Made by a program: the position numbers and the translations under genes. The notes under the pieces were generated by a model, which worked only from the letters and a program-made list of their open reading frames with translations, was not told where the DNA came from and ran no database searches. Below, piece by piece: positions 1 through 53,175 of a stretch of DNA of 53,175 bases. This DNA is from Gemmatimonadota bacterium (GTDB lineage: Bacteria; Gemmatimonadota; Gemmatimonadetes; Gemmatimonadales; Gemmatimonadaceae). Numbering within the stretch: position 1 is the first letter of the stretch; each line of letters opens with the position of its first letter. The stretch is from positions 1 through 53,175 of the forward strand of contig JAJPIM010000023.1 of the NCBI GenBank assembly GCA_021324775.1, written 5' to 3'.

Positions 1-152
1 ACCAGGTTGCGCAGGTCTTCCTTCAACGTCGCCAGGTACGCCTGCTGCTTGGTGTTCGCGAACTTCGGAATTGCGATCGCGGCCAGAATGCCGATGATCA
101 CGACGACAATCAACAACTCGATCAGGGTGAAACCCTTCCGCATGCGCTGCAT
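1..152 (-). CDS. Type IV pilin / pseudopilin, N-terminal part (cut by window edge)
   Basis: Major or minor type IV pilin or type II secretion pseudopilin. The product is matured by prepilin peptidase and assembled into a filament from the inner membrane. The protein begins MQRMRKGFTLIELL, a class III signal peptide: short basic leader, Gly just before the cleaved Phe, and Glu at position 5 of the mature protein. A single hydrophobic helix (LLIVVVIIGILAAIAIP) follows, then the usual start of the pilin globular domain (FANTKQQAYLATLKEDL). Two in-frame ATGs lie three codons apart. The outer one is chosen because GAGGG lies 9 bases upstream. Only about 50 residues are inside the window, so pilin and pseudopilin cannot be told apart. 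Confidence 0.9.
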   Translation of the reverse strand, partial: MQRMRKGFTLIELLIVVVIIGILAAIAIPKFANTKQQAYLATLKEDLRNL

Positions 153-455
153 ACTGGTATGCCCTCGGGTGTTAGGTCGGCAACCGTCAGCAGGTTGCCG
201 GCGGGCCGTACAGGTTTGGGTCCCTCACTTCGACGCGATGGGTAAAGCAAGGGCTGGACCGGTCTCGACCGTCTCAGTTTTGGACAGCCTAACACGCCGA
301 GATACAATCACTTACAATAGCGCCTATTAAGTGCTGGACGCGTTTGGGTACGGCAGTTCGCGTGACCGATTGCAGATCGCGGCAGCGCTTGGCCCGGGGG
401 GCATATGGTTGGCAATACATTCCCCAATCCCCCAATCCGTCCTTAGTCCCGCCAA
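153..455. other. Intergenic region between pilin and GNAT genes
   Basis: This is the divergent spacer of about 300 bases between the pilin gene and the acetyltransferase. It holds the pilin ribosome-binding site at its left end and a sigma70-like promoter facing right at 280-308. I see no other gene, RNA or strong hairpin in it. Confidence 0.6.
280..308 (+). promoter_or_regulatory. Possible sigma70-type promoter for the GNAT gene
   Basis: A -35 like TTGGAC (280-285) and a -10 like TACAAT (303-308) are separated by 17 bases. The site lies in the divergent pilin/GNAT spacer and points toward the acetyltransferase, leaving a leader of about 140 bases. The call rests on sequence match alone. Confidence 0.4.
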
Positions 456-1073
456 ATGGAACAACCCACGCTTTCCGGATCGTACGTCCGCCTGGTGCCG
501 CTCTCTCTCGATCACGTGCCGGCGCTCTGCGAGGCCGGCCTGGACCCCGAGATCTGGCGCTGGACACCTGCGAACGTGGATAGCCCTGCCGGCATGCGCG
601 CTTTCGTTACGGAAGCGCTGGCCGAACGGGACGCGGGACGGGCAATCCCCTTCGTGCAGACCGAAGCCGCCACCGGTCGCGTCGTCGGCAGCACTCGTCT
701 CGCCAACATCGATCGCAGGCACCGCCGCGCCGAGATCGGATGGACCTGGATCGGCCGCCCCTGGCAACGCACCGCGATCAACACCGAGGCCAAACTCCTG
801 CTCTTCACGCATGCCTTCGATGTCATGGGCTGCAAACGCGTGGAGCTCAAGACGGACGCCCTGAACGTGCAATCTCGCCGCGCCATTGCGCGGCTCGGCG
901 CCGTCCAGGAGGGAATCTTCCGCCGCCACATGATCACGGACTCCGGCCGATCGCGTGATACGGTCTACTTCAGCGTGATCGATGAGGAATGGCCTGCGGT
1001 CCGCCAGGGTCTGAAAGACCGCCTGCATGACGGTCTGCGTCCGCACCAGCGCGCGCGTTCTCGTGCCGGCTGA
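456..1073 (+). CDS. GNAT family N-acetyltransferase (RimJ/RimL type)
   Basis: Predicted cytosolic acetyl-CoA-dependent N-acetyltransferase of 205 residues, of the RimJ/RimL class that modifies protein N-termini or small amines. Family marks seen are the opening GSYVRLVPLSLDHVPALCEAG, the strand VVGSTRLANIDRRHRRAEIGWTWIG, then WQRTAINTEAKLLLFTHAFD in the acetyl-CoA pyrophosphate-loop region. The closing part RVELKTDALNVQSRRAIARLGAVQEGIFRRHM is also typical. The canonical Q/R-x-x-G-x-G/A loop is degenerate here (WQRTAIN), as in many members of this branch. The substrate is unknown. The 3' end overlaps the next gene by 47 bases, which suggests one transcript. Confidence 0.88.
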   Translation: MEQPTLSGSYVRLVPLSLDHVPALCEAGLDPEIWRWTPANVDSPAGMRAFVTEALAERDAGRAIPFVQTEAATGRVVGSTRLANIDRRHRRAEIGWTWIGRPWQRTAINTEAKLLLFTHAFDVMGCKRVELKTDALNVQSRRAIARLGAVQEGIFRRHMITDSGRSRDTVYFSVIDEEWPAVRQGLKDRLHDGLRPHQRARSRAG

Positions 1074-1830
1074 ATCCGTTCTGCTCAATCACCTCTTCAC
1101 CGCGGCCGGCATCGAGCAGTTGCAAACCCGGCACGCGCTTTCACCCTGGGCAGAGTCGGCGTACGCGGAACTCGTCGCAAAAGTCGCGGATCCCGCGTTC
1201 CCCTGCACATTCGGCACGGTGGCACTCCGCAAAGGCGATCTCCTCACGGCCTTCGTCGAAACGCAGGATCCGGCGGCGCTTCGGCAGGGGCTCTACGAGC
1301 GATTCGCCGAGTACACCGCCCGCATGGGGACGCTCGATCCGGTCGCCGCTTCGCTCCACCCGCTCGCCATCTTCCTCCCGCCACCGCAGGGCGTACGCAC
1401 GATCGCCGAGTATTTCGCGTTCGGATGGTCGCTGCTGCAGTGGTTGCACGAGCATGATCCGGCGCCCTGGCCGGAGCGCATCCCGCGCGATTCTGATGAC
1501 CCGGCGTGGTCGTACTGCTTCGGCGGCGTTCCGTTGTTCGTGAACTTCAAGACGCCGGCACACCGGCTCCGGCGCAGCCGGCGGATGGCGAGCGCGTATC
1601 TCCTGCTGGTCCAGACTCGCGATGGCTTCGACGTGGTGGCGGGCGATACCCCGCAGGGCCGCCGCGCGCGAAGCCTCATCCGCGAGAAGCTCGCCGCGTA
1701 CGACCCGGTCCCGCCCTACCCGGAGCTTGCGCACTTCGGCACGACCACGAACCGTGAATGGAAGCAGTATTTCGTGCCCGACGACAACCGTCCTGCCGCA
1801 GGCCATTGCCCGTTCAAGAACTGCAAATAG
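1027..1830 (+). CDS. YqcI/YcgG family protein
   Basis: A 267-residue soluble protein recognised as YqcI/YcgG family from PAFPCTFGTVALRKGDLLTAF near residues 56-76, the central LHPLAIFLPPP, the aromatic stretch FAFGWSLLQWLHEHDP, and FVNFKTPAHRLRRSRR. It ends in a small Cys pair (CPFKNCK). The biochemical role of the family is not established. It overlaps the 3' end of the GNAT gene. The ATG at 1027 has no clear ribosome-binding site, and a GTG at 1063 is an alternative that would nearly remove the overlap. Translation is probably coupled to the upstream acetyltransferase. Confidence 0.8.
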   Translation: MTVCVRTSARVLVPAESVLLNHLFTAAGIEQLQTRHALSPWAESAYAELVAKVADPAFPCTFGTVALRKGDLLTAFVETQDPAALRQGLYERFAEYTARMGTLDPVAASLHPLAIFLPPPQGVRTIAEYFAFGWSLLQWLHEHDPAPWPERIPRDSDDPAWSYCFGGVPLFVNFKTPAHRLRRSRRMASAYLLLVQTRDGFDVVAGDTPQGRRARSLIREKLAAYDPVPPYPELAHFGTTTNREWKQYFVPDDNRPAAGHCPFKNCK

Positions 1831-1885
1831 AGACGCCAGTGGAGAAGTGGGGCCACTGGTGAAAGGGGTAATGCTTGCCGAGTGC

Positions 1886-2055
1886 GGGCCGTTGCCCGAA
1901 CAGGGCGACCTTCGGTTCTCGAACGGCCCCCGCTGCGTGTTGCTGCGGCGTCTGGCGCGACATCTGGATTGGCTGGAGGTGATCTGGAGGCAGCCGATAG
2001 TTGCGGTGGCTGTGGCTGGTGACGGCGGGCCGGTCGCGACCGGCCCCTACCAGGG
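1886..2055 (+). repeat. Composite dispersed intergenic repeat, copy 1 (modules A and B)
   Basis: Module A (about 1886-1950) has GGGCCGTTGCCCGAACAGGG at its left end and CTCGAACGGCCCCCGCTGCG inside it, so GGCCGTT and AACGGCC are inverted arms. A linker containing CATCTGGATTGG leads to module B, the perfect 20-base palindrome GGGCCGGTCG/CGACCGGCCC at 2027-2046, followed by CTACCAGGG. Related copies lie near 5.87, 30.06, 30.15, 40.3, 45.3, 48.2, 49.9 and 52.4 kb, all between genes. Confidence 0.85.
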
Positions 2056-2085
2056 CCCAGACAGTGGTGGTCGCTACCTCGCCAC

Positions 2086-2115
2086 GGGGCGGCTCATCAC
2101 GGGGCGGCTCATCAC
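2086..2115 (+). repeat. Two tandem 15-bp repeats
   Basis: GGGGCGGCTCATCAC occurs twice in perfect tandem at 2086-2100 and 2101-2115, just beyond the 3' end of the minus-strand DinB gene. No function can be read from it. Confidence 0.85.
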
Positions 2116-2135
2116 GGCCCGCGCCCGGCGCGACC

Positions 2136-2663
2136 TTAGCCGAATTCCTGCCGGGCTGGGGGCTGCTCTGCCCCCACGACTCCGATCGCGATGTCCGCGG
2201 CCGCGTAGTTCTCACCACGAATCGGCGCACCCGCGAGCCGTCGCAGCATCGCCAGTTGCCCGATGTGCGTGAGTGCATCCGCGATCGGCGCCTGAAATAG
2301 CTGCTCGGCCGGGTGCTCGAGCGGCGCGCCTGATGCGAGGTGCGCGTCGAATTGCTGCAGGGTCGTGAAAAATCGCTGTGCCTCCTGGTCCCACGGCGAT
2401 GGCGTGGCCGCCCGCCATTTGTTCTTCCCCTTTGCCATCCACAACGCCCACTCGAACAGGTCACCCATGTGCGCGAGGATCTCGACGGGCGTGCGGCCGC
2501 CCTCGCTGACCCGGAAGCCTGCAAACGAGGGTGGCGCGCCCCGCACGCATTTCGACGCGCGATACGCGACGGTCGCGAGGGTGTGACGCAGAAACGCCCG
2601 CGTCGCCTCACTACCCGACGGCGATGAACCGGTTGCGGCGTAGTCTCCGGAGCGCTGGATCAT
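2136..2663 (-). CDS. DinB family protein
   Basis: Small four-helix-bundle protein of 175 residues. DinB/YfiT-type proteins usually bind a divalent metal through three His and act in thiol-dependent transferase or uncharacterised reactions. Supporting segments are TRAFLRHTLATVAYRASKC near the start, the typical RTPVEILAHMGDLFEWAL with a candidate metal His, and IADALTHIGQLAMLRRLAG with a second. An upstream in-frame extension to 2921 is rejected as the start because it runs through tandem repeats and reads as low-complexity TGDDPTG units. The ATG at 2663 gives a normal family length. This is one of three divergent DinB-fold genes in the window. Confidence 0.75.
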   Translation of the reverse strand: MIQRSGDYAATGSSPSGSEATRAFLRHTLATVAYRASKCVRGAPPSFAGFRVSEGGRTPVEILAHMGDLFEWALWMAKGKNKWRAATPSPWDQEAQRFFTTLQQFDAHLASGAPLEHPAEQLFQAPIADALTHIGQLAMLRRLAGAPIRGENYAAADIAIGVVGAEQPPARQEFG

Positions 2664-2724
2664 GGCTGGATCATGGTGGTGGGCGACCGTCGGAGGTGGG
2701 AAGGGCGAGTGTACAGCCAGACCG

Positions 2725-2778
2725 CCAGTTGGATCATCGCCAGTTGGCTCTCCAGTTGGATCATCGCCAGTTGGCTCT
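2725..2778 (+). repeat. Two tandem 27-bp repeats
   Basis: A perfect tandem duplication of 27 bases, units 2725-2751 and 2752-2778. Each unit contains CCAGTTGGATCATCG and ends in GCCAGTTGGCTCT. It sits in the spacer between the divergent DinB and DUF4097 genes. Confidence 0.9.
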
Positions 2779-2834
2779 ACGGTAGCGCGACAGTATGCGC
2801 GGTACGAGACGCCCCGACAAGCCACCCCGCTCGG

Positions 2835-2873
2835 CCGCCAAACCATCCCGCCAAGCCATCCCGCCAAACCATC
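2835..2873 (+). repeat. Three tandem 13-bp repeats
   Basis: CCGCCAAACCATC occurs three times head to tail (2835-2847, 2848-2860 with one change, 2861-2873), just upstream of the DUF4097 ribosome-binding site. Together with the 27-bp units this makes the divergent spacer unusually repetitive. Confidence 0.85.
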
Positions 2874-2923
2874 CCGCGCCATCCGGCATCCAAGGGATAT
2901 CACCCACGCTAGTGGAGGCATCC

Positions 2924-3763
2924 GTGCGCGTTCGCAACCGGACGATGTTTGGATTGGCGGTCATGCTGTCGGTGGCGGCACCATGGGCCGCGCTCCATGC
3001 CCAGCGGGCCGCTGCTGACGACGCCGAGTGGCTCAGCGAATGCCAGCGGGAGGACCGGGGACGCTCGGACCGAGCGCATGTCTGCGAGATACGCGTCGAG
3101 CGCCTCGCGCACCCCGCGACGCTCACGGTCGATGGCGGCGAGAACGGCGGCGTCGAGATCATCGGCTGGGATGGCGACAGCGTCGTGATGCACGCCCTGG
3201 TACGGGCGACGGGGGACTCGCCCGACGAGGCACGCGACGTGGCCAGCCGAGTGACGATCTCGTTCAGTAACGGACGGATACACGCTGATGGCCCGGCATC
3301 CGGCCACCATGAACGATGGTCCGTGAACTACCGCGTCTTCGTCCCCCGGCATAGCGACCTGGCTATCGAGACTCTCAATGGGCCAGTGTCGGTCGAAGGT
3401 GTCACCGGCCACATGAACATGAAAGCTGTCAACGGCCCGGTGTCTCTCAGGCAGGTTGGCGGCGACGTGCACGCCCGTGCCGAAAATGGGCCGATCGATG
3501 TCGCACTCAAGGGTGTCCGATGGGACGGCGCGGGCCTCGATGCCGAATCCGAGAACGGGCCGGTGGAGCTGACGCTGCCCGCGGGGTACGCGGCACACCT
3601 GGAGACCGGCACGGAAAACGGCCCGATGGATGTCCGCTTCCCCATCACGCTCCAGGGCGACCTCGATACACGCCACCTCTCGCTGGATATCGGCGGCGGC
3701 GGCCCGCCAATCCGCCTCATCACCACCAACGGACCGGTCACTCTCCGGCACACATCGGACTAG
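2924..3763 (+). CDS. Exported DUF4097-like beta-helix protein
   Basis: Secreted or periplasmic protein of 279 residues. A GTG start at 2924 is chosen because GGAGG lies 5 bases upstream and a signal peptide follows at once (VRVRNRTMFGLAVMLSVAAPWAALHAQ). The body is a stack of short beta-strand rungs that repeat an N-G-P motif: LNGPVSVEGV, VNGPVSLRQV, ENGPIDVALK, ENGPVELTLP, ENGPMDVRFP and TNGPVTLRHT. This is the hallmark of DUF4097 and putative auto-transporter adhesin-head proteins. No catalytic residues are apparent, so the role is probably structural or envelope-associated. A strong terminator follows the stop. Confidence 0.85.
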   Translation: MRVRNRTMFGLAVMLSVAAPWAALHAQRAAADDAEWLSECQREDRGRSDRAHVCEIRVERLAHPATLTVDGGENGGVEIIGWDGDSVVMHALVRATGDSPDEARDVASRVTISFSNGRIHADGPASGHHERWSVNYRVFVPRHSDLAIETLNGPVSVEGVTGHMNMKAVNGPVSLRQVGGDVHARAENGPIDVALKGVRWDGAGLDAESENGPVELTLPAGYAAHLETGTENGPMDVRFPITLQGDLDTRHLSLDIGGGGPPIRLITTNGPVTLRHTSD

Positions 3764-3790
3764 ACAGGTGCTCCTCCCCCGCTTCCCGGG

Positions 3791-3815
3791 AAAGGCCGCG
3801 ACGAGCGGCCTTTTT
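3791..3815 (+). terminator. Intrinsic terminator after the DUF4097 gene
   Basis: AAAGGCCGC (3791-3799) pairs with GCGGCCTTT (3805-3813) around the loop GACGA, followed by more T. It lies 28 bases after the stop codon. This is the best textbook rho-independent terminator in the window. Confidence 0.9.
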
Positions 3816-3892
3816 CACGCCCGCCCCAGCCCCCGGCGTTATACCCGCATGCGCTGGTAACCGGCCCGTCGCCAGACCGTCTATAGAAGGTC

Positions 3893-5863
3893 ATGGATGA
3901 TCAGGCTGGCAACGGAGAGCACCCCCATCCGGATGGGCGGCCGCCGGCTGCTCAGTTGTCAACCGTACCATCGGATGATCCAGACGCCCCTGCCGCCGCC
4001 TCCTCCCCCATCACCGCTGGCCCTCGGGCGCAGGTGGGCGCCCCGCAGCTCCGGCAGGCACTCGGCACTGGCCCACACCCGAGCGGCAATCCCGCACTCG
4101 ATGGCACACTCGCGATGTATCTCGAGCGCGTCGCCAACCGTGCTGCGGCGGCGTTCGGCGCGTCCGCCGCGGTCATCGCGCTCGTCGGGGACGACCGGCG
4201 GTGCTTCATCGGCGGCTCCACGCCGCCGGCATGGCTGAGCCGCGACCCCGGCGCTCTGATTCGCTCGCGCGCGTGCACGGGCGTCCTCGAGAGCGGAGAG
4301 TTGATCGCGGTCGAAAACGCGAGCGGGCCCGGCGGCGGGGGCATGGCCGCGATGTCCGGTGTCCCCGCGTACATGATCGCACCCCTTCCCCGCGCCGCGT
4401 CCGGCCGGCCAGCCGGTGTCTTCTGCGTGTTCGCCGCGTCCGCGCGCCAATGGTCCGCGGACGAGATCGCGCTCCTCGGTGAGCACGCCGCCGCCACGGC
4501 GCCGGCTCTCGCCCTCCGGCGGCGGCCCGAGAACCAGGAACCCGATCCGGCCCGCCATCGTCGCGAATGGCTGCAGGATCCTCTGACCGGTCTCCCCAAC
4601 CGCGTGCTGTTCATGGAACGGCTCGCACAGGCGATCGCCCGCAACCGCCGGGAAGCCGCACCTTTCGCAGTCATTCTCCTCGATCTCGATCACTTTCGCA
4701 CGATCAACGAGAGCCTCGGCCACGCGGCCGGCGACTCGCTCCTCGTCTCGGTCGGCCAACGGCTCGTCGATTGCTCACGCGCCGGGGACACAGTCGCGCG
4801 ACTGGGCGCGGACGAGTTCGCGCTGCTCATCCATCGCGTCACGCACGCCGCCGATGCCGCACGGTTGGCGGAGCGCGTGCAGGCGGCCCTCGCCTCCCCG
4901 ATCAATGTCCAGGGATACGAAGTGTTCACGTCCGCGAGCTTCGGCATCGCGCTCGAATCCGGCAGCGCGGGCGAGCCCGAACACCTCCTGCGGAGCGCCG
5001 ATCTCGCACTCGGCAGCGCCAAACGCGCCGGGCGGTCGCGGTTCGTGGTCTTCGACCGCGTCATGCACTCCGAAGCACTCGCCCGGCTGCAACTCGAGAT
5101 GGAGCTGCGCCGCGCCGCCGAACGCGAGGCGTTCGTGCTGCACTACCAGCCGATCATCTCGCTCGCCACCGGGCATATCGTGTCCGTCGAAGCGCTCGTC
5201 CGCTGGGACCACGAGGAGCGCGGGCTCGTCTCGCCGGCCGAGTTCATTGCCGCCGCGGAAGCGACCGGCGTCATCATCCCCGTCGGCCGTTGGGTGCTCA
5301 ACTCGGCCTGCCGCCAGCTCCACGAATGGCATACGGCATTCCCGCAATGGGCGTCGCTGTCGGTCGCGGTCAATGTGTCGGTGCGCCAGCTCCTCCGCCC
5401 GGATTTCGCCGACACGGTGAGCCGTGCGCTACGCGAAGCCAGCCTCGAACCGGAGTTCCTCACGATCGAGTTAACGGAGAGTGTCCTGATCGAGCGACCA
5501 GAAGTCGTGCTGGCTTCGCTCACCGCCGTGCGGCAGCTCGGCGTCAAGGTCAACCTCGACGATTTCGGAACTGGTTACTCGTCTCTCGCCGTCCTCGACC
5601 GATTCCCGCTGGATGGCATCAAGATCGACCGTACATTCGTGCAGACACTCGGGCGCGAAACCCGCGCGGTACAGTTCGTCCAGGCGATGGTCACGCTCGC
5701 CCAGAGTCTCCAGCTCGAGACGGTCGGCGAAGGCATCGATTCCGATGACCAGCTCCGCGAACTCCGGGCGATCGGCTGCACATTTGGCCAGGGCTTTCTC
5801 TTCGCCCACGCCGTGGATGTGGCGGCGCTCGAGCAGTTGCTGCACGACGATCCGGCCTGGTGA
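3893..5863 (+). CDS. GAF-GGDEF-EAL protein, probable c-di-GMP phosphodiesterase with degenerate GGDEF
   Basis: Cytosolic c-di-GMP signalling protein of 656 residues. A disordered N-terminus is followed by a GAF-like sensor (about 75-205), a GGDEF domain (about 225-390) and an EAL domain (about 398-650). The GGDEF signature reads RLGADEF (GADEF at 305-309), with the second Gly replaced by Ala; the usual Tyr of the ALYxAKxxGR motif is also lost (LALGSAKRAGR). The inhibitory RxxD (RAGD, 296-299) is kept. The EAL domain looks complete: EALVRW (433-438), NVSVRQL, ELTES, LDDFGTGYSSL, IKIDRTFV, a late GEG(I)D and GQGFLF. The likely net activity is c-di-GMP hydrolysis controlled by GAF and GGDEF, but this is inferred. 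The ATG at 3893 has AGAAGG very close upstream. Confidence 0.9.
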   Translation: MDDQAGNGEHPHPDGRPPAAQLSTVPSDDPDAPAAASSPITAGPRAQVGAPQLRQALGTGPHPSGNPALDGTLAMYLERVANRAAAAFGASAAVIALVGDDRRCFIGGSTPPAWLSRDPGALIRSRACTGVLESGELIAVENASGPGGGGMAAMSGVPAYMIAPLPRAASGRPAGVFCVFAASARQWSADEIALLGEHAAATAPALALRRRPENQEPDPARHRREWLQDPLTGLPNRVLFMERLAQAIARNRREAAPFAVILLDLDHFRTINESLGHAAGDSLLVSVGQRLVDCSRAGDTVARLGADEFALLIHRVTHAADAARLAERVQAALASPINVQGYEVFTSASFGIALESGSAGEPEHLLRSADLALGSAKRAGRSRFVVFDRVMHSEALARLQLEMELRRAAEREAFVLHYQPIISLATGHIVSVEALVRWDHEERGLVSPAEFIAAAEATGVIIPVGRWVLNSACRQLHEWHTAFPQWASLSVAVNVSVRQLLRPDFADTVSRALREASLEPEFLTIELTESVLIERPEVVLASLTAVRQLGVKVNLDDFGTGYSSLAVLDRFPLDGIKIDRTFVQTLGRETRAVQFVQAMVTLAQSLQLETVGEGIDSDDQLRELRAIGCTFGQGFLFAHAVDVAALEQLLHDDPAW

Positions 5864-5918
5864 CGGCCGTTGCCCGACGGGGCGACCCACGGTTCTCGAA
5901 CGACCGCTGCTGCGTAGA
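5864..5918 (+). repeat. Dispersed repeat module A, degenerate copy
   Basis: ACGGCCGTTGCCCGACGG followed by CGGTTCTCGAACGACCGCTGCTGCGTAG matches module A of the 1.89-kb repeat with several changes. It abuts the stop codon of the c-di-GMP gene. No module B follows. The rest of the spacer up to about 6170 shows no gene or strong signal. Confidence 0.7.
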
Positions 5919-6179
5919 GGAAGGAGATAGCTGGTCAGCATAACCCACGATCCGGGTTCTTTCCTCGCTGAGCTGACACCGAAAGCGGCACACGCCGCCC
6001 CGTGTCCAGGACCCTTGACGGCCGGCGTCTCCGGTGCATTGTCTCTGCCAACCAGGTTTGTAGTATCCTCGCCTTCTGAGTGCCGAATTTGCCGGCGCCC
6101 ACGACCATGCGAGTTGGCGAGAGACTCTAGCCGATGGCCTGATGCTGCAGATGGGTGACCTGCGGTGGAGGATGCGGGC

Positions 6180-7193
6180 GTGAAGATGAGCTGGGTTGGG
6201 ATGGCCTTGGCGTTAGTGACGGCGGCCGGTCTCTCGCCGAACGAGCGTGCCCAGGCACGGGACGATGCGACCGGTCCGGGCCCGCGCGAGGGCCATTGTT
6301 TACTCTATGACAATGAGCGCCACCGGGTCGTTTTGACGGGCGGCTACCAGGTGCCGAACCAGCTTGCGGCGGAGGAGCTCTGGGATTGGAACGGTAGCCG
6401 CTGGGAGCGCGTGTCCGCCGCCGCTGGCCCGGCTCCGCGGCCGCGCAGCTTGAGCGGCGCCGCGTATGACACGCGTCGTAAACGACTCGTTTTGGTCGGG
6501 GGTTTCGGTATCGGCAACAGCGGCAATTATACCGAGCACCTAGGCGAAACCTGGGAATGGGATGGCCAGAGCTGGCACCTGATGGCGGATACCAGCATTG
6601 GAACACGGGACCATCACGTGATGGTCTACGATGCTGCGCGAGGCAAGACAGTGATGTACGGGGGACAAGCGGCGAACCGTTCGTGGGCAACGGACACGTG
6701 GGAATGGGATGGGAACCACTGGACGAGGGTCGCAACAGCAGGACCGGGCGCCCGTGCGCATTTTGCGATGGCGTATGACAGCAAACGGAAGAGAGTCGTT
6801 CTGTTTGGCGGATTCGGGGACGATGAGAAGTATCGGAACGATACCTGGGAATGGGACGGCCATACCTGGCGGAAGGTGAGCGAGGAAGGACCGGCACCGC
6901 GTGCCCGGCATCGCATGGCGTACGACCGCCGCGCCGGCGTCGTAGTTCTGTATGGCGGCGATGGCGTGAAGACAGATTCAGGGCGCGGATTCAGGTACCT
7001 CGATGATACGTGGACCTGGGACGGCAAGCGCTGGGCGGAAGTGAAGGTGCCCGGCCCGGGCCAGCGTTTCATGCACGCGATGGCCTACGACGAGTCACGC
7101 GGGAAGATCGTGCTCTATGCCGGTGGGTCGGCCGACCATGCTCTCAGTGATACGTGGGAGTGGGATGGCAAAGCATGGCGGCAAGCCAATTAG
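6180..7193 (+). CDS. Exported kelch-like repeat (beta-propeller) protein
   Basis: Predicted exported beta-propeller of 337 residues. The hydrophobic segment WVGMALALVTAAGL near the start acts as a signal peptide. Six repeats follow of the pattern MxYDxxRxxxVLxGG then DTWEWDGxxWxxV: LWDWNGSRW, TWEWDGQSW, TWEWDGNHW, TWEWDGHTW, TWTWDGKRW and TWEWDGKAW. Such kelch/galactose-oxidase-type blades usually bind proteins or carbohydrates. No enzyme domain is attached, so the function is unknown. The GTG at 6180 is preferred because GGAGG lies 8 bases upstream. A GTG at 6165 and an ATG at 6201 are alternatives. Confidence 0.82.
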   Translation: MKMSWVGMALALVTAAGLSPNERAQARDDATGPGPREGHCLLYDNERHRVVLTGGYQVPNQLAAEELWDWNGSRWERVSAAAGPAPRPRSLSGAAYDTRRKRLVLVGGFGIGNSGNYTEHLGETWEWDGQSWHLMADTSIGTRDHHVMVYDAARGKTVMYGGQAANRSWATDTWEWDGNHWTRVATAGPGARAHFAMAYDSKRKRVVLFGGFGDDEKYRNDTWEWDGHTWRKVSEEGPAPRARHRMAYDRRAGVVVLYGGDGVKTDSGRGFRYLDDTWTWDGKRWAEVKVPGPGQRFMHAMAYDESRGKIVLYAGGSADHALSDTWEWDGKAWRQAN

Positions 7194-7261
7194 CGACGTG
7201 GTCCCGCCTCGACGGCCCTCTCACATCAGAGAAAGTGCGACCAAGGTGACCTCGGGCCCTA

Positions 7262-7852
7262 TCACTTGCTCCACGGTGGTGTGATCCCATTGATCCGGGC
7301 GTACGTAATCAGTTGACCCAGGTGCTCGTGGAGGTCCGCGGTCATGCGGGTTGCAGTCTCTGCGACCGTTGTTGACCGGCCAAACCAGGTGATCGGTCCG
7401 ATCGTATTGATGTCCACTGCGCCAATCGTTCCCTTGGCGTACGCCAGGCCATTCTGGAGATGCTTGAGCACCATCTCCTTGCTCGGATTGGCCTCGAACT
7501 TACCCAGATCGGCCATCTTGACGACCGGTGATCCCGGGGCTCCGAACGCCATCGGACTGAAGAGGTAATACTCGCTGGCGACGTGCATAAATACGGCGCC
7601 AACCGATCGTACTTGAGGCGTGGGGCGCCACGAGTATTTGTCAGCGGGGAAGGCGTTCGCCAGCGCGATGAACTTCGCACTGACCCGGTCCAAGTCCGCA
7701 AGATATTGCTTGCGCACCTCAGCGGCATCGACACGCGTGGGCGTTGTTTGAGCTGGGACCGGGCGCGCAAATCCCAGTACCGCAAGCACGAACCCCAGAG
7801 CCGGTATGCGGACCCAATGAAGGTGCCGCACGATGTACCGCGCATTGCCCAT
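7262..7852 (-). CDS. Exported DinB family protein
   Basis: DinB-fold protein of 196 residues with an N-terminal signal peptide (IPALGFVLAVLGFARPVPAQ), so it acts outside the cytoplasm. The helix bundle covers VRKQYLADLDRVSAKFIALANAFP, then VGAVFMHVASEYYLFSP with the first candidate metal His, and TADLHEHLGQLITYARINGI with two more. The ATG at 7852 is preferred over the long in-frame extension because GGGGAG lies 6 bases upstream and the signal peptide begins there. Exported DinB proteins are common in Gemmatimonadota- and Acidobacteria-like genomes, and their substrate is unknown. The gene is convergent with the kelch gene. Confidence 0.85.
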   Translation of the reverse strand: MGNARYIVRHLHWVRIPALGFVLAVLGFARPVPAQTTPTRVDAAEVRKQYLADLDRVSAKFIALANAFPADKYSWRPTPQVRSVGAVFMHVASEYYLFSPMAFGAPGSPVVKMADLGKFEANPSKEMVLKHLQNGLAYAKGTIGAVDINTIGPITWFGRSTTVAETATRMTADLHEHLGQLITYARINGITPPWSK

Positions 7853-8086
7853 GACAACTCCCCAATTATGGATAGCCGGACGGCCAGAACACGGTATTTC
7901 CCTGATGGCAATCTCCGGCGAGACAGCACCACAGCCACCTAGCCAGATCCCGGCGTGGCTGTAACCATCACTGATCTGTATGGCCAAGCTACCCAGAGTG
8001 GCCTCACGGTATTGAATGGACCCAACATCGAAATCTCCGAGGCTCCGCTTCAATCCCGGGATGGTCGTGTTAGGGATCTGTTAAGA

Positions 8087-9022
8087 ATGGCATCGAGCGG
8101 GCGACCAAGGGCTACCGTCGGGACGTCTCATGTTGATGGGCAACCTCTGCCAACACGTGGCGTGAATCACGGGCGACCTGACAAGACGGAAGCGAGACCT
8201 CAGTGCCTAGACCGGGGCAGTTATTTCGGTCATGTCTCTCGGCGGCATGAGTGCCCGGGGTTCTCGATGTTGGAGATCGAGCACTCGAGCGGTGCTCGCC
8301 TGCCACAGCATTCACACGTGTCTGCCTATCTGTGCTTGCTGCTGCAGGGTTCCTATCAAGAGACGATGGGAGAGAGGACTCTTGTCTATCGGCCGTGCAC
8401 GCTGGCATTTCATCCTCCGGCACTGACGCATCACGATGAGATTGGGCCCCGCGGGGGACGATTCTTCAACGTGGAAATCGATCCCGCTCACATCGCGAGC
8501 CTGACCGATAGCGACTTGACTGCCCATATGGCGCCCGGTGAGGTATTCGATCCGATCGCCGTGGGTCTGATTCTCAGCTTGTATCGCGAATATCGGCTCT
8601 TACACGAGGGTGACCTCGCAGCCCACGCTCTGCACGTCGAATCGATATCGATCGAACTGGTGGCGGCGTCGGTGAGGGCACGGACGCCTGCTGAGCGCCG
8701 GCGGCCGGCGTGGCTCACGCGCGTGATCGAACATTTGCACGACGGCCGCAGAGAGTCGCCAACGGTCGTGGGGCTTGCACGTGACGCTGCCGTCCATCCG
8801 GTGCATCTGGCGAGAGTCTTTCGGCGCATCTATGGCTGTACGATGGGCCAATACCGCGCGCGCATCCGGGTCCAACGGGCTTGCGGTCTTCTCATGTCGT
8901 GCGACCTGCCCCTCGCGCGCATCGCCGCCGATGCCGGCTTTGCGGACCAGAGCCACCTGACTCGGGTGTTCACATCCGTCGTGGGGTGTCCCCCCGGTAT
9001 GTACCGGCGCCTCGTGGGCTGA
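8087..9022 (+). CDS. AraC family transcriptional regulator
   Basis: DNA-binding regulator of about 311 residues. The N-terminal cupin-type sensor starts near SYFGHVSRRHECPGFSMLEI and includes ARLPQHSHVSAYLCLLLQGSY and LAFHPPALTHHDEIGPRGGRFFNVE. The C-terminal AraC double helix-turn-helix covers ESPTVVGLARDAAVHPVHL, FRRIYGCTMGQYRARIRVQ and LARIAADAGFADQSHLTRVF, the canonical second-helix signature. The start is uncertain. The frame is open back to 7955, overlapping the DinB leader, and the ATG at 8087 is the first that gives a family-typical length. It may regulate the adjacent DJ-1/PfpI or hydrolase genes, but that is only positional. Confidence 0.88.
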   Translation: MASSGRPRATVGTSHVDGQPLPTRGVNHGRPDKTEARPQCLDRGSYFGHVSRRHECPGFSMLEIEHSSGARLPQHSHVSAYLCLLLQGSYQETMGERTLVYRPCTLAFHPPALTHHDEIGPRGGRFFNVEIDPAHIASLTDSDLTAHMAPGEVFDPIAVGLILSLYREYRLLHEGDLAAHALHVESISIELVAASVRARTPAERRRPAWLTRVIEHLHDGRRESPTVVGLARDAAVHPVHLARVFRRIYGCTMGQYRARIRVQRACGLLMSCDLPLARIAADAGFADQSHLTRVFTSVVGCPPGMYRRLVG

Positions 9023-9095
9023 TTGTTTGATCCGTTCAAGCCGGGAGGTGTCGCCGCTCCTAGTATAGCGGGATGCCAAACACTTTCCTGTCTCC

Positions 9096-9707
9096 GTGAG
9101 CGTCAGCAGTACACTACGCTGTCCTCGACGCGTCGCCATCTGTATATGGGACGAGGTTGAGCTACTCGACTTCACGGGACCCGGCGAGGTGTTTTCGGCA
9201 GCCGGTGGCGGTAAGGCATTCCAGGTCTACACTGTTGCAGAGCGATCCGAAAGCGTCGTAAGCCAAGGCTTCCTCCGGGTGATTCCCGAGTACACGATCA
9301 CCAACTGCCCCCGGCCTGATATCATCGTGGTCCCTGGCGGGGGGGCTGCAGGGGTTCTGCAGAGCCCGAGCATGGTGACTTGGCTGCTGGATGTCGCGCA
9401 GACTGCGGAAATTGTGCTCTCTGTCTGTACCGGCTCACTGGTGCTTGCCAACACCGGGCTCCTGGACGGGCTCGAGGCGACGACGTGGTACGGTGCCGTA
9501 GCGCGATTGCGCCAGGCCGCTCCGAACACGATCGTGCACGAAAACCGCCGCTACGTCGACAATGGTAAGATCGTCACGTCGGCTGGCGTTTCCGCGGGGA
9601 TCGATGCCGCGTTACATATCGTGTGGCGGTTGTGCGGTCCAGAAGTTGCCGCCGAGACAGCGCGATACATGGAGTACTGCTACCACCCGGAGGCATCGCC
9701 GGCCTGA
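9096..9707 (+). CDS. DJ-1/PfpI family protein
   Basis: Class I glutamine-amidotransferase-like fold of 203 residues. It shows RRVAICIWDEVELLDFTGPGEVF at the N-terminus, a VPGGG loop and the nucleophile elbow VLSVCTGSLVLANTGLLDG with Cys in a CTG context. The later segment GKIVTSAGVSAGIDAALHIV is typical of isonitrile-hydratase/ThiJ and GlxA-like sensor domains. No C-terminal helix-turn-helix is present, so it is a stand-alone domain, not a GlxA regulator. Reported activities in this family include isocyanide hydration, glyoxalase III and protease/chaperone, and the member here is unassigned. It starts with GTG and has no strong ribosome-binding site. It lies 73 bases after the AraC gene. Confidence 0.85.
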   Translation: MSVSSTLRCPRRVAICIWDEVELLDFTGPGEVFSAAGGGKAFQVYTVAERSESVVSQGFLRVIPEYTITNCPRPDIIVVPGGGAAGVLQSPSMVTWLLDVAQTAEIVLSVCTGSLVLANTGLLDGLEATTWYGAVARLRQAAPNTIVHENRRYVDNGKIVTSAGVSAGIDAALHIVWRLCGPEVAAETARYMEYCYHPEASPA

Positions 9708-9965
9708 GGCGGCGAGTGCGTTAGTGGGCCGGAGGTCGAGCTTCTCGACCGGCGATCGTGTCCCCGAGCCGCTGCGCTGCGCCCGGGGGTGACAAAACAG
9801 GTCTCGAGGCCGCGTACTCCTCGTCGTGCCAGGGAGAGGCGGCTGGCGGACGTTGGATTCGTTCAAGGCCAGCGGGGAGCGCCTTTCTACCTTTGACTCC
9901 GTGTGCGGACCGTGACCGCGAGCCGGCCTTTCGTGTTCGGCTCGCAGGTCTCACAAGGAGGCCAA

Positions 9966-10856
9966 GTGCTGACATCGATACGGTATCCCCTGCTCGCCTG
10001 TGCTACTGCCGCAGGGGCGGCAATCGCCGGAGCGCACCAACTCGCGCGTCCGCATGCGGCTCGGCAAGTGGCTGCACTCGCTGCGCCACGAGATGAGTTC
10101 GTCAATCTGGGCGGGTACAAGCTGCACACCGTGCTCGCCGGGCGCGGCAAGCCCGTAGTAGTCTTTGAGTCCGGCATGGGAGACGATGCCTCCAGTTGGG
10201 AGAAGGTACAACCGGAGATCGCCCGATCCACCAGCACGGTAGCATACGACAGACCGGGGCTTGGCAAGTCAGACCCGTCCCCTGAGGCCCATGACCTCCG
10301 GCAATCGGCGGTGGAGCTTCATACGTTGCTCCACAAGAGCGGGGCGCCGCCGCCGTACATTCTGGTCGGCCACTCCATGGGTGCTTTCATCGTCCGGCTT
10401 TTTGCCTTTACCTACCCGCGTGAGACAGCGGGCTTGGTGCTGGTCGACCCATCGGACGAGCGAGCCGAAGAGCGGTTGCACGCGACAGCGACGAAAGAGC
10501 AATGGGACGCGTATCAAGACTTCATGAAGAAGCACCTCGCCGACCCCATGATGCGCGCGGAGGGGCATGTATGGTCGACGCAGTCCGAGGCTGCTGCAGC
10601 GGCGCCTTTGCCCGACGTGCCCAAGATTCTCCTGAGTGCGTCCGACGTCGCCAGTGCCCCCGCGGCCAACCAGCCATATATGAAGGTCCACATGGCGCTT
10701 CATCGTGAATGGGTAGATCGCACTTCCAGGGCCGAGTTGGTGATGGTGCCCACCGCCGATCACTACATCCAGATCGCAGCTCCCGATGCGGTCATTGCTG
10801 CCATTCGAAAGGTGATGAAAGACGCTGTCGTGCCGGGCGCATCCGATGCCAAGTGA
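9966..10856 (+). CDS. Exported alpha/beta hydrolase
   Basis: Alpha/beta-hydrolase of 296 residues. The GTG at 9966 is chosen because a strong AAGGAGG lies 4 bases upstream. A hydrophobic N-terminus (YPLLACATAAGAAIAGAH) indicates export or membrane anchoring. The core shows KPVVVFESGMGDDASSWEKV with the oxyanion region, VAYDRPGLGKSDP, the nucleophile elbow VGHSMG (Ser about 137), FAFTYPRETAGLVLVDPSDE with a candidate acid, and a C-terminal PTADHYIQIAAPD with the catalytic His. The substrate is unknown; serine esterase, lipase or related activity is likely. The NTF2-like gene follows 36 bases later on the same strand and may be co-transcribed. Confidence 0.88.
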   Translation: MLTSIRYPLLACATAAGAAIAGAHQLARPHAARQVAALAAPRDEFVNLGGYKLHTVLAGRGKPVVVFESGMGDDASSWEKVQPEIARSTSTVAYDRPGLGKSDPSPEAHDLRQSAVELHTLLHKSGAPPPYILVGHSMGAFIVRLFAFTYPRETAGLVLVDPSDERAEERLHATATKEQWDAYQDFMKKHLADPMMRAEGHVWSTQSEAAAAAPLPDVPKILLSASDVASAPAANQPYMKVHMALHREWVDRTSRAELVMVPTADHYIQIAAPDAVIAAIRKVMKDAVVPGASDAK

Positions 10857-10892
10857 TAGCCTATTGACCGCCAGTCACGTGAGTGAGCCTGC

Positions 10893-11393
10893 ATGAGACC
10901 AGGACATTTGAGACCGCCGGTTCGGTATGGCTGCGTGGTGGGGCTGGTCACCGGGCTTTGGGCATCGCCGGCGGTTGCGCAACCTGTAGTTACGACGACG
11001 CCGGACCTTTCCAATCCAGACGTCGCCGCGATTGTCCAGATCGGGAAGGACTACGCGACCGCGTTTGCCGCGGGGGACTACGAGCGCATCAACAGCTTCT
11101 ACAGCCCTGACGTCCTCTACATGCCGCAGGGCGGTTCCATTCATGGGGCGAGCGACCCCAAGGCCAGGCAGAAGTTCTTTGCGGCCAACCGCGGGACAAT
11201 TGACATCCACGTCGATGAAGCCGGCGTCTCCGGCGACCTCGCGTGGGAGAGGACGACATTCACGATGACCATCATTCCCAAAGACGGGAGCAAGACACAA
11301 GTCCACAAAGGGCGCCTTCTCGAGATCATGAGGAAAGAAGGCGGTCAATGGCGATCCTGGAGAGTCATGACGAACGATGCGGGGGACGGATAG
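10893..11393 (+). CDS. Exported NTF2/SnoaL-like protein A
   Basis: Exported cone-fold protein of 166 residues. It has a signal peptide (YGCVVGLVTGLWASPAVAQ) and then a DUF4440/SnoaL-like NTF2 fold: DVAAIVQIGKDYATAFAAGDYERINSFYSPDVLYM, FFAANRGTIDIHVDEAGVSG, HKGRLLEIMRKEGGQWRSWRVMTND. It is clearly paralogous to the minus-strand gene ending at 12359, sharing DLSNPDVAAI, FAANRG, KGRLLEI, EGG.WR and RVMTN. No catalytic residues are assigned. Proteins of this type may be ketosteroid-isomerase-like enzymes or binding proteins. Confidence 0.85.
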   Translation: MRPGHLRPPVRYGCVVGLVTGLWASPAVAQPVVTTTPDLSNPDVAAIVQIGKDYATAFAAGDYERINSFYSPDVLYMPQGGSIHGASDPKARQKFFAANRGTIDIHVDEAGVSGDLAWERTTFTMTIIPKDGSKTQVHKGRLLEIMRKEGGQWRSWRVMTNDAGDG

Positions 11394-11406
11394 CAGCCGT
11401 ACGCGG

Positions 11407-12321
11407 CTATTCCGTTACCCCGATCTCAGGATTCAGCATCATGCGGATCGTGAACGGCCTCCAGCGACCGTTACGAGTCGCAACGCCGATGAGTATGAGC
11501 CCCGCGGCCAAGCATACCGCGAGCGTAACGAGGGATGCTTCGGGGCCGAAGGCCCCTCCGGTCAGCAGGTCGTTTCCTGACAGGGGGACGTTGAAGATGC
11601 CACGAAATGTCTTTCCTGAGACGCTCGCGCCGAACACGCCCCCTTCGGTGAAGTTCCAGCCAAAGTGCAAGCCGATTGGTAGCCACAGGTTGCGGCTCAC
11701 AACGTAGGCGGCCGCGAGTAAGACACCCCCCTCAAGCGCAATGGCGATCGTACTCACCGCGGTCGCGCCGGGATTTCCGATGTGGAAGAACCCGAAGAGA
11801 GCGGCTGACAGGATGATCGCCACCAGTGTGCCGAAACTCTCTTCCAGGATGCGAAAGAAGCCGCCGCGGTACGCCAACTCCTCTCCGATGCCAGAAATAG
11901 TAGCAATGATCAGCATCAGCAGGACGCCACCAAAGCCCCCTCTGCCCTCCCATCGCGCAACGCCCAATACCAAGAGGACGGCGTAGATCAAGCCGAGGAG
12001 CAAGAATCCGAACAACGCCCCTGCGGCGGCCAGACGTACTCCTCTTCCTCTAAAAGCCAGTTCGTCCGCTCTGCGTCGTTCGAAGAGCCGCACGAGCAGA
12101 ACGTATACAACGAGCATGACGACGCTAAAGAAGATCGTCGCGGCGATCATCGCGAGCGGTGCAAGCGCGTCGGGCACTACGTTCGATAGTGCCTCGAGCG
12201 GGTATTGCACGCCGCTATATACCTCGCGAAGCACAACGAAGAAGACAACAACCCGGAGGACCGCAACACGCGAAAGCGTGGACCAAACACTGGTTTCAGC
12301 CGGTACAGTGCCTGAAGTCAC
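11407..12321 (-). CDS. CPBP family intramembrane glutamic metalloprotease-like protein
   Basis: Polytopic membrane protein of 304 residues of the CAAX/CPBP (Rce1-like) family. All three motifs are seen: EELAYRGG with Glu147-Glu148 and Arg152, FGFFHIGNP with His180, and LHFGWNF with His219 and Asn223. At least seven hydrophobic segments are visible. Members process or protect against peptides such as bacteriocins, or cleave membrane substrates; this one is unassigned. The GTG start has GAGG 5 bases upstream. It sits between two inverted NTF2-like paralogs, with only 13 bases to the stop of the left one. Confidence 0.88.
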   Translation of the reverse strand: MTSGTVPAETSVWSTLSRVAVLRVVVFFVVLREVYSGVQYPLEALSNVVPDALAPLAMIAATIFFSVVMLVVYVLLVRLFERRRADELAFRGRGVRLAAAGALFGFLLLGLIYAVLLVLGVARWEGRGGFGGVLLMLIIATISGIGEELAYRGGFFRILEESFGTLVAIILSAALFGFFHIGNPGATAVSTIAIALEGGVLLAAAYVVSRNLWLPIGLHFGWNFTEGGVFGASVSGKTFRGIFNVPLSGNDLLTGGAFGPEASLVTLAVCLAAGLILIGVATRNGRWRPFTIRMMLNPEIGVTE

Positions 12322-12358
12322 GCAGGCCTCTCCGGCGTGCTACGCGTGCAGCCGGTCA

Positions 12359-12895
12359 CTATTCAGTCGCGTTCGTCATCACTCGAAAGGTCCGCCACTT
12401 CCCTCCCTCCTTATGGAGGATCTCGAGTAGGCGGCCCTTCGAGACCGACGGCTTCCCGCCTGCCTTTGGTGTGAGCGTGACCGTAAAGGTCGCCCGATCG
12501 TATGCGACGTCGCCAAACACCTTGACCTCATCGAGGTGCACATCGACGTGCCCGCGATTGGCGGCAAACGCGCCCTCATAGATCTGACGCACGATATCCC
12601 TGCCGGCATGGTTCGGCATGCCGTTCGCCATGTAGATCACCTCGGGGCTGTAGAAGCTCACAGTCCGATCGACATCGCCGGCAGCGTAGGCCTGGGAGAA
12701 GTCCTTCGCGACCTGCGCGATCGCGGCGACGTCCGGGTTCGAGAGATCGACATCCGCCGCAGCGGCGGGCGCCGGCGCCACCTGGGCGATCAGAACCGCT
12801 GGTGCCGAGGCCGCGGCTACACACATCAATAGCCCGAGCACACCGGCCCGATCCAGCGGGGCCATGCATGCACGGCGCGGATACAGGGACATCAT
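12359..12895 (-). CDS. Exported NTF2/SnoaL-like protein B
   Basis: Exported NTF2-fold protein of 178 residues and paralog of the gene at 10893-11393. A signal peptide (LGLLMCVAAASAPAVLIAQ) and a short Ala/Pro linker precede DVDLSNPDVAAIAQVAKDFSQAYAAGDVDRTVSFYSPEVIYM and the terminal KGRLLEILHKEGGKWRTFRVMTN. Two consecutive ATGs follow GAGGAGG, a strong ribosome-binding site, so the start is secure. It is divergent from the FecR-side spacer and lies 37 bases upstream of the CPBP gene on the same strand, so the two are probably co-transcribed. Confidence 0.87.
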   Translation of the reverse strand: MMSLYPRRACMAPLDRAGVLGLLMCVAAASAPAVLIAQVAPAPAAAADVDLSNPDVAAIAQVAKDFSQAYAAGDVDRTVSFYSPEVIYMANGMPNHAGRDIVRQIYEGAFAANRGHVDVHLDEVKVFGDVAYDRATFTVTLTPKAGGKPSVSKGRLLEILHKEGGKWRTFRVMTNATE

Positions 12896-13327
12896 CGTGC
12901 CTCCTCAATCGTGTGGATGACCAGAGGGGCGGACGCTCGCTCATACGGGGTTGCCGGGAGCATATGCCGGGACGACTCGGGCGCCACTCATCCATCTCTA
13001 CACAGCAAGCGGATAGCGCCACGGTGCCTCCGCCGAATATGGGAGCGCGTGCGCCCGATCCAGAGGGGGCCAACCGTCAGCATTCTGTGCGAACTTCTGA
13101 TTCGCATCGGGCCTGAGAGACGACGCGCGGCGAGCCAGCGCCACACGCGATGAGCGTGAGTCCGATCTCGCTCCAGGTATCGTCGCTCGAGGTTTGGGCT
13201 CAGCGGGCCCGCGGCCGAGCGGCCACGCACTGGGCGGTCGCACCCGCCCAGTGCCGCGACGATCAGTGAATCACGTTCGTGTTACTCTCGGCCACTTCCG
13301 CCCAAGCATGCGAGAGGGTGGGCAATC
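12896..13327. other. Intergenic region with one perfect inverted repeat
   Basis: About 430 bases hold the leader of NTF2-like gene B. They also contain a perfect 10-base inverted repeat, CACTGGGCGG (13228-13237) against CCGCCCAGTG (13244-13253), with a 6-base loop and no T-tract. It could be a weak terminator for the FecR gene, which ends at 13328, or a protein site. I see no other gene. Confidence 0.5.
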
Positions 13328-15472
13328 TCACTTCTTCCTCGGTGCGGGCGCTGGTGCCGCGTGGGCCGCGGGGCGAGGAGCCGTAGCTGCTGGTCGCGGC
13401 GGCGGTAGTGTCGACTTGCCCGCCGCGGCAGCCTGATGGTACCGCGCATCGAGATCGTTGTGCTCCGCCTGCTGCCGCTCGGCCAGCGCGTCTGGCGTCA
13501 CTCCCGCCGGTGGCTTCGCGAACTGCTGCACGTGACGGTCCTCCATCTGCGTCCGCTGAGCGACATACGCCGCGTTGAGCGTTGGCGACGCCGCACGAAC
13601 CGGCGGTCTCGCGGCTGGAGGCCGGGATGCCGTTGCCGGTGACGCCGGCACACGAGTAGCGGTCGCTTCACTCGGAGCTGCTTGCGGTGCAGACGGCCGC
13701 GGCGTCACCGGCTCCGGTGCCCGCGCTGTAACCTGCGCACTCGGCGGCTGAGCCATCGCCGGCCGCGACCCGCTCGTTGGCGGCGGGGTCATCGGCCGCG
13801 AGACGACGCCGGTCTGAAATACCGGATGCGCCGCTGGCAGCCCGGCGCGCGCCGGCTTGAGCGTAGCGCCGTGCGCCGGCTGCGCCGCGGCCGACCGAGT
13901 GAGCGTCGTACGCGATGGCTGCCCGTTGGGCACGGGCGTGGTGCGCCGCAACGTCGCGAGTTGCGCCGGCGCCAGCGGCCGGCCGCCTGACGACGCGAGC
14001 GCATGCTCTTGCGCCGAGAACGGCACAGGCCGCGGCGGCGGCGCATGCACTGCCACGACCTGGCGCCTCGCGACATCCACCGGCGGGCGCGAGAGCCCTC
14101 GCCCGCCTGCATTCGCGATCAGACTCTCGTGTGTCGGAACGACCTGCGGTGCAGCGCCGACGACAGTCGCCGAGCGGATCTGATCCTCGGGCAGGCGAAC
14201 CGATGCGCGCGCGACCGGCGCGGCCGTGATGAACGACTGCCGCGGGACGGCCACGAACGCATTGGGCACGTCACGATTCCGATAGGTCACGTTCGTGACG
14301 GTGGTGATATTCGTAATGTTCGTGACGTTGGTGATGTTGACTCGCCGGACGTAGGCGGGGCTTACCCGGTACGCCGGCCGGTACACCTCTTCCGGCCCGA
14401 GCGCGAACCATCCGACGCCGCCCCCCGGCCCGAACGCCGCTGATGCGCCCCACCCGGCGCCACCGGCGAACACCACGAGCCCCGGGGCGTACACGGCCGG
14501 CGCGATCACACGACCCGGGCACCATCCCCACCGGTCGTGCACGTATGCCCACCGCCCATAGTGGAACGGCGCCCATCCCCACGACGCATCGTCCACCCAC
14601 GTCCAACCCCACGGGCCGATCCACGCCCAATGCCCTGTGTGGTACGGCGCCCACCCGGCCTCGACGACCGTGGGATACCACACCGGCCCGTAGTCCGCGT
14701 CGTTGTCCCACGATCCGTTGTCGTCCAGATCCTCGACGCCTGGCATGTCGCTCGGCACGTACCGCCGCGGCGCCCGGTCCGCGACCTCGTCCCGTGCGCT
14801 CACCCACTGATCGAAGTCGTCCGGCGACCCTTCCTCCGCGACGTTGTAGGTCGGCGCACTATCCCCCTGGATCGTCGCGAGTTGATGCGCGACGAGCGCA
14901 AATGACGAACCGGCGGATGTCACTTCGGCCGATCCCGACCGCACCGTGACGGTCGTCGTCGCTCCGTCTGGCGAGACCTCCACGCGATACTCGCCGGTCG
15001 CGCCGAGCGTCACCGCGGCGTTCGGGGCATCGATCTCCGCGGTCTCCCCGTCCGTGAATGTGCTCAGCCGGACGGTGACCTCCCCCTGCGGGATCCGGAG
15101 CTGTAGCGAGTTGTCGTCGAGCCGTGTGACATCTATCTCCGTCTCGTGCCAGACTCGAACAGCGGCGGTCCCCATCTCGATTTCAGCGCGGCCGGCGGTG
15201 TCCGACCAGATCCGGTCACCCGTGGTCACCGGACGATTAGGTTCTGCCGCTCCCCACTCGGTGTCGCTCGCTGGCTCGAATGACACGGCGCCCTGAAGCG
15301 CAGTCAACCGCCCGACTCTGGCGGGCGGATCCGCCACCGGCTCCGCGCTCGCGCGATCCTCCGGCGGCCGCGGTACATCCTGGGCAAGCGCTGACGAAGA
15401 GATCGCAAGCCCGCTCGCCACGACGGCGAGTGCCGCGAAGACGATCTGATGGCGAAGAGTTGGGAGTGGCAT
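13328..15472 (-). CDS. FecR-like / DUF6600 exported protein
   Basis: Large exported protein of about 714 residues. A signal peptide (IVFAALAVVASGLAISSSALAQ) is followed by a FecR-type domain (ALQGAVSFEP, PVTTGDRIWSDTAGRAEIEMG, LRIPQGEVTVRLS). Next come a Trp/Tyr-rich DUF6600 region (YGPVWYPTVVEAGWAPYHTG, WGWTWVDDASWGWAPFHYG), a Gly-rich stretch, an N-I-T/N-V-T repeat segment, and a long Pro/Ala-rich tail ending in a short charged helix. The architecture is typical of DUF6600 proteins in soil bacteria, and the function is unknown. The ATG at 15472 is preferred. A longer start at 15517 would translate a polypyrimidine tract into FLLSTFLLST. No ribosome-binding site is visible. Confidence 0.85.
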   Translation of the reverse strand: MPLPTLRHQIVFAALAVVASGLAISSSALAQDVPRPPEDRASAEPVADPPARVGRLTALQGAVSFEPASDTEWGAAEPNRPVTTGDRIWSDTAGRAEIEMGTAAVRVWHETEIDVTRLDDNSLQLRIPQGEVTVRLSTFTDGETAEIDAPNAAVTLGATGEYRVEVSPDGATTTVTVRSGSAEVTSAGSSFALVAHQLATIQGDSAPTYNVAEEGSPDDFDQWVSARDEVADRAPRRYVPSDMPGVEDLDDNGSWDNDADYGPVWYPTVVEAGWAPYHTGHWAWIGPWGWTWVDDASWGWAPFHYGRWAYVHDRWGWCPGRVIAPAVYAPGLVVFAGGAGWGASAAFGPGGGVGWFALGPEEVYRPAYRVSPAYVRRVNITNVTNITNITTVTNVTYRNRDVPNAFVAVPRQSFITAAPVARASVRLPEDQIRSATVVGAAPQVVPTHESLIANAGGRGLSRPPVDVARRQVVAVHAPPPRPVPFSAQEHALASSGGRPLAPAQLATLRRTTPVPNGQPSRTTLTRSAAAQPAHGATLKPARAGLPAAHPVFQTGVVSRPMTPPPTSGSRPAMAQPPSAQVTARAPEPVTPRPSAPQAAPSEATATRVPASPATASRPPAARPPVRAASPTLNAAYVAQRTQMEDRHVQQFAKPPAGVTPDALAERQQAEHNDLDARYHQAAAAGKSTLPPPRPAATAPRPAAHAAPAPAPRKK

Positions 15473-15473
15473 G

Positions 15474-15516
15474 GTAGAGAGGAGAAAAGTAGAAAGGAGA
15501 AAGGGGAACAGAAACA
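15474..15516 (+). repeat. Polypurine tract (AGAAAGG-like), site 1
   Basis: A 40-base run of almost pure A/G on the plus strand (GAGAGGAGAAAAGTAGAAAGG and onward) lies directly upstream of the minus-strand FecR start. The FecR leader is therefore a polypyrimidine tract. Similar tracts occur at about 30.80-30.89 and 33.13-33.18 kb. Confidence 0.8.
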
Positions 15517-15686
15517 ACGATCGGTGACGCTAGCCGCGACGAGTGACCTTCAGCTCGGGTCCGACTCATAGTGCGGCTGTTGGATGCGAATGAGTTGAGC
15601 TCGATGGCGCTCCAGCACGCTCACTCAATGTGGCTGCCACTAGCTATCCCTGCCAGCCAGCCTGGGCATTTCACGTGCCCGGCGGC

Positions 15687-15708
15687 GCCACGCTCAGCGT
15701 GGCCTTTT
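15687..15708 (+). terminator. Hairpin with T-run, plus-strand orientation
   Basis: GCCACGC (15687-15693) pairs with GCGTGGC (15697-15703) around TCA, followed by CTTTT. It has terminator form on the plus strand, but no plus-strand gene lies just upstream. It is near the 3' end of the minus-strand AgmX-type gene, for which the T-run is on the wrong side. It may stop antisense transcription into that gene. Confidence 0.45.
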
Positions 15709-15736
15709 CCCGCCTGCGGCTCGCTCTGCTGTCCGC

Positions 15737-16882
15737 CTAGCGTGAGAAATTCAGCGGAAACTCGTGCACACTGGACGCTGCTGCGGGCGGAAACCGCCAC
15801 GCGTTGACCTTGGTTCGGATGCAGTTTTCCACATCCGCCCATCCCTCGCCGGACCACGAGTGCTGCACGATCCCGGCATAGCCGACCGATCCATCCTGCG
15901 CGAGCGCCACACGCACCGTGGCGGTACCCGTCAGCCCGGGATGCGAGCGCAGTCCGTACTCCGTGTAGCAGTACAAGAGTTCCGGCTGCCACTGGTGCAC
16001 CAGGTTCTGCACTGCGACATCGTCCACTCCGGCCGGGGCTGGGCTGGTGGGCACTGGGACGCTCGTGGCCGAGACGACAACCGGCTTCATTCCGCGCGTC
16101 GTGGCGTGTGCACTCGCCGCTGTCACCCCGCGCGCCGCCGCCGCCGACTGGACCGGACTGGCCGCTGACGCAACCGCGGACGGCGATTGGGCAGGCTGCT
16201 GTGCCGCGGTCTGGGCGGCCACCGCCGCGGCCTGCGCTTCAGCTTGCGCCTGGGCTACCGCCGCCACATGGAGGGTCCGGGCCATGCGCGCGGCGTCATG
16301 CAGCGCGGCCGCCGCGGCCTGGGCACCGTCGGCAAATAACATTGCCGTCTGCCCGTCCTGGCGGTTGGCGCCGATGTTCACCCGGAGGGCCATCCCATCC
16401 TGATCTGACATTGTTTCAAGGATGACGTCGCCGGCGCCGAGTATCATGTGCGCGGTGTCGGGGGTTGCTGCTGGTGATGACGGTGACACCGCAGATCCGG
16501 AACCCGAGAGAACGACCAGCCGTTGCGCGAACTCCGCCCACCGGTCGATGTCATCGGCGCTCACCGCGATCGGATGCGCAAATGGATTGCGGAACCCCGG
16601 CGACGCGAAAACCAGCACACTGTCGGCCGCCGTCGCGCGGAACCACACGACCGTCGTGCCCCAGTGCAGCATCGCCGTTTCCTTCTGGCGGGCCGGGGCG
16701 GACGCGGCGCTGCCGGACGCTCCCTGAGCGTACGCCATCGGTGCTGCGAGTGGCACCGCCACCACGGCAGCGAAAGCAGTAACAACGAAACCAACGAAAA
16801 CACCAACCAAAGAGGCCGCTACCTGCGCGATCGCTGATCCGGTTGCGAACGCGTCGTCGAGCGGCCGAAGAAAACCACGCAT
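15737..16882 (-). CDS. AgmX/PglI C-terminal domain (TonB-like) protein
   Basis: Envelope protein of 381 residues. A hydrophobic N-terminal segment (VGVFVGFVVTAFAAVVAVPLA) anchors or exports it, and a central domain carries an Ala/Gln-rich helix (VAQAQAEAQAAAVAAQTAAQQ). The C-terminal 95 residues match the AgmX/PglI TonB-like fold: LVHQWQPELLYCYTEYGL, GLTGTATVRVALAQDGSVGYAGI, VENCIRTKVNAWRFPPA. The paired Cys (YCY and ENC) are the usual conserved pair. Family members are linked to gliding motility and envelope energy transduction in Myxococcota. The start is supported by GGGGG about 7 bases upstream. Confidence 0.82.
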   Translation of the reverse strand: MRGFLRPLDDAFATGSAIAQVAASLVGVFVGFVVTAFAAVVAVPLAAPMAYAQGASGSAASAPARQKETAMLHWGTTVVWFRATAADSVLVFASPGFRNPFAHPIAVSADDIDRWAEFAQRLVVLSGSGSAVSPSSPAATPDTAHMILGAGDVILETMSDQDGMALRVNIGANRQDGQTAMLFADGAQAAAAALHDAARMARTLHVAAVAQAQAEAQAAAVAAQTAAQQPAQSPSAVASAASPVQSAAAARGVTAASAHATTRGMKPVVVSATSVPVPTSPAPAGVDDVAVQNLVHQWQPELLYCYTEYGLRSHPGLTGTATVRVALAQDGSVGYAGIVQHSWSGEGWADVENCIRTKVNAWRFPPAAASSVHEFPLNFSR

Positions 16883-17194
16883 GCAGGATGCCCCCTAAGG
16901 TCCGTTCGGCAGCCGGACTGGCGTGGCGGACCGGACAAGCCGGTCCACGGTAGCCTCCAGAGCTTTGCGTCGCCGGCTTTCGCCGGGTATGCCGTTCTCG
17001 CGGGCGCCCGGGAGTGGGCACCCCCGCCGCGCGAAGCGGCGGTCTATCGGTCACGCCTGCTCAGGCGCGTCTACGAATGTAGGAATGCCAGGATGACGAG
17101 CAATGGACAATACGCCCGAGCGCAGCCTCGGATTCTGCGGCTATGCCAGACGTGGACAACCCGCCTTTGCTGACGCGGCTGCGCCGGGTCCGTT
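16883..17194. other. Intergenic region with two short hairpins
   Basis: The spacer of about 310 bases contains GGACCGG/CCGGTCC (16928-16934 with 16940-16946, loop ACAAG) and CCGCCGC/GCGGCGG (17024-17030 with 17036-17042, loop GCGAA). The second lies downstream of the DUF3857 gene on the minus strand and could act as a terminator, but it lacks a T-tract. I see no gene. Confidence 0.5.
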
Positions 17195-19216
17195 TCAGGT
17201 CTTGGCGGTCCCGGGCGTCCCCGGCCCGGCCGAGTGGTCGATGACGATGAACGAGACCCGGTCTTTGGCCAGCGCCCGCAGCCACGCGACGAGATCTCCG
17301 ATGCGTTCTTTGGGAAGCACGCCTTCCGCGCCGCTCAGGCGATGGACGATGACGAGATCCCGCCCGTCCTGCCGGTATTCGGATTCATAGCGCCCGAATG
17401 CACTCGCCGCCGTCACACTGGCCGGGAGATGGGCATGCCACCCCTCTGGCAGCGTGATGCGCATCTCGTCCACGACTGTGGTCGGCCCGATGACCTGGGC
17501 GGCATCGATCGGCATCTTGCGCGCGCCATGTGCTTCCAGTTGGTCTGCGATCTGCCCCCAGTGCGCGGCGCCCGACCGCAGAGTCAGAATGTCCGTTTCG
17601 CCCGACTGCTGCGTTGCGTCGCCATCTCGCACCAGAAACGCGATGCGTGCGGTCGCGTGGAAATCCTTTCCGTCGAATGTCGTGAGACTGTCGCCACGTG
17701 CGTTCGGAAAGATCGATGCTGCCAGTCTCCGCAACAGATCCGCACGCTGGGCGGAGTCCATCGGGGTCCGCATCATCGCGCGCAAACCGAGCTCCGAAAT
17801 GCCCGTTCCGACAATCTCGACCCGGCCGTTGAACTTCCCATCGGTGGACAGGGCGCCGGTGAGCAGTGAGCTGGTCTTGTTCTCGGCAGGTTTGTCCCGC
17901 GGCGTCGTCACTTCCTCGGTGGTGCCATCCGGGTGTACGATGAGCGCGAACTCGTCTTCGTCCCCGTAGGGCAGCGTGCCGAAGCGGGACAGCTCCGAGG
18001 TGAGATCGACGAACTGGTATCCGTTCGGCCGTTTGATCGCCGCGATCTCATGATCGAACGCTCCGATAGTGGGAACGGCCCGGTCCGGCCGGCCGCCTGC
18101 GTTCAGGAGCACCGGATATGCCTGTACCCCGATGTCACTCAGGGCTGCGATGAACAGCGTCGCCTTGTCTTTGCAATCGCCGAACCCGGTCGCCAGCACG
18201 GTTGCTGGTGAACGCGGCTGGTAGCCGCCGATGCCCAATGACACGGACACGTACCGGACGTCCTGTGCGACCCATCGATGGATGGCGCGGATCGAATCCT
18301 CGAGAGTCGTGGCATGTGCGGTGATGCGGCGCACGGAGTCCTGGATCTGGGACCCGGACGCCAGTTGTGAGTGCGACAGCCCCGCGTACCACTTGCCGAT
18401 GTCCGACCACGACCCGGGTGCTGAAACGGACAGCCACATGTTCACGTTGTTCGAGTCCGCCCCCGGCTCGAACATCTCGGGTCTGTTCCAGGCGACGTCC
18501 CTCGTCACCCATTCGTACACCTTGCGATTGCCGGCGACAGTCTCCCGCCGCTGGAAGTTCAGGTTTCGCTCATCGATCCGGAGTGCCATGTCCCTGGGCA
18601 CATCGATCAGGAGCCGAGAGCGCTTTACCGTGGTGTTCGCATTGACGGACCACGACTGGAAGAAATCGCCGGGCCGGTACGGCGCACGCTCTTCGAGGGT
18701 ATAGCTGATATCCACCAAGGTGCCGACGGCCACGCCGCTCAGCGATGCGTGCAGCACCTTGCGATGCACGTACACCGGATTCGCCATCGCCGCTGGTACG
18801 TCGGACAGTTGTGTCTGAGCTGGCTTGGCGCTGATCACCTGGCCGGTCCGCGACAACACGCGGATCCAGTTGATCGTGAGCTGCTGATGATCCGGGTCGT
18901 AGGCGAACTGCCGCTCTTCGAACCCCCGCACGGCACGCTCCTGCAACACTTGCGTGACCTGCCGGAAAGTCTCCGTCCCATGCCCGTCCGCATCCATACG
19001 GATCACGCCATCGTCCAGCAGCAACACCGTCGGCTGCTCGGGATACGCTGCGCTATCGACCGCCAGCTTGTAGATCGTATCATCGGCGATCGATGGATCG
19101 CCGTGCTCCGTGATATGGGGGGCCTGCGCGCGGGCACGCGCACCTGCCAATCCTGGTAGGACGATCATCGCACCGAGAAACAGGATCCGGCGGCCGATCC
19201 GCATTGAGATATCCAT
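17195..19216 (-). CDS. Exported DUF3857 and transglutaminase-like protein
   Basis: Exported protein of about 673 residues. A signal peptide (ILFLGAMIVLPGLAGARARAQ) is followed by a DUF3857 domain (VIRMDADGHGTETFRQVTQVLQ, FQSWSVNANTTVKRSRLLIDVP) and then a transglutaminase core. The likely catalytic triad is Cys in GFGDCKDKATLF, His in IGAFDHEIAAI and Asp in GYQFVDLTSE. A C-terminal DUF3858-like beta region ends the protein. Such proteins are common in Bacteroidota- and Gemmatimonadota-like genomes, often without a defined substrate. The ATG at 19216 is used because the longer frame to 19402 adds about 60 residues before the signal peptide. No strong ribosome-binding site is visible. Confidence 0.86.
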   Translation of the reverse strand: MDISMRIGRRILFLGAMIVLPGLAGARARAQAPHITEHGDPSIADDTIYKLAVDSAAYPEQPTVLLLDDGVIRMDADGHGTETFRQVTQVLQERAVRGFEERQFAYDPDHQQLTINWIRVLSRTGQVISAKPAQTQLSDVPAAMANPVYVHRKVLHASLSGVAVGTLVDISYTLEERAPYRPGDFFQSWSVNANTTVKRSRLLIDVPRDMALRIDERNLNFQRRETVAGNRKVYEWVTRDVAWNRPEMFEPGADSNNVNMWLSVSAPGSWSDIGKWYAGLSHSQLASGSQIQDSVRRITAHATTLEDSIRAIHRWVAQDVRYVSVSLGIGGYQPRSPATVLATGFGDCKDKATLFIAALSDIGVQAYPVLLNAGGRPDRAVPTIGAFDHEIAAIKRPNGYQFVDLTSELSRFGTLPYGDEDEFALIVHPDGTTEEVTTPRDKPAENKTSSLLTGALSTDGKFNGRVEIVGTGISELGLRAMMRTPMDSAQRADLLRRLAASIFPNARGDSLTTFDGKDFHATARIAFLVRDGDATQQSGETDILTLRSGAAHWGQIADQLEAHGARKMPIDAAQVIGPTTVVDEMRITLPEGWHAHLPASVTAASAFGRYESEYRQDGRDLVIVHRLSGAEGVLPKERIGDLVAWLRALAKDRVSFIVIDHSAGPGTPGTAKT

Positions 19217-19449
19217 GGTCGGGTGTACGTGGGGTGTTCGTACGTAGGTTACTGGCCGGTTCGGCTCTCCAACAGAGCGGCCGGCGGGAAGCTCACCGCT
19301 ATGGCCGCCCAGGCTCTCTGCCATTTGAGAGACGACCGTACCCGCCGCAATCGCACAGGCGCCCCTACCAGTTACGCGCCGATCGCGGGGTTCGCTGCCC
19401 ACGGCGCCCTGCCCCAGGCTACCCGAATGCTTGCCCGACGCCCTCGGAA

Positions 19450-20676
19450 TCAGTCGCCGATCTGCATTACCGCATCGATCAACCGGTCCAGATCATCCGG
19501 TGTCGTGTAACACGCGCACCCGGCCCGGACGAGGCCGCGGTCTTTGACCCCAAGGTGCTCGGTCACAGTCGATGCGTAAAAGTCGCCATGTGATACGAAT
19601 ACCGCCGCTCGCGCGAGTTGCTCGGCCACCGTGCGCGCGGCGAGGTCACGCACGGTGAACACCACCGTCGGCGTCCGCGGCCGGCCTGGATGCGGGCCGT
19701 ACAGCTTGACCGATGGAATCGCCGCCAGGCCGTCCCATAGCCGCGTGACCAGCGCTTCTCCCTCGCGGTGGAGCATCCCAAACGCCGACTCGAGACGCGC
19801 GCGCCGTGTCAGCTTGCCGCGCTTCACCGGCGCTAGAGAGGCCAGAAAATCCACCGCCGCGCCCGCGCCTGCTATGCCCTCGTGATTCTGCGTTCCGGTT
19901 TCGACCCGTTCCGGTGGTTCATTGGGAGCGGGGTCCACTTTCGGAACGTCCAGCTCCGCCAGCAGAGCGCGCCGCCCGTACAGCACACCGATGTGCGGCC
20001 CGTAGAGTTTGTACACCGAGCACGCGGCCAAGTCGCAATCCCATCCGCGGACATCCATCAATCCATGGGCGGCGTAGTGAACGGCATCCACGAACGCGAG
20101 TGCGCCGGCCGCGTGGGCCATCCCAGTGATTCGCGGAACGTCATTGATCGTCCCGAGCGCGTTAGACGCCGCACCGATCGCCACGAGTTTCGTGCGCGGA
20201 TTGATGCTGCGGGCCAACTCCTCCATATCGAGCTCGCCTGACACCGGATCGAAATGCACGAGGCGAATCGAGATCCCGCGCTCGCGCGCGAGTGCCCGCC
20301 ATGGCGCCACATTCGCTTGATGGTCAAGCTGCGTGACGACGACCTCATCTCCAGGGCCCCAGCCGCGGCCGAGTGCGCGCGCGACATGGAACGTCAGCGT
20401 CGTCATGTTCAAGCCGAAGACAATCTCCTCGGCAGATGCACCCCCGAAGAGATCCGCGAAGGCCGACCGTGCTCCTGCGATGATTGCGTCCGTCTCGATG
20501 CTCGTCGGATATGCCCAGTCGGTGTTGGCGTTGTGGTTGAGGAGGTAGTCGCTCATTGCCTCCACCACGCAGCCCGGCACCTGCGTCCCACCTGGCCCAT
20601 CGAAGTACGCGACCGGCCGCCCTAGATGACTTCGGGCGAGTGCCGGGAATTGAGCCCGGATCGTATCAGGAGGCAT
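19450..20676 (-). CDS. Cysteine desulfurase-like PLP enzyme (class V aminotransferase)
   Basis: Cytosolic PLP-dependent enzyme of 408 residues, closest to the cysteine desulfurase family branch typified by VC1184. Seen are AYFDGPGGTQVPGCVVEAM at the N-terminus, EIVFGLNMTTLTFHVARAL, the cofactor-stacking His in TQLDHQANVAPW, Asp-Ala-x-His in FVDAVHYAAHG, and the Schiff-base Lys in CSVYKLYGPHIGVLYGR. The C-terminal RAGCACYTTPDDLDRLIDA carries two Cys, but the canonical SufS/IscS active-site loop is not obvious. It may therefore be a desulfurase or another C-S/C-N lyase. Its start overlaps the upstream msrC gene by 11 bases, indicating translational coupling. Confidence 0.85.
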   Translation of the reverse strand: MPPDTIRAQFPALARSHLGRPVAYFDGPGGTQVPGCVVEAMSDYLLNHNANTDWAYPTSIETDAIIAGARSAFADLFGGASAEEIVFGLNMTTLTFHVARALGRGWGPGDEVVVTQLDHQANVAPWRALARERGISIRLVHFDPVSGELDMEELARSINPRTKLVAIGAASNALGTINDVPRITGMAHAAGALAFVDAVHYAAHGLMDVRGWDCDLAACSVYKLYGPHIGVLYGRRALLAELDVPKVDPAPNEPPERVETGTQNHEGIAGAGAAVDFLASLAPVKRGKLTRRARLESAFGMLHREGEALVTRLWDGLAAIPSVKLYGPHPGRPRTPTVVFTVRDLAARTVAEQLARAAVFVSHGDFYASTVTEHLGVKDRGLVRAGCACYTTPDDLDRLIDAVMQIGD

Positions 20677-21166
20677 CGGCCGACCGGGCGAACCACTTCA
20701 CGATTCGCTCGAGCCCCTCGGCATCGCCTGGCCCGAATGTCCCAGGATGCTCGCCATCGACATCCAGCACGGCAATCAGGACATCACGGGAGTCCATGAC
20801 CGGCACGACGATCTCCGACCGCGCGCGCGCATCACAAGTGATATGTCCCGGAAACAGGTTCACATCCGCAACGATCATAGTGCGGCGTTCCGCCGCTGCG
20901 GTGCCGCACACACCATTGCCAAACGGGATCTCCAGGCATCCAAGCGTGCCCTGGTATGGACCCACTCGCAGCAGCTTGCCCGGCTCAACCACCCGATAGA
21001 ATCCGGTCCACAAATACCCGAACGCGTGGTGGACCAAGGCGCTAATCGTCGCCATAGCCGCCATTGCGTCGGTGATACCATCAAGGACGCTGTCCACATG
21101 CCTGGCGAGTTCCCGATAGGCTTCGTCCTTCGGGCGTGTGCGTAAGTCAAGAGTGATTTCAGCCAT
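20666..21166 (-). CDS. msrC: Free methionine-(R)-sulfoxide reductase (GAF-domain fRMsr)
   Basis: GAF-fold enzyme of 166 residues that reduces free L-methionine-(R)-sulfoxide to methionine with thioredoxin-type electrons. The signature GPYQGTLGCLEIPFGNGVCG gives Cys77 and Cys87, and GHITCDARARSEIVVP gives the catalytic Cys111 and Glu118. All three Cys of the family are present. It is the first gene of a two-gene unit with the cysteine desulfurase-like gene (11-base overlap), so both act in sulfur amino-acid chemistry. The start ATG lacks a good ribosome-binding site. Confidence 0.92.
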   Translation of the reverse strand: MAEITLDLRTRPKDEAYRELARHVDSVLDGITDAMAAMATISALVHHAFGYLWTGFYRVVEPGKLLRVGPYQGTLGCLEIPFGNGVCGTAAAERRTMIVADVNLFPGHITCDARARSEIVVPVMDSRDVLIAVLDVDGEHPGTFGPGDAEGLERIVKWFARSADAS

Positions 21167-21291
21167 GAGATAACATACAAAGATCGAGACCAGCCCGATG
21201 TCACATAGACCCCATTACTCCAGACCACGGGAATGGTTGATATCTCCGGTGGCTGATATCGTCACGGGGGGAACCGACACAGATTAGAGCC

Positions 21292-22254
21292 ATGCGCAGC
21301 GCCTCGAGCTCATGCTTGAATCCCCGCTTCAAGCAACCCTCGCCGATCCTAGTGCTGGCAGTGGCGCTCATCGGTATCTCTGTCGCGGCGCCGATGATAC
21401 GCATATCGCACGATCCGCCACTCACGATTGCCGTCTGGCGTCTTGGGTTCTCGCTGCTCCTCATCGTACCGTTTCTTGCTGGCACTCGTGGATGGCGGCA
21501 ATGGCTGGTGCTCACCCGGCGTGATTGTGTAATCGCAGTTGTAGCTGGCGTGCTGCTCGCTCTCCATTTCTGGTCCTGGAATGCATCGATCTTCTACACG
21601 AGCGTCGCGGCGTCAGTGGTCCTCGTCAACACACAACCGATCATTGTCGCGTTGCTCTCCGCTGCATGGCTCAAGGAAATGCCGACGCCGATGCAATGGT
21701 CCGGGATCACACTTGCCGTCGCAGCGGCGTGTGTTGTTGGCTGGGGCGATTTCAGCGACGTGGCTGGTCCCGCTAGTGCGGGAAACCATGCCCTTCTGGG
21801 CGATGGTCTCGCGTTAGTGGGCGGGATCGCAGCTGCGATCTATTACGTCGCAGGGCGTCGTCTTCGAGCCACCCTCGATCTCTGGCCCTACGTCGCTCTT
21901 GTCTACAGCGTCTGCTTCGTGACCCTTCTGACGATCGCCATCGCGACCACGACACCGCTCTTCCCACAACCGCCCCGGGAGCTGGCGATTTTCGCCGGGC
22001 TCGCCCTTGGCCCAATGTAACTTGGACATACAAGTCTCAACTGGGCCCTCAAATACCTCCCAGCCTACCTGGTCATACTCACGGTCCTTGGCGAGCCTAT
22101 TGGCGCGACTTTGCTTGCTGCCGTTCTTCCCGGAATCCGCGAAATGCCGTCGGCATCGACATTTCTTGGAGGCATTGTTCTACTGTCCGGGATTACCATG
22201 GCTGCAATCGCTCGGCGGTCCTCACCGCCAGCGACACCCTCAGCGTCCAGTTAG
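21292..22254 (+). pseudogene. EamA (DMT) family permease interrupted by an in-frame TAA
   Basis: Drug/metabolite transporter superfamily permease with ten predicted membrane helices if read through. The frame is intact for 242 codons (ILVLAVALIGISVAAPMIRI, PLTIAVWRLGFSLLL, VNTQPIIVALLSAAWLKE, LVGGIAAAIYYVAGRRLRA) and then meets TAA at 22018-22020. Translation of the same frame beyond it continues the family C-terminus for 77 codons (GHTSLNWALKYLPAYLVILT, TFLGGIVLLSGITMAAIARR) to a TAG at 22252-22254. The break is one codon, not a frameshift, so it is a nonsense mutation, a sequencing error or recoding. The gene is divergent from msrC and convergent with rep. Confidence 0.88.
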
Positions 22255-22267
22255 ATACAGCCACAAG

Positions 22268-24034
22268 TCATCCACTCGTAGTGTGCCGCCCTGGATCAAA
22301 GACCTCGAGCTGTATTTTCGAAACACGATCTGCCGTCTCGCTTCGTAGCTCACTCTCGATCCCGAGCAAACCTACCCGCTCCAGCATTTGCAACGTGAAT
22401 GCAGACGCAGTCACACAGGTCAACGTATCACCCACGAGGTCAAATGCAGCGAGGTCTTCAACATAAACTGCATGAGTGGATGGATATCGCGCTGCTGCTT
22501 TAGGCCGCACCACACTCCAGAGCTCCGCTGCATCCGGCGAAATGGCTGCCGTCCGCGCGGCATCAATGATTGGAACCCGCTGAGCTGGAGGTGCAAGCGC
22601 GATATCGTCAAGATTGCGGGGCCTCAGCACAATGGGCCCAGCAGTCTGCTGGTTCTCGTGAACTCGATACCCAGATCCTGTTACTCCCCTACGCTGATGG
22701 GCGAGCCACTGTTGATACCTGACATCACCAGAAAAGTTAGCGTCCCCATCGACAAGCTTCAGCAGGTAAGCAGACCAACTGCGTTTTACACGAGTATGAT
22801 CGATATCGCGTACATAAAGCAGGTATTGCAAGGCCTCGTACACGCGGCTTGGCCGTTCGGCAAGCATTCTATCTGCGCTTTCACGTGTTACTCCAAAGTG
22901 CCGTAACAGCATCCGCTGGATGCGCAGCTCGCGGGCATCAAGTGCGCCAACACCACGAAGCAGCGCAGCCATCCGTAATTGCAAGCCTGGCATAAACGTG
23001 AACACATACCGTCCTCGGCTTGCCTTCTCCCATTCTGCCTGCGCAAGAACCTCACAACTCACCAGCTCACTCGAAGCTTCCTCGACAGATGCTCGGACAG
23101 CAGCGGGCCGACGTGAGACACCAGCCATGCCACACCGTAGCCGAAGATCACTCAAGGTCATAGACCACGGAGCAGTGACGCCACGAGCGGATTCGCCCGC
23201 AAAGAGCTGATACAAGCGTTTTGCGATCGGACTCCGAAGCGCCACGTAACGCTCAACGTTAATCCAAGCAGCCCAGCCACCAGCGAGCTCCCGTAACCAG
23301 ACAGGATTGATCTGTAAATGCGCAATCCAATCCTCACCTTCTTCCCGCCGGTCATACGTCCGCTTAACTGCATATTCGAGGATATGTAGTACACCGATCG
23401 TGGCAGTACCTTTTCTCGCCTGCGGAACAGGCAGACCATCGGGTTCAACTGGACGAACTGCTGGTCTTACTCTCTCGCCTGATAAAATCTCGCCAGGATC
23501 GTTGCCAGCACCGTCGCTTAGTAAAGCCAACCCAATATTTGACGCCTGCTGGTTCACATGCATCTCGATCCTGACATGTGATAACCGATGTAGCGCCTCC
23601 CGAATACGGCGGCTGGTATCACCATTCATAGGCCGCCCCATTGCACGCGCAATCATCCCTACAGTCGGATCCGGAAACTCTCCATTCGAGAATAGCCGTG
23701 CACGATCTCCAGCAGGCATCTCATCGGCAATTTTGAACAAAGCAAAGAAAATGTCCCCATCAGCCCCGTACGGCAGGCCATGCTGATCATCTCCCTTCAC
23801 AACTACCCGATACTGTGATCCATCAGCACGCCGACCATTCAGCTCTGCGCTATATGCAAATCCAGGTAACCGACCAGTCACCTGATCAATACGCTCAAGC
23901 TTCTGGACAGCTCGGATAATCGGTAAATCAACCAGCTGCAGTGCTACCGGGTAAACCCCACCTCCTCTCCCACTACCCAGTAACAACTCCTCCCACGGAG
24001 GATCCGATATCTGCACCAATCCATTTCCTGCCAT
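22268..24034 (-). CDS. Plasmid-type replication initiator (RepA/RPA family) with DnaA domain I-like C-terminus
   Basis: Initiator-like protein of about 588 residues. The family pattern is seen in LPYGADGDIFFALFKIADEM, PTVGMIARAMGRPMNGDTSRRIREALHRLSHVRIEM (first winged helix), WLRELAGGWAAWINVERYVALRSPIAKRLYQLFAGES and the second winged-helix region WSMTLSDLRLRCGMAG to GRYVFTFMPG. A helical domain follows (LLRHFGVTRESADRMLAERP). The last 80 residues (AELWSVVRP, GDTLTCVTASAFTLQML, IQLEVFDPG) resemble DnaA domain I, which contacts DnaB and loader proteins. The ATG at 24034 is used; a GTG at 24043 is also possible. Codon use is less GC-rich than in flanking genes. Transcription runs away from the AT-rich segment at 24044-24732, as expected for an initiator beside its origin. 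Confidence 0.82.
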   Translation of the reverse strand: MAGNGLVQISDPPWEELLLGSGRGGGVYPVALQLVDLPIIRAVQKLERIDQVTGRLPGFAYSAELNGRRADGSQYRVVVKGDDQHGLPYGADGDIFFALFKIADEMPAGDRARLFSNGEFPDPTVGMIARAMGRPMNGDTSRRIREALHRLSHVRIEMHVNQQASNIGLALLSDGAGNDPGEILSGERVRPAVRPVEPDGLPVPQARKGTATIGVLHILEYAVKRTYDRREEGEDWIAHLQINPVWLRELAGGWAAWINVERYVALRSPIAKRLYQLFAGESARGVTAPWSMTLSDLRLRCGMAGVSRRPAAVRASVEEASSELVSCEVLAQAEWEKASRGRYVFTFMPGLQLRMAALLRGVGALDARELRIQRMLLRHFGVTRESADRMLAERPSRVYEALQYLLYVRDIDHTRVKRSWSAYLLKLVDGDANFSGDVRYQQWLAHQRRGVTGSGYRVHENQQTAGPIVLRPRNLDDIALAPPAQRVPIIDAARTAAISPDAAELWSVVRPKAAARYPSTHAVYVEDLAAFDLVGDTLTCVTASAFTLQMLERVGLLGIESELRSETADRVSKIQLEVFDPGRHTTSG

Positions 24035-24043
24035 AGGGCACAC

Positions 24044-24732
24044 AACTTATCCACGAATCGCCATATCTGTTAGGGTAACCAGCTCAATCTGACCTCAAGC
24101 CGGGCCTTGTTCGCTCCTACCACCTACTGTCTCCACGTCCATCTATCACCAAGCACAGTTGCATTTCCTGCTTTCTCTCGAGCGGCTGGTTGTTGTTTTA
24201 ACCTTCCTTAAATCAGACTAACGAACAGCACTGCTCGGCTAATAGGCTGGTCATCTATCTAATCGCTGGCGGTGATGATCGTTGTGGAGAGCTGAGTCGT
24301 GGTATTTAGTGGTTTGCAGGTCAGGTGTATGTCTGCCAGACCTCAGATCGTCGGTATGTGTAGTTTCAGGCTTTGAGGCAAGTAGTTAGCTAGTACGCCA
24401 ACTGTCATAGCTTGGTACGAGAGGTGGGGTATCAGGCCAGGTAAGGGGTACTAGGGGGGTGTGTTCAAGCAAATGTTGGAGTCTGGTTGGCGTTGTTCGG
24501 CTATGGGGGTAATCGCAGTTTTGTTAATTAACCAGCTGTCAATCCGTGCCATGTATATATGTCTAAGTCGTTGTAGTATAAGAGCTTGCTTGGCTATATA
24601 TAGGTCCGCAGCTGGGTAGGTGTGCTATCATTTGTGGCTTAGCGGGACCTTCAATTGTGCTGGTATGACGATTGGCGTACCTTGGACGGGGCACTTTAGA
24701 TCAGTCTATTGGCGCACAACCTATGAGGTCTG
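24044..24732. other. Candidate replication origin region
   Basis: A 0.69-kb non-coding segment between divergent rep and double-winged-helix genes, the least GC-rich stretch of the window. Plus-strand composition flips inside it. My hand count gives C 23/G 7 in 24121-24180 and C 6/G 27 in 24421-24480, with near balance at 24181-24240. The segment TGTTGTTTTAACCTTCC to AAATCAGACTAAC (about 24190-24222) is a candidate unwinding element. GTTAATTAAC (24522-24531) and a TATATATA run (24594-24601) are other AT-rich spots. I could not find convincing iterons by eye. Confidence 0.65.
24047..24055 (+). promoter_or_regulatory. DnaA-box-like 9-mer at the rep 5' end
   Basis: TTATCCACG differs from the consensus DnaA box TTATCCACA only at the last base. 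It lies just upstream of the rep start codon, where bound DnaA could both load at the origin and repress rep. Only one good match was found in the segment, so chance occurrence cannot be excluded. Confidence 0.5.
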
Positions 24733-25653
24733 GTGAACATTCCTCTGTCTAACAGTGGGTCCTACCGTAGACCGATAGCTGATGTTGACACTCTGCCATT
24801 CGAGGTCTCTGATGACCTTGTTGTGCAATCAGTAGCTGCGACTTTTGCACGGGCTCCGCTTAGGCCTGATGAATTACGTGATATTCGGCTGATTGCATTT
24901 GTACTTGCTATATCCGCTCAGCTATCGGCTAAGCAGGTAGCTACAGACCGCTTTGAAGCATCTCGTATCGTGGTAGCTGATGATCGATTGAGGTCAGTAA
25001 GTGGTCTTTCTTTGGCGAGAGTACAGCGATCACTATCACGGTTGGTCGAAGCACGGGTACTCGAGCAGGTTGCCGATGACCCGCCGAGTTGGTTCAGATT
25101 GGCAGCTAGGGTGATGCAGCCACCAGGATCCGGTCAGTATATGAGCTGGATCGGGGTTGTTCCGAAAATCGCTGGCCGTGTCCCCGCAATATTGCTTCTC
25201 CGAGCGATCCTGGATCTGGTAACAGTTCCATGGGATTGGACTCGGTTGACTTACGAGCAGTTAGCTACTCGTGCTTCCTATTCTCTTGGGATGGCGCAGC
25301 GTGGTGTGATGCAGTTGCTCGAGTCGGGCATACTGGAGCGGGCGGATCACTTAGGCCGAGGTCATGATTATCGGCTGAGCTCCTGGGCACTAGGTCGCGG
25401 CCCAATTCCAGAGCCCGTGCAACTACCCGCTGAAGCAGCGCGCCAAAGCGCTCAACCTGAACGAATCCAAGCAAGTGAACCCACCAGCCAATCCATGAAT
25501 GCAAACGCCAATGCGATGAGCACAATGGCAGTGGAGATTGGTGGGTTAGTACTCCGTGTACCTGTCGGCACTCAAATTCGTATGACTCTCGGTGCAGATG
25601 GCGAACCGCAATACGAAGTCGGATCTGAACTCAAGATCATTCGACGCGGGTAG
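24733..25653 (+). CDS. Tandem winged-helix protein, possible replication accessory or regulator
   Basis: A 306-residue protein I do not recognise as a named family. Two winged-helix-like segments are visible: LSLARVQRSLSRLVEARVLEQVADDPPSWFRL (about 95-127) and LTYEQLATRASYSLGMAQRGVMQLLESGILERADHLGRGHDYRL (about 175-218). The tail has a Gln/Ser/Asn-rich linker and a small beta segment (GGLVLRVPVGTQIRMTL). Two winged helices are the classic build of plasmid Rep proteins. Divergence from rep across the origin-like segment suggests a role in initiation or its control. The GTG start is supported by GAGG 4 bases upstream. Codon use is AT-leaning, like rep. Confidence 0.7.
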   Translation: MNIPLSNSGSYRRPIADVDTLPFEVSDDLVVQSVAATFARAPLRPDELRDIRLIAFVLAISAQLSAKQVATDRFEASRIVVADDRLRSVSGLSLARVQRSLSRLVEARVLEQVADDPPSWFRLAARVMQPPGSGQYMSWIGVVPKIAGRVPAILLLRAILDLVTVPWDWTRLTYEQLATRASYSLGMAQRGVMQLLESGILERADHLGRGHDYRLSSWALGRGPIPEPVQLPAEAARQSAQPERIQASEPTSQSMNANANAMSTMAVEIGGLVLRVPVGTQIRMTLGADGEPQYEVGSELKIIRRG

Positions 25654-25701
25654 GCATGATGTTTCTAGTCTGCTGACCTTTCACCGGCCAAACACACGTT
25701 G

Positions 25702-25947
25702 CTACCGCCTAGACTGACTCCGTACAGTATTGCGAACCCGAAGTATGACGGAGAGGGTGAAGATCAGATCCAGTCCGAGTGGCAGGAGTAACTCTTCTCG
25801 TCTATGGTTGCTCGTACTATGTGATCCGAGCGTTACAACGATCGTGATCCATGCAATAGTTACTGCTGTATAGACTCCATCATCGACGAAGAGCGCGAGA
25901 ACTGCCTGCAGTGCGGATCTGATACCGCGTGTGATGGTGGTAGTCAT
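25702..25947 (-). CDS. Small two-helix membrane protein coupled to the COG4280-like gene
   Basis: An 81-residue protein with two hydrophobic segments (YTAVTIAWITIVVTLG and LLLPLGLDLIFTLSVILRV) separated by a charged loop (SHSTSNHRREE). Its ATG overlaps the TGA of the upstream gene in the sequence ATGA (25944-25947), so the two are almost certainly translated together. No family is recognised. It could be a small subunit or partner of the upstream polytopic protein. Confidence 0.68.
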   Translation of the reverse strand: MTTTITRGIRSALQAVLALFVDDGVYTAVTIAWITIVVTLGSHSTSNHRREELLLPLGLDLIFTLSVILRVRNTVRSQSRR

Positions 25948-26690
25948 GGCTTTGCCCGGGTTAGAAGTCCTCTCACTGTCGCGGCAATTGCCAGAGAAGA
26001 GGTGAGGTACAGAGCTGCAAGCCACACGAGTGAGAGGTCGTCACCAGGCCATGTATACCCAGCCCCTTCGCCGATCCAGAATGTCCCGAAGGAACTGAGC
26101 AATACTCCAACTGCCATTTTGAGTGTGTTTTCAGGCACACGAGTCAACGGTGTGCGGAGTAGTATTCCGGCTGTAAGAACCACTGTGCCGGCTGCTGTGG
26201 CGCCGATTACGGCGGGAATGAGCATATGTCCTGTCGTGCCCGTAGCAATGATGATGAACACTACTTCGATACCTTCGACCAGTACTCCGTTGAATGCTGT
26301 AACCGCAGCTATTGTATCAATACCCGACGCGCGGGGGGCGCGGTTACGTAATGCTGTCGTTTGAGACGTGTAAGCAACTGACTCATCGTGAAGACTGATA
26401 GTTCCGGCTGCACGGAGTGTGGATTTCTGCAACCACCGCATGCCGAAGAGCAGTAGCAACACACCCATTGCGAGGTGTAAATCAGCGAGTGGGAATTGGT
26501 CTAGCAGGGTACCGCCTGCTACTACAATGAGTCCCAGTGCTCCGAGCCCGGCAGCTACGCCGACGAGCGCTCCTCGCCACCCTCGTATTGTCCCTGCTGC
26601 CAGCACGATCGTGAACGCCTCGACGAATTCCACCAGTGAGGCGAGGAATGCCGTAATGATCGTTGGACCCGCGTGCATCCAGTTAATCAT
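25944..26690 (-). CDS. COG4280-like polytopic membrane protein (possible cation transporter)
   Basis: Membrane protein of 248 residues with about seven hydrophobic helices in two related halves. Each half carries an acidic motif inside a helix: SLVEFVEAFTIVLAAGTIRGW near the N-terminus and LVEGIEVVFIIIATGTTGH in the middle. Paired E-x-x-E motifs in an inverted or tandem repeat recall GDT1/UPF0016 (ExGDK) and FTR1 (REGLE) cation permeases. Metal transport is therefore plausible, but it is inferred from motif logic only. It is the first gene of a two-gene operon inside the lower-GC island. Confidence 0.7.
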   Translation of the reverse strand: MINWMHAGPTIITAFLASLVEFVEAFTIVLAAGTIRGWRGALVGVAAGLGALGLIVVAGGTLLDQFPLADLHLAMGVLLLLFGMRWLQKSTLRAAGTISLHDESVAYTSQTTALRNRAPRASGIDTIAAVTAFNGVLVEGIEVVFIIIATGTTGHMLIPAVIGATAAGTVVLTAGILLRTPLTRVPENTLKMAVGVLLSSFGTFWIGEGAGYTWPGDDLSLVWLAALYLTSSLAIAATVRGLLTRAKP

Positions 26691-26780
26691 CTATTTGAGA
26701 TAGTATGTAGGCCGTCGGTCCTACAGTGTTTGGTTCTGTACTCAGCGTATGTTAAGAAACTGAATATCCGGACTCGTTCG

Positions 26781-27137
26781 ATGCGACGCCAGGATGTATT
26801 CGCCCGCGATGATTATCGGTGTGTCTACTGTGGCAAGGTGTTCGATGTAGCGGAGTTGACGGTCGATCATGTGCGGCCACGAGTGCGAAGCGGGGACCGG
26901 TCTGGCGGCAACCTGGTCACGGCGTGCAGGAGTTGCAATACACGCAAAGGTGCCCAGCGCCTCGCCAATTTTCTCGCGTCTGATCCGGTCGCGCTGGGGA
27001 ATTTCTTTCGCTATTCGGCATCCGTCTGGCCACGTCATCTCCGGGTGCTCGAGGAAGAGCTTCGCCAGCTGGGCTTGTGGCCCTTGCGTCACGAGGGCGA
27101 GCCGCGGATCATTGCGCCGACGCCTTCCCGTAATTGA
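26781..27137 (+). CDS. HNH endonuclease
   Basis: HNH nuclease-fold protein of about 118 residues. RQDVFARDDYRCVYCGKVFDVAELTVDHVRPRVRSGDRSGGNLVTACRSC carries two CxxC zinc ligands, the DH pair and the central Asn, and it ends in NTRKGAQ. This is the small stand-alone HNH type. It is found in mobile contexts and elsewhere, and its specificity is unknown. It marks the right side of the low-GC island. The ATG at 26781 is the conservative start; the frame is open further upstream but those residues do not look like the family. Confidence 0.85.
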   Translation: MRRQDVFARDDYRCVYCGKVFDVAELTVDHVRPRVRSGDRSGGNLVTACRSCNTRKGAQRLANFLASDPVALGNFFRYSASVWPRHLRVLEEELRQLGLWPLRHEGEPRIIAPTPSRN

Positions 27138-27166
27138 CACCGCCCGACATCGCCAACGAGGTTCTC

Positions 27167-28792
27167 GTGCGCTTATGCCCGGTACTGCCTGCCTGCTTTC
27201 AATACGGAAAGCGGCGACTAATCTCTGGTGTGACTGGAGTCGCTCTGATTGCCTTACCGGTCCAGTTGGTGGCGCAGAGAGCGGCAATGCCTCCGAATTT
27301 CGATGCGTATGTAGCTCATGCACTCAAGGAGTTTGACACACCGGGCCTGGCTATCGCCATTGTGAAGGACGGCCAGGTCGTGCTTGCCAAGGGCTACGGT
27401 GTGAGACGCCTTGGTGATCCCGCGCCAGTCGATGCACATACGCTCTTCCAGATTGCCTCGAATACCAAAGCATTTACTGCTGCAGGGCTCGGGATTCTGG
27501 TGGACCAGGGAAAGCTGCAGTGGGATGATCGAGTAACGCAGTTCATTCCGGATTTCGAACTTTCGGATCCGTACGTCACCCGAGAGTTCACGGTGCGTGA
27601 TATGTTGACGCACCGTAGCGGCCTTGGCCTTGGTGCGGGTGACCTTCTCTGGTTCCACTCGAATTACTCCCGTCATGAGATCGTACGGCGTATCCGTGCT
27701 GCGAAGTTTGTGTCCGGATTCCGTGCTGCCTACGCGTACGACAACGTGATGTATATCGCGGCTGGTGAGATCTTCCCCTCAGTCACTGGCCAGAGTTGGG
27801 AAGTCTTCGTCCAGCATCAGATCCTCGACCCGCTTGGGATGACCGAGGCGAAGACGGGTGTTGAGTCCGTTCCCATGGGATCGAATGCTGCGACCCCACA
27901 TGGCCGGGCTGCGGACGGACACATTGAAATCGTGCCAGTTGATTCCGTTGATGCGACGGCTCCTGCTGGCGGGATCAACGCAAATGTTACGGATCTCGCG
28001 AAGTGGATGATGGTCCAGCTTGACTCCGGCCGTCTCGGCACTCGACGTATCTGGTCCGCTGCGCGTACGCGAGAGATGTGGGCGGGCCAGACCATTTTGC
28101 CGATCACGCCGCTGCCGGGCGTGCTGAATGCGCTGACGCCGAACTTTGCCATGTACGGGCTTGGGTGGGACCTCCGCGACTACCGGGGCCACAAGATCGT
28201 GTCCCATAGCGGCGGCCTCGCGGGGATGACGTCGCATACCGAGCTGGTGCCGAGCGAGAGACTTGGCGTCGTCGTTCTCACGAACATGGAGTCCGGGCTG
28301 TCCAACGCTCTTTGCGAGCGCGTCGTCGACGCCTACCTGGGTGCCCCAGCAACTGACTGGGCCGCGGCGGGCGCTGCTTTCGAGCGCCATCTGGATTCAC
28401 TGGGCCACGCCGCGGAACGAGCACAAAGTTCTGCTCGTGCAGCGGACTCGAAACCCTCACTGCCGCTGGAGAAATACACCGGCCGCTACACCGATGCGAT
28501 GTACGGCGACGCGACCATCACCAACGAAGGTGGCCACCTGGTACTGCGCTTCAGTCACTCTCCCGCGTTCACGGGCGACCTGGATCACTGGCAGTACGAC
28601 ACGTTCGTCGCGCACTGGCGCGCCAAGCACGTCGAGGATGCGTTCGTCACATTTGCGCTCACACCACAGGGCACGGTAGAAAGCATGAAAATGGCAGCAG
28701 TCTCACCGCTGGCCGACTTCAGCTTCGACTTTCAGGATCTCTTCTTTGTGCCAACCGTTGCCAGCGCACCCGTAGCCGCGGGGTCGCAGTGA
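27167..28792 (+). CDS. Exported serine hydrolase (beta-lactamase class C / penicillin-binding-like) with C-terminal DUF3471
   Basis: Exported serine hydrolase of 541 residues. A signal peptide (RRLISGVTGVALIALPVQLVAQ) precedes the class C fold. The nucleophile motif SxxK is SNTK (about 98-101), the YxN is YDN (about 192-194), and the KTG-equivalent is HSGG in HKIVSHSGGLAGM. The C-terminal 100 residues (LEKYTGRYTDAMYGDATIT) form a DUF3471-like beta domain. Such enzymes are D-aminopeptidases, esterases or DD-peptidases more often than true beta-lactamases. The GTG at 27167 has GAGG 5 bases upstream. Confidence 0.9.
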   Translation: MRLCPVLPACFQYGKRRLISGVTGVALIALPVQLVAQRAAMPPNFDAYVAHALKEFDTPGLAIAIVKDGQVVLAKGYGVRRLGDPAPVDAHTLFQIASNTKAFTAAGLGILVDQGKLQWDDRVTQFIPDFELSDPYVTREFTVRDMLTHRSGLGLGAGDLLWFHSNYSRHEIVRRIRAAKFVSGFRAAYAYDNVMYIAAGEIFPSVTGQSWEVFVQHQILDPLGMTEAKTGVESVPMGSNAATPHGRAADGHIEIVPVDSVDATAPAGGINANVTDLAKWMMVQLDSGRLGTRRIWSAARTREMWAGQTILPITPLPGVLNALTPNFAMYGLGWDLRDYRGHKIVSHSGGLAGMTSHTELVPSERLGVVVLTNMESGLSNALCERVVDAYLGAPATDWAAAGAAFERHLDSLGHAAERAQSSARAADSKPSLPLEKYTGRYTDAMYGDATITNEGGHLVLRFSHSPAFTGDLDHWQYDTFVAHWRAKHVEDAFVTFALTPQGTVESMKMAAVSPLADFSFDFQDLFFVPTVASAPVAAGSQ

Positions 28793-28857
28793 CACACCCA
28801 GTGCACCGGTCCGCAGCGCACTGACGAGCAGCACACTGACGATAGGAGTCCGCTGGC

Positions 28858-29373
28858 ATGGCTGCGGGATCTGGTGAAGCGAGGCACCCGCTCACACGAG
28901 GCGAACGAGTCTGGCTCATGGTCCTCTACTGGGGTCTCGTGGCCGCATGCGTTCTGTTCACCGTCGTGGGCTGGCGGCTGGTCCGCGCCCAAGAGCTGCC
29001 GCTGCGGAACGCGCGGACTGTGCCTGCGACGGTCATCCGAGTCGATGTGATCGCGCATAAAGACCCTCAGGGACACACCCTGGAGCAGCCCATCGTGATG
29101 TATGCGTACGAGGTGGATGGTGTCCGCTACAGTACCGACCGGGTCACGCTGCGGGAGGCATCCCGTGCTGGGCGGTGGGCCAAGGATATCGCATCCCGCT
29201 TCCACGCCGGGGATACAGTCACCGCGTACTACGACCCGGCCACCCCAGGCTCCGCGTTCCTCGTCACGGAGCGCAGCTGGGTGATCTACGCGGCGTTCTT
29301 TGTGCCCCTGGTGCTCGCGATACTGCTGTGTCTCCTATGGCCCCGCGTTCTCGGTCAAGCCACGACTGGCTAA
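28858..29373 (+). CDS. DUF3592 membrane protein
   Basis: A 171-residue protein with an N-terminal helix (VWLMVLYWGLVAACVLFTVVGW) and a C-terminal helix (WVIYAAFFVPLVLAILLCLLWP). Between them is the DUF3592 beta domain: ATVIRVDV, YAYEVDGVRYSTDRVTL and HAGDTVTAYYDPATPGSAFL. The function of the family is unknown. AGGAG lies about 8 bases before the ATG. It follows the serine hydrolase by 65 bases and precedes the DedA gene by 23, so it is probably part of a membrane-gene cluster. Confidence 0.82.
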   Translation: MAAGSGEARHPLTRGERVWLMVLYWGLVAACVLFTVVGWRLVRAQELPLRNARTVPATVIRVDVIAHKDPQGHTLEQPIVMYAYEVDGVRYSTDRVTLREASRAGRWAKDIASRFHAGDTVTAYYDPATPGSAFLVTERSWVIYAAFFVPLVLAILLCLLWPRVLGQATTG

Positions 29374-29396
29374 CCCGAAGTGCTTAGCTTGAGGCG

Positions 29397-30029
29397 ATGC
29401 CCGTCTCGTGGCACGTATCGTTGCACCTGCACCACCTGATCGCGCGATACGGCTACGCCGTCGTCGCGCTGTTCGTCGGTGGGGAAAGCATCGGTATCCC
29501 GGTTCCGGGTGAGACTGTCTTGCTGACGGCTGCCGCGTTCGCTGGACGCGGGCATCTCTCGATTATCGGTGTGATCATCGCCTCAGTCGCTGGCATCATC
29601 TGCGGCGGTTCGGGTGGGTACTGGATCGGCCACACCGCTGGCCAACGGATCGTCATTCGCTATGGCCGCTGGGCCGGGATCACGTCAGAGCGTCTCGATC
29701 ACACACGCGAGTTCTTCGCGCGTTATGGCGCGCGCGCCGTGATGGTGGGACGCTTCATCCCGATTGTGCGCATACTCGCCAGCATCGTTGCCGGGATCTC
29801 GGACATGCCGTTCGCTACGTTCTCCGTGTACAACGCGATCGCGGGTATCATCTGGTCGGTGCTCTTCGGCCTCCTGGGCTTCGAGTTTGCCCGTGATCTT
29901 CCCCGTCTCGAGAACCGTGTAGGCGAAGCTGGGATTATCGCGCTGATCGCCTTTGGCGTCGCATTCGTTGGTTTCCTGGTTTGGCGGCACTTCCGCCGCG
30001 AGAAGCCTGGGACGAGGGCCGGAGTGTAA
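29397..30029 (+). CDS. DedA family membrane protein
   Basis: DedA/SNARE-associated (VTT) protein of 210 residues, from a family implicated in lipid scrambling and undecaprenyl-phosphate recycling. Signature segments are FVGGESIGIPVPGETVLLTAAAFAG, the re-entrant GGYWIGHTAGQRIVIRYGRW, and the hallmark FFARYGARAVMVGRFIPIVRILASIVAGISDMPFATFSVYNAIAGIIWS. A terminal helix and a basic tail (WRHFRREKPG) follow. The Glu of GESIG and the Arg residues of GRFIPIVR are the residues usually required. Confidence 0.92.
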   Translation: MPVSWHVSLHLHHLIARYGYAVVALFVGGESIGIPVPGETVLLTAAAFAGRGHLSIIGVIIASVAGIICGGSGGYWIGHTAGQRIVIRYGRWAGITSERLDHTREFFARYGARAVMVGRFIPIVRILASIVAGISDMPFATFSVYNAIAGIIWSVLFGLLGFEFARDLPRLENRVGEAGIIALIAFGVAFVGFLVWRHFRREKPGTRAGV

Positions 30030-30062
30030 AGGATCTGGGCACCGGTGGACGGCATTGGCTGG

Positions 30063-30176
30063 TGGGGCCGTTGCCTGGCAGGGCGACCTGCGGTTTCCGA
30101 ACGGTCCCTGCTGCGTAGGACCACTAGCTGTGGCGCGGCGGCAAGTGGGGCCGTTCGCGAACGGCCCCTGCTGCCC
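30063..30176 (+). repeat. Dispersed repeat module A, two adjacent copies
   Basis: GGGGCCGTTGCCTGGCAGGG to CCGAACGGTCCCTGCTGCGTAG (30063-30116) is followed by a shortened form, GGGGCCGTTCGCGAACGGCCCC (30147-30168 and flank), which is a nearly perfect hairpin. Both match module A at 1.89 kb. They lie between the DedA and SPOR genes. A spurious reading frame runs through them into the SPOR gene. Confidence 0.8.
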
Positions 30177-30272
30177 TCGACGACAGGCGGCGGTGGGCGG
30201 CAACGACGGTCCTGCTGCGTTTCCACACAGGCCGATGCATCTTACGGCAGAGGTCTTTTGCAGGGAGTGCAC

Positions 30273-30797
30273 ATGACCGGGCGCCGGAACGCACGTGATT
30301 CGTGGTTTTGCTTCCGCACGTGGATCGCTTGCGCGTGTCTGTTGCTCTGTTGGGTCTCGCCGAATCTGTCGGCCCAGACGAGCAGTGTGGTGTCGCCGCC
30401 TGCTGCTGTACCAGCACCACCAGCGCCGGTGGTCTGTGCCGCTCCCGCGGCTACTGCCGACCACGTTGCCCCCGCCGCCGCCCCCGGTCGCGTGATCGCG
30501 TCGGCTGGTGACATCGCTGGCAAGTCCGACAGCAAGTCCGACGGCAAAGCCGCTCTGAACGGAGGGACGAAAACACGCCAGTGGACAGTGCAAGTGGCGT
30601 CCTTCGAGAGCCTGCAGGATGCGCAGTCGATGCAACAATCACTTTGCGGGCATGGATATGACGCGCGCATCGTGGGCGTGGCCAGGCCCTATGTCGTTCG
30701 TGTTGGACGGTTCGCGACGTCTCAGGATGCACTTGTGGCTGCGCGTCGTTTGTCTACCCCGAAGCTCACGGTATTCGTCACGCAGGCTGAGCGCTAG
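30273..30797 (+). CDS. Exported SPOR-domain protein
   Basis: Envelope protein of 174 residues. A hydrophobic signal (WIACACLLLCWVSPNLSAQ) is followed by a Pro/Ala-rich linker and a C-terminal SPOR domain: RQWTVQVASFESLQDAQSMQQSLCGHGYDARIVGVARPYVVRVGRFATSQDALVAARRL. SPOR domains bind denuded septal peptidoglycan, so a role at division sites or the cell wall is likely. AGGGAG lies 6 bases upstream of the ATG. The polypurine tract begins right after the stop codon. Confidence 0.88.
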   Translation: MTGRRNARDSWFCFRTWIACACLLLCWVSPNLSAQTSSVVSPPAAVPAPPAPVVCAAPAATADHVAPAAAPGRVIASAGDIAGKSDSKSDGKAALNGGTKTRQWTVQVASFESLQDAQSMQQSLCGHGYDARIVGVARPYVVRVGRFATSQDALVAARRLSTPKLTVFVTQAER

Positions 30798-30798
30798 T

Positions 30799-30890
30799 CC
30801 GAAAGGAGAAAGTAAGGAGTAGAAAGTAGAAAACAGAAGACAGAAAGCGGAAAGCAGAAAGCAGAAAGCAGAAAGTAGAAAGCGGGATAA
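30799..30890 (+). repeat. Polypurine tract (AGAAAGC-type satellite), site 2
   Basis: About 90 bases of nearly pure purine built from units such as AGAAAGC and AGAAAGT, including GCAGAAAGCAGAAAGCAGAAA. It lies between the SPOR stop and the crcB promoter. Read on the minus strand it yields FLLSAFCF-type peptides, which I regard as non-coding. Confidence 0.85.
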
Positions 30891-30899
30891 GGCAGGATG

Positions 30900-30928
30900 T
30901 TGACCTGTCTGCGGCGTGTTGGTAGGAT
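30900..30928 (+). promoter_or_regulatory. Promoter of the fluoride-responsive crcB operon
   Basis: TTGACC (30900-30905) and TAGGAT (30923-30928) are separated by exactly 17 bases. Initiation about 7 bases downstream would place the RNA start near 30935, ten bases before the riboswitch. The position relative to the riboswitch makes this the best supported promoter in the window. Confidence 0.65.
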
Positions 30929-30944
30929 TGCGAAGTTTGATTTC

Positions 30945-31010
30945 GGGTGATGGAGCTCACCCAAACTGCCGCCCTGGTCATGGCTGAGGGTACGGCTGAT
31001 GGCTCCTACG
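30945..31010 (+). promoter_or_regulatory. Fluoride riboswitch (crcB RNA motif)
   Basis: GGGTGATGGAGCTCACCC then AAACTGCC, and later GGCTGATGGCTCCTAC, reproduce the aptamer core of the known Thermotoga-type fluoride riboswitch: a GGxGATGG stem, AACTGCC pseudoknot strand and GCTGATGxCTCCTAC closing strand. It lies about 120 bases before crcB. The 3' strand (GCTCC, 31002-31006) pairs either with GGAGC of the aptamer (30952-30956) or with GGGAGC of the following terminator. That is a transcription-attenuation switch in which fluoride should favour read-through. Confidence 0.92.
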
Positions 31011-31034
31011 CGAGGCTTGGCGTGGGAGCTTTTT
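31002..31034 (+). terminator. Riboswitch-controlled intrinsic terminator
   Basis: GCTCCTACGC (31002-31011) pairs with GCGTGGGAGC (31020-31029), loop GAGGCTTG, followed by TTTTT (31030-31034). Its left arm overlaps the 3' strand of the fluoride aptamer, so aptamer and terminator are mutually exclusive. Confidence 0.9.
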
Positions 31035-31065
31035 GTTGCCCACGACCGGTATTGATCTAGTCTGT

Positions 31066-31125
31066 TCGCTGGCCAGACAGCGACTTCATCGGAGCTCGCC
31101 GGCCAGATGGCGACTTCCTCGGAGG
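31066..31125 (+). repeat. Tandem 30-bp hairpin repeats in the crcB leader
   Basis: Two 30-base units (31066-31095 and 31096-31125) match at 25 of 30 positions. Each folds as a small hairpin: TCGCTG/CAGCGA in unit 1 and TCGCCG/TGGCGA in unit 2 around the same loop GCCAGA. The stem differences keep pairing (T-A replaced by C-G, G-C replaced by G-T). The second unit ends in GGAGG, the crcB ribosome-binding site. Confidence 0.75.
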
Positions 31126-31132
31126 GATCAGG

Positions 31133-31528
31133 GTGAAAATGTTCTGGGCCGTAGCGATTGGTGCTGCAGCCGGTGGCGTATGCCGGTATTACCTCGGCGC
31201 GTTCGTGCAGCAGCATACGGGAGCCGCGTTCCCGTATGGGACGCTCCTGATCAACATCACCGGGAGCCTGGTCCTCGGGTTCCTGCTCCGCTATGCGCTC
31301 ACGACGCAGACGTGGAGCATCGAGTTGCGTGCCCTGCTGACGACGGGTTTCTGCGGCGGGTATACGACGTTCTCGACGTACAGCTATGAAACGGCAATGC
31401 TTCTGGAAGATGGCGAATATCAGCGGGCGGCCGTTTACGCGGTGGGCAGTGTCGTTGCGGCGCTCGTGTTCACGTTTGTGGGTTTCATCCTCGCGCGCGA
31501 ACTGATTGCGTGGCGCGAGCATTTCTGA
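31133..31528 (+). CDS. crcB: Fluoride channel CrcB/Fluc
   Basis: Four-helix fluoride exporter of 131 residues that works as a dual-topology dimer in the inner membrane. Seen are AIGAAAGGVCRYYLGAFV, FPYGTLLINITGSLVLGFLL with the conserved Asn, and TGFCGGYTTFSTYSYE with the Phe-box and Thr-Phe-Ser track. The GTG start has GGAGG 7 bases upstream; an ATG two codons later is possible. The gene is preceded by a fluoride riboswitch and followed by a DUF190 gene, a known pairing. A single full-length gene implies a homodimeric channel. Confidence 0.96.
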   Translation: MKMFWAVAIGAAAGGVCRYYLGAFVQQHTGAAFPYGTLLINITGSLVLGFLLRYALTTQTWSIELRALLTTGFCGGYTTFSTYSYETAMLLEDGEYQRAAVYAVGSVVAALVFTFVGFILARELIAWREHF

Positions 31529-31588
31529 CCTTGTCGTATTCGGATACGTAGGCGCTTCGGCGCTGTCAGACTGATCCCGGGAGGAGTC

Positions 31589-31966
31589 ATGCACGGTTTC
31601 ACGGGTGAACGCGTCCTGATGCGTATCCACATCGGGGAGCGCGATAAGTGGAAGGGCAAGCCGCTGTACCGCGCCATCACAGAGTTGTTGCGTGCGAAAC
31701 ACTACGCAGGCTGTACGGTGGTTCGTGCCATCATGGGCTTTGGCGCCAGCTCCAAGGTGCATTCCGACCGGATCGAGGTGCTGTCACTCGACTTGCCGAT
31801 CGTGATCGAATGCGTGGAGACAGAGGAGAAGATCGAGGCGATCCTTCCCGAGCTTGATCAGATGATCGGAGGCGGTCTCACCACCCTCGAACGCGTTCGG
31901 GTCATCATGTACCGCCCCGGTGTCCCACATGAGGAGCGAGCTAGCACGGGGCCGAGGACCAGCTAG
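31589..31966 (+). CDS. DUF190 (PII-like) family protein
   Basis: A 125-residue protein of the DUF190 family, which adopts a PII/GlnB-like trimeric fold. It shows GERVLMRIHIGERDKWKGKPLYRAITELLRAKHYAGCTVVRAIMGFGASS, then SLDLPIVIECVETEEKIEAILPELDQMIGGGLTTLERVRVI. It is often encoded beside crcB and probably senses a nucleotide or modulates fluoride export, though its role is not proven. GGGAGGAG precedes the ATG. Its stop codon overlaps the convergent flavoenzyme stop in a shared CTAG. Confidence 0.9.
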   Translation: MHGFTGERVLMRIHIGERDKWKGKPLYRAITELLRAKHYAGCTVVRAIMGFGASSKVHSDRIEVLSLDLPIVIECVETEEKIEAILPELDQMIGGGLTTLERVRVIMYRPGVPHEERASTGPRTS

Positions 31967-33120
31967 GACTTCACGGCGGCGGCAGCGCGATGGCGTGCCA
32001 GCCTGAACAGGGAGAGATCGGCGTCCGTGCTTCCCGTCATCGCCAGATCGGCCAGCAGCTCGCCGATCACACTTGCGAACTTGAACCCGTGCCCCGAACA
32101 CGGGCTGGCGACGACGACGGCCTGGCTCTCCGGATGCGTGTCGATGAGAAACTGGCCGTCCGGCGTGTCTGTGTAGAAGCACACGGCCGACGCGACTGGC
32201 GACGGGTCGGCGTCGGGTACCATCTCCCGCACGCGGGTGCTGACGCGCTCGACGTCGTGTGCGGAGATGTGGCGATCCACGGCGTCGGGATCGGATTTCG
32301 GTCCGTCGTGATGGATCCCCGCCTTGAAACCATCGCCCATGTCCGGCACGGCGTACCAGATGTGGCCCGGTTCGTACTCCCACATGAAACACGCGATCCG
32401 GTCAGGACCGATCCCTGCTGTTCCCGGCTTGGGGCGAAACCAGTGCATGACCTGCCGCTCCGCTGCCAGCGGGACGCCAAGACCGGGGACGAGCTTTCCC
32501 ATCCACGCACCGAGGGTCAGCACGAGACGGTCCGCGCGGTACGCCGCGCGGGGAGTGGTCACGGTGACGCCTTCGCCCTCCGCGTTCCATCGGATGAGTG
32601 GTTCCTCGGTGTGGATGGCAGCGCCGGCCTGCTTCGCGAGTTTCAGAAACGTCGCGACCGCCAGCTCGGGTAGCAGCACTCCCGCGTGCGGCTCCCAGAT
32701 GGCAACTGTTTCGGCTGGCGCTCGTAATCCTGGCGCGCGCTGCGCGAGTGCGGCGCCGGATATCTCTTCGTGGGGGATGTTGTTGAGGCGGACACTATCC
32801 CGCGCGCCGCTCACGAGCATGCTGTCGTGTGCACCGAGATAGAGTTGGCCTGTCGGGTAGTACAGCCGTTCGCCGCTCGCCGCCTCCAGCTCGCGCCATG
32901 ATTCGTGTGCCCGTCCGACGAGCGGTACGTAGGAGGGATCGTCCCAGTACGCCGTCCGGATGATGCGGGAGTGTCCGTGGGTCGACCCCATCGTGTGGGG
33001 CGGATCGAACCGGTCGAGTCCCAGGACTCGCTGGCCGCGGCGAGCGAGCTGGTAGGCGGCGGAGCTGCCCATTGCGCCGAGTCCGGCGACGATCACGTCG
33101 TAGGTACGGGGTGACGGCAT
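31963..33120 (-). CDS. Monomeric sarcosine oxidase / N-methyl amino acid oxidase-like flavoenzyme
   Basis: FAD-dependent amine oxidase of 385 residues. The Rossmann motif VAGLGAMGSSAAYQL is at the N-terminus, followed by GSTHGHSRIIRTAYW. Lys266 in GDGFKAGIHHDG corresponds to the oxygen-activating Lys of sarcosine oxidase. Cys314 in CFYTDTPDGQFLIDTHP corresponds to the residue that links FAD covalently, and GHGFKFASVIGE completes the site. Likely reactions are oxidative demethylation of sarcosine, N-methyltryptophan or a related N-methyl amino acid, giving formaldehyde and H2O2. The ATG at 33120 is used; upstream in-frame residues come from a polypyrimidine leader. Confidence 0.9.
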   Translation of the reverse strand: MPSPRTYDVIVAGLGAMGSSAAYQLARRGQRVLGLDRFDPPHTMGSTHGHSRIIRTAYWDDPSYVPLVGRAHESWRELEAASGERLYYPTGQLYLGAHDSMLVSGARDSVRLNNIPHEEISGAALAQRAPGLRAPAETVAIWEPHAGVLLPELAVATFLKLAKQAGAAIHTEEPLIRWNAEGEGVTVTTPRAAYRADRLVLTLGAWMGKLVPGLGVPLAAERQVMHWFRPKPGTAGIGPDRIACFMWEYEPGHIWYAVPDMGDGFKAGIHHDGPKSDPDAVDRHISAHDVERVSTRVREMVPDADPSPVASAVCFYTDTPDGQFLIDTHPESQAVVVASPCSGHGFKFASVIGELLADLAMTGSTDADLSLFRLARHRAAAAVKS

Positions 33121-33131
33121 AGTGGCGGTGC

Positions 33132-33176
33132 TGAAAAAGAAAGAGAGGAGCCGTACAGAAAGGAGAAAATAGACGA
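33132..33176 (+). repeat. Polypurine tract, site 3
   Basis: GAAAAAGAAAGAGAGGAGCC then CAGAAAGGAGAAAATAGACG lie immediately upstream of the minus-strand flavoenzyme start. The arrangement is as at the FecR gene: a polypyrimidine 5' leader and no Shine-Dalgarno sequence on the coding strand. Confidence 0.7.
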
Positions 33177-33185
33177 ACGGGCCTG

Positions 33186-34016
33186 TCAGGGCCTCAGGTG
33201 CAGCGTGATCTCGTGCGACCATTCGAACAGCGTGTTCTTCAACCTGACGAGCGGCGGGTCGCTCAGAACGGTGGGCGGGCCATGTGTGACGTTACCGGGT
33301 GAGATGACCCCGACGTCCAGTTCTCCGTCCGTGTCGAAGCGATCGCCCTCCGCATTGCGCGCGTCGATACGGGGGCCGAGTCCCGTGACGTCGTAGCGCT
33401 CGGTCAGTTGGCCCGCAGCGGCGAGATCGGTGAGGACCGTGTCGCGTTCACGGTCGACATCCGCCTCGATGTGATGAGTCGGGGCCAGCGTGCGATGACT
33501 CACGCCCGCGCTAAGGTCATACGCCGCATCTCCGATCCAGACTGGCCGTCCCTCGCCGGTCACACCCTCGGCGAGCCAGAGCCGCACGTGATGCCGCCTG
33601 GTGGCGCTCCGTCCCACTTCGCGCTCGTACGCGACGTCTTGCCGGCGTCCATAGAGAAAGAGCGAGCTGACCGGCGCCGTGGAGTCCGGATGGCGGAGGA
33701 GGACACTTTTGGCGATGGCGAAATCGCTCGCCCGGCTGAGCGAATCCGCGCGCGACCATCCGGCCTTGGCGAACGCCGTCGCGACTTCGTCCGCGGTCCC
33801 GACCAACGCAATATTGACCGGGTCGCCCTCGAATCCATGGCGGGTTCGGGTGCGTTTGGGGACCGTCCTGAGTGCCGGGTTATGCTCGTAGTGGGTGAGC
33901 AGGAGTGGTGCTACGACGTGCGTCAGTAGCAGGATGCTGCCTTGGACCACGACGATGGCTCCGACGACGGTCGCGAGTGCAACGAGAAAGTGCCGCCGGG
34001 CAGTGCGTCGGTCCAT
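33186..34016 (-). CDS. LssY C-terminal domain membrane-anchored protein
   Basis: A 276-residue protein with one N-terminal membrane helix (FLVALATVVGAIVVVQGSILLL) and an LssY_C-type domain. The domain shows DPVNIALVGTADEVATAFAKAGWSRADSLS, SSLFLYGRRQDVAYEREVGRSATRRHHVRLWLA, PVWIGDAAYDLSAG and THHIEADVDRERD. These His/Arg/Asp-rich motifs are the conserved core; the family's activity is not established. The ATG at 34016 is preferred because it places the membrane helix at the N-terminus. A longer frame to 34118 adds low-complexity residues. Confidence 0.82.
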   Translation of the reverse strand: MDRRTARRHFLVALATVVGAIVVVQGSILLLTHVVAPLLLTHYEHNPALRTVPKRTRTRHGFEGDPVNIALVGTADEVATAFAKAGWSRADSLSRASDFAIAKSVLLRHPDSTAPVSSLFLYGRRQDVAYEREVGRSATRRHHVRLWLAEGVTGEGRPVWIGDAAYDLSAGVSHRTLAPTHHIEADVDRERDTVLTDLAAAGQLTERYDVTGLGPRIDARNAEGDRFDTDGELDVGVISPGNVTHGPPTVLSDPPLVRLKNTLFEWSHEITLHLRP

Positions 34017-34148
34017 TGAGCGGGTGCCGCCGTTTGGAATGGGCTCCGTCCCCGGGATGTTTCCCGGGGCGGAGGGCGGAGCGCGCGTCTGTCGTCGTAA
34101 CGGAGCGGCACCGGCCAACGAGGCGGCGCCGGATAGCCGATCGTAATC

Positions 34149-34694
34149 CTAGCCGATCGGCGACCGCATCGGGTCTCTCGGACCGGGGATCGCCGGGGTC
34201 CCGTCCGGACCGGAAGCCGAGGCGTCGGTACCGAGGAATTGGCGGACGGCCTGCAGCACACGCACCTCATTGGCCGGATATCCGGTCGCATAGGTTGCCC
34301 AGGCGCGGTGCGTGCCGTCGCGCATGACGAACGACGCACGATAGACATAGCGACCGTCGCCGGCCGGTTCCAGCTCGAGGATGGCGTCGGCGATGTCGGG
34401 TAGCCGGTAGACGAACGCAGCCGTCCCCAGTAGGGCCCGGATCTGGACGCGCACCAGCCCCGCCGCCCGGTCGAACATCACGATCCGGCTCCCCGCCGCC
34501 CGAAACACCGCAACGCCGGCGATTGCCAGGAACACCGCGAGCCAGGCAGCGTGCGTATCACCCGGGATCGACGGGGCCGTCGGCAGGTACACGGCTGCCA
34601 CGCCCATGGCCACCAGCGCCACACCCATGAGCCGCGGGCCGACACTCAGGTCCTCGGCGATCAGGACATCCGGATTCAACTGGCGGACTCGCAT
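34149..34694 (-). CDS. Hypothetical two-helix membrane protein
   Basis: A protein of about 181 residues with two closely spaced hydrophobic helices (LMGVALVAMGVAAVYLP and AWLAVFLAIAGVAVF) after a short charged N-terminus, followed by a cytosolic beta-rich region (IVMFDRAAGLVRVQIRALLG, RYVYRASFVMRDGTHRAWATYATG). I do not recognise a family; the layout resembles small membrane proteins with a PH-like domain. The start is uncertain (34694 or 34736). It lies in a same-strand series with DinB and the M13 peptidase. Confidence 0.6.
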   Translation of the reverse strand: MRVRQLNPDVLIAEDLSVGPRLMGVALVAMGVAAVYLPTAPSIPGDTHAAWLAVFLAIAGVAVFRAAGSRIVMFDRAAGLVRVQIRALLGTAAFVYRLPDIADAILELEPAGDGRYVYRASFVMRDGTHRAWATYATGYPANEVRVLQAVRQFLGTDASASGPDGTPAIPGPRDPMRSPIG

Positions 34695-34747
34695 AGGCTC
34701 TACTGCCCAAGACGGCCCCCCCGCCCCAGGCGTCACTGCCCGCCGCT

Positions 34748-35242
34748 TCAGGGCGATGACGCGGCTCGCACCTGCTCTGCCGTGAGACCATAAATCGGCG
34801 GAGTCGCGATATCGCGCATGGCCAGCATCAGGTAGAGCTGTCCCCGATGATGGGCTTCATGCTCCAGATGTGCCCGGAGCCACTTCCAGACCGTGATCGG
34901 CGTCCCGGCCGGCGTCGTGCACTTCTCATTCAGACGCTCGTCCGATAGGGTCGCGAACGCGGCGCGCGCCTCAGCGTGTAGCCGATCGTAGTACGCGAGG
35001 ACTGCGTCGTACCCATCTGCCAACTCCGGCCCGTGCCCCGGATACCGCGATGGACGGCCGCTCACGGTCTCCGCGTACATCCACCGCTCGATACCGGCGA
35101 GGTGGCGGACCAACCCCCCGAAGCTGAACCACCCCGGCTTGGGCGACCACTCCACTGCCTCGCGCGGAATGAGCACGACGATCCGCCGGGTGCGGTCGTG
35201 CACGCGGTCCAGGTACTCAATGAACTCGTTCGCTCTCAGCAT
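34748..35242 (-). CDS. DinB family protein
   Basis: Cytosolic DinB-fold protein of 164 residues. Seen are NEFIEYLDRVHDRTRRIVVLIP, the first His motif in FSFGGLVRHLAGIERWMYAETV, and the second in KWLRAHLEHEAHHRGQLYLMLAM, together giving the usual three-His metal site. It has no signal peptide, unlike the DinB protein at 7.3-7.9 kb. The gene begins 24 bases after the M13 peptidase stop on the same strand, so it is probably co-transcribed. The substrate is unknown. Confidence 0.9.
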   Translation of the reverse strand: MLRANEFIEYLDRVHDRTRRIVVLIPREAVEWSPKPGWFSFGGLVRHLAGIERWMYAETVSGRPSRYPGHGPELADGYDAVLAYYDRLHAEARAAFATLSDERLNEKCTTPAGTPITVWKWLRAHLEHEAHHRGQLYLMLAMRDIATPPIYGLTAEQVRAASSP

Positions 35243-35266
35243 GATTGAGCTCGCCGTTCTTGCTGT

Positions 35267-37348
35267 TTACCAAATCTGCGCCCGTGCCGAATCCGGCCGC
35301 ACCAGCGTGGCCGTTGCCTGGCAATGGAACGCTTGCGCGAACTCCGGCATGTTGGAAATGGGCGTCTCCACCCGCCACCGGGATGAGGAGTGCACGTCGA
35401 TCTGCACCAGGGTTCTCGCATATGCTGGCCGGTCGGCCTCGCTCCACTCCTGCGCGTAGGCGAGGAAGAACCGCTGCTCCGGCGTGAACCCATCGATCAG
35501 CGCGTGCGGGTGCCCTTGCAGCGCGCGCTCCATCGCCGCGTACGCGAGTCTGAGCCCCCCGATATCGGCGATATTCTCGCCCAGGGTCTGCTGGCCGTTC
35601 AGATGCAGGGTGTCGATGACGAGGTCGTGATTGTACTGATCGACCACGATTGCCGCGCGCTTGTTGTACTCGCTGGCGTCGGCCGGCGTCCACCAGTCGC
35701 GCAGATTCCCTTGTGCGTCGAACTGGCGTCCCTCGTCGTCGAATCCGTGCGTCATCTCGTGGCCGATGATGCTGCCGATCGCGCCGTAGTTCGATGCGTC
35801 GTCAGCTTCGGGATCGAAGAACGGGGGCTGCAGAATCCCGGCCGGGAACGTGATGTCGTTGAGGAAGGGGTTGTACTGCGCGTTGACAGTCGGAGGGGTC
35901 ATCGGCCACTCCGTGCGGTCGGTCGGCCCGCCGATTTTCATGAGTTGGCGATGCGCTTCGAACTCCGACGCTGCGTTGACATTGTTCCAGAATGCGCCGT
36001 CCTCGACGGTGAGCGCTGTGTAGTCCCGCCAGTGGTCGGGATAGGCGATCTTGTTGACGAAAGCGTCGAGTTTGGCCTGTGCCTGCTTGCGTGTGGCCTC
36101 GCTCATCCAGGCGAGTGTCGAGAGATCGTCGTGCAGCACGGCTTCCAGATTCTGGACCAGAGTGAGCGCCTTGGCCTTTGCCTCGGGCGAGAACTCACGT
36201 GCCACGTACACTTTGCCGAGCGCCTCGCCGAGCTGCTGGTCGGTCTGCGAGAGGCACCGCTTCCATCGCGGGCGGATTTCGGTCGTGCCATCGAGCACGC
36301 TGCTCATGTTGAAGTTCTCCGTCAGGAACGCCGAGCTTAGAAACGGTGCGGCCGCGGCGGCGTACTGCCAGCGGAGATAACTCTTCCAATCGGCGATCGG
36401 CGTTGTCCGGAGCAGGTGGGCGAAGGCGGTGAAGAACTTCGGCTGCCGCACGTTGATCGTTGCGATGTCCGGTCGCCCGTAGTCGCGGAAATACGCTGTC
36501 CATGACCAGCCGGGCGTGAGCGTGGCGAGTTGGGCGGCGGTCATCTTGTGGTAGACCGCCTTGGGGTCGCGCTGTTCGACGATCGTCATCGACGCCTTGG
36601 CCAGCGCTGTCTCGAGCGCCATGATTCGCTGCGCCTCGCGGCCTGCGGTGGCGGCGGGTACGCCGGTGAGCACGAGAGTCCGCGCGATGTGCGCCACGTA
36701 TACATGCCGAGTACGCTCGGCCACCGAGTCGGCCCGGAAGTAGTAATCCCGGTCTGGAAGCCCGAGCCCTCCCTGGCCGAGGTTTGCGATCTCGTCGTTG
36801 GAATGTTTCGCGTCGGGTGCCGTAAAGAAAAAGAACACTGGCCCGACCCCCATCCGGTGGAGGCGCGCGATCTCGGCGAGGAGTCCCGGCGCGCCCGTGA
36901 TGCTGTCGATGCGTGACAGCTCAGGCTTGATCGGCGCCGATCCGTCCGACTCCGCGCGCGTGGAATCCATGCAGCTCGCATAGAAGTGCACGACCTTCCA
37001 CTCGGGCGTGCCCGGTTGGGGATTGGACCGCGGCAGTGAATCGAGCGCGGCCCGTAGTGCGACCAGGCTGTGCTCGTAGATCACGTCAAACGCACCCCAC
37101 TCGGCGTAGTCTGGCGGGATCGTCACGGTTTTGAGCCAGGTGCCGTTAGCGTACTGGTAGAATTGGTTACACGCGGCGCACGTGGTGTCGAAGTAGGCCG
37201 GGTTGATCCCGTGGCGTGCTGGTGCGCCCTGAGGGTCGCCCTGAGCGTTCGTGCGCAGTGGAACACCGAGTGCGGCGACGCCGAGCGCGGCGAGGGCGAC
37301 GAGGATCTGCGGGCGAGAGGCCGCGGACCGTCTACCAATCATCTGCAT
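35267..37348 (-). CDS. M13 family (neprilysin-like) zinc endopeptidase
   Basis: Exported zinc metallopeptidase of 693 residues. A signal peptide (PQILVALAALGVAALGVPLRTNAQ) is followed by the all-helical M13 N-domain beginning FDTTCAACNQFYQYANGTWL. The catalytic domain has NAQYNPFLNDITFPAGILQPPFFD, the zinc motif HEMTH (530-534) and ENIADIGGL with the third ligand Glu591 and Asp595. The C-terminus ends in Trp as in the family, although the usual Cys four residues before the end is absent. It probably degrades peptides in the periplasm or outside the cell. GGAG lies 8 bases upstream of the ATG. Confidence 0.95.
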   Translation of the reverse strand: MQMIGRRSAASRPQILVALAALGVAALGVPLRTNAQGDPQGAPARHGINPAYFDTTCAACNQFYQYANGTWLKTVTIPPDYAEWGAFDVIYEHSLVALRAALDSLPRSNPQPGTPEWKVVHFYASCMDSTRAESDGSAPIKPELSRIDSITGAPGLLAEIARLHRMGVGPVFFFFTAPDAKHSNDEIANLGQGGLGLPDRDYYFRADSVAERTRHVYVAHIARTLVLTGVPAATAGREAQRIMALETALAKASMTIVEQRDPKAVYHKMTAAQLATLTPGWSWTAYFRDYGRPDIATINVRQPKFFTAFAHLLRTTPIADWKSYLRWQYAAAAAPFLSSAFLTENFNMSSVLDGTTEIRPRWKRCLSQTDQQLGEALGKVYVAREFSPEAKAKALTLVQNLEAVLHDDLSTLAWMSEATRKQAQAKLDAFVNKIAYPDHWRDYTALTVEDGAFWNNVNAASEFEAHRQLMKIGGPTDRTEWPMTPPTVNAQYNPFLNDITFPAGILQPPFFDPEADDASNYGAIGSIIGHEMTHGFDDEGRQFDAQGNLRDWWTPADASEYNKRAAIVVDQYNHDLVIDTLHLNGQQTLGENIADIGGLRLAYAAMERALQGHPHALIDGFTPEQRFFLAYAQEWSEADRPAYARTLVQIDVHSSSRWRVETPISNMPEFAQAFHCQATATLVRPDSARAQIW

Positions 37349-37662
37349 GGAATCACTCCAGTATCGATAAGTTCTAGCGCCATGAGAGAGTCACTACACC
37401 GCCATTCGAGCGCCAGTTATCTCATGTATCACATCATGTAGCGAGTTTCCGGCTGGCTTTTGTAATTGCCCTGGGGTGCCAGCATCGCCGTCGTATTCGA
37501 CACCCGCCGCAGCCCGATCAGTTCGCGAGATCTCGCGTCCAGCCGAACGACCTTCACACCAACCGCGTCCGCCGCGAAACACTGGCCCTCTCCCGCCCGT
37601 ACTACCCTTTTGCATCCTCCCTTCACGAGAGGCGTTTTCTGTACATCTGGTCCGTCCTGATC
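37349..37662. other. Divergent spacer between M13 peptidase and outer-membrane protein genes
   Basis: About 310 bases between divergent genes. The frame of the downstream gene stays open leftward through much of it without an ATG, GTG or TTG start. GAGAGG at 37627-37632 is the only ribosome-binding-site-like motif. No repeat or RNA structure stands out. Confidence 0.5.
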
Positions 37663-40131
37663 GTGCTCGTCGCGCAGGGCGGTACCGCCGGCCCTGCCGC
37701 GGGACGCCCGCAGGCCACCCCACGTCGGGATACGCAGCCCGCCGCGGTCACCGCCGCCCGCGATGACTCGGCCCGCGCCGCCCGCAAGGCGCGGCACGAG
37801 GCCCTACGGGCCCAACGGACCATCCCGCTCACCCCTGCCCTCCTCGCCTCGGCCTATGACGGGGAGCGAGTCCGATCGCTCATCGAACTCGCTCGTGCCG
37901 CGCGATCGGCCGACGACTCCTCGCTCCGCCGCTACGATGCCACCTCGCTCGAGCAGCTCACCGTGAGAATGTCGATCGGAATCCTCGGGCGCGACCGCCT
38001 CCTCCTCCGCCAGCAGCACGCGGATCGTGTACGATGGCAGCGAGGACTCGGCGCCATCGTTGAAGTGACCGGCGCGCGGAGCGCGATGCCGATGGTGCCG
38101 GCGGACGCCGGCGACATCGACAACGACGACGAAGCTATCGCCCTTCCCTACGTCCCGGGTCGCCGCACGCTGTCGATAGGTGGCGAACGCACCGACACCA
38201 CCACGTACACCGACATCGACGACATCATCGACCCCCTCGCGCCAGGCGCCGAGGGGTACTACCGCTACACACTCGGCGATTCTGAAACGATCCGGACCCC
38301 GGCGCGCGGCGGCGGAGAACTCACCATCCACCTGCGCGAGGTACAGCTCCACGCGCGGCATCCGCTCTGGAACATTGGCACGGGATCCCTCTGGTTCGAC
38401 GCCACGACCGGACACCTCGTGCGCGCCGTGTATCGATTTTCTGCGCCGATGGACATCGTCGCCGTCGCCAAAGACGCCGATCCGCACACATTCGACGACG
38501 TGCCGTTCTGGGTGAAGCCGCTCATCATGCCGATGACCGCCAACATCTCGGTGATCACACTCGACTACCGATTGCTCGACGGCAAATACTGGCTCCCGGT
38601 GTCGAGGTACGCCGATGGCGAAGCCCGCGCGAGCGCGTTTCGGCTACCCGTGCGATGGGAAGTTCACTATCGCTACACCTCGGTCAACGGACCCGACACA
38701 CTGCCGCGTCTCGCGGAGCTAGTGGACACCGCGTCCAAACCGGGGGCGCATGATACGGCAGCCGCGCCGGCGACCGTATCCGCCACACCAGCGACATCGC
38801 CATCGGAATCGCCAGGCGCCAAACCATCAACACCGGGCTCTCAAGGCCATCCAGAACTCGCCATGCGCTCGGGTATGACCCAGCCGAACGAGTCCGACTC
38901 GGCCCGCCGCAACTCGCGCGAAACGCAGTGTGCGCACCAAACCACCTGGCAGCGCGTCGAAGTCCACGACGGCGGGGCCGCCCGAGTTCTTGTCAGCACC
39001 CCCTGCGATACCGCCGCGCTCGCTCGATCGCCGGATCTCCCCGGCTCGGTGTATGACGATGCGGGTGATGCGATAAGTCACGCTGACCTACTTAAAACCT
39101 TACGGGGCAATGCTGTACCAGATTGGTCCCCTCGGCCGGTCGTGCTTCAGTGGGGCCCCAGAGACGGACTCATCCGTTATAATAGAATAGAAGGCCTCTC
39201 GGCCGGACTCGCTGCCACGGATGAGCTTGGATTGGGGCTGTCCGCGCGCGCCGAAGCCCGCTTTGGAGTCGCGGACCTCGAGCCGAATGGCGGCCTCAGC
39301 CTTACCAGGACGAGCCCGTGGGGCACAGTCACCGCCAGCGCCTACCGCCGGCTGAACTCCGCCAGCGACTGGGGCGACCCCCTGAGCTTCGGAAGCTCCG
39401 TCTGGAACCTCCTCGTCGGCGATGACGAGGGGTTCTACTACCGCTCCTGGGGCGCGGAGTTGTCAGGCACCGAAACCGAAGGCCCACTGCCCTTCTCCTG
39501 GCGGCTCTTTTCCGAACACGACTGGGGCGCGAGCCCGGGCACCCACTTCGACATCACCGGCGTATTCGGCGGCGCCACAATGCCGCTCCGAAACATCGGC
39601 ACCCCATCCGGGACAATCACCGGCCTCGCCTTCCGCGCCCGCCCCACCTGGGGCCTCGATCCAGATGGCTTCCAACTCACCACCGACATGCGCGGCGAAG
39701 GCGCGGGCGGTACCTACACCTACATCCGCGGAGCCGCGGACCTCACGCTGTCACACCCCGTCGCCCCCTTTCTCGAAGGGGCCCTCACGGGCAGCGGCGG
39801 CACCTCAGCGGGCGAAGTCCCCCCGCAGCGCGACTGGTACCTGGGCGGCCTCCGCACAATCCGCGGACTGGCCCCCGGCACCGAATCCGGCGACGCGTAC
39901 TGGATGAGCCACCTCGAAATCACCACCCGCTCGGCGTTCGTCCGGCCGATCGTGTTCTACGACCTGGGCTGGGCCGGAGACCGGAACGACTGGACCCACG
40001 AAGGCCGCCTCCTGAACGGCGCGGGCGTCGGCGCGTCGATGATGGACGGGCTCTTCCGAGTGGACGTGGGTAAAGGCATTTGGCCAACCCACAGCGTGCG
40101 AGTCAACGCCTATCTGCAGGGGACGTTCTGA
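37663..40131 (+). CDS. Large outer-membrane beta-barrel protein (Omp85/DUF5686-like C-terminus)
   Basis: An 822-residue envelope protein. After a low-complexity N-terminus comes a beta-rich domain (GYYRYTLGDSETIR, LWNIGTGSLWFDATTGHLVRAVYRFS, YRLLDGKYWLPVSRYADG), a disordered Ser/Pro linker (about 355-410), and a C-terminal barrel with alternating strands. The barrel includes DWYLGGLRTIRGLAPGTESG, like the Omp85 strand region, and ends in Phe (NAYLQGTF), an outer-membrane insertion signal. The start is doubtful. GTG 37663 leaves only LVAQ of an apparent signal peptide. A CTG at 37639, 6 bases after GAGAGG, would restore YIWSVLIVLVAQ. The function is probably outer-membrane assembly or export. 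Confidence 0.75.
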   Translation: MLVAQGGTAGPAAGRPQATPRRDTQPAAVTAARDDSARAARKARHEALRAQRTIPLTPALLASAYDGERVRSLIELARAARSADDSSLRRYDATSLEQLTVRMSIGILGRDRLLLRQQHADRVRWQRGLGAIVEVTGARSAMPMVPADAGDIDNDDEAIALPYVPGRRTLSIGGERTDTTTYTDIDDIIDPLAPGAEGYYRYTLGDSETIRTPARGGGELTIHLREVQLHARHPLWNIGTGSLWFDATTGHLVRAVYRFSAPMDIVAVAKDADPHTFDDVPFWVKPLIMPMTANISVITLDYRLLDGKYWLPVSRYADGEARASAFRLPVRWEVHYRYTSVNGPDTLPRLAELVDTASKPGAHDTAAAPATVSATPATSPSESPGAKPSTPGSQGHPELAMRSGMTQPNESDSARRNSRETQCAHQTTWQRVEVHDGGAARVLVSTPCDTAALARSPDLPGSVYDDAGDAISHADLLKTLRGNAVPDWSPRPVVLQWGPRDGLIRYNRIEGLSAGLAATDELGLGLSARAEARFGVADLEPNGGLSLTRTSPWGTVTASAYRRLNSASDWGDPLSFGSSVWNLLVGDDEGFYYRSWGAELSGTETEGPLPFSWRLFSEHDWGASPGTHFDITGVFGGATMPLRNIGTPSGTITGLAFRARPTWGLDPDGFQLTTDMRGEGAGGTYTYIRGAADLTLSHPVAPFLEGALTGSGGTSAGEVPPQRDWYLGGLRTIRGLAPGTESGDAYWMSHLEITTRSAFVRPIVFYDLGWAGDRNDWTHEGRLLNGAGVGASMMDGLFRVDVGKGIWPTHSVRVNAYLQGTF

Positions 40132-40135
40132 GCGT

Positions 40136-40178
40136 TTCAACGGTTGAAGAGAGATGGAGTATCGTTTCAACGGTTGAA
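40136..40178 (+). promoter_or_regulatory. Two parS-like centromere sites
   Basis: TTCAACGGTTGAA occurs at 40136-40148 and again at 40166-40178, exactly 30 bases apart, each inside a longer match CGTTTCAACGGTTGAAGAGA. It is a 6-1-6 palindrome. Its half-site TTTCA/TGAA resembles the general parS consensus. The sites lie 386-428 bases upstream of parA. Confidence 0.75.
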
Positions 40179-40217
40179 GAGATGGAGACGGATTCGTCCT
40201 AAGGGTGCAGCCAAGAA

Positions 40218-40311
40218 GTGGGGCCGCAGCTCATAGTGGGGTCGCTGCTAAGAGAGTGGGGTGGTAGCTGAGGGTGGGGTGGCAGCTGAGACAGTGGGGT
40301 GGTAGCTGAGA
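40218..40311 (+). repeat. Five degenerate 18-20 bp tandem repeats
   Basis: Units of the form GTGGGGTGGTAGCTGAGA repeat about five times between the parS-like sites and the module A repeat. Drift between units is small. The array sits inside the partition locus leader. Confidence 0.75.
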
Positions 40312-40314
40312 GTG

Positions 40315-40454
40315 GGGGCCGTTCTCGAACGGCCCCCGCTGCGTTTTGCTGCGACATCCTTCGCCGCATCTGGATTGGTTGGGGAGGGGCCAGGGTGGCG
40401 GCCGAGGGTTGCGGTGGTGCGGCCGGTGACGGTGTGCCAGTCGCGACCGACCGC
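40315..40454 (+). repeat. Composite dispersed repeat copy (modules A and degenerate B)
   Basis: GGGGCCGTTCTCGAACGGCCCC at the left end is a perfect hairpin form of module A. It is followed by CGCTGCGTTTTGCTGCG, a CATCTGGATTGG linker, and a degenerate module B (CCAGTCGCGACCGACC) near 40437-40452. Order and spacing match the copies at 1.89 and 49.87 kb. Confidence 0.8.
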
Positions 40455-40484
40455 GCACGAAACGCCACCGTCAGCTCCACGTGT

Positions 40485-40497
40485 TTCAACCGTTGAA
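40485..40497 (+). promoter_or_regulatory. parS-like site 3, upstream of parA
   Basis: TTCAACCGTTGAA is the reverse complement of the other two parS-like sites. It lies 67 bases before the parA start, where ParB binding could also repress the operon. Confidence 0.75.
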
Positions 40498-40563
40498 CGA
40501 GTCGAGTTGGCCGCATCGCCTCCGAGTGGCTAGTATTCGCCGCGCATTGACGGCGAGGTTTTC

Positions 40564-41427
40564 TTGGCGCGATGGATCGCGATCGGCATGCAGAAGGGCG
40601 GGGTAGGGAAGACGACGCTCGCTACGAATCTTGCCGCGGCTTTGGCTGGCGGGCTCGGTCTTCGTGTCCTGGTGCTCGATTTCGATGGCCAGCGCAATGC
40701 TACGGTCGGCCTTCTCGGGATCGCGCCGGAGCAGGGGCCCACGATCGAGTCGGTGTTGCGTGAAGCGGTTCCGCTCTCCGACGCCATGATTCATACCGGG
40801 TTTGCCCCCCGCGCGGAGCTCTATGTGGTCCCCGGAACGCGCGGGTTGACGAGTTGGGAACCCGAGATCCGCGACTGGAATAGCGCCGCGCTGCGTTTTC
40901 GCGAGGTGTTGCGGAGTGGGCTGCGCTGGGATGATGGCGCGAACGAGCACGCGTTTGATGTGGTTCTCATCGACACGCCACCCGCCGGGGGTCTCTGGTT
41001 GCAAACGGCGCTGACGATCGCAGATGGATACATCGTGGTCGCCCAGTGTGAGCGATATAGCGCAGAAGGCGTGCAGATGATTCAGGAGACGGCGCGGCGC
41101 ACTCGCGAGGACGCGCGCCTCAACCCGGATCTCGTGCTCGACGGGTTCGTCGTCAATGCGATGAAGGCGCGCAGGGCGAATCCGCACGCGTTTCTGGAGG
41201 CGTATCGCGCGGCGTTTCCGGATGCGTTTCTCGAGCCGCCGATTCCCGATTTCTCCGGTATCAGCGATGCGGCGACGAATGGAGTGCCGGTCGAATTCGC
41301 TGCACGTTGGAGCAAGGAAGCCAGGATTTTCCGGCAGCTCGCGGACGCGCTCAACGATCGTCTCGCGCTCGGTGGTGTGAATACGACTGACCATGTGCCG
41401 GCCGCTGTGCCGGGAGGGAAGCTCTGA
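40564..41427 (+). CDS. parA: ParA family partition ATPase
   Basis: Deviant Walker-A ATPase of 287 residues that positions replicon copies on the nucleoid. The P-loop is KGGVGKTT (11-18). The A' region reads VLDFDGQRNAT instead of the usual DxDPQG, and the Walker B is VVLIDTPPAGG. There is no N-terminal helix-turn-helix, so it is not a P1/type Ia ParA. The TTG start has GAGG 5 bases upstream. The stop overlaps the parB start as TGATG, so the two are coupled. Three palindromic parS-like sites lie just upstream. Confidence 0.93.
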   Translation: MARWIAIGMQKGGVGKTTLATNLAAALAGGLGLRVLVLDFDGQRNATVGLLGIAPEQGPTIESVLREAVPLSDAMIHTGFAPRAELYVVPGTRGLTSWEPEIRDWNSAALRFREVLRSGLRWDDGANEHAFDVVLIDTPPAGGLWLQTALTIADGYIVVAQCERYSAEGVQMIQETARRTREDARLNPDLVLDGFVVNAMKARRANPHAFLEAYRAAFPDAFLEPPIPDFSGISDAATNGVPVEFAARWSKEARIFRQLADALNDRLALGGVNTTDHVPAAVPGGKL

Positions 41428-42965
41428 TGGCCAAGCCCAAGTCACGCGTGCAGAGTGCCGCGATCGCGGGGATGCTGGGTGTCGCTCCCTCGGCATCCGT
41501 TCCGGCCGATGAATCTGGCGGTCGCGGCGCGGGACGCGGGGAAGGGGGCCACCCGGTGCGCGATCACTACGAGTCCGGGGTGGCACGGGCCGACAACGCC
41601 TTGGTGCTCGACGCGCGCCGAGTGGTGCGGCGAGGGCGGTATGTGCGGCCGTTTACCGACGATCACCGGTTCCAGGAGCTCGTCTCTGCGATCGAGGAAG
41701 CGGGCCGCACGATTCATGTCCCGATCCTCGTGCGCGTCGAAGGCCCGCCTGGTGAGGTCGAGTACGTTCTGGTGGATGGGACTCATCGCCTCGAGGCCGC
41801 GCTCAGGCTTTCCATCCCGGTGCCCGCGATCAACCTTGGCCGCATCTCGCCTGACCGCGCGCTCGCCATCCAGGCCATGGCCAACGAAGTTCGCGCGTCG
41901 ATGCACGTCATCGACCAAGTCTCCTATGTCATCGCGCTCCTGGGGCAGGGGCTCACCCGCGATTCGGTGCAGCGCACGACGGGGTTCAGCGCGGGCCGTG
42001 TCTCCGAGCTCGTGGGCATCGGGATGCTGCTCGCCGGGCTGAACGAAGGAGAGCGCGAACGTGCCCGGCAGTCGGAACGAGTCACGCACCGCGCGCTCCG
42101 CGCCCTCAAGGGAGCGACCACGGATGCGGAGGCATTCCGGCGCGGGGTCATGATGCTCGCGGCCTCGCCTGCCGGGGGTGACTATTTAGAAGCCATTAGC
42201 GACGAAATAGATGTGACGCAATCCATAGCGCATCCGGCGAGGGACGACATTGGCACGAGCGCTCAGAAAGTAGCAGATGGTTACCAATTAACCGACCGGC
42301 CGCCGGCATCCGTCCGCCGCCGCGGCCGCACGCCCACGGAGCCTGGTGCCGTCACGTTCGTGCCCGGCCGCAACGCGCGAGGCACGTCGGTCACCTATCG
42401 TGTTGCCTGGCGCGCGCGCGCCGTTCGGCAGGACCCGCAGGCCTTTCTGGAGCACGTCCGCGCTCTCATCCAGGTCATCGCCGCCGACGCGACCGCCGAC
42501 TATGCCGCGGCTGTTGCGCGCGCCTCCACACGCGGTCGCCGGCGGGGCAGGGAGGTCATGCCTGCCCCGACCGATTCATGGCGCGAGACGATCGCTCGTG
42601 AAGAAGCGGAGCTCGCCGCCCGTGTGGCCGCCCACGCCCGTGCGGCTGATCTTCCCGCAAGTCATCACGCGGGCCGCCAGCGTGATGAGGCCATCCCCGA
42701 TCATCAGAATCCGATGCCGGTACCGCCCAGCCAGCGCCGCCCCGGGGATTCCGCTCCTTCCATCGACCCACGGCTTCTTGCCGGACTGTCGATCCCAATG
42801 CTGGCCGAGCGTATGAAACGCCGGCCGGCGGAATTCGGCGAGCTGGAAACGCACGTGAGTGATGTCGAGCGGCAAGCCGAAGACGCGCGGCGCCGAGTGC
42901 GCGAACTTGTCGACGCGGAAGAAGCGGGGCGGCGGCCGCCGCCGCCCCTGCCCAGAACGCCGTGA
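41427..42965 (+). CDS. parB: ParB family centromere-binding protein
   Basis: ParB/Spo0J-type protein of 512 residues. The N-domain has LDARRVVRRGRYVRPFTDDH, EEAGRTIHVPILVRV and DGTHRLEAALRL (117-128), the counterpart of the CTPase GERRxRA box, with altered residues. A helix-turn-helix follows (LTRDSVQRTTGFSAGRVSELVGIGMLLAG, about 176-204). The long C-terminal half is unusual: TYRVAWRARAVRQDPQAFLEHVRALI, Arg/Pro-rich linkers and a terminal coiled coil (ELETHVSDVERQAEDARRRVREL) that probably dimerises. Length and sequence suggest a plasmid or chromid type. It ends 24 bases before a convergent gene. Confidence 0.9.
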   Translation: MAKPKSRVQSAAIAGMLGVAPSASVPADESGGRGAGRGEGGHPVRDHYESGVARADNALVLDARRVVRRGRYVRPFTDDHRFQELVSAIEEAGRTIHVPILVRVEGPPGEVEYVLVDGTHRLEAALRLSIPVPAINLGRISPDRALAIQAMANEVRASMHVIDQVSYVIALLGQGLTRDSVQRTTGFSAGRVSELVGIGMLLAGLNEGERERARQSERVTHRALRALKGATTDAEAFRRGVMMLAASPAGGDYLEAISDEIDVTQSIAHPARDDIGTSAQKVADGYQLTDRPPASVRRRGRTPTEPGAVTFVPGRNARGTSVTYRVAWRARAVRQDPQAFLEHVRALIQVIAADATADYAAAVARASTRGRRRGREVMPAPTDSWRETIAREEAELAARVAAHARAADLPASHHAGRQRDEAIPDHQNPMPVPPSQRRPGDSAPSIDPRLLAGLSIPMLAERMKRRPAEFGELETHVSDVERQAEDARRRVRELVDAEEAGRRPPPPLPRTP

Positions 42966-42989
42966 GCCGGCCGGCGGCTACCGGCTCGG

Positions 42990-44117
42990 CTACCGGTTGA
43001 AAATGTCGGTGCCAAACACCGCGAGCCCGGGTTCCGCCGCATACCCCAGGTGGGCCAGCCCGAACTGATCCTCCACCCATCGCAGCATCGCGTAGTGGTT
43101 GTACGGCCGATTGCTGACAGTCCCGGCACGCACGAACGGCGACAGAATCACCGCACCCACGCGGCCGCCGCCGGGGCCGTCGCCGCCTGGCGGGCGGGAC
43201 TGGCCCGGCAATCCCTGCTCGCCACAACACGCGGATGAATCCTGGCCTGGCCGGCCTGACGCCTCATCGAACGTGATGATCAACACGCCGTCGGCCGCGT
43301 ATGCCGGTGACTGGGTGATCGCCGGAACCCACTCGCGCAGAAACTGATCGATCTGAATCAGACCGCCTGGCGCGTGGTCGATGCACGGCCCGTCATGTCC
43401 ATCGTCGCACAGGTTGGGCGTGATGAACACATAGTTCGGCGTCGTCGCCACGCTTGCGAGATCCGTTTTGAGCTGGCGCAGTTCCACGACGTGCGAGTTG
43501 CAGCGCGCGGTGTCGTCGATCAGTGCGTGGAAGTACACGAACGGATTGTGCTTCGTCGCGTACTGATCCCCGGGCTCGCGACGCGTCGTGCTGTCGATGA
43601 ACCCGATGGGAGGATGCCCGCACGTCGCACGCTCTTTTTTCGGGTCGTTCCCCATGTCTTCCATGTACCCGCGCCAGGTCCGGCCCGAAGCCTCCAACTG
43701 GTCGGCAATGGTCTTCACCATCACCGGATACACGCACCCCGTGCCGATCGCCTGTCCATGCACGTCCAGGGCCGGCTGCGCGAGACTGAACTCACTGAAA
43801 ATCGCGCAGTCGCGCTGCGTCGCTTCGTTCGGCGCCTGTCCGCTGATCATCGCGACGTAATTGTCGAGGCTGGCGTGGCCGATTCCGTAGTACTGAGTCA
43901 GCAGCACGCCCTGCCGCGGCAGCGTGACCGCGAGATACGGTGCCTTCGATTCCGGACCAAATGACCGGTTGAACGACTCATTCTCGAGTACGAGCGTGAA
44001 GACATGCCCCACCACCGGCGGCTTGCTCGGCGTGGGCGAACACGCAGCTGCGGGAGCGACGATTGCCGCCAGGCCCGCTGCTGCCAATCTCGTTCTCGCT
44101 CTCATATGCGTCCTCAC
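42990..44117 (-). CDS. Phosphoesterase family (acid phosphatase / phospholipase C-like) lipoprotein
   Basis: Predicted exported lipoprotein of 375 residues, with a lipobox-like end to its signal (AAIVAPAAAC). The alkaline-phosphatase-like fold of the phosphoesterase family is seen in FTLVLENESFNRSFG (metal and nucleophile region), YYGIGHASLDNYVAMISGQAP, NPFVYFHALID, VFITPNLCDDGHDG, VLIITFDEASG and VGAVILSPFVRAG, then NHYAMLRWVEDQFGL. It hydrolyses phosphomonoesters or phospholipids; the substrate is open. Alternative in-frame ATGs lie at 44117 and 44105. Confidence 0.9.
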   Translation of the reverse strand: MRTHMRARTRLAAAGLAAIVAPAAACSPTPSKPPVVGHVFTLVLENESFNRSFGPESKAPYLAVTLPRQGVLLTQYYGIGHASLDNYVAMISGQAPNEATQRDCAIFSEFSLAQPALDVHGQAIGTGCVYPVMVKTIADQLEASGRTWRGYMEDMGNDPKKERATCGHPPIGFIDSTTRREPGDQYATKHNPFVYFHALIDDTARCNSHVVELRQLKTDLASVATTPNYVFITPNLCDDGHDGPCIDHAPGGLIQIDQFLREWVPAITQSPAYAADGVLIITFDEASGRPGQDSSACCGEQGLPGQSRPPGGDGPGGGRVGAVILSPFVRAGTVSNRPYNHYAMLRWVEDQFGLAHLGYAAEPGLAVFGTDIFNR

Positions 44118-44451
44118 CCCGTCGGGGCTGTACTCGTTTTGGGTTCACTCGGCCCGTTGGGCGGGTTCGATCGGTAACTCGTTCAAGCGTACCCGGCCAT
44201 ACACGGCCGCAATCGGCGCACGGATCTCCGGCGCGCGTACCGATGTAATCACAGCGGACCGGATTCTCCAGCAGGCGTACCAAACGACGGGATGAACGAC
44301 GGCATCCATGACGAAGATGTCATGCACTCTTCACGATTCTGTCACGTCACCATCGCCAACATCCCAGGTGTTGCAGCACGAGCGCAACGCTGTATTTGCC
44401 GGGGACACTTCGATTCCTCGTTCTACTCTTCGTCGAATGGTGCCGCGTAGC
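44118..44451. other. Intergenic region upstream of a small hypothetical gene
   Basis: The phosphoesterase leader and a stretch of ordinary sequence. A frame is open from 44308 into the following small gene but does not look protein-like. No repeat, RNA or terminator was recognised. Confidence 0.45.
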
Positions 44452-44781
44452 ATGAGCTCAGTCAGCGAACTCTCGGCACGAGTTCCCAGTCACACCGATC
44501 CATCCCTCGAGGCTCTTGCCTGGGAAGCTCGCCACCTGAGCGGTCCTCACGGACCAGGCGCCGTATCCAGCTCTCTGGCGTTTCACAGCTCCTCGAATGG
44601 CATCGAGCGAGTCTACGCCGAGCCGGCCGGTGTCTGGTGGAAGGTGACTGAACACCTGCAGGATGGACGCTGGTCGCTGGTATTCATGTCCACCGCCGCG
44701 ATCCGGCGGGTCCGCACGTATCCGGCGGACTGGTGGCAGCTCAGTAACTCCGAACTGGCTGCGCTGAGCTGGGCGCGCTGA
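44452..44781 (+). CDS. Small hypothetical protein with C-terminal WWKV...DWWQLS region
   Basis: A protein of about 109 residues with no named family that I can assign. The second half is dense in aromatic residues and looks conserved: VWWKVTEHLQDGRWSLVFMSTAAIRRVRTYPADWWQLSNSELAALSWAR. I have the impression that similar small proteins occur in Gemmatimonadota-like genomes, but I could not check. It has no signal peptide or membrane helix. The start is uncertain (44452, 44437 or 44308). A strong hairpin follows the stop. Confidence 0.6.
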   Translation: MSSVSELSARVPSHTDPSLEALAWEARHLSGPHGPGAVSSSLAFHSSSNGIERVYAEPAGVWWKVTEHLQDGRWSLVFMSTAAIRRVRTYPADWWQLSNSELAALSWAR

Positions 44782-44800
44782 CCGCCTGAACCTCCGCTTT

Positions 44801-44828
44801 CGCCGGGCGTTGCTTGCCACGCCCGGCG
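44801..44828 (+). terminator. Terminator-like hairpin
   Basis: CGCCGGGCGT (44801-44810) and ACGCCCGGCG (44819-44828) form a perfect 10-bp stem with an 8-base loop. It lies 20 bases after the small hypothetical gene and has no clear T-tract, so it may work with Rho or as a structural block. Confidence 0.55.
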
Positions 44829-44892
44829 GCTATGCTACGTTAGCACCTGTCCACGTAGCCGCTTCAGCGACTCGCCGCTTCAGGAGGACCGT

Positions 44893-45285
44893 ATGGTCAT
44901 CTCTCCAGCGCATGCTCCGGCCCCGCAGTCCGAGTCGCTCGGTGCCACGCTCGCAGCTGCCGGCCGCTCCGCTCCCATCTGGATCCTGGCCATCCTCGGC
45001 GTCACTGGAGCCGTCGCCACAGCCGCCATCCTCATCGTGGCTCGTGCCCACTGGGTGCTCTCGCTCCCGTTCTCACTCGTGGCCCTTTTCGGCGCGTGGG
45101 GGCTCACCGAGCAGGGAAGGACCGCCGTGGACAAGGTGCAGGCCCTCCATGCGACGAATCGCTACGTCCTGGACGGCATCCTGCAGGCCGTCGGGGTTCT
45201 CCTCGTTGTTGCCGGCGCGGTCGTGTCCACGATCCTCGTGTTCGCCGTGACGTTCTTCCTCGCCGGAGACGCGCCGGTCCTGTAG
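44893..45285 (+). CDS. Hypothetical membrane protein
   Basis: A 130-residue protein with three hydrophobic segments: APIWILAILGVTGAVATAAILIV, HWVLSLPFSLVALFGAWGL and ILQAVGVLLVVAGAVVSTILVFAVTFFLAG. A short charged loop (TEQGRTAVDKVQALHATNRY) separates the second and third. No family is recognised. A strong AGGAGG 5 bases before the ATG makes the start secure. A partial module B palindrome follows the stop at 45317-45332. Confidence 0.7.
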   Translation: MVISPAHAPAPQSESLGATLAAAGRSAPIWILAILGVTGAVATAAILIVARAHWVLSLPFSLVALFGAWGLTEQGRTAVDKVQALHATNRYVLDGILQAVGVLLVVAGAVVSTILVFAVTFFLAGDAPVL

Positions 45286-45316
45286 TGACGGCGCAGGCGC
45301 TGGTGCGGCTGCGATA

Positions 45317-45332
45317 GGGCCGGTCGCGACCG
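45317..45332 (+). repeat. Dispersed repeat module B, partial copy
   Basis: GGGCCGGTCGCGACCG is 16 bases of the module B palindrome. It lies between two convergent small membrane-protein genes. Confidence 0.65.
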
Positions 45333-45333
45333 A

Positions 45334-45555
45334 TTAGAACTGTTTTCGAAGAAATTCGAAAAGAACGTAACCGATAAGCGCGGCGACCACGGCGATCTCG
45401 AGATTCGCAGTTGTGAAAACATCCGCAATCGCCCAAGCGAGCCCCTTCTTCTGACCCCAACCTGAGCGCTCAAATTCGCCCATGAGAAGGTTGGAATAAA
45501 AAAGGAAGATGATAAACGCCACCTCGATCACCGCTCTCCACACGTTCTTTTTCAT
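45334..45555 (-). CDS. Small conserved-looking membrane protein
   Basis: A 73-residue protein with two hydrophobic helices: VWRAVIEVAFIIFLFYSNLLMGEF and ANLEIAVVAALIGYVLFEFLRK. The pattern VEVAFIIFLFYSNLLMGEFERS seems familiar from soil-bacterial genomes, but no function is known to me. It is less GC-rich than its neighbours. AAGGA lies 11 bases upstream of the ATG. Confidence 0.72.
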   Translation of the reverse strand: MKKNVWRAVIEVAFIIFLFYSNLLMGEFERSGWGQKKGLAWAIADVFTTANLEIAVVAALIGYVLFEFLRKQF

Positions 45556-45618
45556 GGGTGTAGAAATCCTTGCAGAATCCTCCCAAGGCGATTGATGTGA
45601 GCAGTGTGGGGCGTGCCC

Positions 45619-47991
45619 TTACTGCCCCCCGGCTGGCAGATGGTCCGTGAGATACCGCGTCAGCAGCGAATAGAGGTGCACGGTCGTGCCCGGACCCTCG
45701 CGGATGGCATGGGTGCGGTTCGGATACACCATCAGATCGAACGGCTTCCCGAGCGCCACGAGCCGGTTCACCAGACGCTCCGTGCCCTGGTAATGCACGT
45801 TGTCGTCGCCCGATCCGTGCACGATCAACAGATGGCCGCGCAGCCCGTCCGCAAAATTGATCGGTGACCCGCGCCGGTACCCGTCCACGTTGGTCTCGGG
45901 CAATCCCATGTACCGCTCTTCATAGATCGTGTCGTACAGCCGCTCGTCCGGTACTGGCGCGACCGCCATTCCGACGGAGAACACGTCCGGATACCGGAAC
46001 ATGCAGTTGAGGGTGTTCGACCCGCCGCCGCTCCAACCCCAGATCCCGACACGCGCCGAATCCAGATACGAACGTGTGCGCGTCAGTGTCCGCACCGCGG
46101 CTGCCTGATCTGCCGACGACATCTCGCCAACGGCACCGTACACGATCTTCCGCCACGCCCGCCCCTTGGGCGCTGGCGTCCCGCGGTTATCGATGCTCAC
46201 CACGACATAGCCGTGGTCCGCGAGCCACCGGAACCACAGTTGCTGCCGATCGCCCCACCGATCGACCACGGTCTGCGCCGCGACTTCGCCGTACACGAAC
46301 ACCAGCATCGGATACCGCTTCGCCGGATCGAAATCGCGTGGCTTGATCATGTACCCATCGAGCGTCACACCATTGCCGATGCCGGTCGTGAAAAACTCGA
46401 TCGGGCGGCCAGCCACGAGCGGCGCCACCGCCGCCTGCAGCGGGGCGTTTGTTTCCGTCGTCCTCACCACGGTATGACTGGGGAGCTTCACGATGTCGAA
46501 TGTCCACGGCTTGTCGATCGCGGAATACCCGTGCTGCGCCCACTGTCCATCGTTCGAGATCGTGTACATGTTCGTCCCCGCCTCGTTGGCCGGCGTCACG
46601 CGCTCCGCCGTCCCCTTTCCATCGAGGCGTACCCGGTACAACGCTCGCCGCGTCGCGTTGTCCGGCGACGCCGCGAAGTACACCCACCCGTTCCCTGAAT
46701 TCGCCGGGCTTTCCACGATCCGCTGGATGCCGAGGATGTCGTAGGCTCCTGGTGTGATGAGAGTGATGTGGCTCCCGTCGCGCGACACCCGGTAGACGTG
46801 CCGCCATCCGTCACGCTCGCTGACCCACAGGAACTCCGCGCCTCCATGCAGCCACGCGAGATCATTCACGACATCGACCCACGCGCTATCGTGCTCGGCC
46901 AGCACCGTGCGCGCCGTTCCGGTGTGCGCGTCCGCCAGCATCACCGCATCGGTGTCCTGCAGCCGGTTCAATCGCTGCAGCACCAGCTCGGACGAGTTAT
47001 CGGCCCAGTCCAGCCGCGCCAGATAGTTATTGCGCGGATCGCCCGCCAGTTGAATCCACGTCGTCGGGCCGCCGGTACTCGCCACGATGCCGCCGCGGAC
47101 TGCGGAGTTGGTCGTGCCGGCCTTCGGGTACTGGACCGGCACCACGAACGAGTAGAGGGAGTCGGTGTCGTCGATGAGATCGAAGTCGCGGACTCCGGAG
47201 ACGTCGAACTGCCAGTACGCGATGTGCTTGCCGTCGGGCGACCACCGGAAACAGTCGCGGATGTGCAGCTCTTCCTCGTACACCCAGTCCGACGTCCCAT
47301 TGATGATCGTGCGCGAGCCGTCGGTCGTGAGCCGGACCGGCGGAGCCGGATGGCCAGCCGCCAGGGCGGCGGCGTCCTCCACATACAGGTCGTTGTCGCG
47401 AACGTACGCGATACGTCCGCCGTCCGGTGAGAACTTGGCGAACATGAGTGTGGACGGCTTGGCATCCGGCCCGCCCAGCTTGGCGAGCACGCCGGAAGTC
47501 CGGTCGAACAGCCAGTAGTCGCCACGAGTATTATCCCGCCATACTCTGGCCGTGTTGGTGAAGATCAATACTCGCTTGCTGTCCGGCGACCATGCGTAGT
47601 CGTCGATCGCCAGCGCCTTCGTCGCCCCGGGCGGAATCAGCTGGTGAGCCGCGACCAGCACCGTGCGCGCACCCGACGCCGCATCGTACCGCACGATGTC
47701 CGTGCCGGATGAATCGCTCGACGGCTCGAGCGCGCTATACGCCGCCGGTCCTGGAGTCGAGAGCCACCGGAGATCTCCGGGGACCCGTGTCCGGAACTCC
47801 GCCCCGGTCATGATCTCCCCGACTGTCAGTGCCGCACTCGCCCCGCTCCCTGCGGCTTGTGCCGCAGCAGGTGGCGCGCCAGGCACCAGCCACGACACGC
47901 CGGCAACCAGGCACGCTGCGAAGCAGTGAAGCACCGAAGCCTTGCGCACGGTCCGTGATGCGCTGGCTGCCGCGGGACGAGTCCACTCCAT
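45619..47991 (-). CDS. S9 family peptidase, dipeptidyl peptidase IV-like
   Basis: Exported prolyl-oligopeptidase-clan enzyme of about 790 residues. A signal peptide (VLHCFAACLVAGVSWLVPGAPPAAAQ) and an N-terminal beta-propeller precede the alpha/beta-hydrolase domain. NGTSDWVYEEELHIRDCF carries the double-Glu motif that fixes the substrate N-terminus in DPP IV. The triad is Ser654 in GWSGGG, Asp729 or Asp730 in GSGDDNVH, and His761 in NRTHAI. It should release X-Pro or X-Ala dipeptides from peptides in the periplasm. The ATG at 47991 has GGAGA 5 bases upstream; a longer start at 48027 is less likely. Confidence 0.94.
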   Translation of the reverse strand: MEWTRPAAASASRTVRKASVLHCFAACLVAGVSWLVPGAPPAAAQAAGSGASAALTVGEIMTGAEFRTRVPGDLRWLSTPGPAAYSALEPSSDSSGTDIVRYDAASGARTVLVAAHQLIPPGATKALAIDDYAWSPDSKRVLIFTNTARVWRDNTRGDYWLFDRTSGVLAKLGGPDAKPSTLMFAKFSPDGGRIAYVRDNDLYVEDAAALAAGHPAPPVRLTTDGSRTIINGTSDWVYEEELHIRDCFRWSPDGKHIAYWQFDVSGVRDFDLIDDTDSLYSFVVPVQYPKAGTTNSAVRGGIVASTGGPTTWIQLAGDPRNNYLARLDWADNSSELVLQRLNRLQDTDAVMLADAHTGTARTVLAEHDSAWVDVVNDLAWLHGGAEFLWVSERDGWRHVYRVSRDGSHITLITPGAYDILGIQRIVESPANSGNGWVYFAASPDNATRRALYRVRLDGKGTAERVTPANEAGTNMYTISNDGQWAQHGYSAIDKPWTFDIVKLPSHTVVRTTETNAPLQAAVAPLVAGRPIEFFTTGIGNGVTLDGYMIKPRDFDPAKRYPMLVFVYGEVAAQTVVDRWGDRQQLWFRWLADHGYVVVSIDNRGTPAPKGRAWRKIVYGAVGEMSSADQAAAVRTLTRTRSYLDSARVGIWGWSGGGSNTLNCMFRYPDVFSVGMAVAPVPDERLYDTIYEERYMGLPETNVDGYRRGSPINFADGLRGHLLIVHGSGDDNVHYQGTERLVNRLVALGKPFDLMVYPNRTHAIREGPGTTVHLYSLLTRYLTDHLPAGGQ

Positions 47992-48150
47992 GATAATCTC
48001 CAGTCGAGTCTCAATGCGGAACAACAATCACACGAAACCTGTGATTGGTCAGAGATCCCAGAATGTGAAACATGCGCCACGGATCGGATAGCGTGAAGAA
48101 TGGGGGCGGGTGCGGGCGGGCTGTTCACCCCCCGGGTGGCAACCTGGCTT

Positions 48151-48206
48151 GCGGTGGTGGCGGCCCATTACAGCGGGCCGGTCGCGACCGGCCCCTACCA
48201 GGGAAG
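48151..48206 (+). repeat. Dispersed repeat, module B copy
   Basis: GCGGTGGTGGCGGCCCATTA leads to the perfect palindrome GGGCCGGTCGCGACCGGCCC at 48175-48194, then CTACCAGGG as at 2.05 kb. CCCCTACCAGGG recurs at about 48250. The surrounding spacer of about 325 bases between the peptidase and MFS genes holds no gene. Confidence 0.8.
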
Positions 48207-48317
48207 GAATGGTGCGATGCCAGTGGTCGCGATATAGGGCCGAAATGTGGCCCCTACCAGGGATCGATCTCGCCGGTACTGCTGGTTACCAGGGACGGAT
48301 TTCGGCGGTGCTACCGG

Positions 48318-49772
48318 CTACTCGCCAGTGCCGACTGCTGGCAGGTATGGATCGGCGGCTGACAGAGGTGCCGCGATGCTTTCCAGCGGCCGGCGCTCTG
48401 CGGCGATGCCCAGCACGAGCTCCGTGAGCGCGGCTCCCAGCATCAGTACTGCGCCGAGCAAGTAGCCCCAAACGACTTGGTGCCGCTCGCCGCTCGCGAT
48501 CAAGTGGCCGAACAGCCATGGGGCTGCGACCCCGCCCAGCAAGGTCCCGGCGGCATAGAAGAGTGCGATGGCGATCGCGCGCACTTCGAGCGGGAAGGAC
48601 TCGCTGATGGTCAGGTACGCGGCACTCGCGGCCGCCGAGGCGAAGAAGAAGATCACCGACCACGCCATGGTCTGTGTGGTCGCGTCTAGCAGCCCGGCCC
48701 CGAACATCGCTGCCACGCCGGCCAGCAGGACTCCCGACAGCGCGTACGTGCCCGCGATCATCGGCCGGCGGCCGATCGTGTCGAACCAGTGCCCGAGCAA
48801 CAGCGGGCCTGTGAAGTTGCCCAGTGCAAAGGGCAGCAGATACCAGCCGATGCTCGCCGCTCCGATTCCGTAGAATCGCCGCAATACCAGCGCGTACGTG
48901 AAGAAGATTGCGTTGTAGAAGAACGCCTGCGATGCGATGAGCACGATGCCGAGAACGGTGCGCCGCGGGTAGAGCGTGATCAGAGTCCGCGCGACCTCGC
49001 GAAGCGAGGTGTGCCCTCTCGCGATCAGTCGCAAGGTGCCCTGCGCGAGAGGCAGCGGCCGCCCCGTGGACGCCGTGATTCGCGCCTCGATCTCGTCCAC
49101 GATCCGCGTTGCTTCGCCGATCCGCCCATGCACCATCAGCCACCGCGGGCTCTCCGGCACGTGCCGCCGGAGCACGAGGATCCCGAGTCCCAGGACCGCC
49201 CCGGTCCCGAACGCCACGCGCCACCCCACGTCGGGTGGAAGCCGCCCGGGGTGCAGCAGGATGAGAGTGCTCGCGGCGGCCATCGCCGCACCGACCCAGA
49301 AGCTGCCGTTGATGGCGAGATCGGTCCGGCCGCGGTACCGGGCCGGCATCAGTTCCTGGATGGCCGAGTTGATTGCCGTTCCCTCGCCACCAATTCCGGC
49401 ACCGGTCAGCATCCGGAACGCGGCGTAGCTCCAGAAGCTCCACGAGCAGGCGGTCGCCGCCGTGGCAACGAGATAGAGCCCGAGGGTGATCGTGAACAGC
49501 CGCTTCCGCCCCCAGCGGTCGGTTAGCCACCCGAACCCGATCGCGCCACCGACGACGCCGAGCAGGTACGTGCTCGCCGCCGCCCCGATCTGGGTTGCGC
49601 TGAGGTGGAGAACCGGACTGTCCTGCAGCGCCCCCGACAGCGAGCCGGCCAGCGTGACCTCGAGACCGTCGAGGATCCAGGTGATGCCGAGCGCCACCAC
49701 GATGAGCGAGTGGAACGCGCTCCACGGTAACCGGTCCAACCGCGCAGGGATGTCCGTCTCGGCGGTCTCCAT
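48318..49772 (-). CDS. MFS transporter (sugar/metabolite porter type)
   Basis: Twelve-helix major facilitator permease of 484 residues. Sugar-porter-like motifs are LTDRWGRKRLF in the loop between helices 2 and 3, GIGGEGTAINSAIQELMPARYRGR, VPESPRWLMVHGR after helix 6 and FDTIGRRPMIAGTYALSG in the second half. The substrate cannot be told; the closest pattern is metabolite:H+ symporters of the SP or AAHS subfamilies. The C-terminal 15 residues are encoded in sequence adjoining an intergenic repeat, so the true C-terminus may have drifted. Confidence 0.9.
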   Translation of the reverse strand: METAETDIPARLDRLPWSAFHSLIVVALGITWILDGLEVTLAGSLSGALQDSPVLHLSATQIGAAASTYLLGVVGGAIGFGWLTDRWGRKRLFTITLGLYLVATAATACSWSFWSYAAFRMLTGAGIGGEGTAINSAIQELMPARYRGRTDLAINGSFWVGAAMAAASTLILLHPGRLPPDVGWRVAFGTGAVLGLGILVLRRHVPESPRWLMVHGRIGEATRIVDEIEARITASTGRPLPLAQGTLRLIARGHTSLREVARTLITLYPRRTVLGIVLIASQAFFYNAIFFTYALVLRRFYGIGAASIGWYLLPFALGNFTGPLLLGHWFDTIGRRPMIAGTYALSGVLLAGVAAMFGAGLLDATTQTMAWSVIFFFASAAASAAYLTISESFPLEVRAIAIALFYAAGTLLGGVAAPWLFGHLIASGERHQVVWGYLLGAVLMLGAALTELVLGIAAERRPLESIAAPLSAADPYLPAVGTGE

Positions 49773-49869
49773 ATCCCGAGCAAGCTACCCCGATCACCCT
49801 TCCCGGCGGGCGGCCCGCGCGTCGGGTGGCCGCATGGGATAGCGACGGTGTTCCGGCGGCGTCCGTAGG

Positions 49870-50031
49870 GGGGCCGTTGCCCGAACAGGGCGACCTTCGG
49901 TTCGCGAACGGCCCCCGCTGCGTTTTGCTGCGGCATCCGATGCGGCATGTGGATTGGCGTGGGACGGATCTGGTGGCAATCCGGGGTTCTGGTGGTGGCG
50001 GCCGATTACGGCGGGCCGGTCGTGACCGCCC
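49870..50031 (+). repeat. Composite dispersed repeat copy (modules A and B), near full length
   Basis: GGGGCCGTTGCCCGAACAGG at the left end through TTCGCGAACGGCCCCCGCTG, CGTTTTGCTGCGGCATCC and GGATTGGCG to module B (GGGCCGGTCGTGACCGCCC, 50013-50031). It is nearly identical to the 1.89-kb copy in order and spacing. The rest of the spacer to 50301 shows no gene. Confidence 0.85.
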
Positions 50032-50301
50032 TTCGTTTACCCGCCATCGCCACCGGCGCGAAACCGGATTGCGCCTGCCGGCCTAACCGCGTATTTCTGA
50101 ACCATGCGGATGATGGCTTCCACGTTCGTGTGCTGCTGTACGTGTTGCCGATGCGCCTTCAGGCGACCGGGAACGACTACGTGCTGCTCGTGAGTCTTTA
50201 GGCCACAAACCGCTCCGTAAGCACTCCCTCCCCGGTCGCCCTTTTCAGAGCGGCCGGTTTTGGTCTGCGCCGCTTCGGTCACCCTCTTCCGGTATACGAC
50301 G

Positions 50302-51714
50302 ATGGCGTTCGCCAGGCCGACGGTCCTACCAGATCCCACGTTCTATCCCTCACCGCGCGACGCGATCGGCGCTCCGCGCGAGCGGCTCGCGTACGTCGCC
50401 GCGATCGATCCCACATCGAAACGGCCTGACGCCCTTGACGCGATCGACGTTGATCCCGCATCGGCGCGCTATGGCCAGCGAGTCAGTCGCCTCGAGATGC
50501 CGAACGCGGGCGACGAATTGCACCACTTCGGCTGGAATGCGTGCAGCGCCACACTCTGCCCATACGCGGCGCATCCGCACGTCGACCGCCGGTACCTGGT
50601 CGTGCCGGGACTCAGATCGTCCCGGATCCACATTATCGACACGAAGCCGGACCCGTCGCAGCCCCGCATCGTCAAGGTGATCGAGCCCGATGTCATGGCC
50701 AAGAAAGCCGGATACTCACGCCCGCATACGGTGCACTGTGGCCCTGAAGGGATCTACATCAGCGCGCTCGGAAACCCCGCAGGCGATGGCCCGGGCGGCG
50801 TCCTGCTGCTCGACCACAACTCGTTCGACATCATCGGCGCGTGGGAGCGCGACCGCGGCCCGCAGGTCCTCGCCTACGACATCTGGTGGAACCTCGGGTT
50901 CGACACCGCCATCACGAGCGAATGGGGCACGCCCAACACGATCGAGCAGGGACTGGACCTCGATGTCCTCACCAGCAAACGGTACGGCCGCGCCATCCAC
51001 CTCTGGGACCTGCGCACACGCAAGCACCAGCAGACGCTTCCCGTTGGCGAAAATGATCAAATGGTGCTCGAGCTTCGCCCCGCGCATGATCCCTCTCGTC
51101 CGTATGGCTTCGTCGGCGTCGTGGTGAATGTCGGCGATCTCTCGAGCTCGATCTGGCTCTGGCGGCGCACCGGCAATGGCCGCGGCAAATGGGAGTTCAA
51201 CAAGGTCATCGAAATCCCCGCCGAGCCTGCCGACCCGGATGATCTGCCGCCCGCGCTCAAGCCCTTCAAGGCAGTGCCCCCGCTCGTCAGCGACATCGAT
51301 CTCACGCTCGACGATCAGACGCTCTACGTCTCCTGCTGGGGAACAGGAGAGCTCCGCCGCTATGATGTCTCCAGCCCCGACCGGCCAGTCCTCGTCGATT
51401 CGGTTTACTTGGGCGGCATCGTCCGGCGCGCACCGCACCCGGCCGGGGGTTCACTCAACGGCGGCCCGCAGATGGTGGAGGTGAGCCGCGACGGCCAACG
51501 CGTCTACGTTACCAACTCGCTGTACGCGTCATGGGATGCACAGTTCTATCCCGAAGGCATCCGCGGATGGATGGTCAAGCTCGACGCCAAACCGGGAAAA
51601 CCGTTGGCGGTGGATCCGCGCTTCTTCCCGGACTTCGGCACGCACCGGCCCCACCAGGTCCGCTTGCAGGGCGGGGACGCGTCGTCGGATTCATACTGCT
51701 TCCCGTCCAGCTGA
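50302..51714 (+). CDS. Selenium-binding protein 56 / methanethiol oxidase family protein
   Basis: A 470-residue beta-propeller protein of the SBP56/SELENBP1 family. Characterised members are copper-dependent methanethiol oxidases producing formaldehyde, H2S and H2O2. Seen are TFYPSPRDAIGAPRERLAYVA, DELHHFGWNACSATLC, SRPHTVHCGPEGIYISALG, ITSEWGTP, DIDLTLDDQTLYVSCWGTGELRRYDVS and the closing THRPHQVRLQGGDASSDSYC, all near-invariant family segments with several His and Cys ligands. The ATG at 50302 matches the usual N-terminus. Its TGA overlaps the next ATG as TGATG, so a membrane protein is translationally coupled. Confidence 0.93.
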   Translation: MAFARPTVLPDPTFYPSPRDAIGAPRERLAYVAAIDPTSKRPDALDAIDVDPASARYGQRVSRLEMPNAGDELHHFGWNACSATLCPYAAHPHVDRRYLVVPGLRSSRIHIIDTKPDPSQPRIVKVIEPDVMAKKAGYSRPHTVHCGPEGIYISALGNPAGDGPGGVLLLDHNSFDIIGAWERDRGPQVLAYDIWWNLGFDTAITSEWGTPNTIEQGLDLDVLTSKRYGRAIHLWDLRTRKHQQTLPVGENDQMVLELRPAHDPSRPYGFVGVVVNVGDLSSSIWLWRRTGNGRGKWEFNKVIEIPAEPADPDDLPPALKPFKAVPPLVSDIDLTLDDQTLYVSCWGTGELRRYDVSSPDRPVLVDSVYLGGIVRRAPHPAGGSLNGGPQMVEVSRDGQRVYVTNSLYASWDAQFYPEGIRGWMVKLDAKPGKPLAVDPRFFPDFGTHRPHQVRLQGGDASSDSYCFPSS

Positions 51715-52358
51715 TGCTGATGCACCACACCCTGATGTCCGGCATCGGTGCGTGGCCGCTGGTATCGCTCGCGCTGCTCGGTGCATTCCACGGACTGAAT
51801 CCGGCGATGGGGTGGTTGTTCGCCGTTGGACTCGGCCTCCAGGAGCGCCGCCTCGGGGCGGTCCTGAGGGCTATTCCACCTATCGCCGCCGGCCACGCGA
51901 CCGCCGTCGCCGCCGTACTCGCAGTGGTCGCCATCGCCGGCCGGTTCGTTTCGGCGGAGGTGCTTCGTGTCAGCGCGGCGTTACTCCTGATCGGCTTCGC
52001 GGGCTACCTCGTCGCGCGCCGGTTCGCCCACCCGGTCCGCGTGGGAATGCGTGTCGGATGGCGAGATCTGGCCGTGTGGTCCTGGCTCATGGCGACGGCG
52101 CACGGCGCGGGACTCATGATCCTCCCCGTCGTGCTCGCAATGGCTGCGGGCACGACGCCGGCCGCACACTCGGTGATCGCGACCGACACGATCGCCCTGG
52201 TCATCCACACCATCGCCCTGCTGTCGGTGATGACGGTGGTCGCGCTCCTGGTATACCGCGTCTTCGGAGTGAAGATTCTGCGGCGCGCCTGGCTGAACTT
52301 CGACTACGTCTGGGCGAGCGTCCTCGTCGTCGCCGGCGGAGTGACCCTGTTCGTCTAG
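51714..52358 (+). CDS. Polytopic membrane protein coupled to the SBP56 gene
   Basis: Membrane protein of 214 residues with about six helices. Conserved-looking His/Gly motifs lie at helix ends: LLGAFHGLNPAMGWLFAVGLGLQERR, IAAGHATAVAAVLAVV, and WLMATAHGAGLMILPVVLA. The layout, with His in several helices and a loop of charged residues, suggests metal or small-molecule transport. It may support the copper-dependent neighbour, but this is inference. The start is fixed by the TGATG overlap with the SBP56 stop. The longer open frame through the SBP56 gene is a shadow. Confidence 0.8.
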   Translation: MLMHHTLMSGIGAWPLVSLALLGAFHGLNPAMGWLFAVGLGLQERRLGAVLRAIPPIAAGHATAVAAVLAVVAIAGRFVSAEVLRVSAALLLIGFAGYLVARRFAHPVRVGMRVGWRDLAVWSWLMATAHGAGLMILPVVLAMAAGTTPAAHSVIATDTIALVIHTIALLSVMTVVALLVYRVFGVKILRRAWLNFDYVWASVLVVAGGVTLFV

Positions 52359-52397
52359 CTGCCCGTGCACGCCCGCACGGCCGCACCGTCATCGTCC

Positions 52398-52427
52398 CTG
52401 GAGGGCCGGTCGTGACCGGCCCTCCAG
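52398..52427 (+). repeat. Perfect 14-bp inverted repeat containing module B
   Basis: CTGGAGGGCCGGTC (52398-52411) and GACCGGCCCTCCAG (52414-52427) with a 2-base loop. The core is module B of the dispersed repeat. It sits between convergent genes and may also act as a bidirectional transcription block, though no T-tract is present. Confidence 0.85.
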
Positions 52428-52458
52428 CCTTGCACCGATCGGCCGCGGATGGCCGCGA

Positions 52459-53076
52459 TTAGTTGGCCAGCGTGATCGTGGCAGCCTTGGGCGGTCCAAT
52501 CATCAAGTGCGCCCACGGCTTCCCCGGGTACATGAGCCAGGGGCCCCCGTCCGATAGCGGTTCGGCTGGGAATCCGGTCGTCTCCGGAGTGGCGAACGGC
52601 ATATACACGACGTACAGGTAGCTGGCGCCGTGGATGACCCCGGCCGCGCCATCGACACTGTCCCGCGCCGCGACATACTGGTAGAGCGCGGTCGGATGCC
52701 GCGGCATCGCCAGTTTGCCTCCGCGTATCTCGCGCGCGCGGATACTGTCGGTCTCATCGCCCGATACACGCTGAGCGCGCAGCGCCCGTCCCCGCGCCAT
52801 GAACGGGTCCAGCTCGCGATCGTAGCACGCGACGTGAAACGACTTCCCGACAGGATTGTCGGCGAGGCAGATGAGAAGCCCGGTGCCCTCGCGCACCGTG
52901 ACCAGCTTGCCGGTACTGTCGTAGTCCATCACCGTCGCCGCTGAACGCATGGCGGGGGGTGCGGGACTCACGGCGGCCGCAATCCGGAGCGCCGGTGACA
53001 AAGCATGCGGCGACGACTGGGCAAATCCCGCCCGCGCGATACACATGGACACGAGACAGAGAGCGATGCGATTCAT
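52459..53076 (-). CDS. Exported hypothetical protein
   Basis: A 205-residue protein with a signal peptide (MNRIALCLVSMCIARAGFAQ). The mature part includes ATVMDYDSTGKLVTVREGTGLLICLADN, FHVACYDRELDPFMARGRAL and KPWAHLMIGPP. It contains one Cys pair (ICLADN and VACYD). I recognise no named family; it resembles secreted proteins of Acidobacteria- and Gemmatimonadota-type genomes. The ATG at 53076 is chosen because it starts the signal peptide; the frame is open to 53133. Confidence 0.78.
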   Translation of the reverse strand: MNRIALCLVSMCIARAGFAQSSPHALSPALRIAAAVSPAPPAMRSAATVMDYDSTGKLVTVREGTGLLICLADNPVGKSFHVACYDRELDPFMARGRALRAQRVSGDETDSIRAREIRGGKLAMPRHPTALYQYVAARDSVDGAAGVIHGASYLYVVYMPFATPETTGFPAEPLSDGGPWLMYPGKPWAHLMIGPPKAATITLAN

Positions 53077-53175
53077 TGGCCACTCGGGTGAGGGTGTGAG
53101 AATGTGACCCCAATCCTCGTCGTTCAGTTGCACGTGTCAACCGGCGTGGACGGCGCGCCACCACCCACTCCTTCA

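Follow-up and report, generated by a model that had tools for sequence, protein, structure and literature searches.

Does the non-coding spacer between a plasmid-type replication initiator gene (rep) and a divergently transcribed gene for a winged-helix-type protein (wh) act as a replication origin in a Gemmatimonadaceae bacterium, and, if so, on what kind of replicon? The locus lies on contig C43 (JAJPIM010000023.1; 214,643 bp), within positions 1-53,175; this stretch, the whole of the DNA originally presented, is referred to below as the window. The source genome (G000; GCA_021324775.1) comprises 4.19 Mb in 46 contigs. It was compared with those of two congeners (G002 and G001), Gemmatirosa kalamazoonensis (G018), two further genomes (G052 and G075) and a distant control (G017). 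The closest relative of the rep locus was found on contig JANWJD010000207.1 (L044), which is filed under a Chloroflexi metagenome-assembled genome yet displays the gene order rep-EamA-GAF-aminotransferase at 76-92 % identity and is probably a mis-binned Gemmatimonadota contig. As detailed below, we assign a probability of about 0.7 to the reading that the spacer serves as a plasmid-type origin and that its replicon is most likely a chromid of this bacterium.

Strand composition around the spacer and across related replicons

The principal features of the locus are as follows:

22268-24043, minus strand: rep, RPA-family replication initiator, 591 aa; start GTG at 24043 or ATG at 24034
24044-24732: non-coding spacer, putative origin, 689 bp; longest open stretch 57 codons, GC 0.489
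24190-24219: AT-rich segment (70 % AT) at a recurrent position, probable DNA-unwinding element
24217-24228, plus strand: conserved element ACTAACGAACAG beside the switch; 12/12 identical in L044, AACTAACG in G002
24222-24266: strand-composition switch point from skew scans (range over scales; 24236 at 500 bp)
24733-25653, plus strand: wh (P0002), transcribed away from rep; 306-aa winged-helix-type partner protein

An earlier note on this DNA had described an AT-rich, non-coding spacer flanked by rep and a divergent winged-helix gene, within which the plus strand flips from C-rich to G-rich. This description is borne out (GC 0.489 in the spacer, 0.654 in the contig), and the base counts given for it are exact: 7 G and 23 C in 24121-24180, and 27 G and 6 C in 24421-24480. 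GC skew is -0.39 on the rep side of the spacer (24044-24180) and +0.31 in the remainder (24241-24732). Located at about 24236, the switch is the strongest within the window at every scale of at least 150 bp and ranks first on the whole of C43 from 500 bp to 10 kb. Five contigs of the genome, together about 680 kb, were also scanned at 250-5000 bp, and no C-to-G switch in them was stronger (z = 6.1 for the one at 24236, at 500 bp). At the 60-bp scale alone it is unremarkable, and equally extreme 60-bp windows occur elsewhere in the window, which would fit chance variation in the composition of an AT-rich spacer. Such variation is hardly credible as an explanation, given the top rank of the switch at all larger scales and the presence of the same flip in the homologous 747-bp spacer of G002, despite sequence divergence that leaves little to align. 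A promoter scan of the spacer (24044-24732) found nothing.

The array of sites described in the next section and rep could both be real while the skew switch results from divergent transcription of rep and wh, through exposure of the non-template strands, and not from replication. Both genes are indeed transcribed outward, and the wh side of the spacer shows an excess of G and T, the pattern that transcription-coupled deamination should leave. On their coding strands, rep and wh have positive third-position skew (+0.32 and +0.18, respectively; +0.27 and +0.36 in G002), opposite to the typical C43 coding strand: third positions between 50 and 180 kb are C-rich on average, with a skew of about -0.17 in plus-strand genes and, read on the plus strand, about 0 in minus-strand genes. 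Furthermore, the OFeT and EamA genes, which are transcribed toward the spacer, carry outward-positive skew in both G000 and G002, each weakly. The position of the switch at the AT-rich segment also argues against transcription as the cause, as do the large related replicons, on which skew minima, seen over tens of kilobases, fall at rep (see below), so that we consider this explanation quite unlikely. In G002, skew is outward-positive along the entire wh side for 30 kb, and the rep side is flat.

Third-position GC, which averages 0.80 (sd 0.05) on the contig, dips around the spacer, to 0.74 in the aminotransferase gene, 0.69 in GAF, 0.68 in EamA and 0.49 in rep, and on the other side to 0.46 in wh, 0.53 in OFeT and 0.68 in bla. 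In the region 22268-26690, which has the spacer at the centre of this trough, rep also shows higher synonymous divergence from L044 than its neighbours do.

At the scale of the contig the picture is more complex. Cumulative GC skew over the whole replicon had been suggested as a check on the origin, and on C43 it places the minimum at 177-185 kb, not at the spacer; the local switch at 24236 is nonetheless present. To the right of the spacer, skew stays positive as far as about 35 kb, is negative over 35-177 kb (on average in either gene orientation) and turns positive again at 177-185 kb, the largest switch at the 20-kb scale being located at 184.9 kb. Within C43 177000-185000 (L030), plus- and minus-strand genes alike change the sign of their third-position skew, and only ordinary genes were found; this region is possibly a rearrangement boundary. 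In G001, the genes that correspond to C43 185-188 kb and 3-15 kb sit close together; rearrangement has thus indeed occurred in the vicinity of these points and may explain the skew mosaic of C43. Accordingly, the claim that the spacer is a bidirectional origin holds in part: an origin is backed by the site array, the AT-rich segment, the skew minima of related replicons and a parABS-like locus, and the right-arm skew is not persistent. Because its sign is negative at 35-177 kb, we infer bidirectional replication from the spacer rather than regard it as shown.

In the same genome, the region C37 190000-238000 (L196, L197 and L043) has no clear skew flip at dnaA or at the chromosomal parB and is mostly positive. 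Strong skew switches were also observed on contig C19, near a short RPA-domain paralogue; as an origin candidate these were rejected, since they coincide with a simple-repeat tract and with a lysine/acid-rich ORF and not with an obvious origin.

Both megaplasmids of Gemmatirosa kalamazoonensis are circular and present at about chromosomal copy number (PMC3974934). Half of each element (1.106 Mb and 1.041 Mb) was sampled for skew, with complete reading of the 60 kb around rep; cumulative skew reaches its minimum at 1,026,863 and 648,644, and the rep homologues are at 1,024,446 and 651,065, respectively. For G052:C4 (284 kb), the complete contig was read, and the minimum after detrending is at 191,560, with rep at 194,135. 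The rep homologue is accordingly found within about 2.6 kb of the minimum on three large Gemmatimonadaceae replicons; on G052:C3 there is no local skew minimum within 20 kb.

A four-site array and an AT-rich segment upstream of rep

The regions upstream of rep homologues were compared at nine loci: the window, G002, G001, Gemmatirosa C3 and C4, G052 C4, C3 and C1, and G075. The search was motif-free, looked for four 17-mers arranged as two inward-facing pairs, and was scored against 60 dinucleotide shuffles. In the window, it delineated the following sites:

24331-24347, plus strand: site 1, GTCTGCCAGACCTCAGA, putative Rep-binding site of the four-site array
24393-24409, plus strand: site 2, GTACGCCAACTGTCATA, 15/17 identical to inverted site 3; conserved in G002 and G001
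24664-24680, minus strand: site 3, GTACGCCAATCGTCATA, inverted counterpart of site 2
24722-24738, minus strand: site 4, GTTCACCAGACCTCATA, overlapping the start of wh; same position in G002 (-753)

The array scored above all 60 shuffles in each of the nine homologous loci, whereas at the distant control G017 the score did not exceed those of the shuffles. Everywhere the layout is that of two inward-facing pairs of related 17-bp sites separated by ~270 bp, at similar distances from rep (outer sites at -530 to -780, inner inverted sites at -330 to -410). The geometry is constant while the site sequences are replicon-specific; when up to three mismatches were allowed, only sites 2 and 3 matched in the 214 kb of C43. 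The motif GTACGCCAA...TCA is kept in the same order in three congeners. Within the window itself, the array score is reached by 10 of the 1228 tiled windows and so is not unique, and the weight of the array comes from its recurrence across loci and from the conserved motif. In G001, the array remains next to wh and rep is found on another contig, which indicates that the module was split or rearranged there; the two parts (G001:C106 and G001:C31) each have GC-rich codons.

The AT-rich segment is similarly recurrent. In eight of the nine loci, an AT-rich 30-mer located 130-200 bp before rep falls within the top 1.4 % of upstream positions, even in the GC-rich Gemmatirosa and G052 replicons. The common layout of the nine loci reads divergent winged-helix gene, four-site spacer, AT-rich segment and rep. 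The middle of the array is at about 24536, and the skew switch lies 17 bp beyond the AT-rich segment, beside which the element ACTAACGAACAG is located; a switch at the probable unwinding segment and not at mid-array is what would be expected if forks start there.

The earlier note had pointed to a DnaA-box-like site beside the flip and had suggested aligning relatives for conserved iterons. The former, TTATCCACG (24047-24055), is at chance level, one such site being expected per 800 bp in shuffles, and L044 has TTATCCAGT instead; we found no credible DnaA box or box cluster in the spacer, where the one single-mismatch site equals the one expected by chance. No long tandem iteron array was detected in the spacer; the conserved feature, the four-site array, emerged only from the comparison of the nine loci.

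These properties set the locus apart from known systems to different extents. Like the iteron-type theta plasmid origins of F/RepE, RK2/TrfA, R6K/pi and P1/RepA (reviewed in PMC4980987), it has an initiator gene beside the origin, repeated initiator-type sites and an adjacent AT-rich segment. It differs from them in having two sites on each side, as inward-facing pairs 270 bp apart and not as a tandem array, in the lack of clear DnaA boxes (common in that class, not universal), in an RPA initiator with a tail resembling DnaA domain I, and in a divergent wh gene in every locus read. Unlike a DnaA-type chromosomal oriC, the spacer has no DnaA box cluster, and the dnaA gene of the genome is located on a separate contig, C37. 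The closest counterparts are the Gemmatirosa megaplasmids (CP007129 and CP007130), which share the homologous rep, the divergent wh, the array geometry, the AT-rich segment and the skew minimum at rep, and differ in the site sequences and in that parA-parB directly adjoin the module. The Gemmatirosa genome paper offers no origin description for them (PMC3974934), and, to our knowledge, the combination of four initiator-binding-like sites with an AT-rich melting zone, as it appears from sequence comparison, has not been described before.

The initiator and its winged-helix partner

Rep matches the profile PF10134 with an E-value of 1e-9 (38.8 bits; Pfam gathering cut-off 27) and is homologous to proteins encoded on the Gemmatirosa megaplasmids (35-36 % identity). 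In the comparison with L044, dN/dS of rep is about 0.05, with synonymous sites near saturation, and, judging from these substitutions, rep is under strong purifying selection. Fourfold-degenerate sites differ from L044 at 63 % in rep and at 40-45 % in its three neighbours, which indicates that change in the module is also more rapid. Synonymous divergence from G002 is near saturation in all genes, which leaves the L044 comparison as the only informative one.

The carboxy-terminal part of Rep deserves separate mention:

22289-22537, minus strand: C-terminal Rep module resembling DnaA domain I, about residues 503-585

When this tail (the last ~85 residues) was compared with DnaA domain I of the order using hhalign, a probability of 92 % (E 6e-7) was obtained; a more homogeneous, genus-only alignment gave only 22 %. 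A PDB profile search seeded with the tail had DnaA (10xk_A) as its top match (E 0.004), and a Pfam scan of Rep yielded no match to PF11638 (DnaA domain I). All four genus-level Rep sequences have a phenylalanine at the aligned residue, which we take to be the position of Phe46 in E. coli DnaA numbering. Phe46 of E. coli DnaA is a helicase contact, as quoted in PMC4980987.

The product of wh gave a sub-threshold HTH match only in Pfam. A wh homologue diverges from rep in all five Gemmatirosa and G052 loci read, and a profile comparison of the wh proteins of the window group with those of the Gemmatirosa/G052 group yielded an E-value of 2e-16; these two observations indicate that wh is a dedicated partner and not a chance neighbour. 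Predicted structures of Rep and its partner are of low confidence (mean pLDDT 34 and 39, respectively).

Two other genes with related domains were noticed in the genome. A short RPA-domain protein of ~300 aa (G000:C19:20080-20775, L158) has matches in 131 of the 179 family genomes, usually once, with its gene and hisG about 31 kb apart in G023 and G167; this protein is possibly a chromosomal paralogue with a role of its own. In addition, a DnaA ATPase domain recurs in a second protein, encoded at G000:C26:6548-7033 (L023; 407 aa ORF), which has no match to DnaA domain I or domain IV.

Partition, core genes and the identity of the replicon

A parABS-like locus is located 16 kb from the spacer:

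40136-40497 (at 40136, 40166 and 40485): three parS-like palindromes TTCAACSGTTGAA upstream of parA
40588-41427, plus strand: parA, partition ATPase, 279 aa; AAA_31 E 1.5e-32, PDB ParA 8ray E 1e-24
41427-42965, plus strand: parB-like gene for a centromere-binding protein, 512 aa; TIGR00180 ParB E 4e-7, below the curated cut-off

A Pfam search of the parB-like protein gave no match, and a PF02195 search had retrieved only the chromosomal ParB, as if C43 carried no partition genes; this view was overturned by parA, the divergent parB and the replicon-specific palindromes. The palindrome occurs three times on C43 and not at all in 464 kb of other contigs. In G002, two copies precede parA and ParA is 92 % identical. 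The main chromosome has a canonical parS beside its own ParB, on C37. On the related Gemmatirosa and G052 replicons, parA-parB are found beside rep. Between the palindromes lies a G-rich tandem repeat (window 40203-40317; three copies of a 38-bp unit), near the second strongest skew switch of C43 (39.9 kb). Elsewhere, the window contains a c-di-GMP-I riboswitch (16905-17003, minus strand), just upstream of a gene of unknown function (15737-16882), and, at 30937-31966 on the plus strand, a fluoride riboswitch with crcB (31139-31528) and then a DUF190 gene (31589-31966) after it.

Contig C43 also encodes histidine biosynthesis genes of the his operon and argB/argD, and both hisG and the aminotransferase gene on the rep side are main-chromosomal in other genera. 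Chromids, as characterized in a passage quoted in PMC12342839, combine plasmid-type replication and partition with core genes that are chromosomal elsewhere, and their GC content is usually within 1 % of that of the chromosome. The RPA-family rep, together with parA, parB and the palindromes, provides plasmid-type replication and partition, and with the core genes C43 fits this definition. In composition it is borderline, with 65.4 % GC compared to 66.7-68.2 % in the other sampled contigs (1.2-2.8 points lower). Unlike an established chromid, it is only probably a separate molecule. The contig (214,643 bp) is open, and no overlap between its two ends was found. In the literature examined, we found no chromid described in Gemmatimonadota.

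The same genes allow a different reading, namely that integration or fusion has placed a plasmid-type origin in the main chromosome, where it remains active as a second origin in addition to the dnaA origin. The main-chromosomal location of hisG and the aminotransferase gene in every complete relative would fit such a history, as would the occurrence of the rep-array-wh module on the chromosome-like, 2.99-Mb contig C1 of G052, and the short positive zone at 24-35 kb within a long negative arm resembles a local fork meeting an oncoming one. There is also a precedent: in the single-chromosome Vibrio cholerae strain NSCV1, both origins are active (PMC6284228), and the NSCV strains, whose one chromosome carries two origins, would serve as the model for a C43 that belongs to the main chromosome. 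In those strains, oriC and P1-like origins were joined by strain-specific fusions, whereas here the module is conserved between species. The strong purifying selection on rep and, in particular, the complete partition locus with its replicon-specific palindromes, conserved in both G000 and G002, argue against integration; the latter is hard to explain without a separate molecule. On balance, we regard integration as unlikely.

A still less favourable case can be made for an inactive remnant, that is, an integrated plasmid origin which no longer fires and whose rep was retained as a regulator. The absence of a large-scale skew minimum at the spacer of C43 and the separation of rep from the array in G001 are compatible with it; the conserved array, AT-rich segment and partition locus, along with a dN/dS of about 0.05, make it improbable.

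If the spacer is indeed the origin of a chromid, replication could proceed as follows. Rep, produced from the adjoining gene, would bind the four 17-bp sites, as two inward-facing pairs about 270 bp apart, and the resulting complex would open the AT-rich segment at 24190-24219, about 110 bp from the array in the direction of rep. Recruitment of the DnaB helicase may be aided by the DnaA-domain-I-like tail of Rep, and wh, as a dedicated partner bound to the same spacer, would probably act as a regulator or co-initiator. Forks would then exit the opened segment in both directions, with the plus strand as the lagging (C-rich) strand to the left and as the leading (G-rich) strand to the right. Partition of the replicon would be the task of the locus at 40-43 kb (ParA, ParB and three palindromes). 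In more general terms, the locus may represent an undescribed class of origins of Gemmatimonadaceae plasmids and probable chromids, in which an RPA initiator with its tail and a wh partner load two helicases from paired sites at an unwinding segment that flanks them, and which in this genus drives either a chromid with core operons or a second chromosomal origin; this broader proposal is tentative, and we would put it at slightly worse than even odds.

If correct, these assignments would give the widespread soil phylum Gemmatimonadota a testable origin for its large secondary replicons, and a possible base for replicating vectors in these bacteria. The fusion with a DnaA-domain-I-like module would show a plasmid Rep borrowing the chromosomal route of helicase recruitment, and the inward-facing site pairs would offer a natural case for studying how an initiator loads two opposite helicases.
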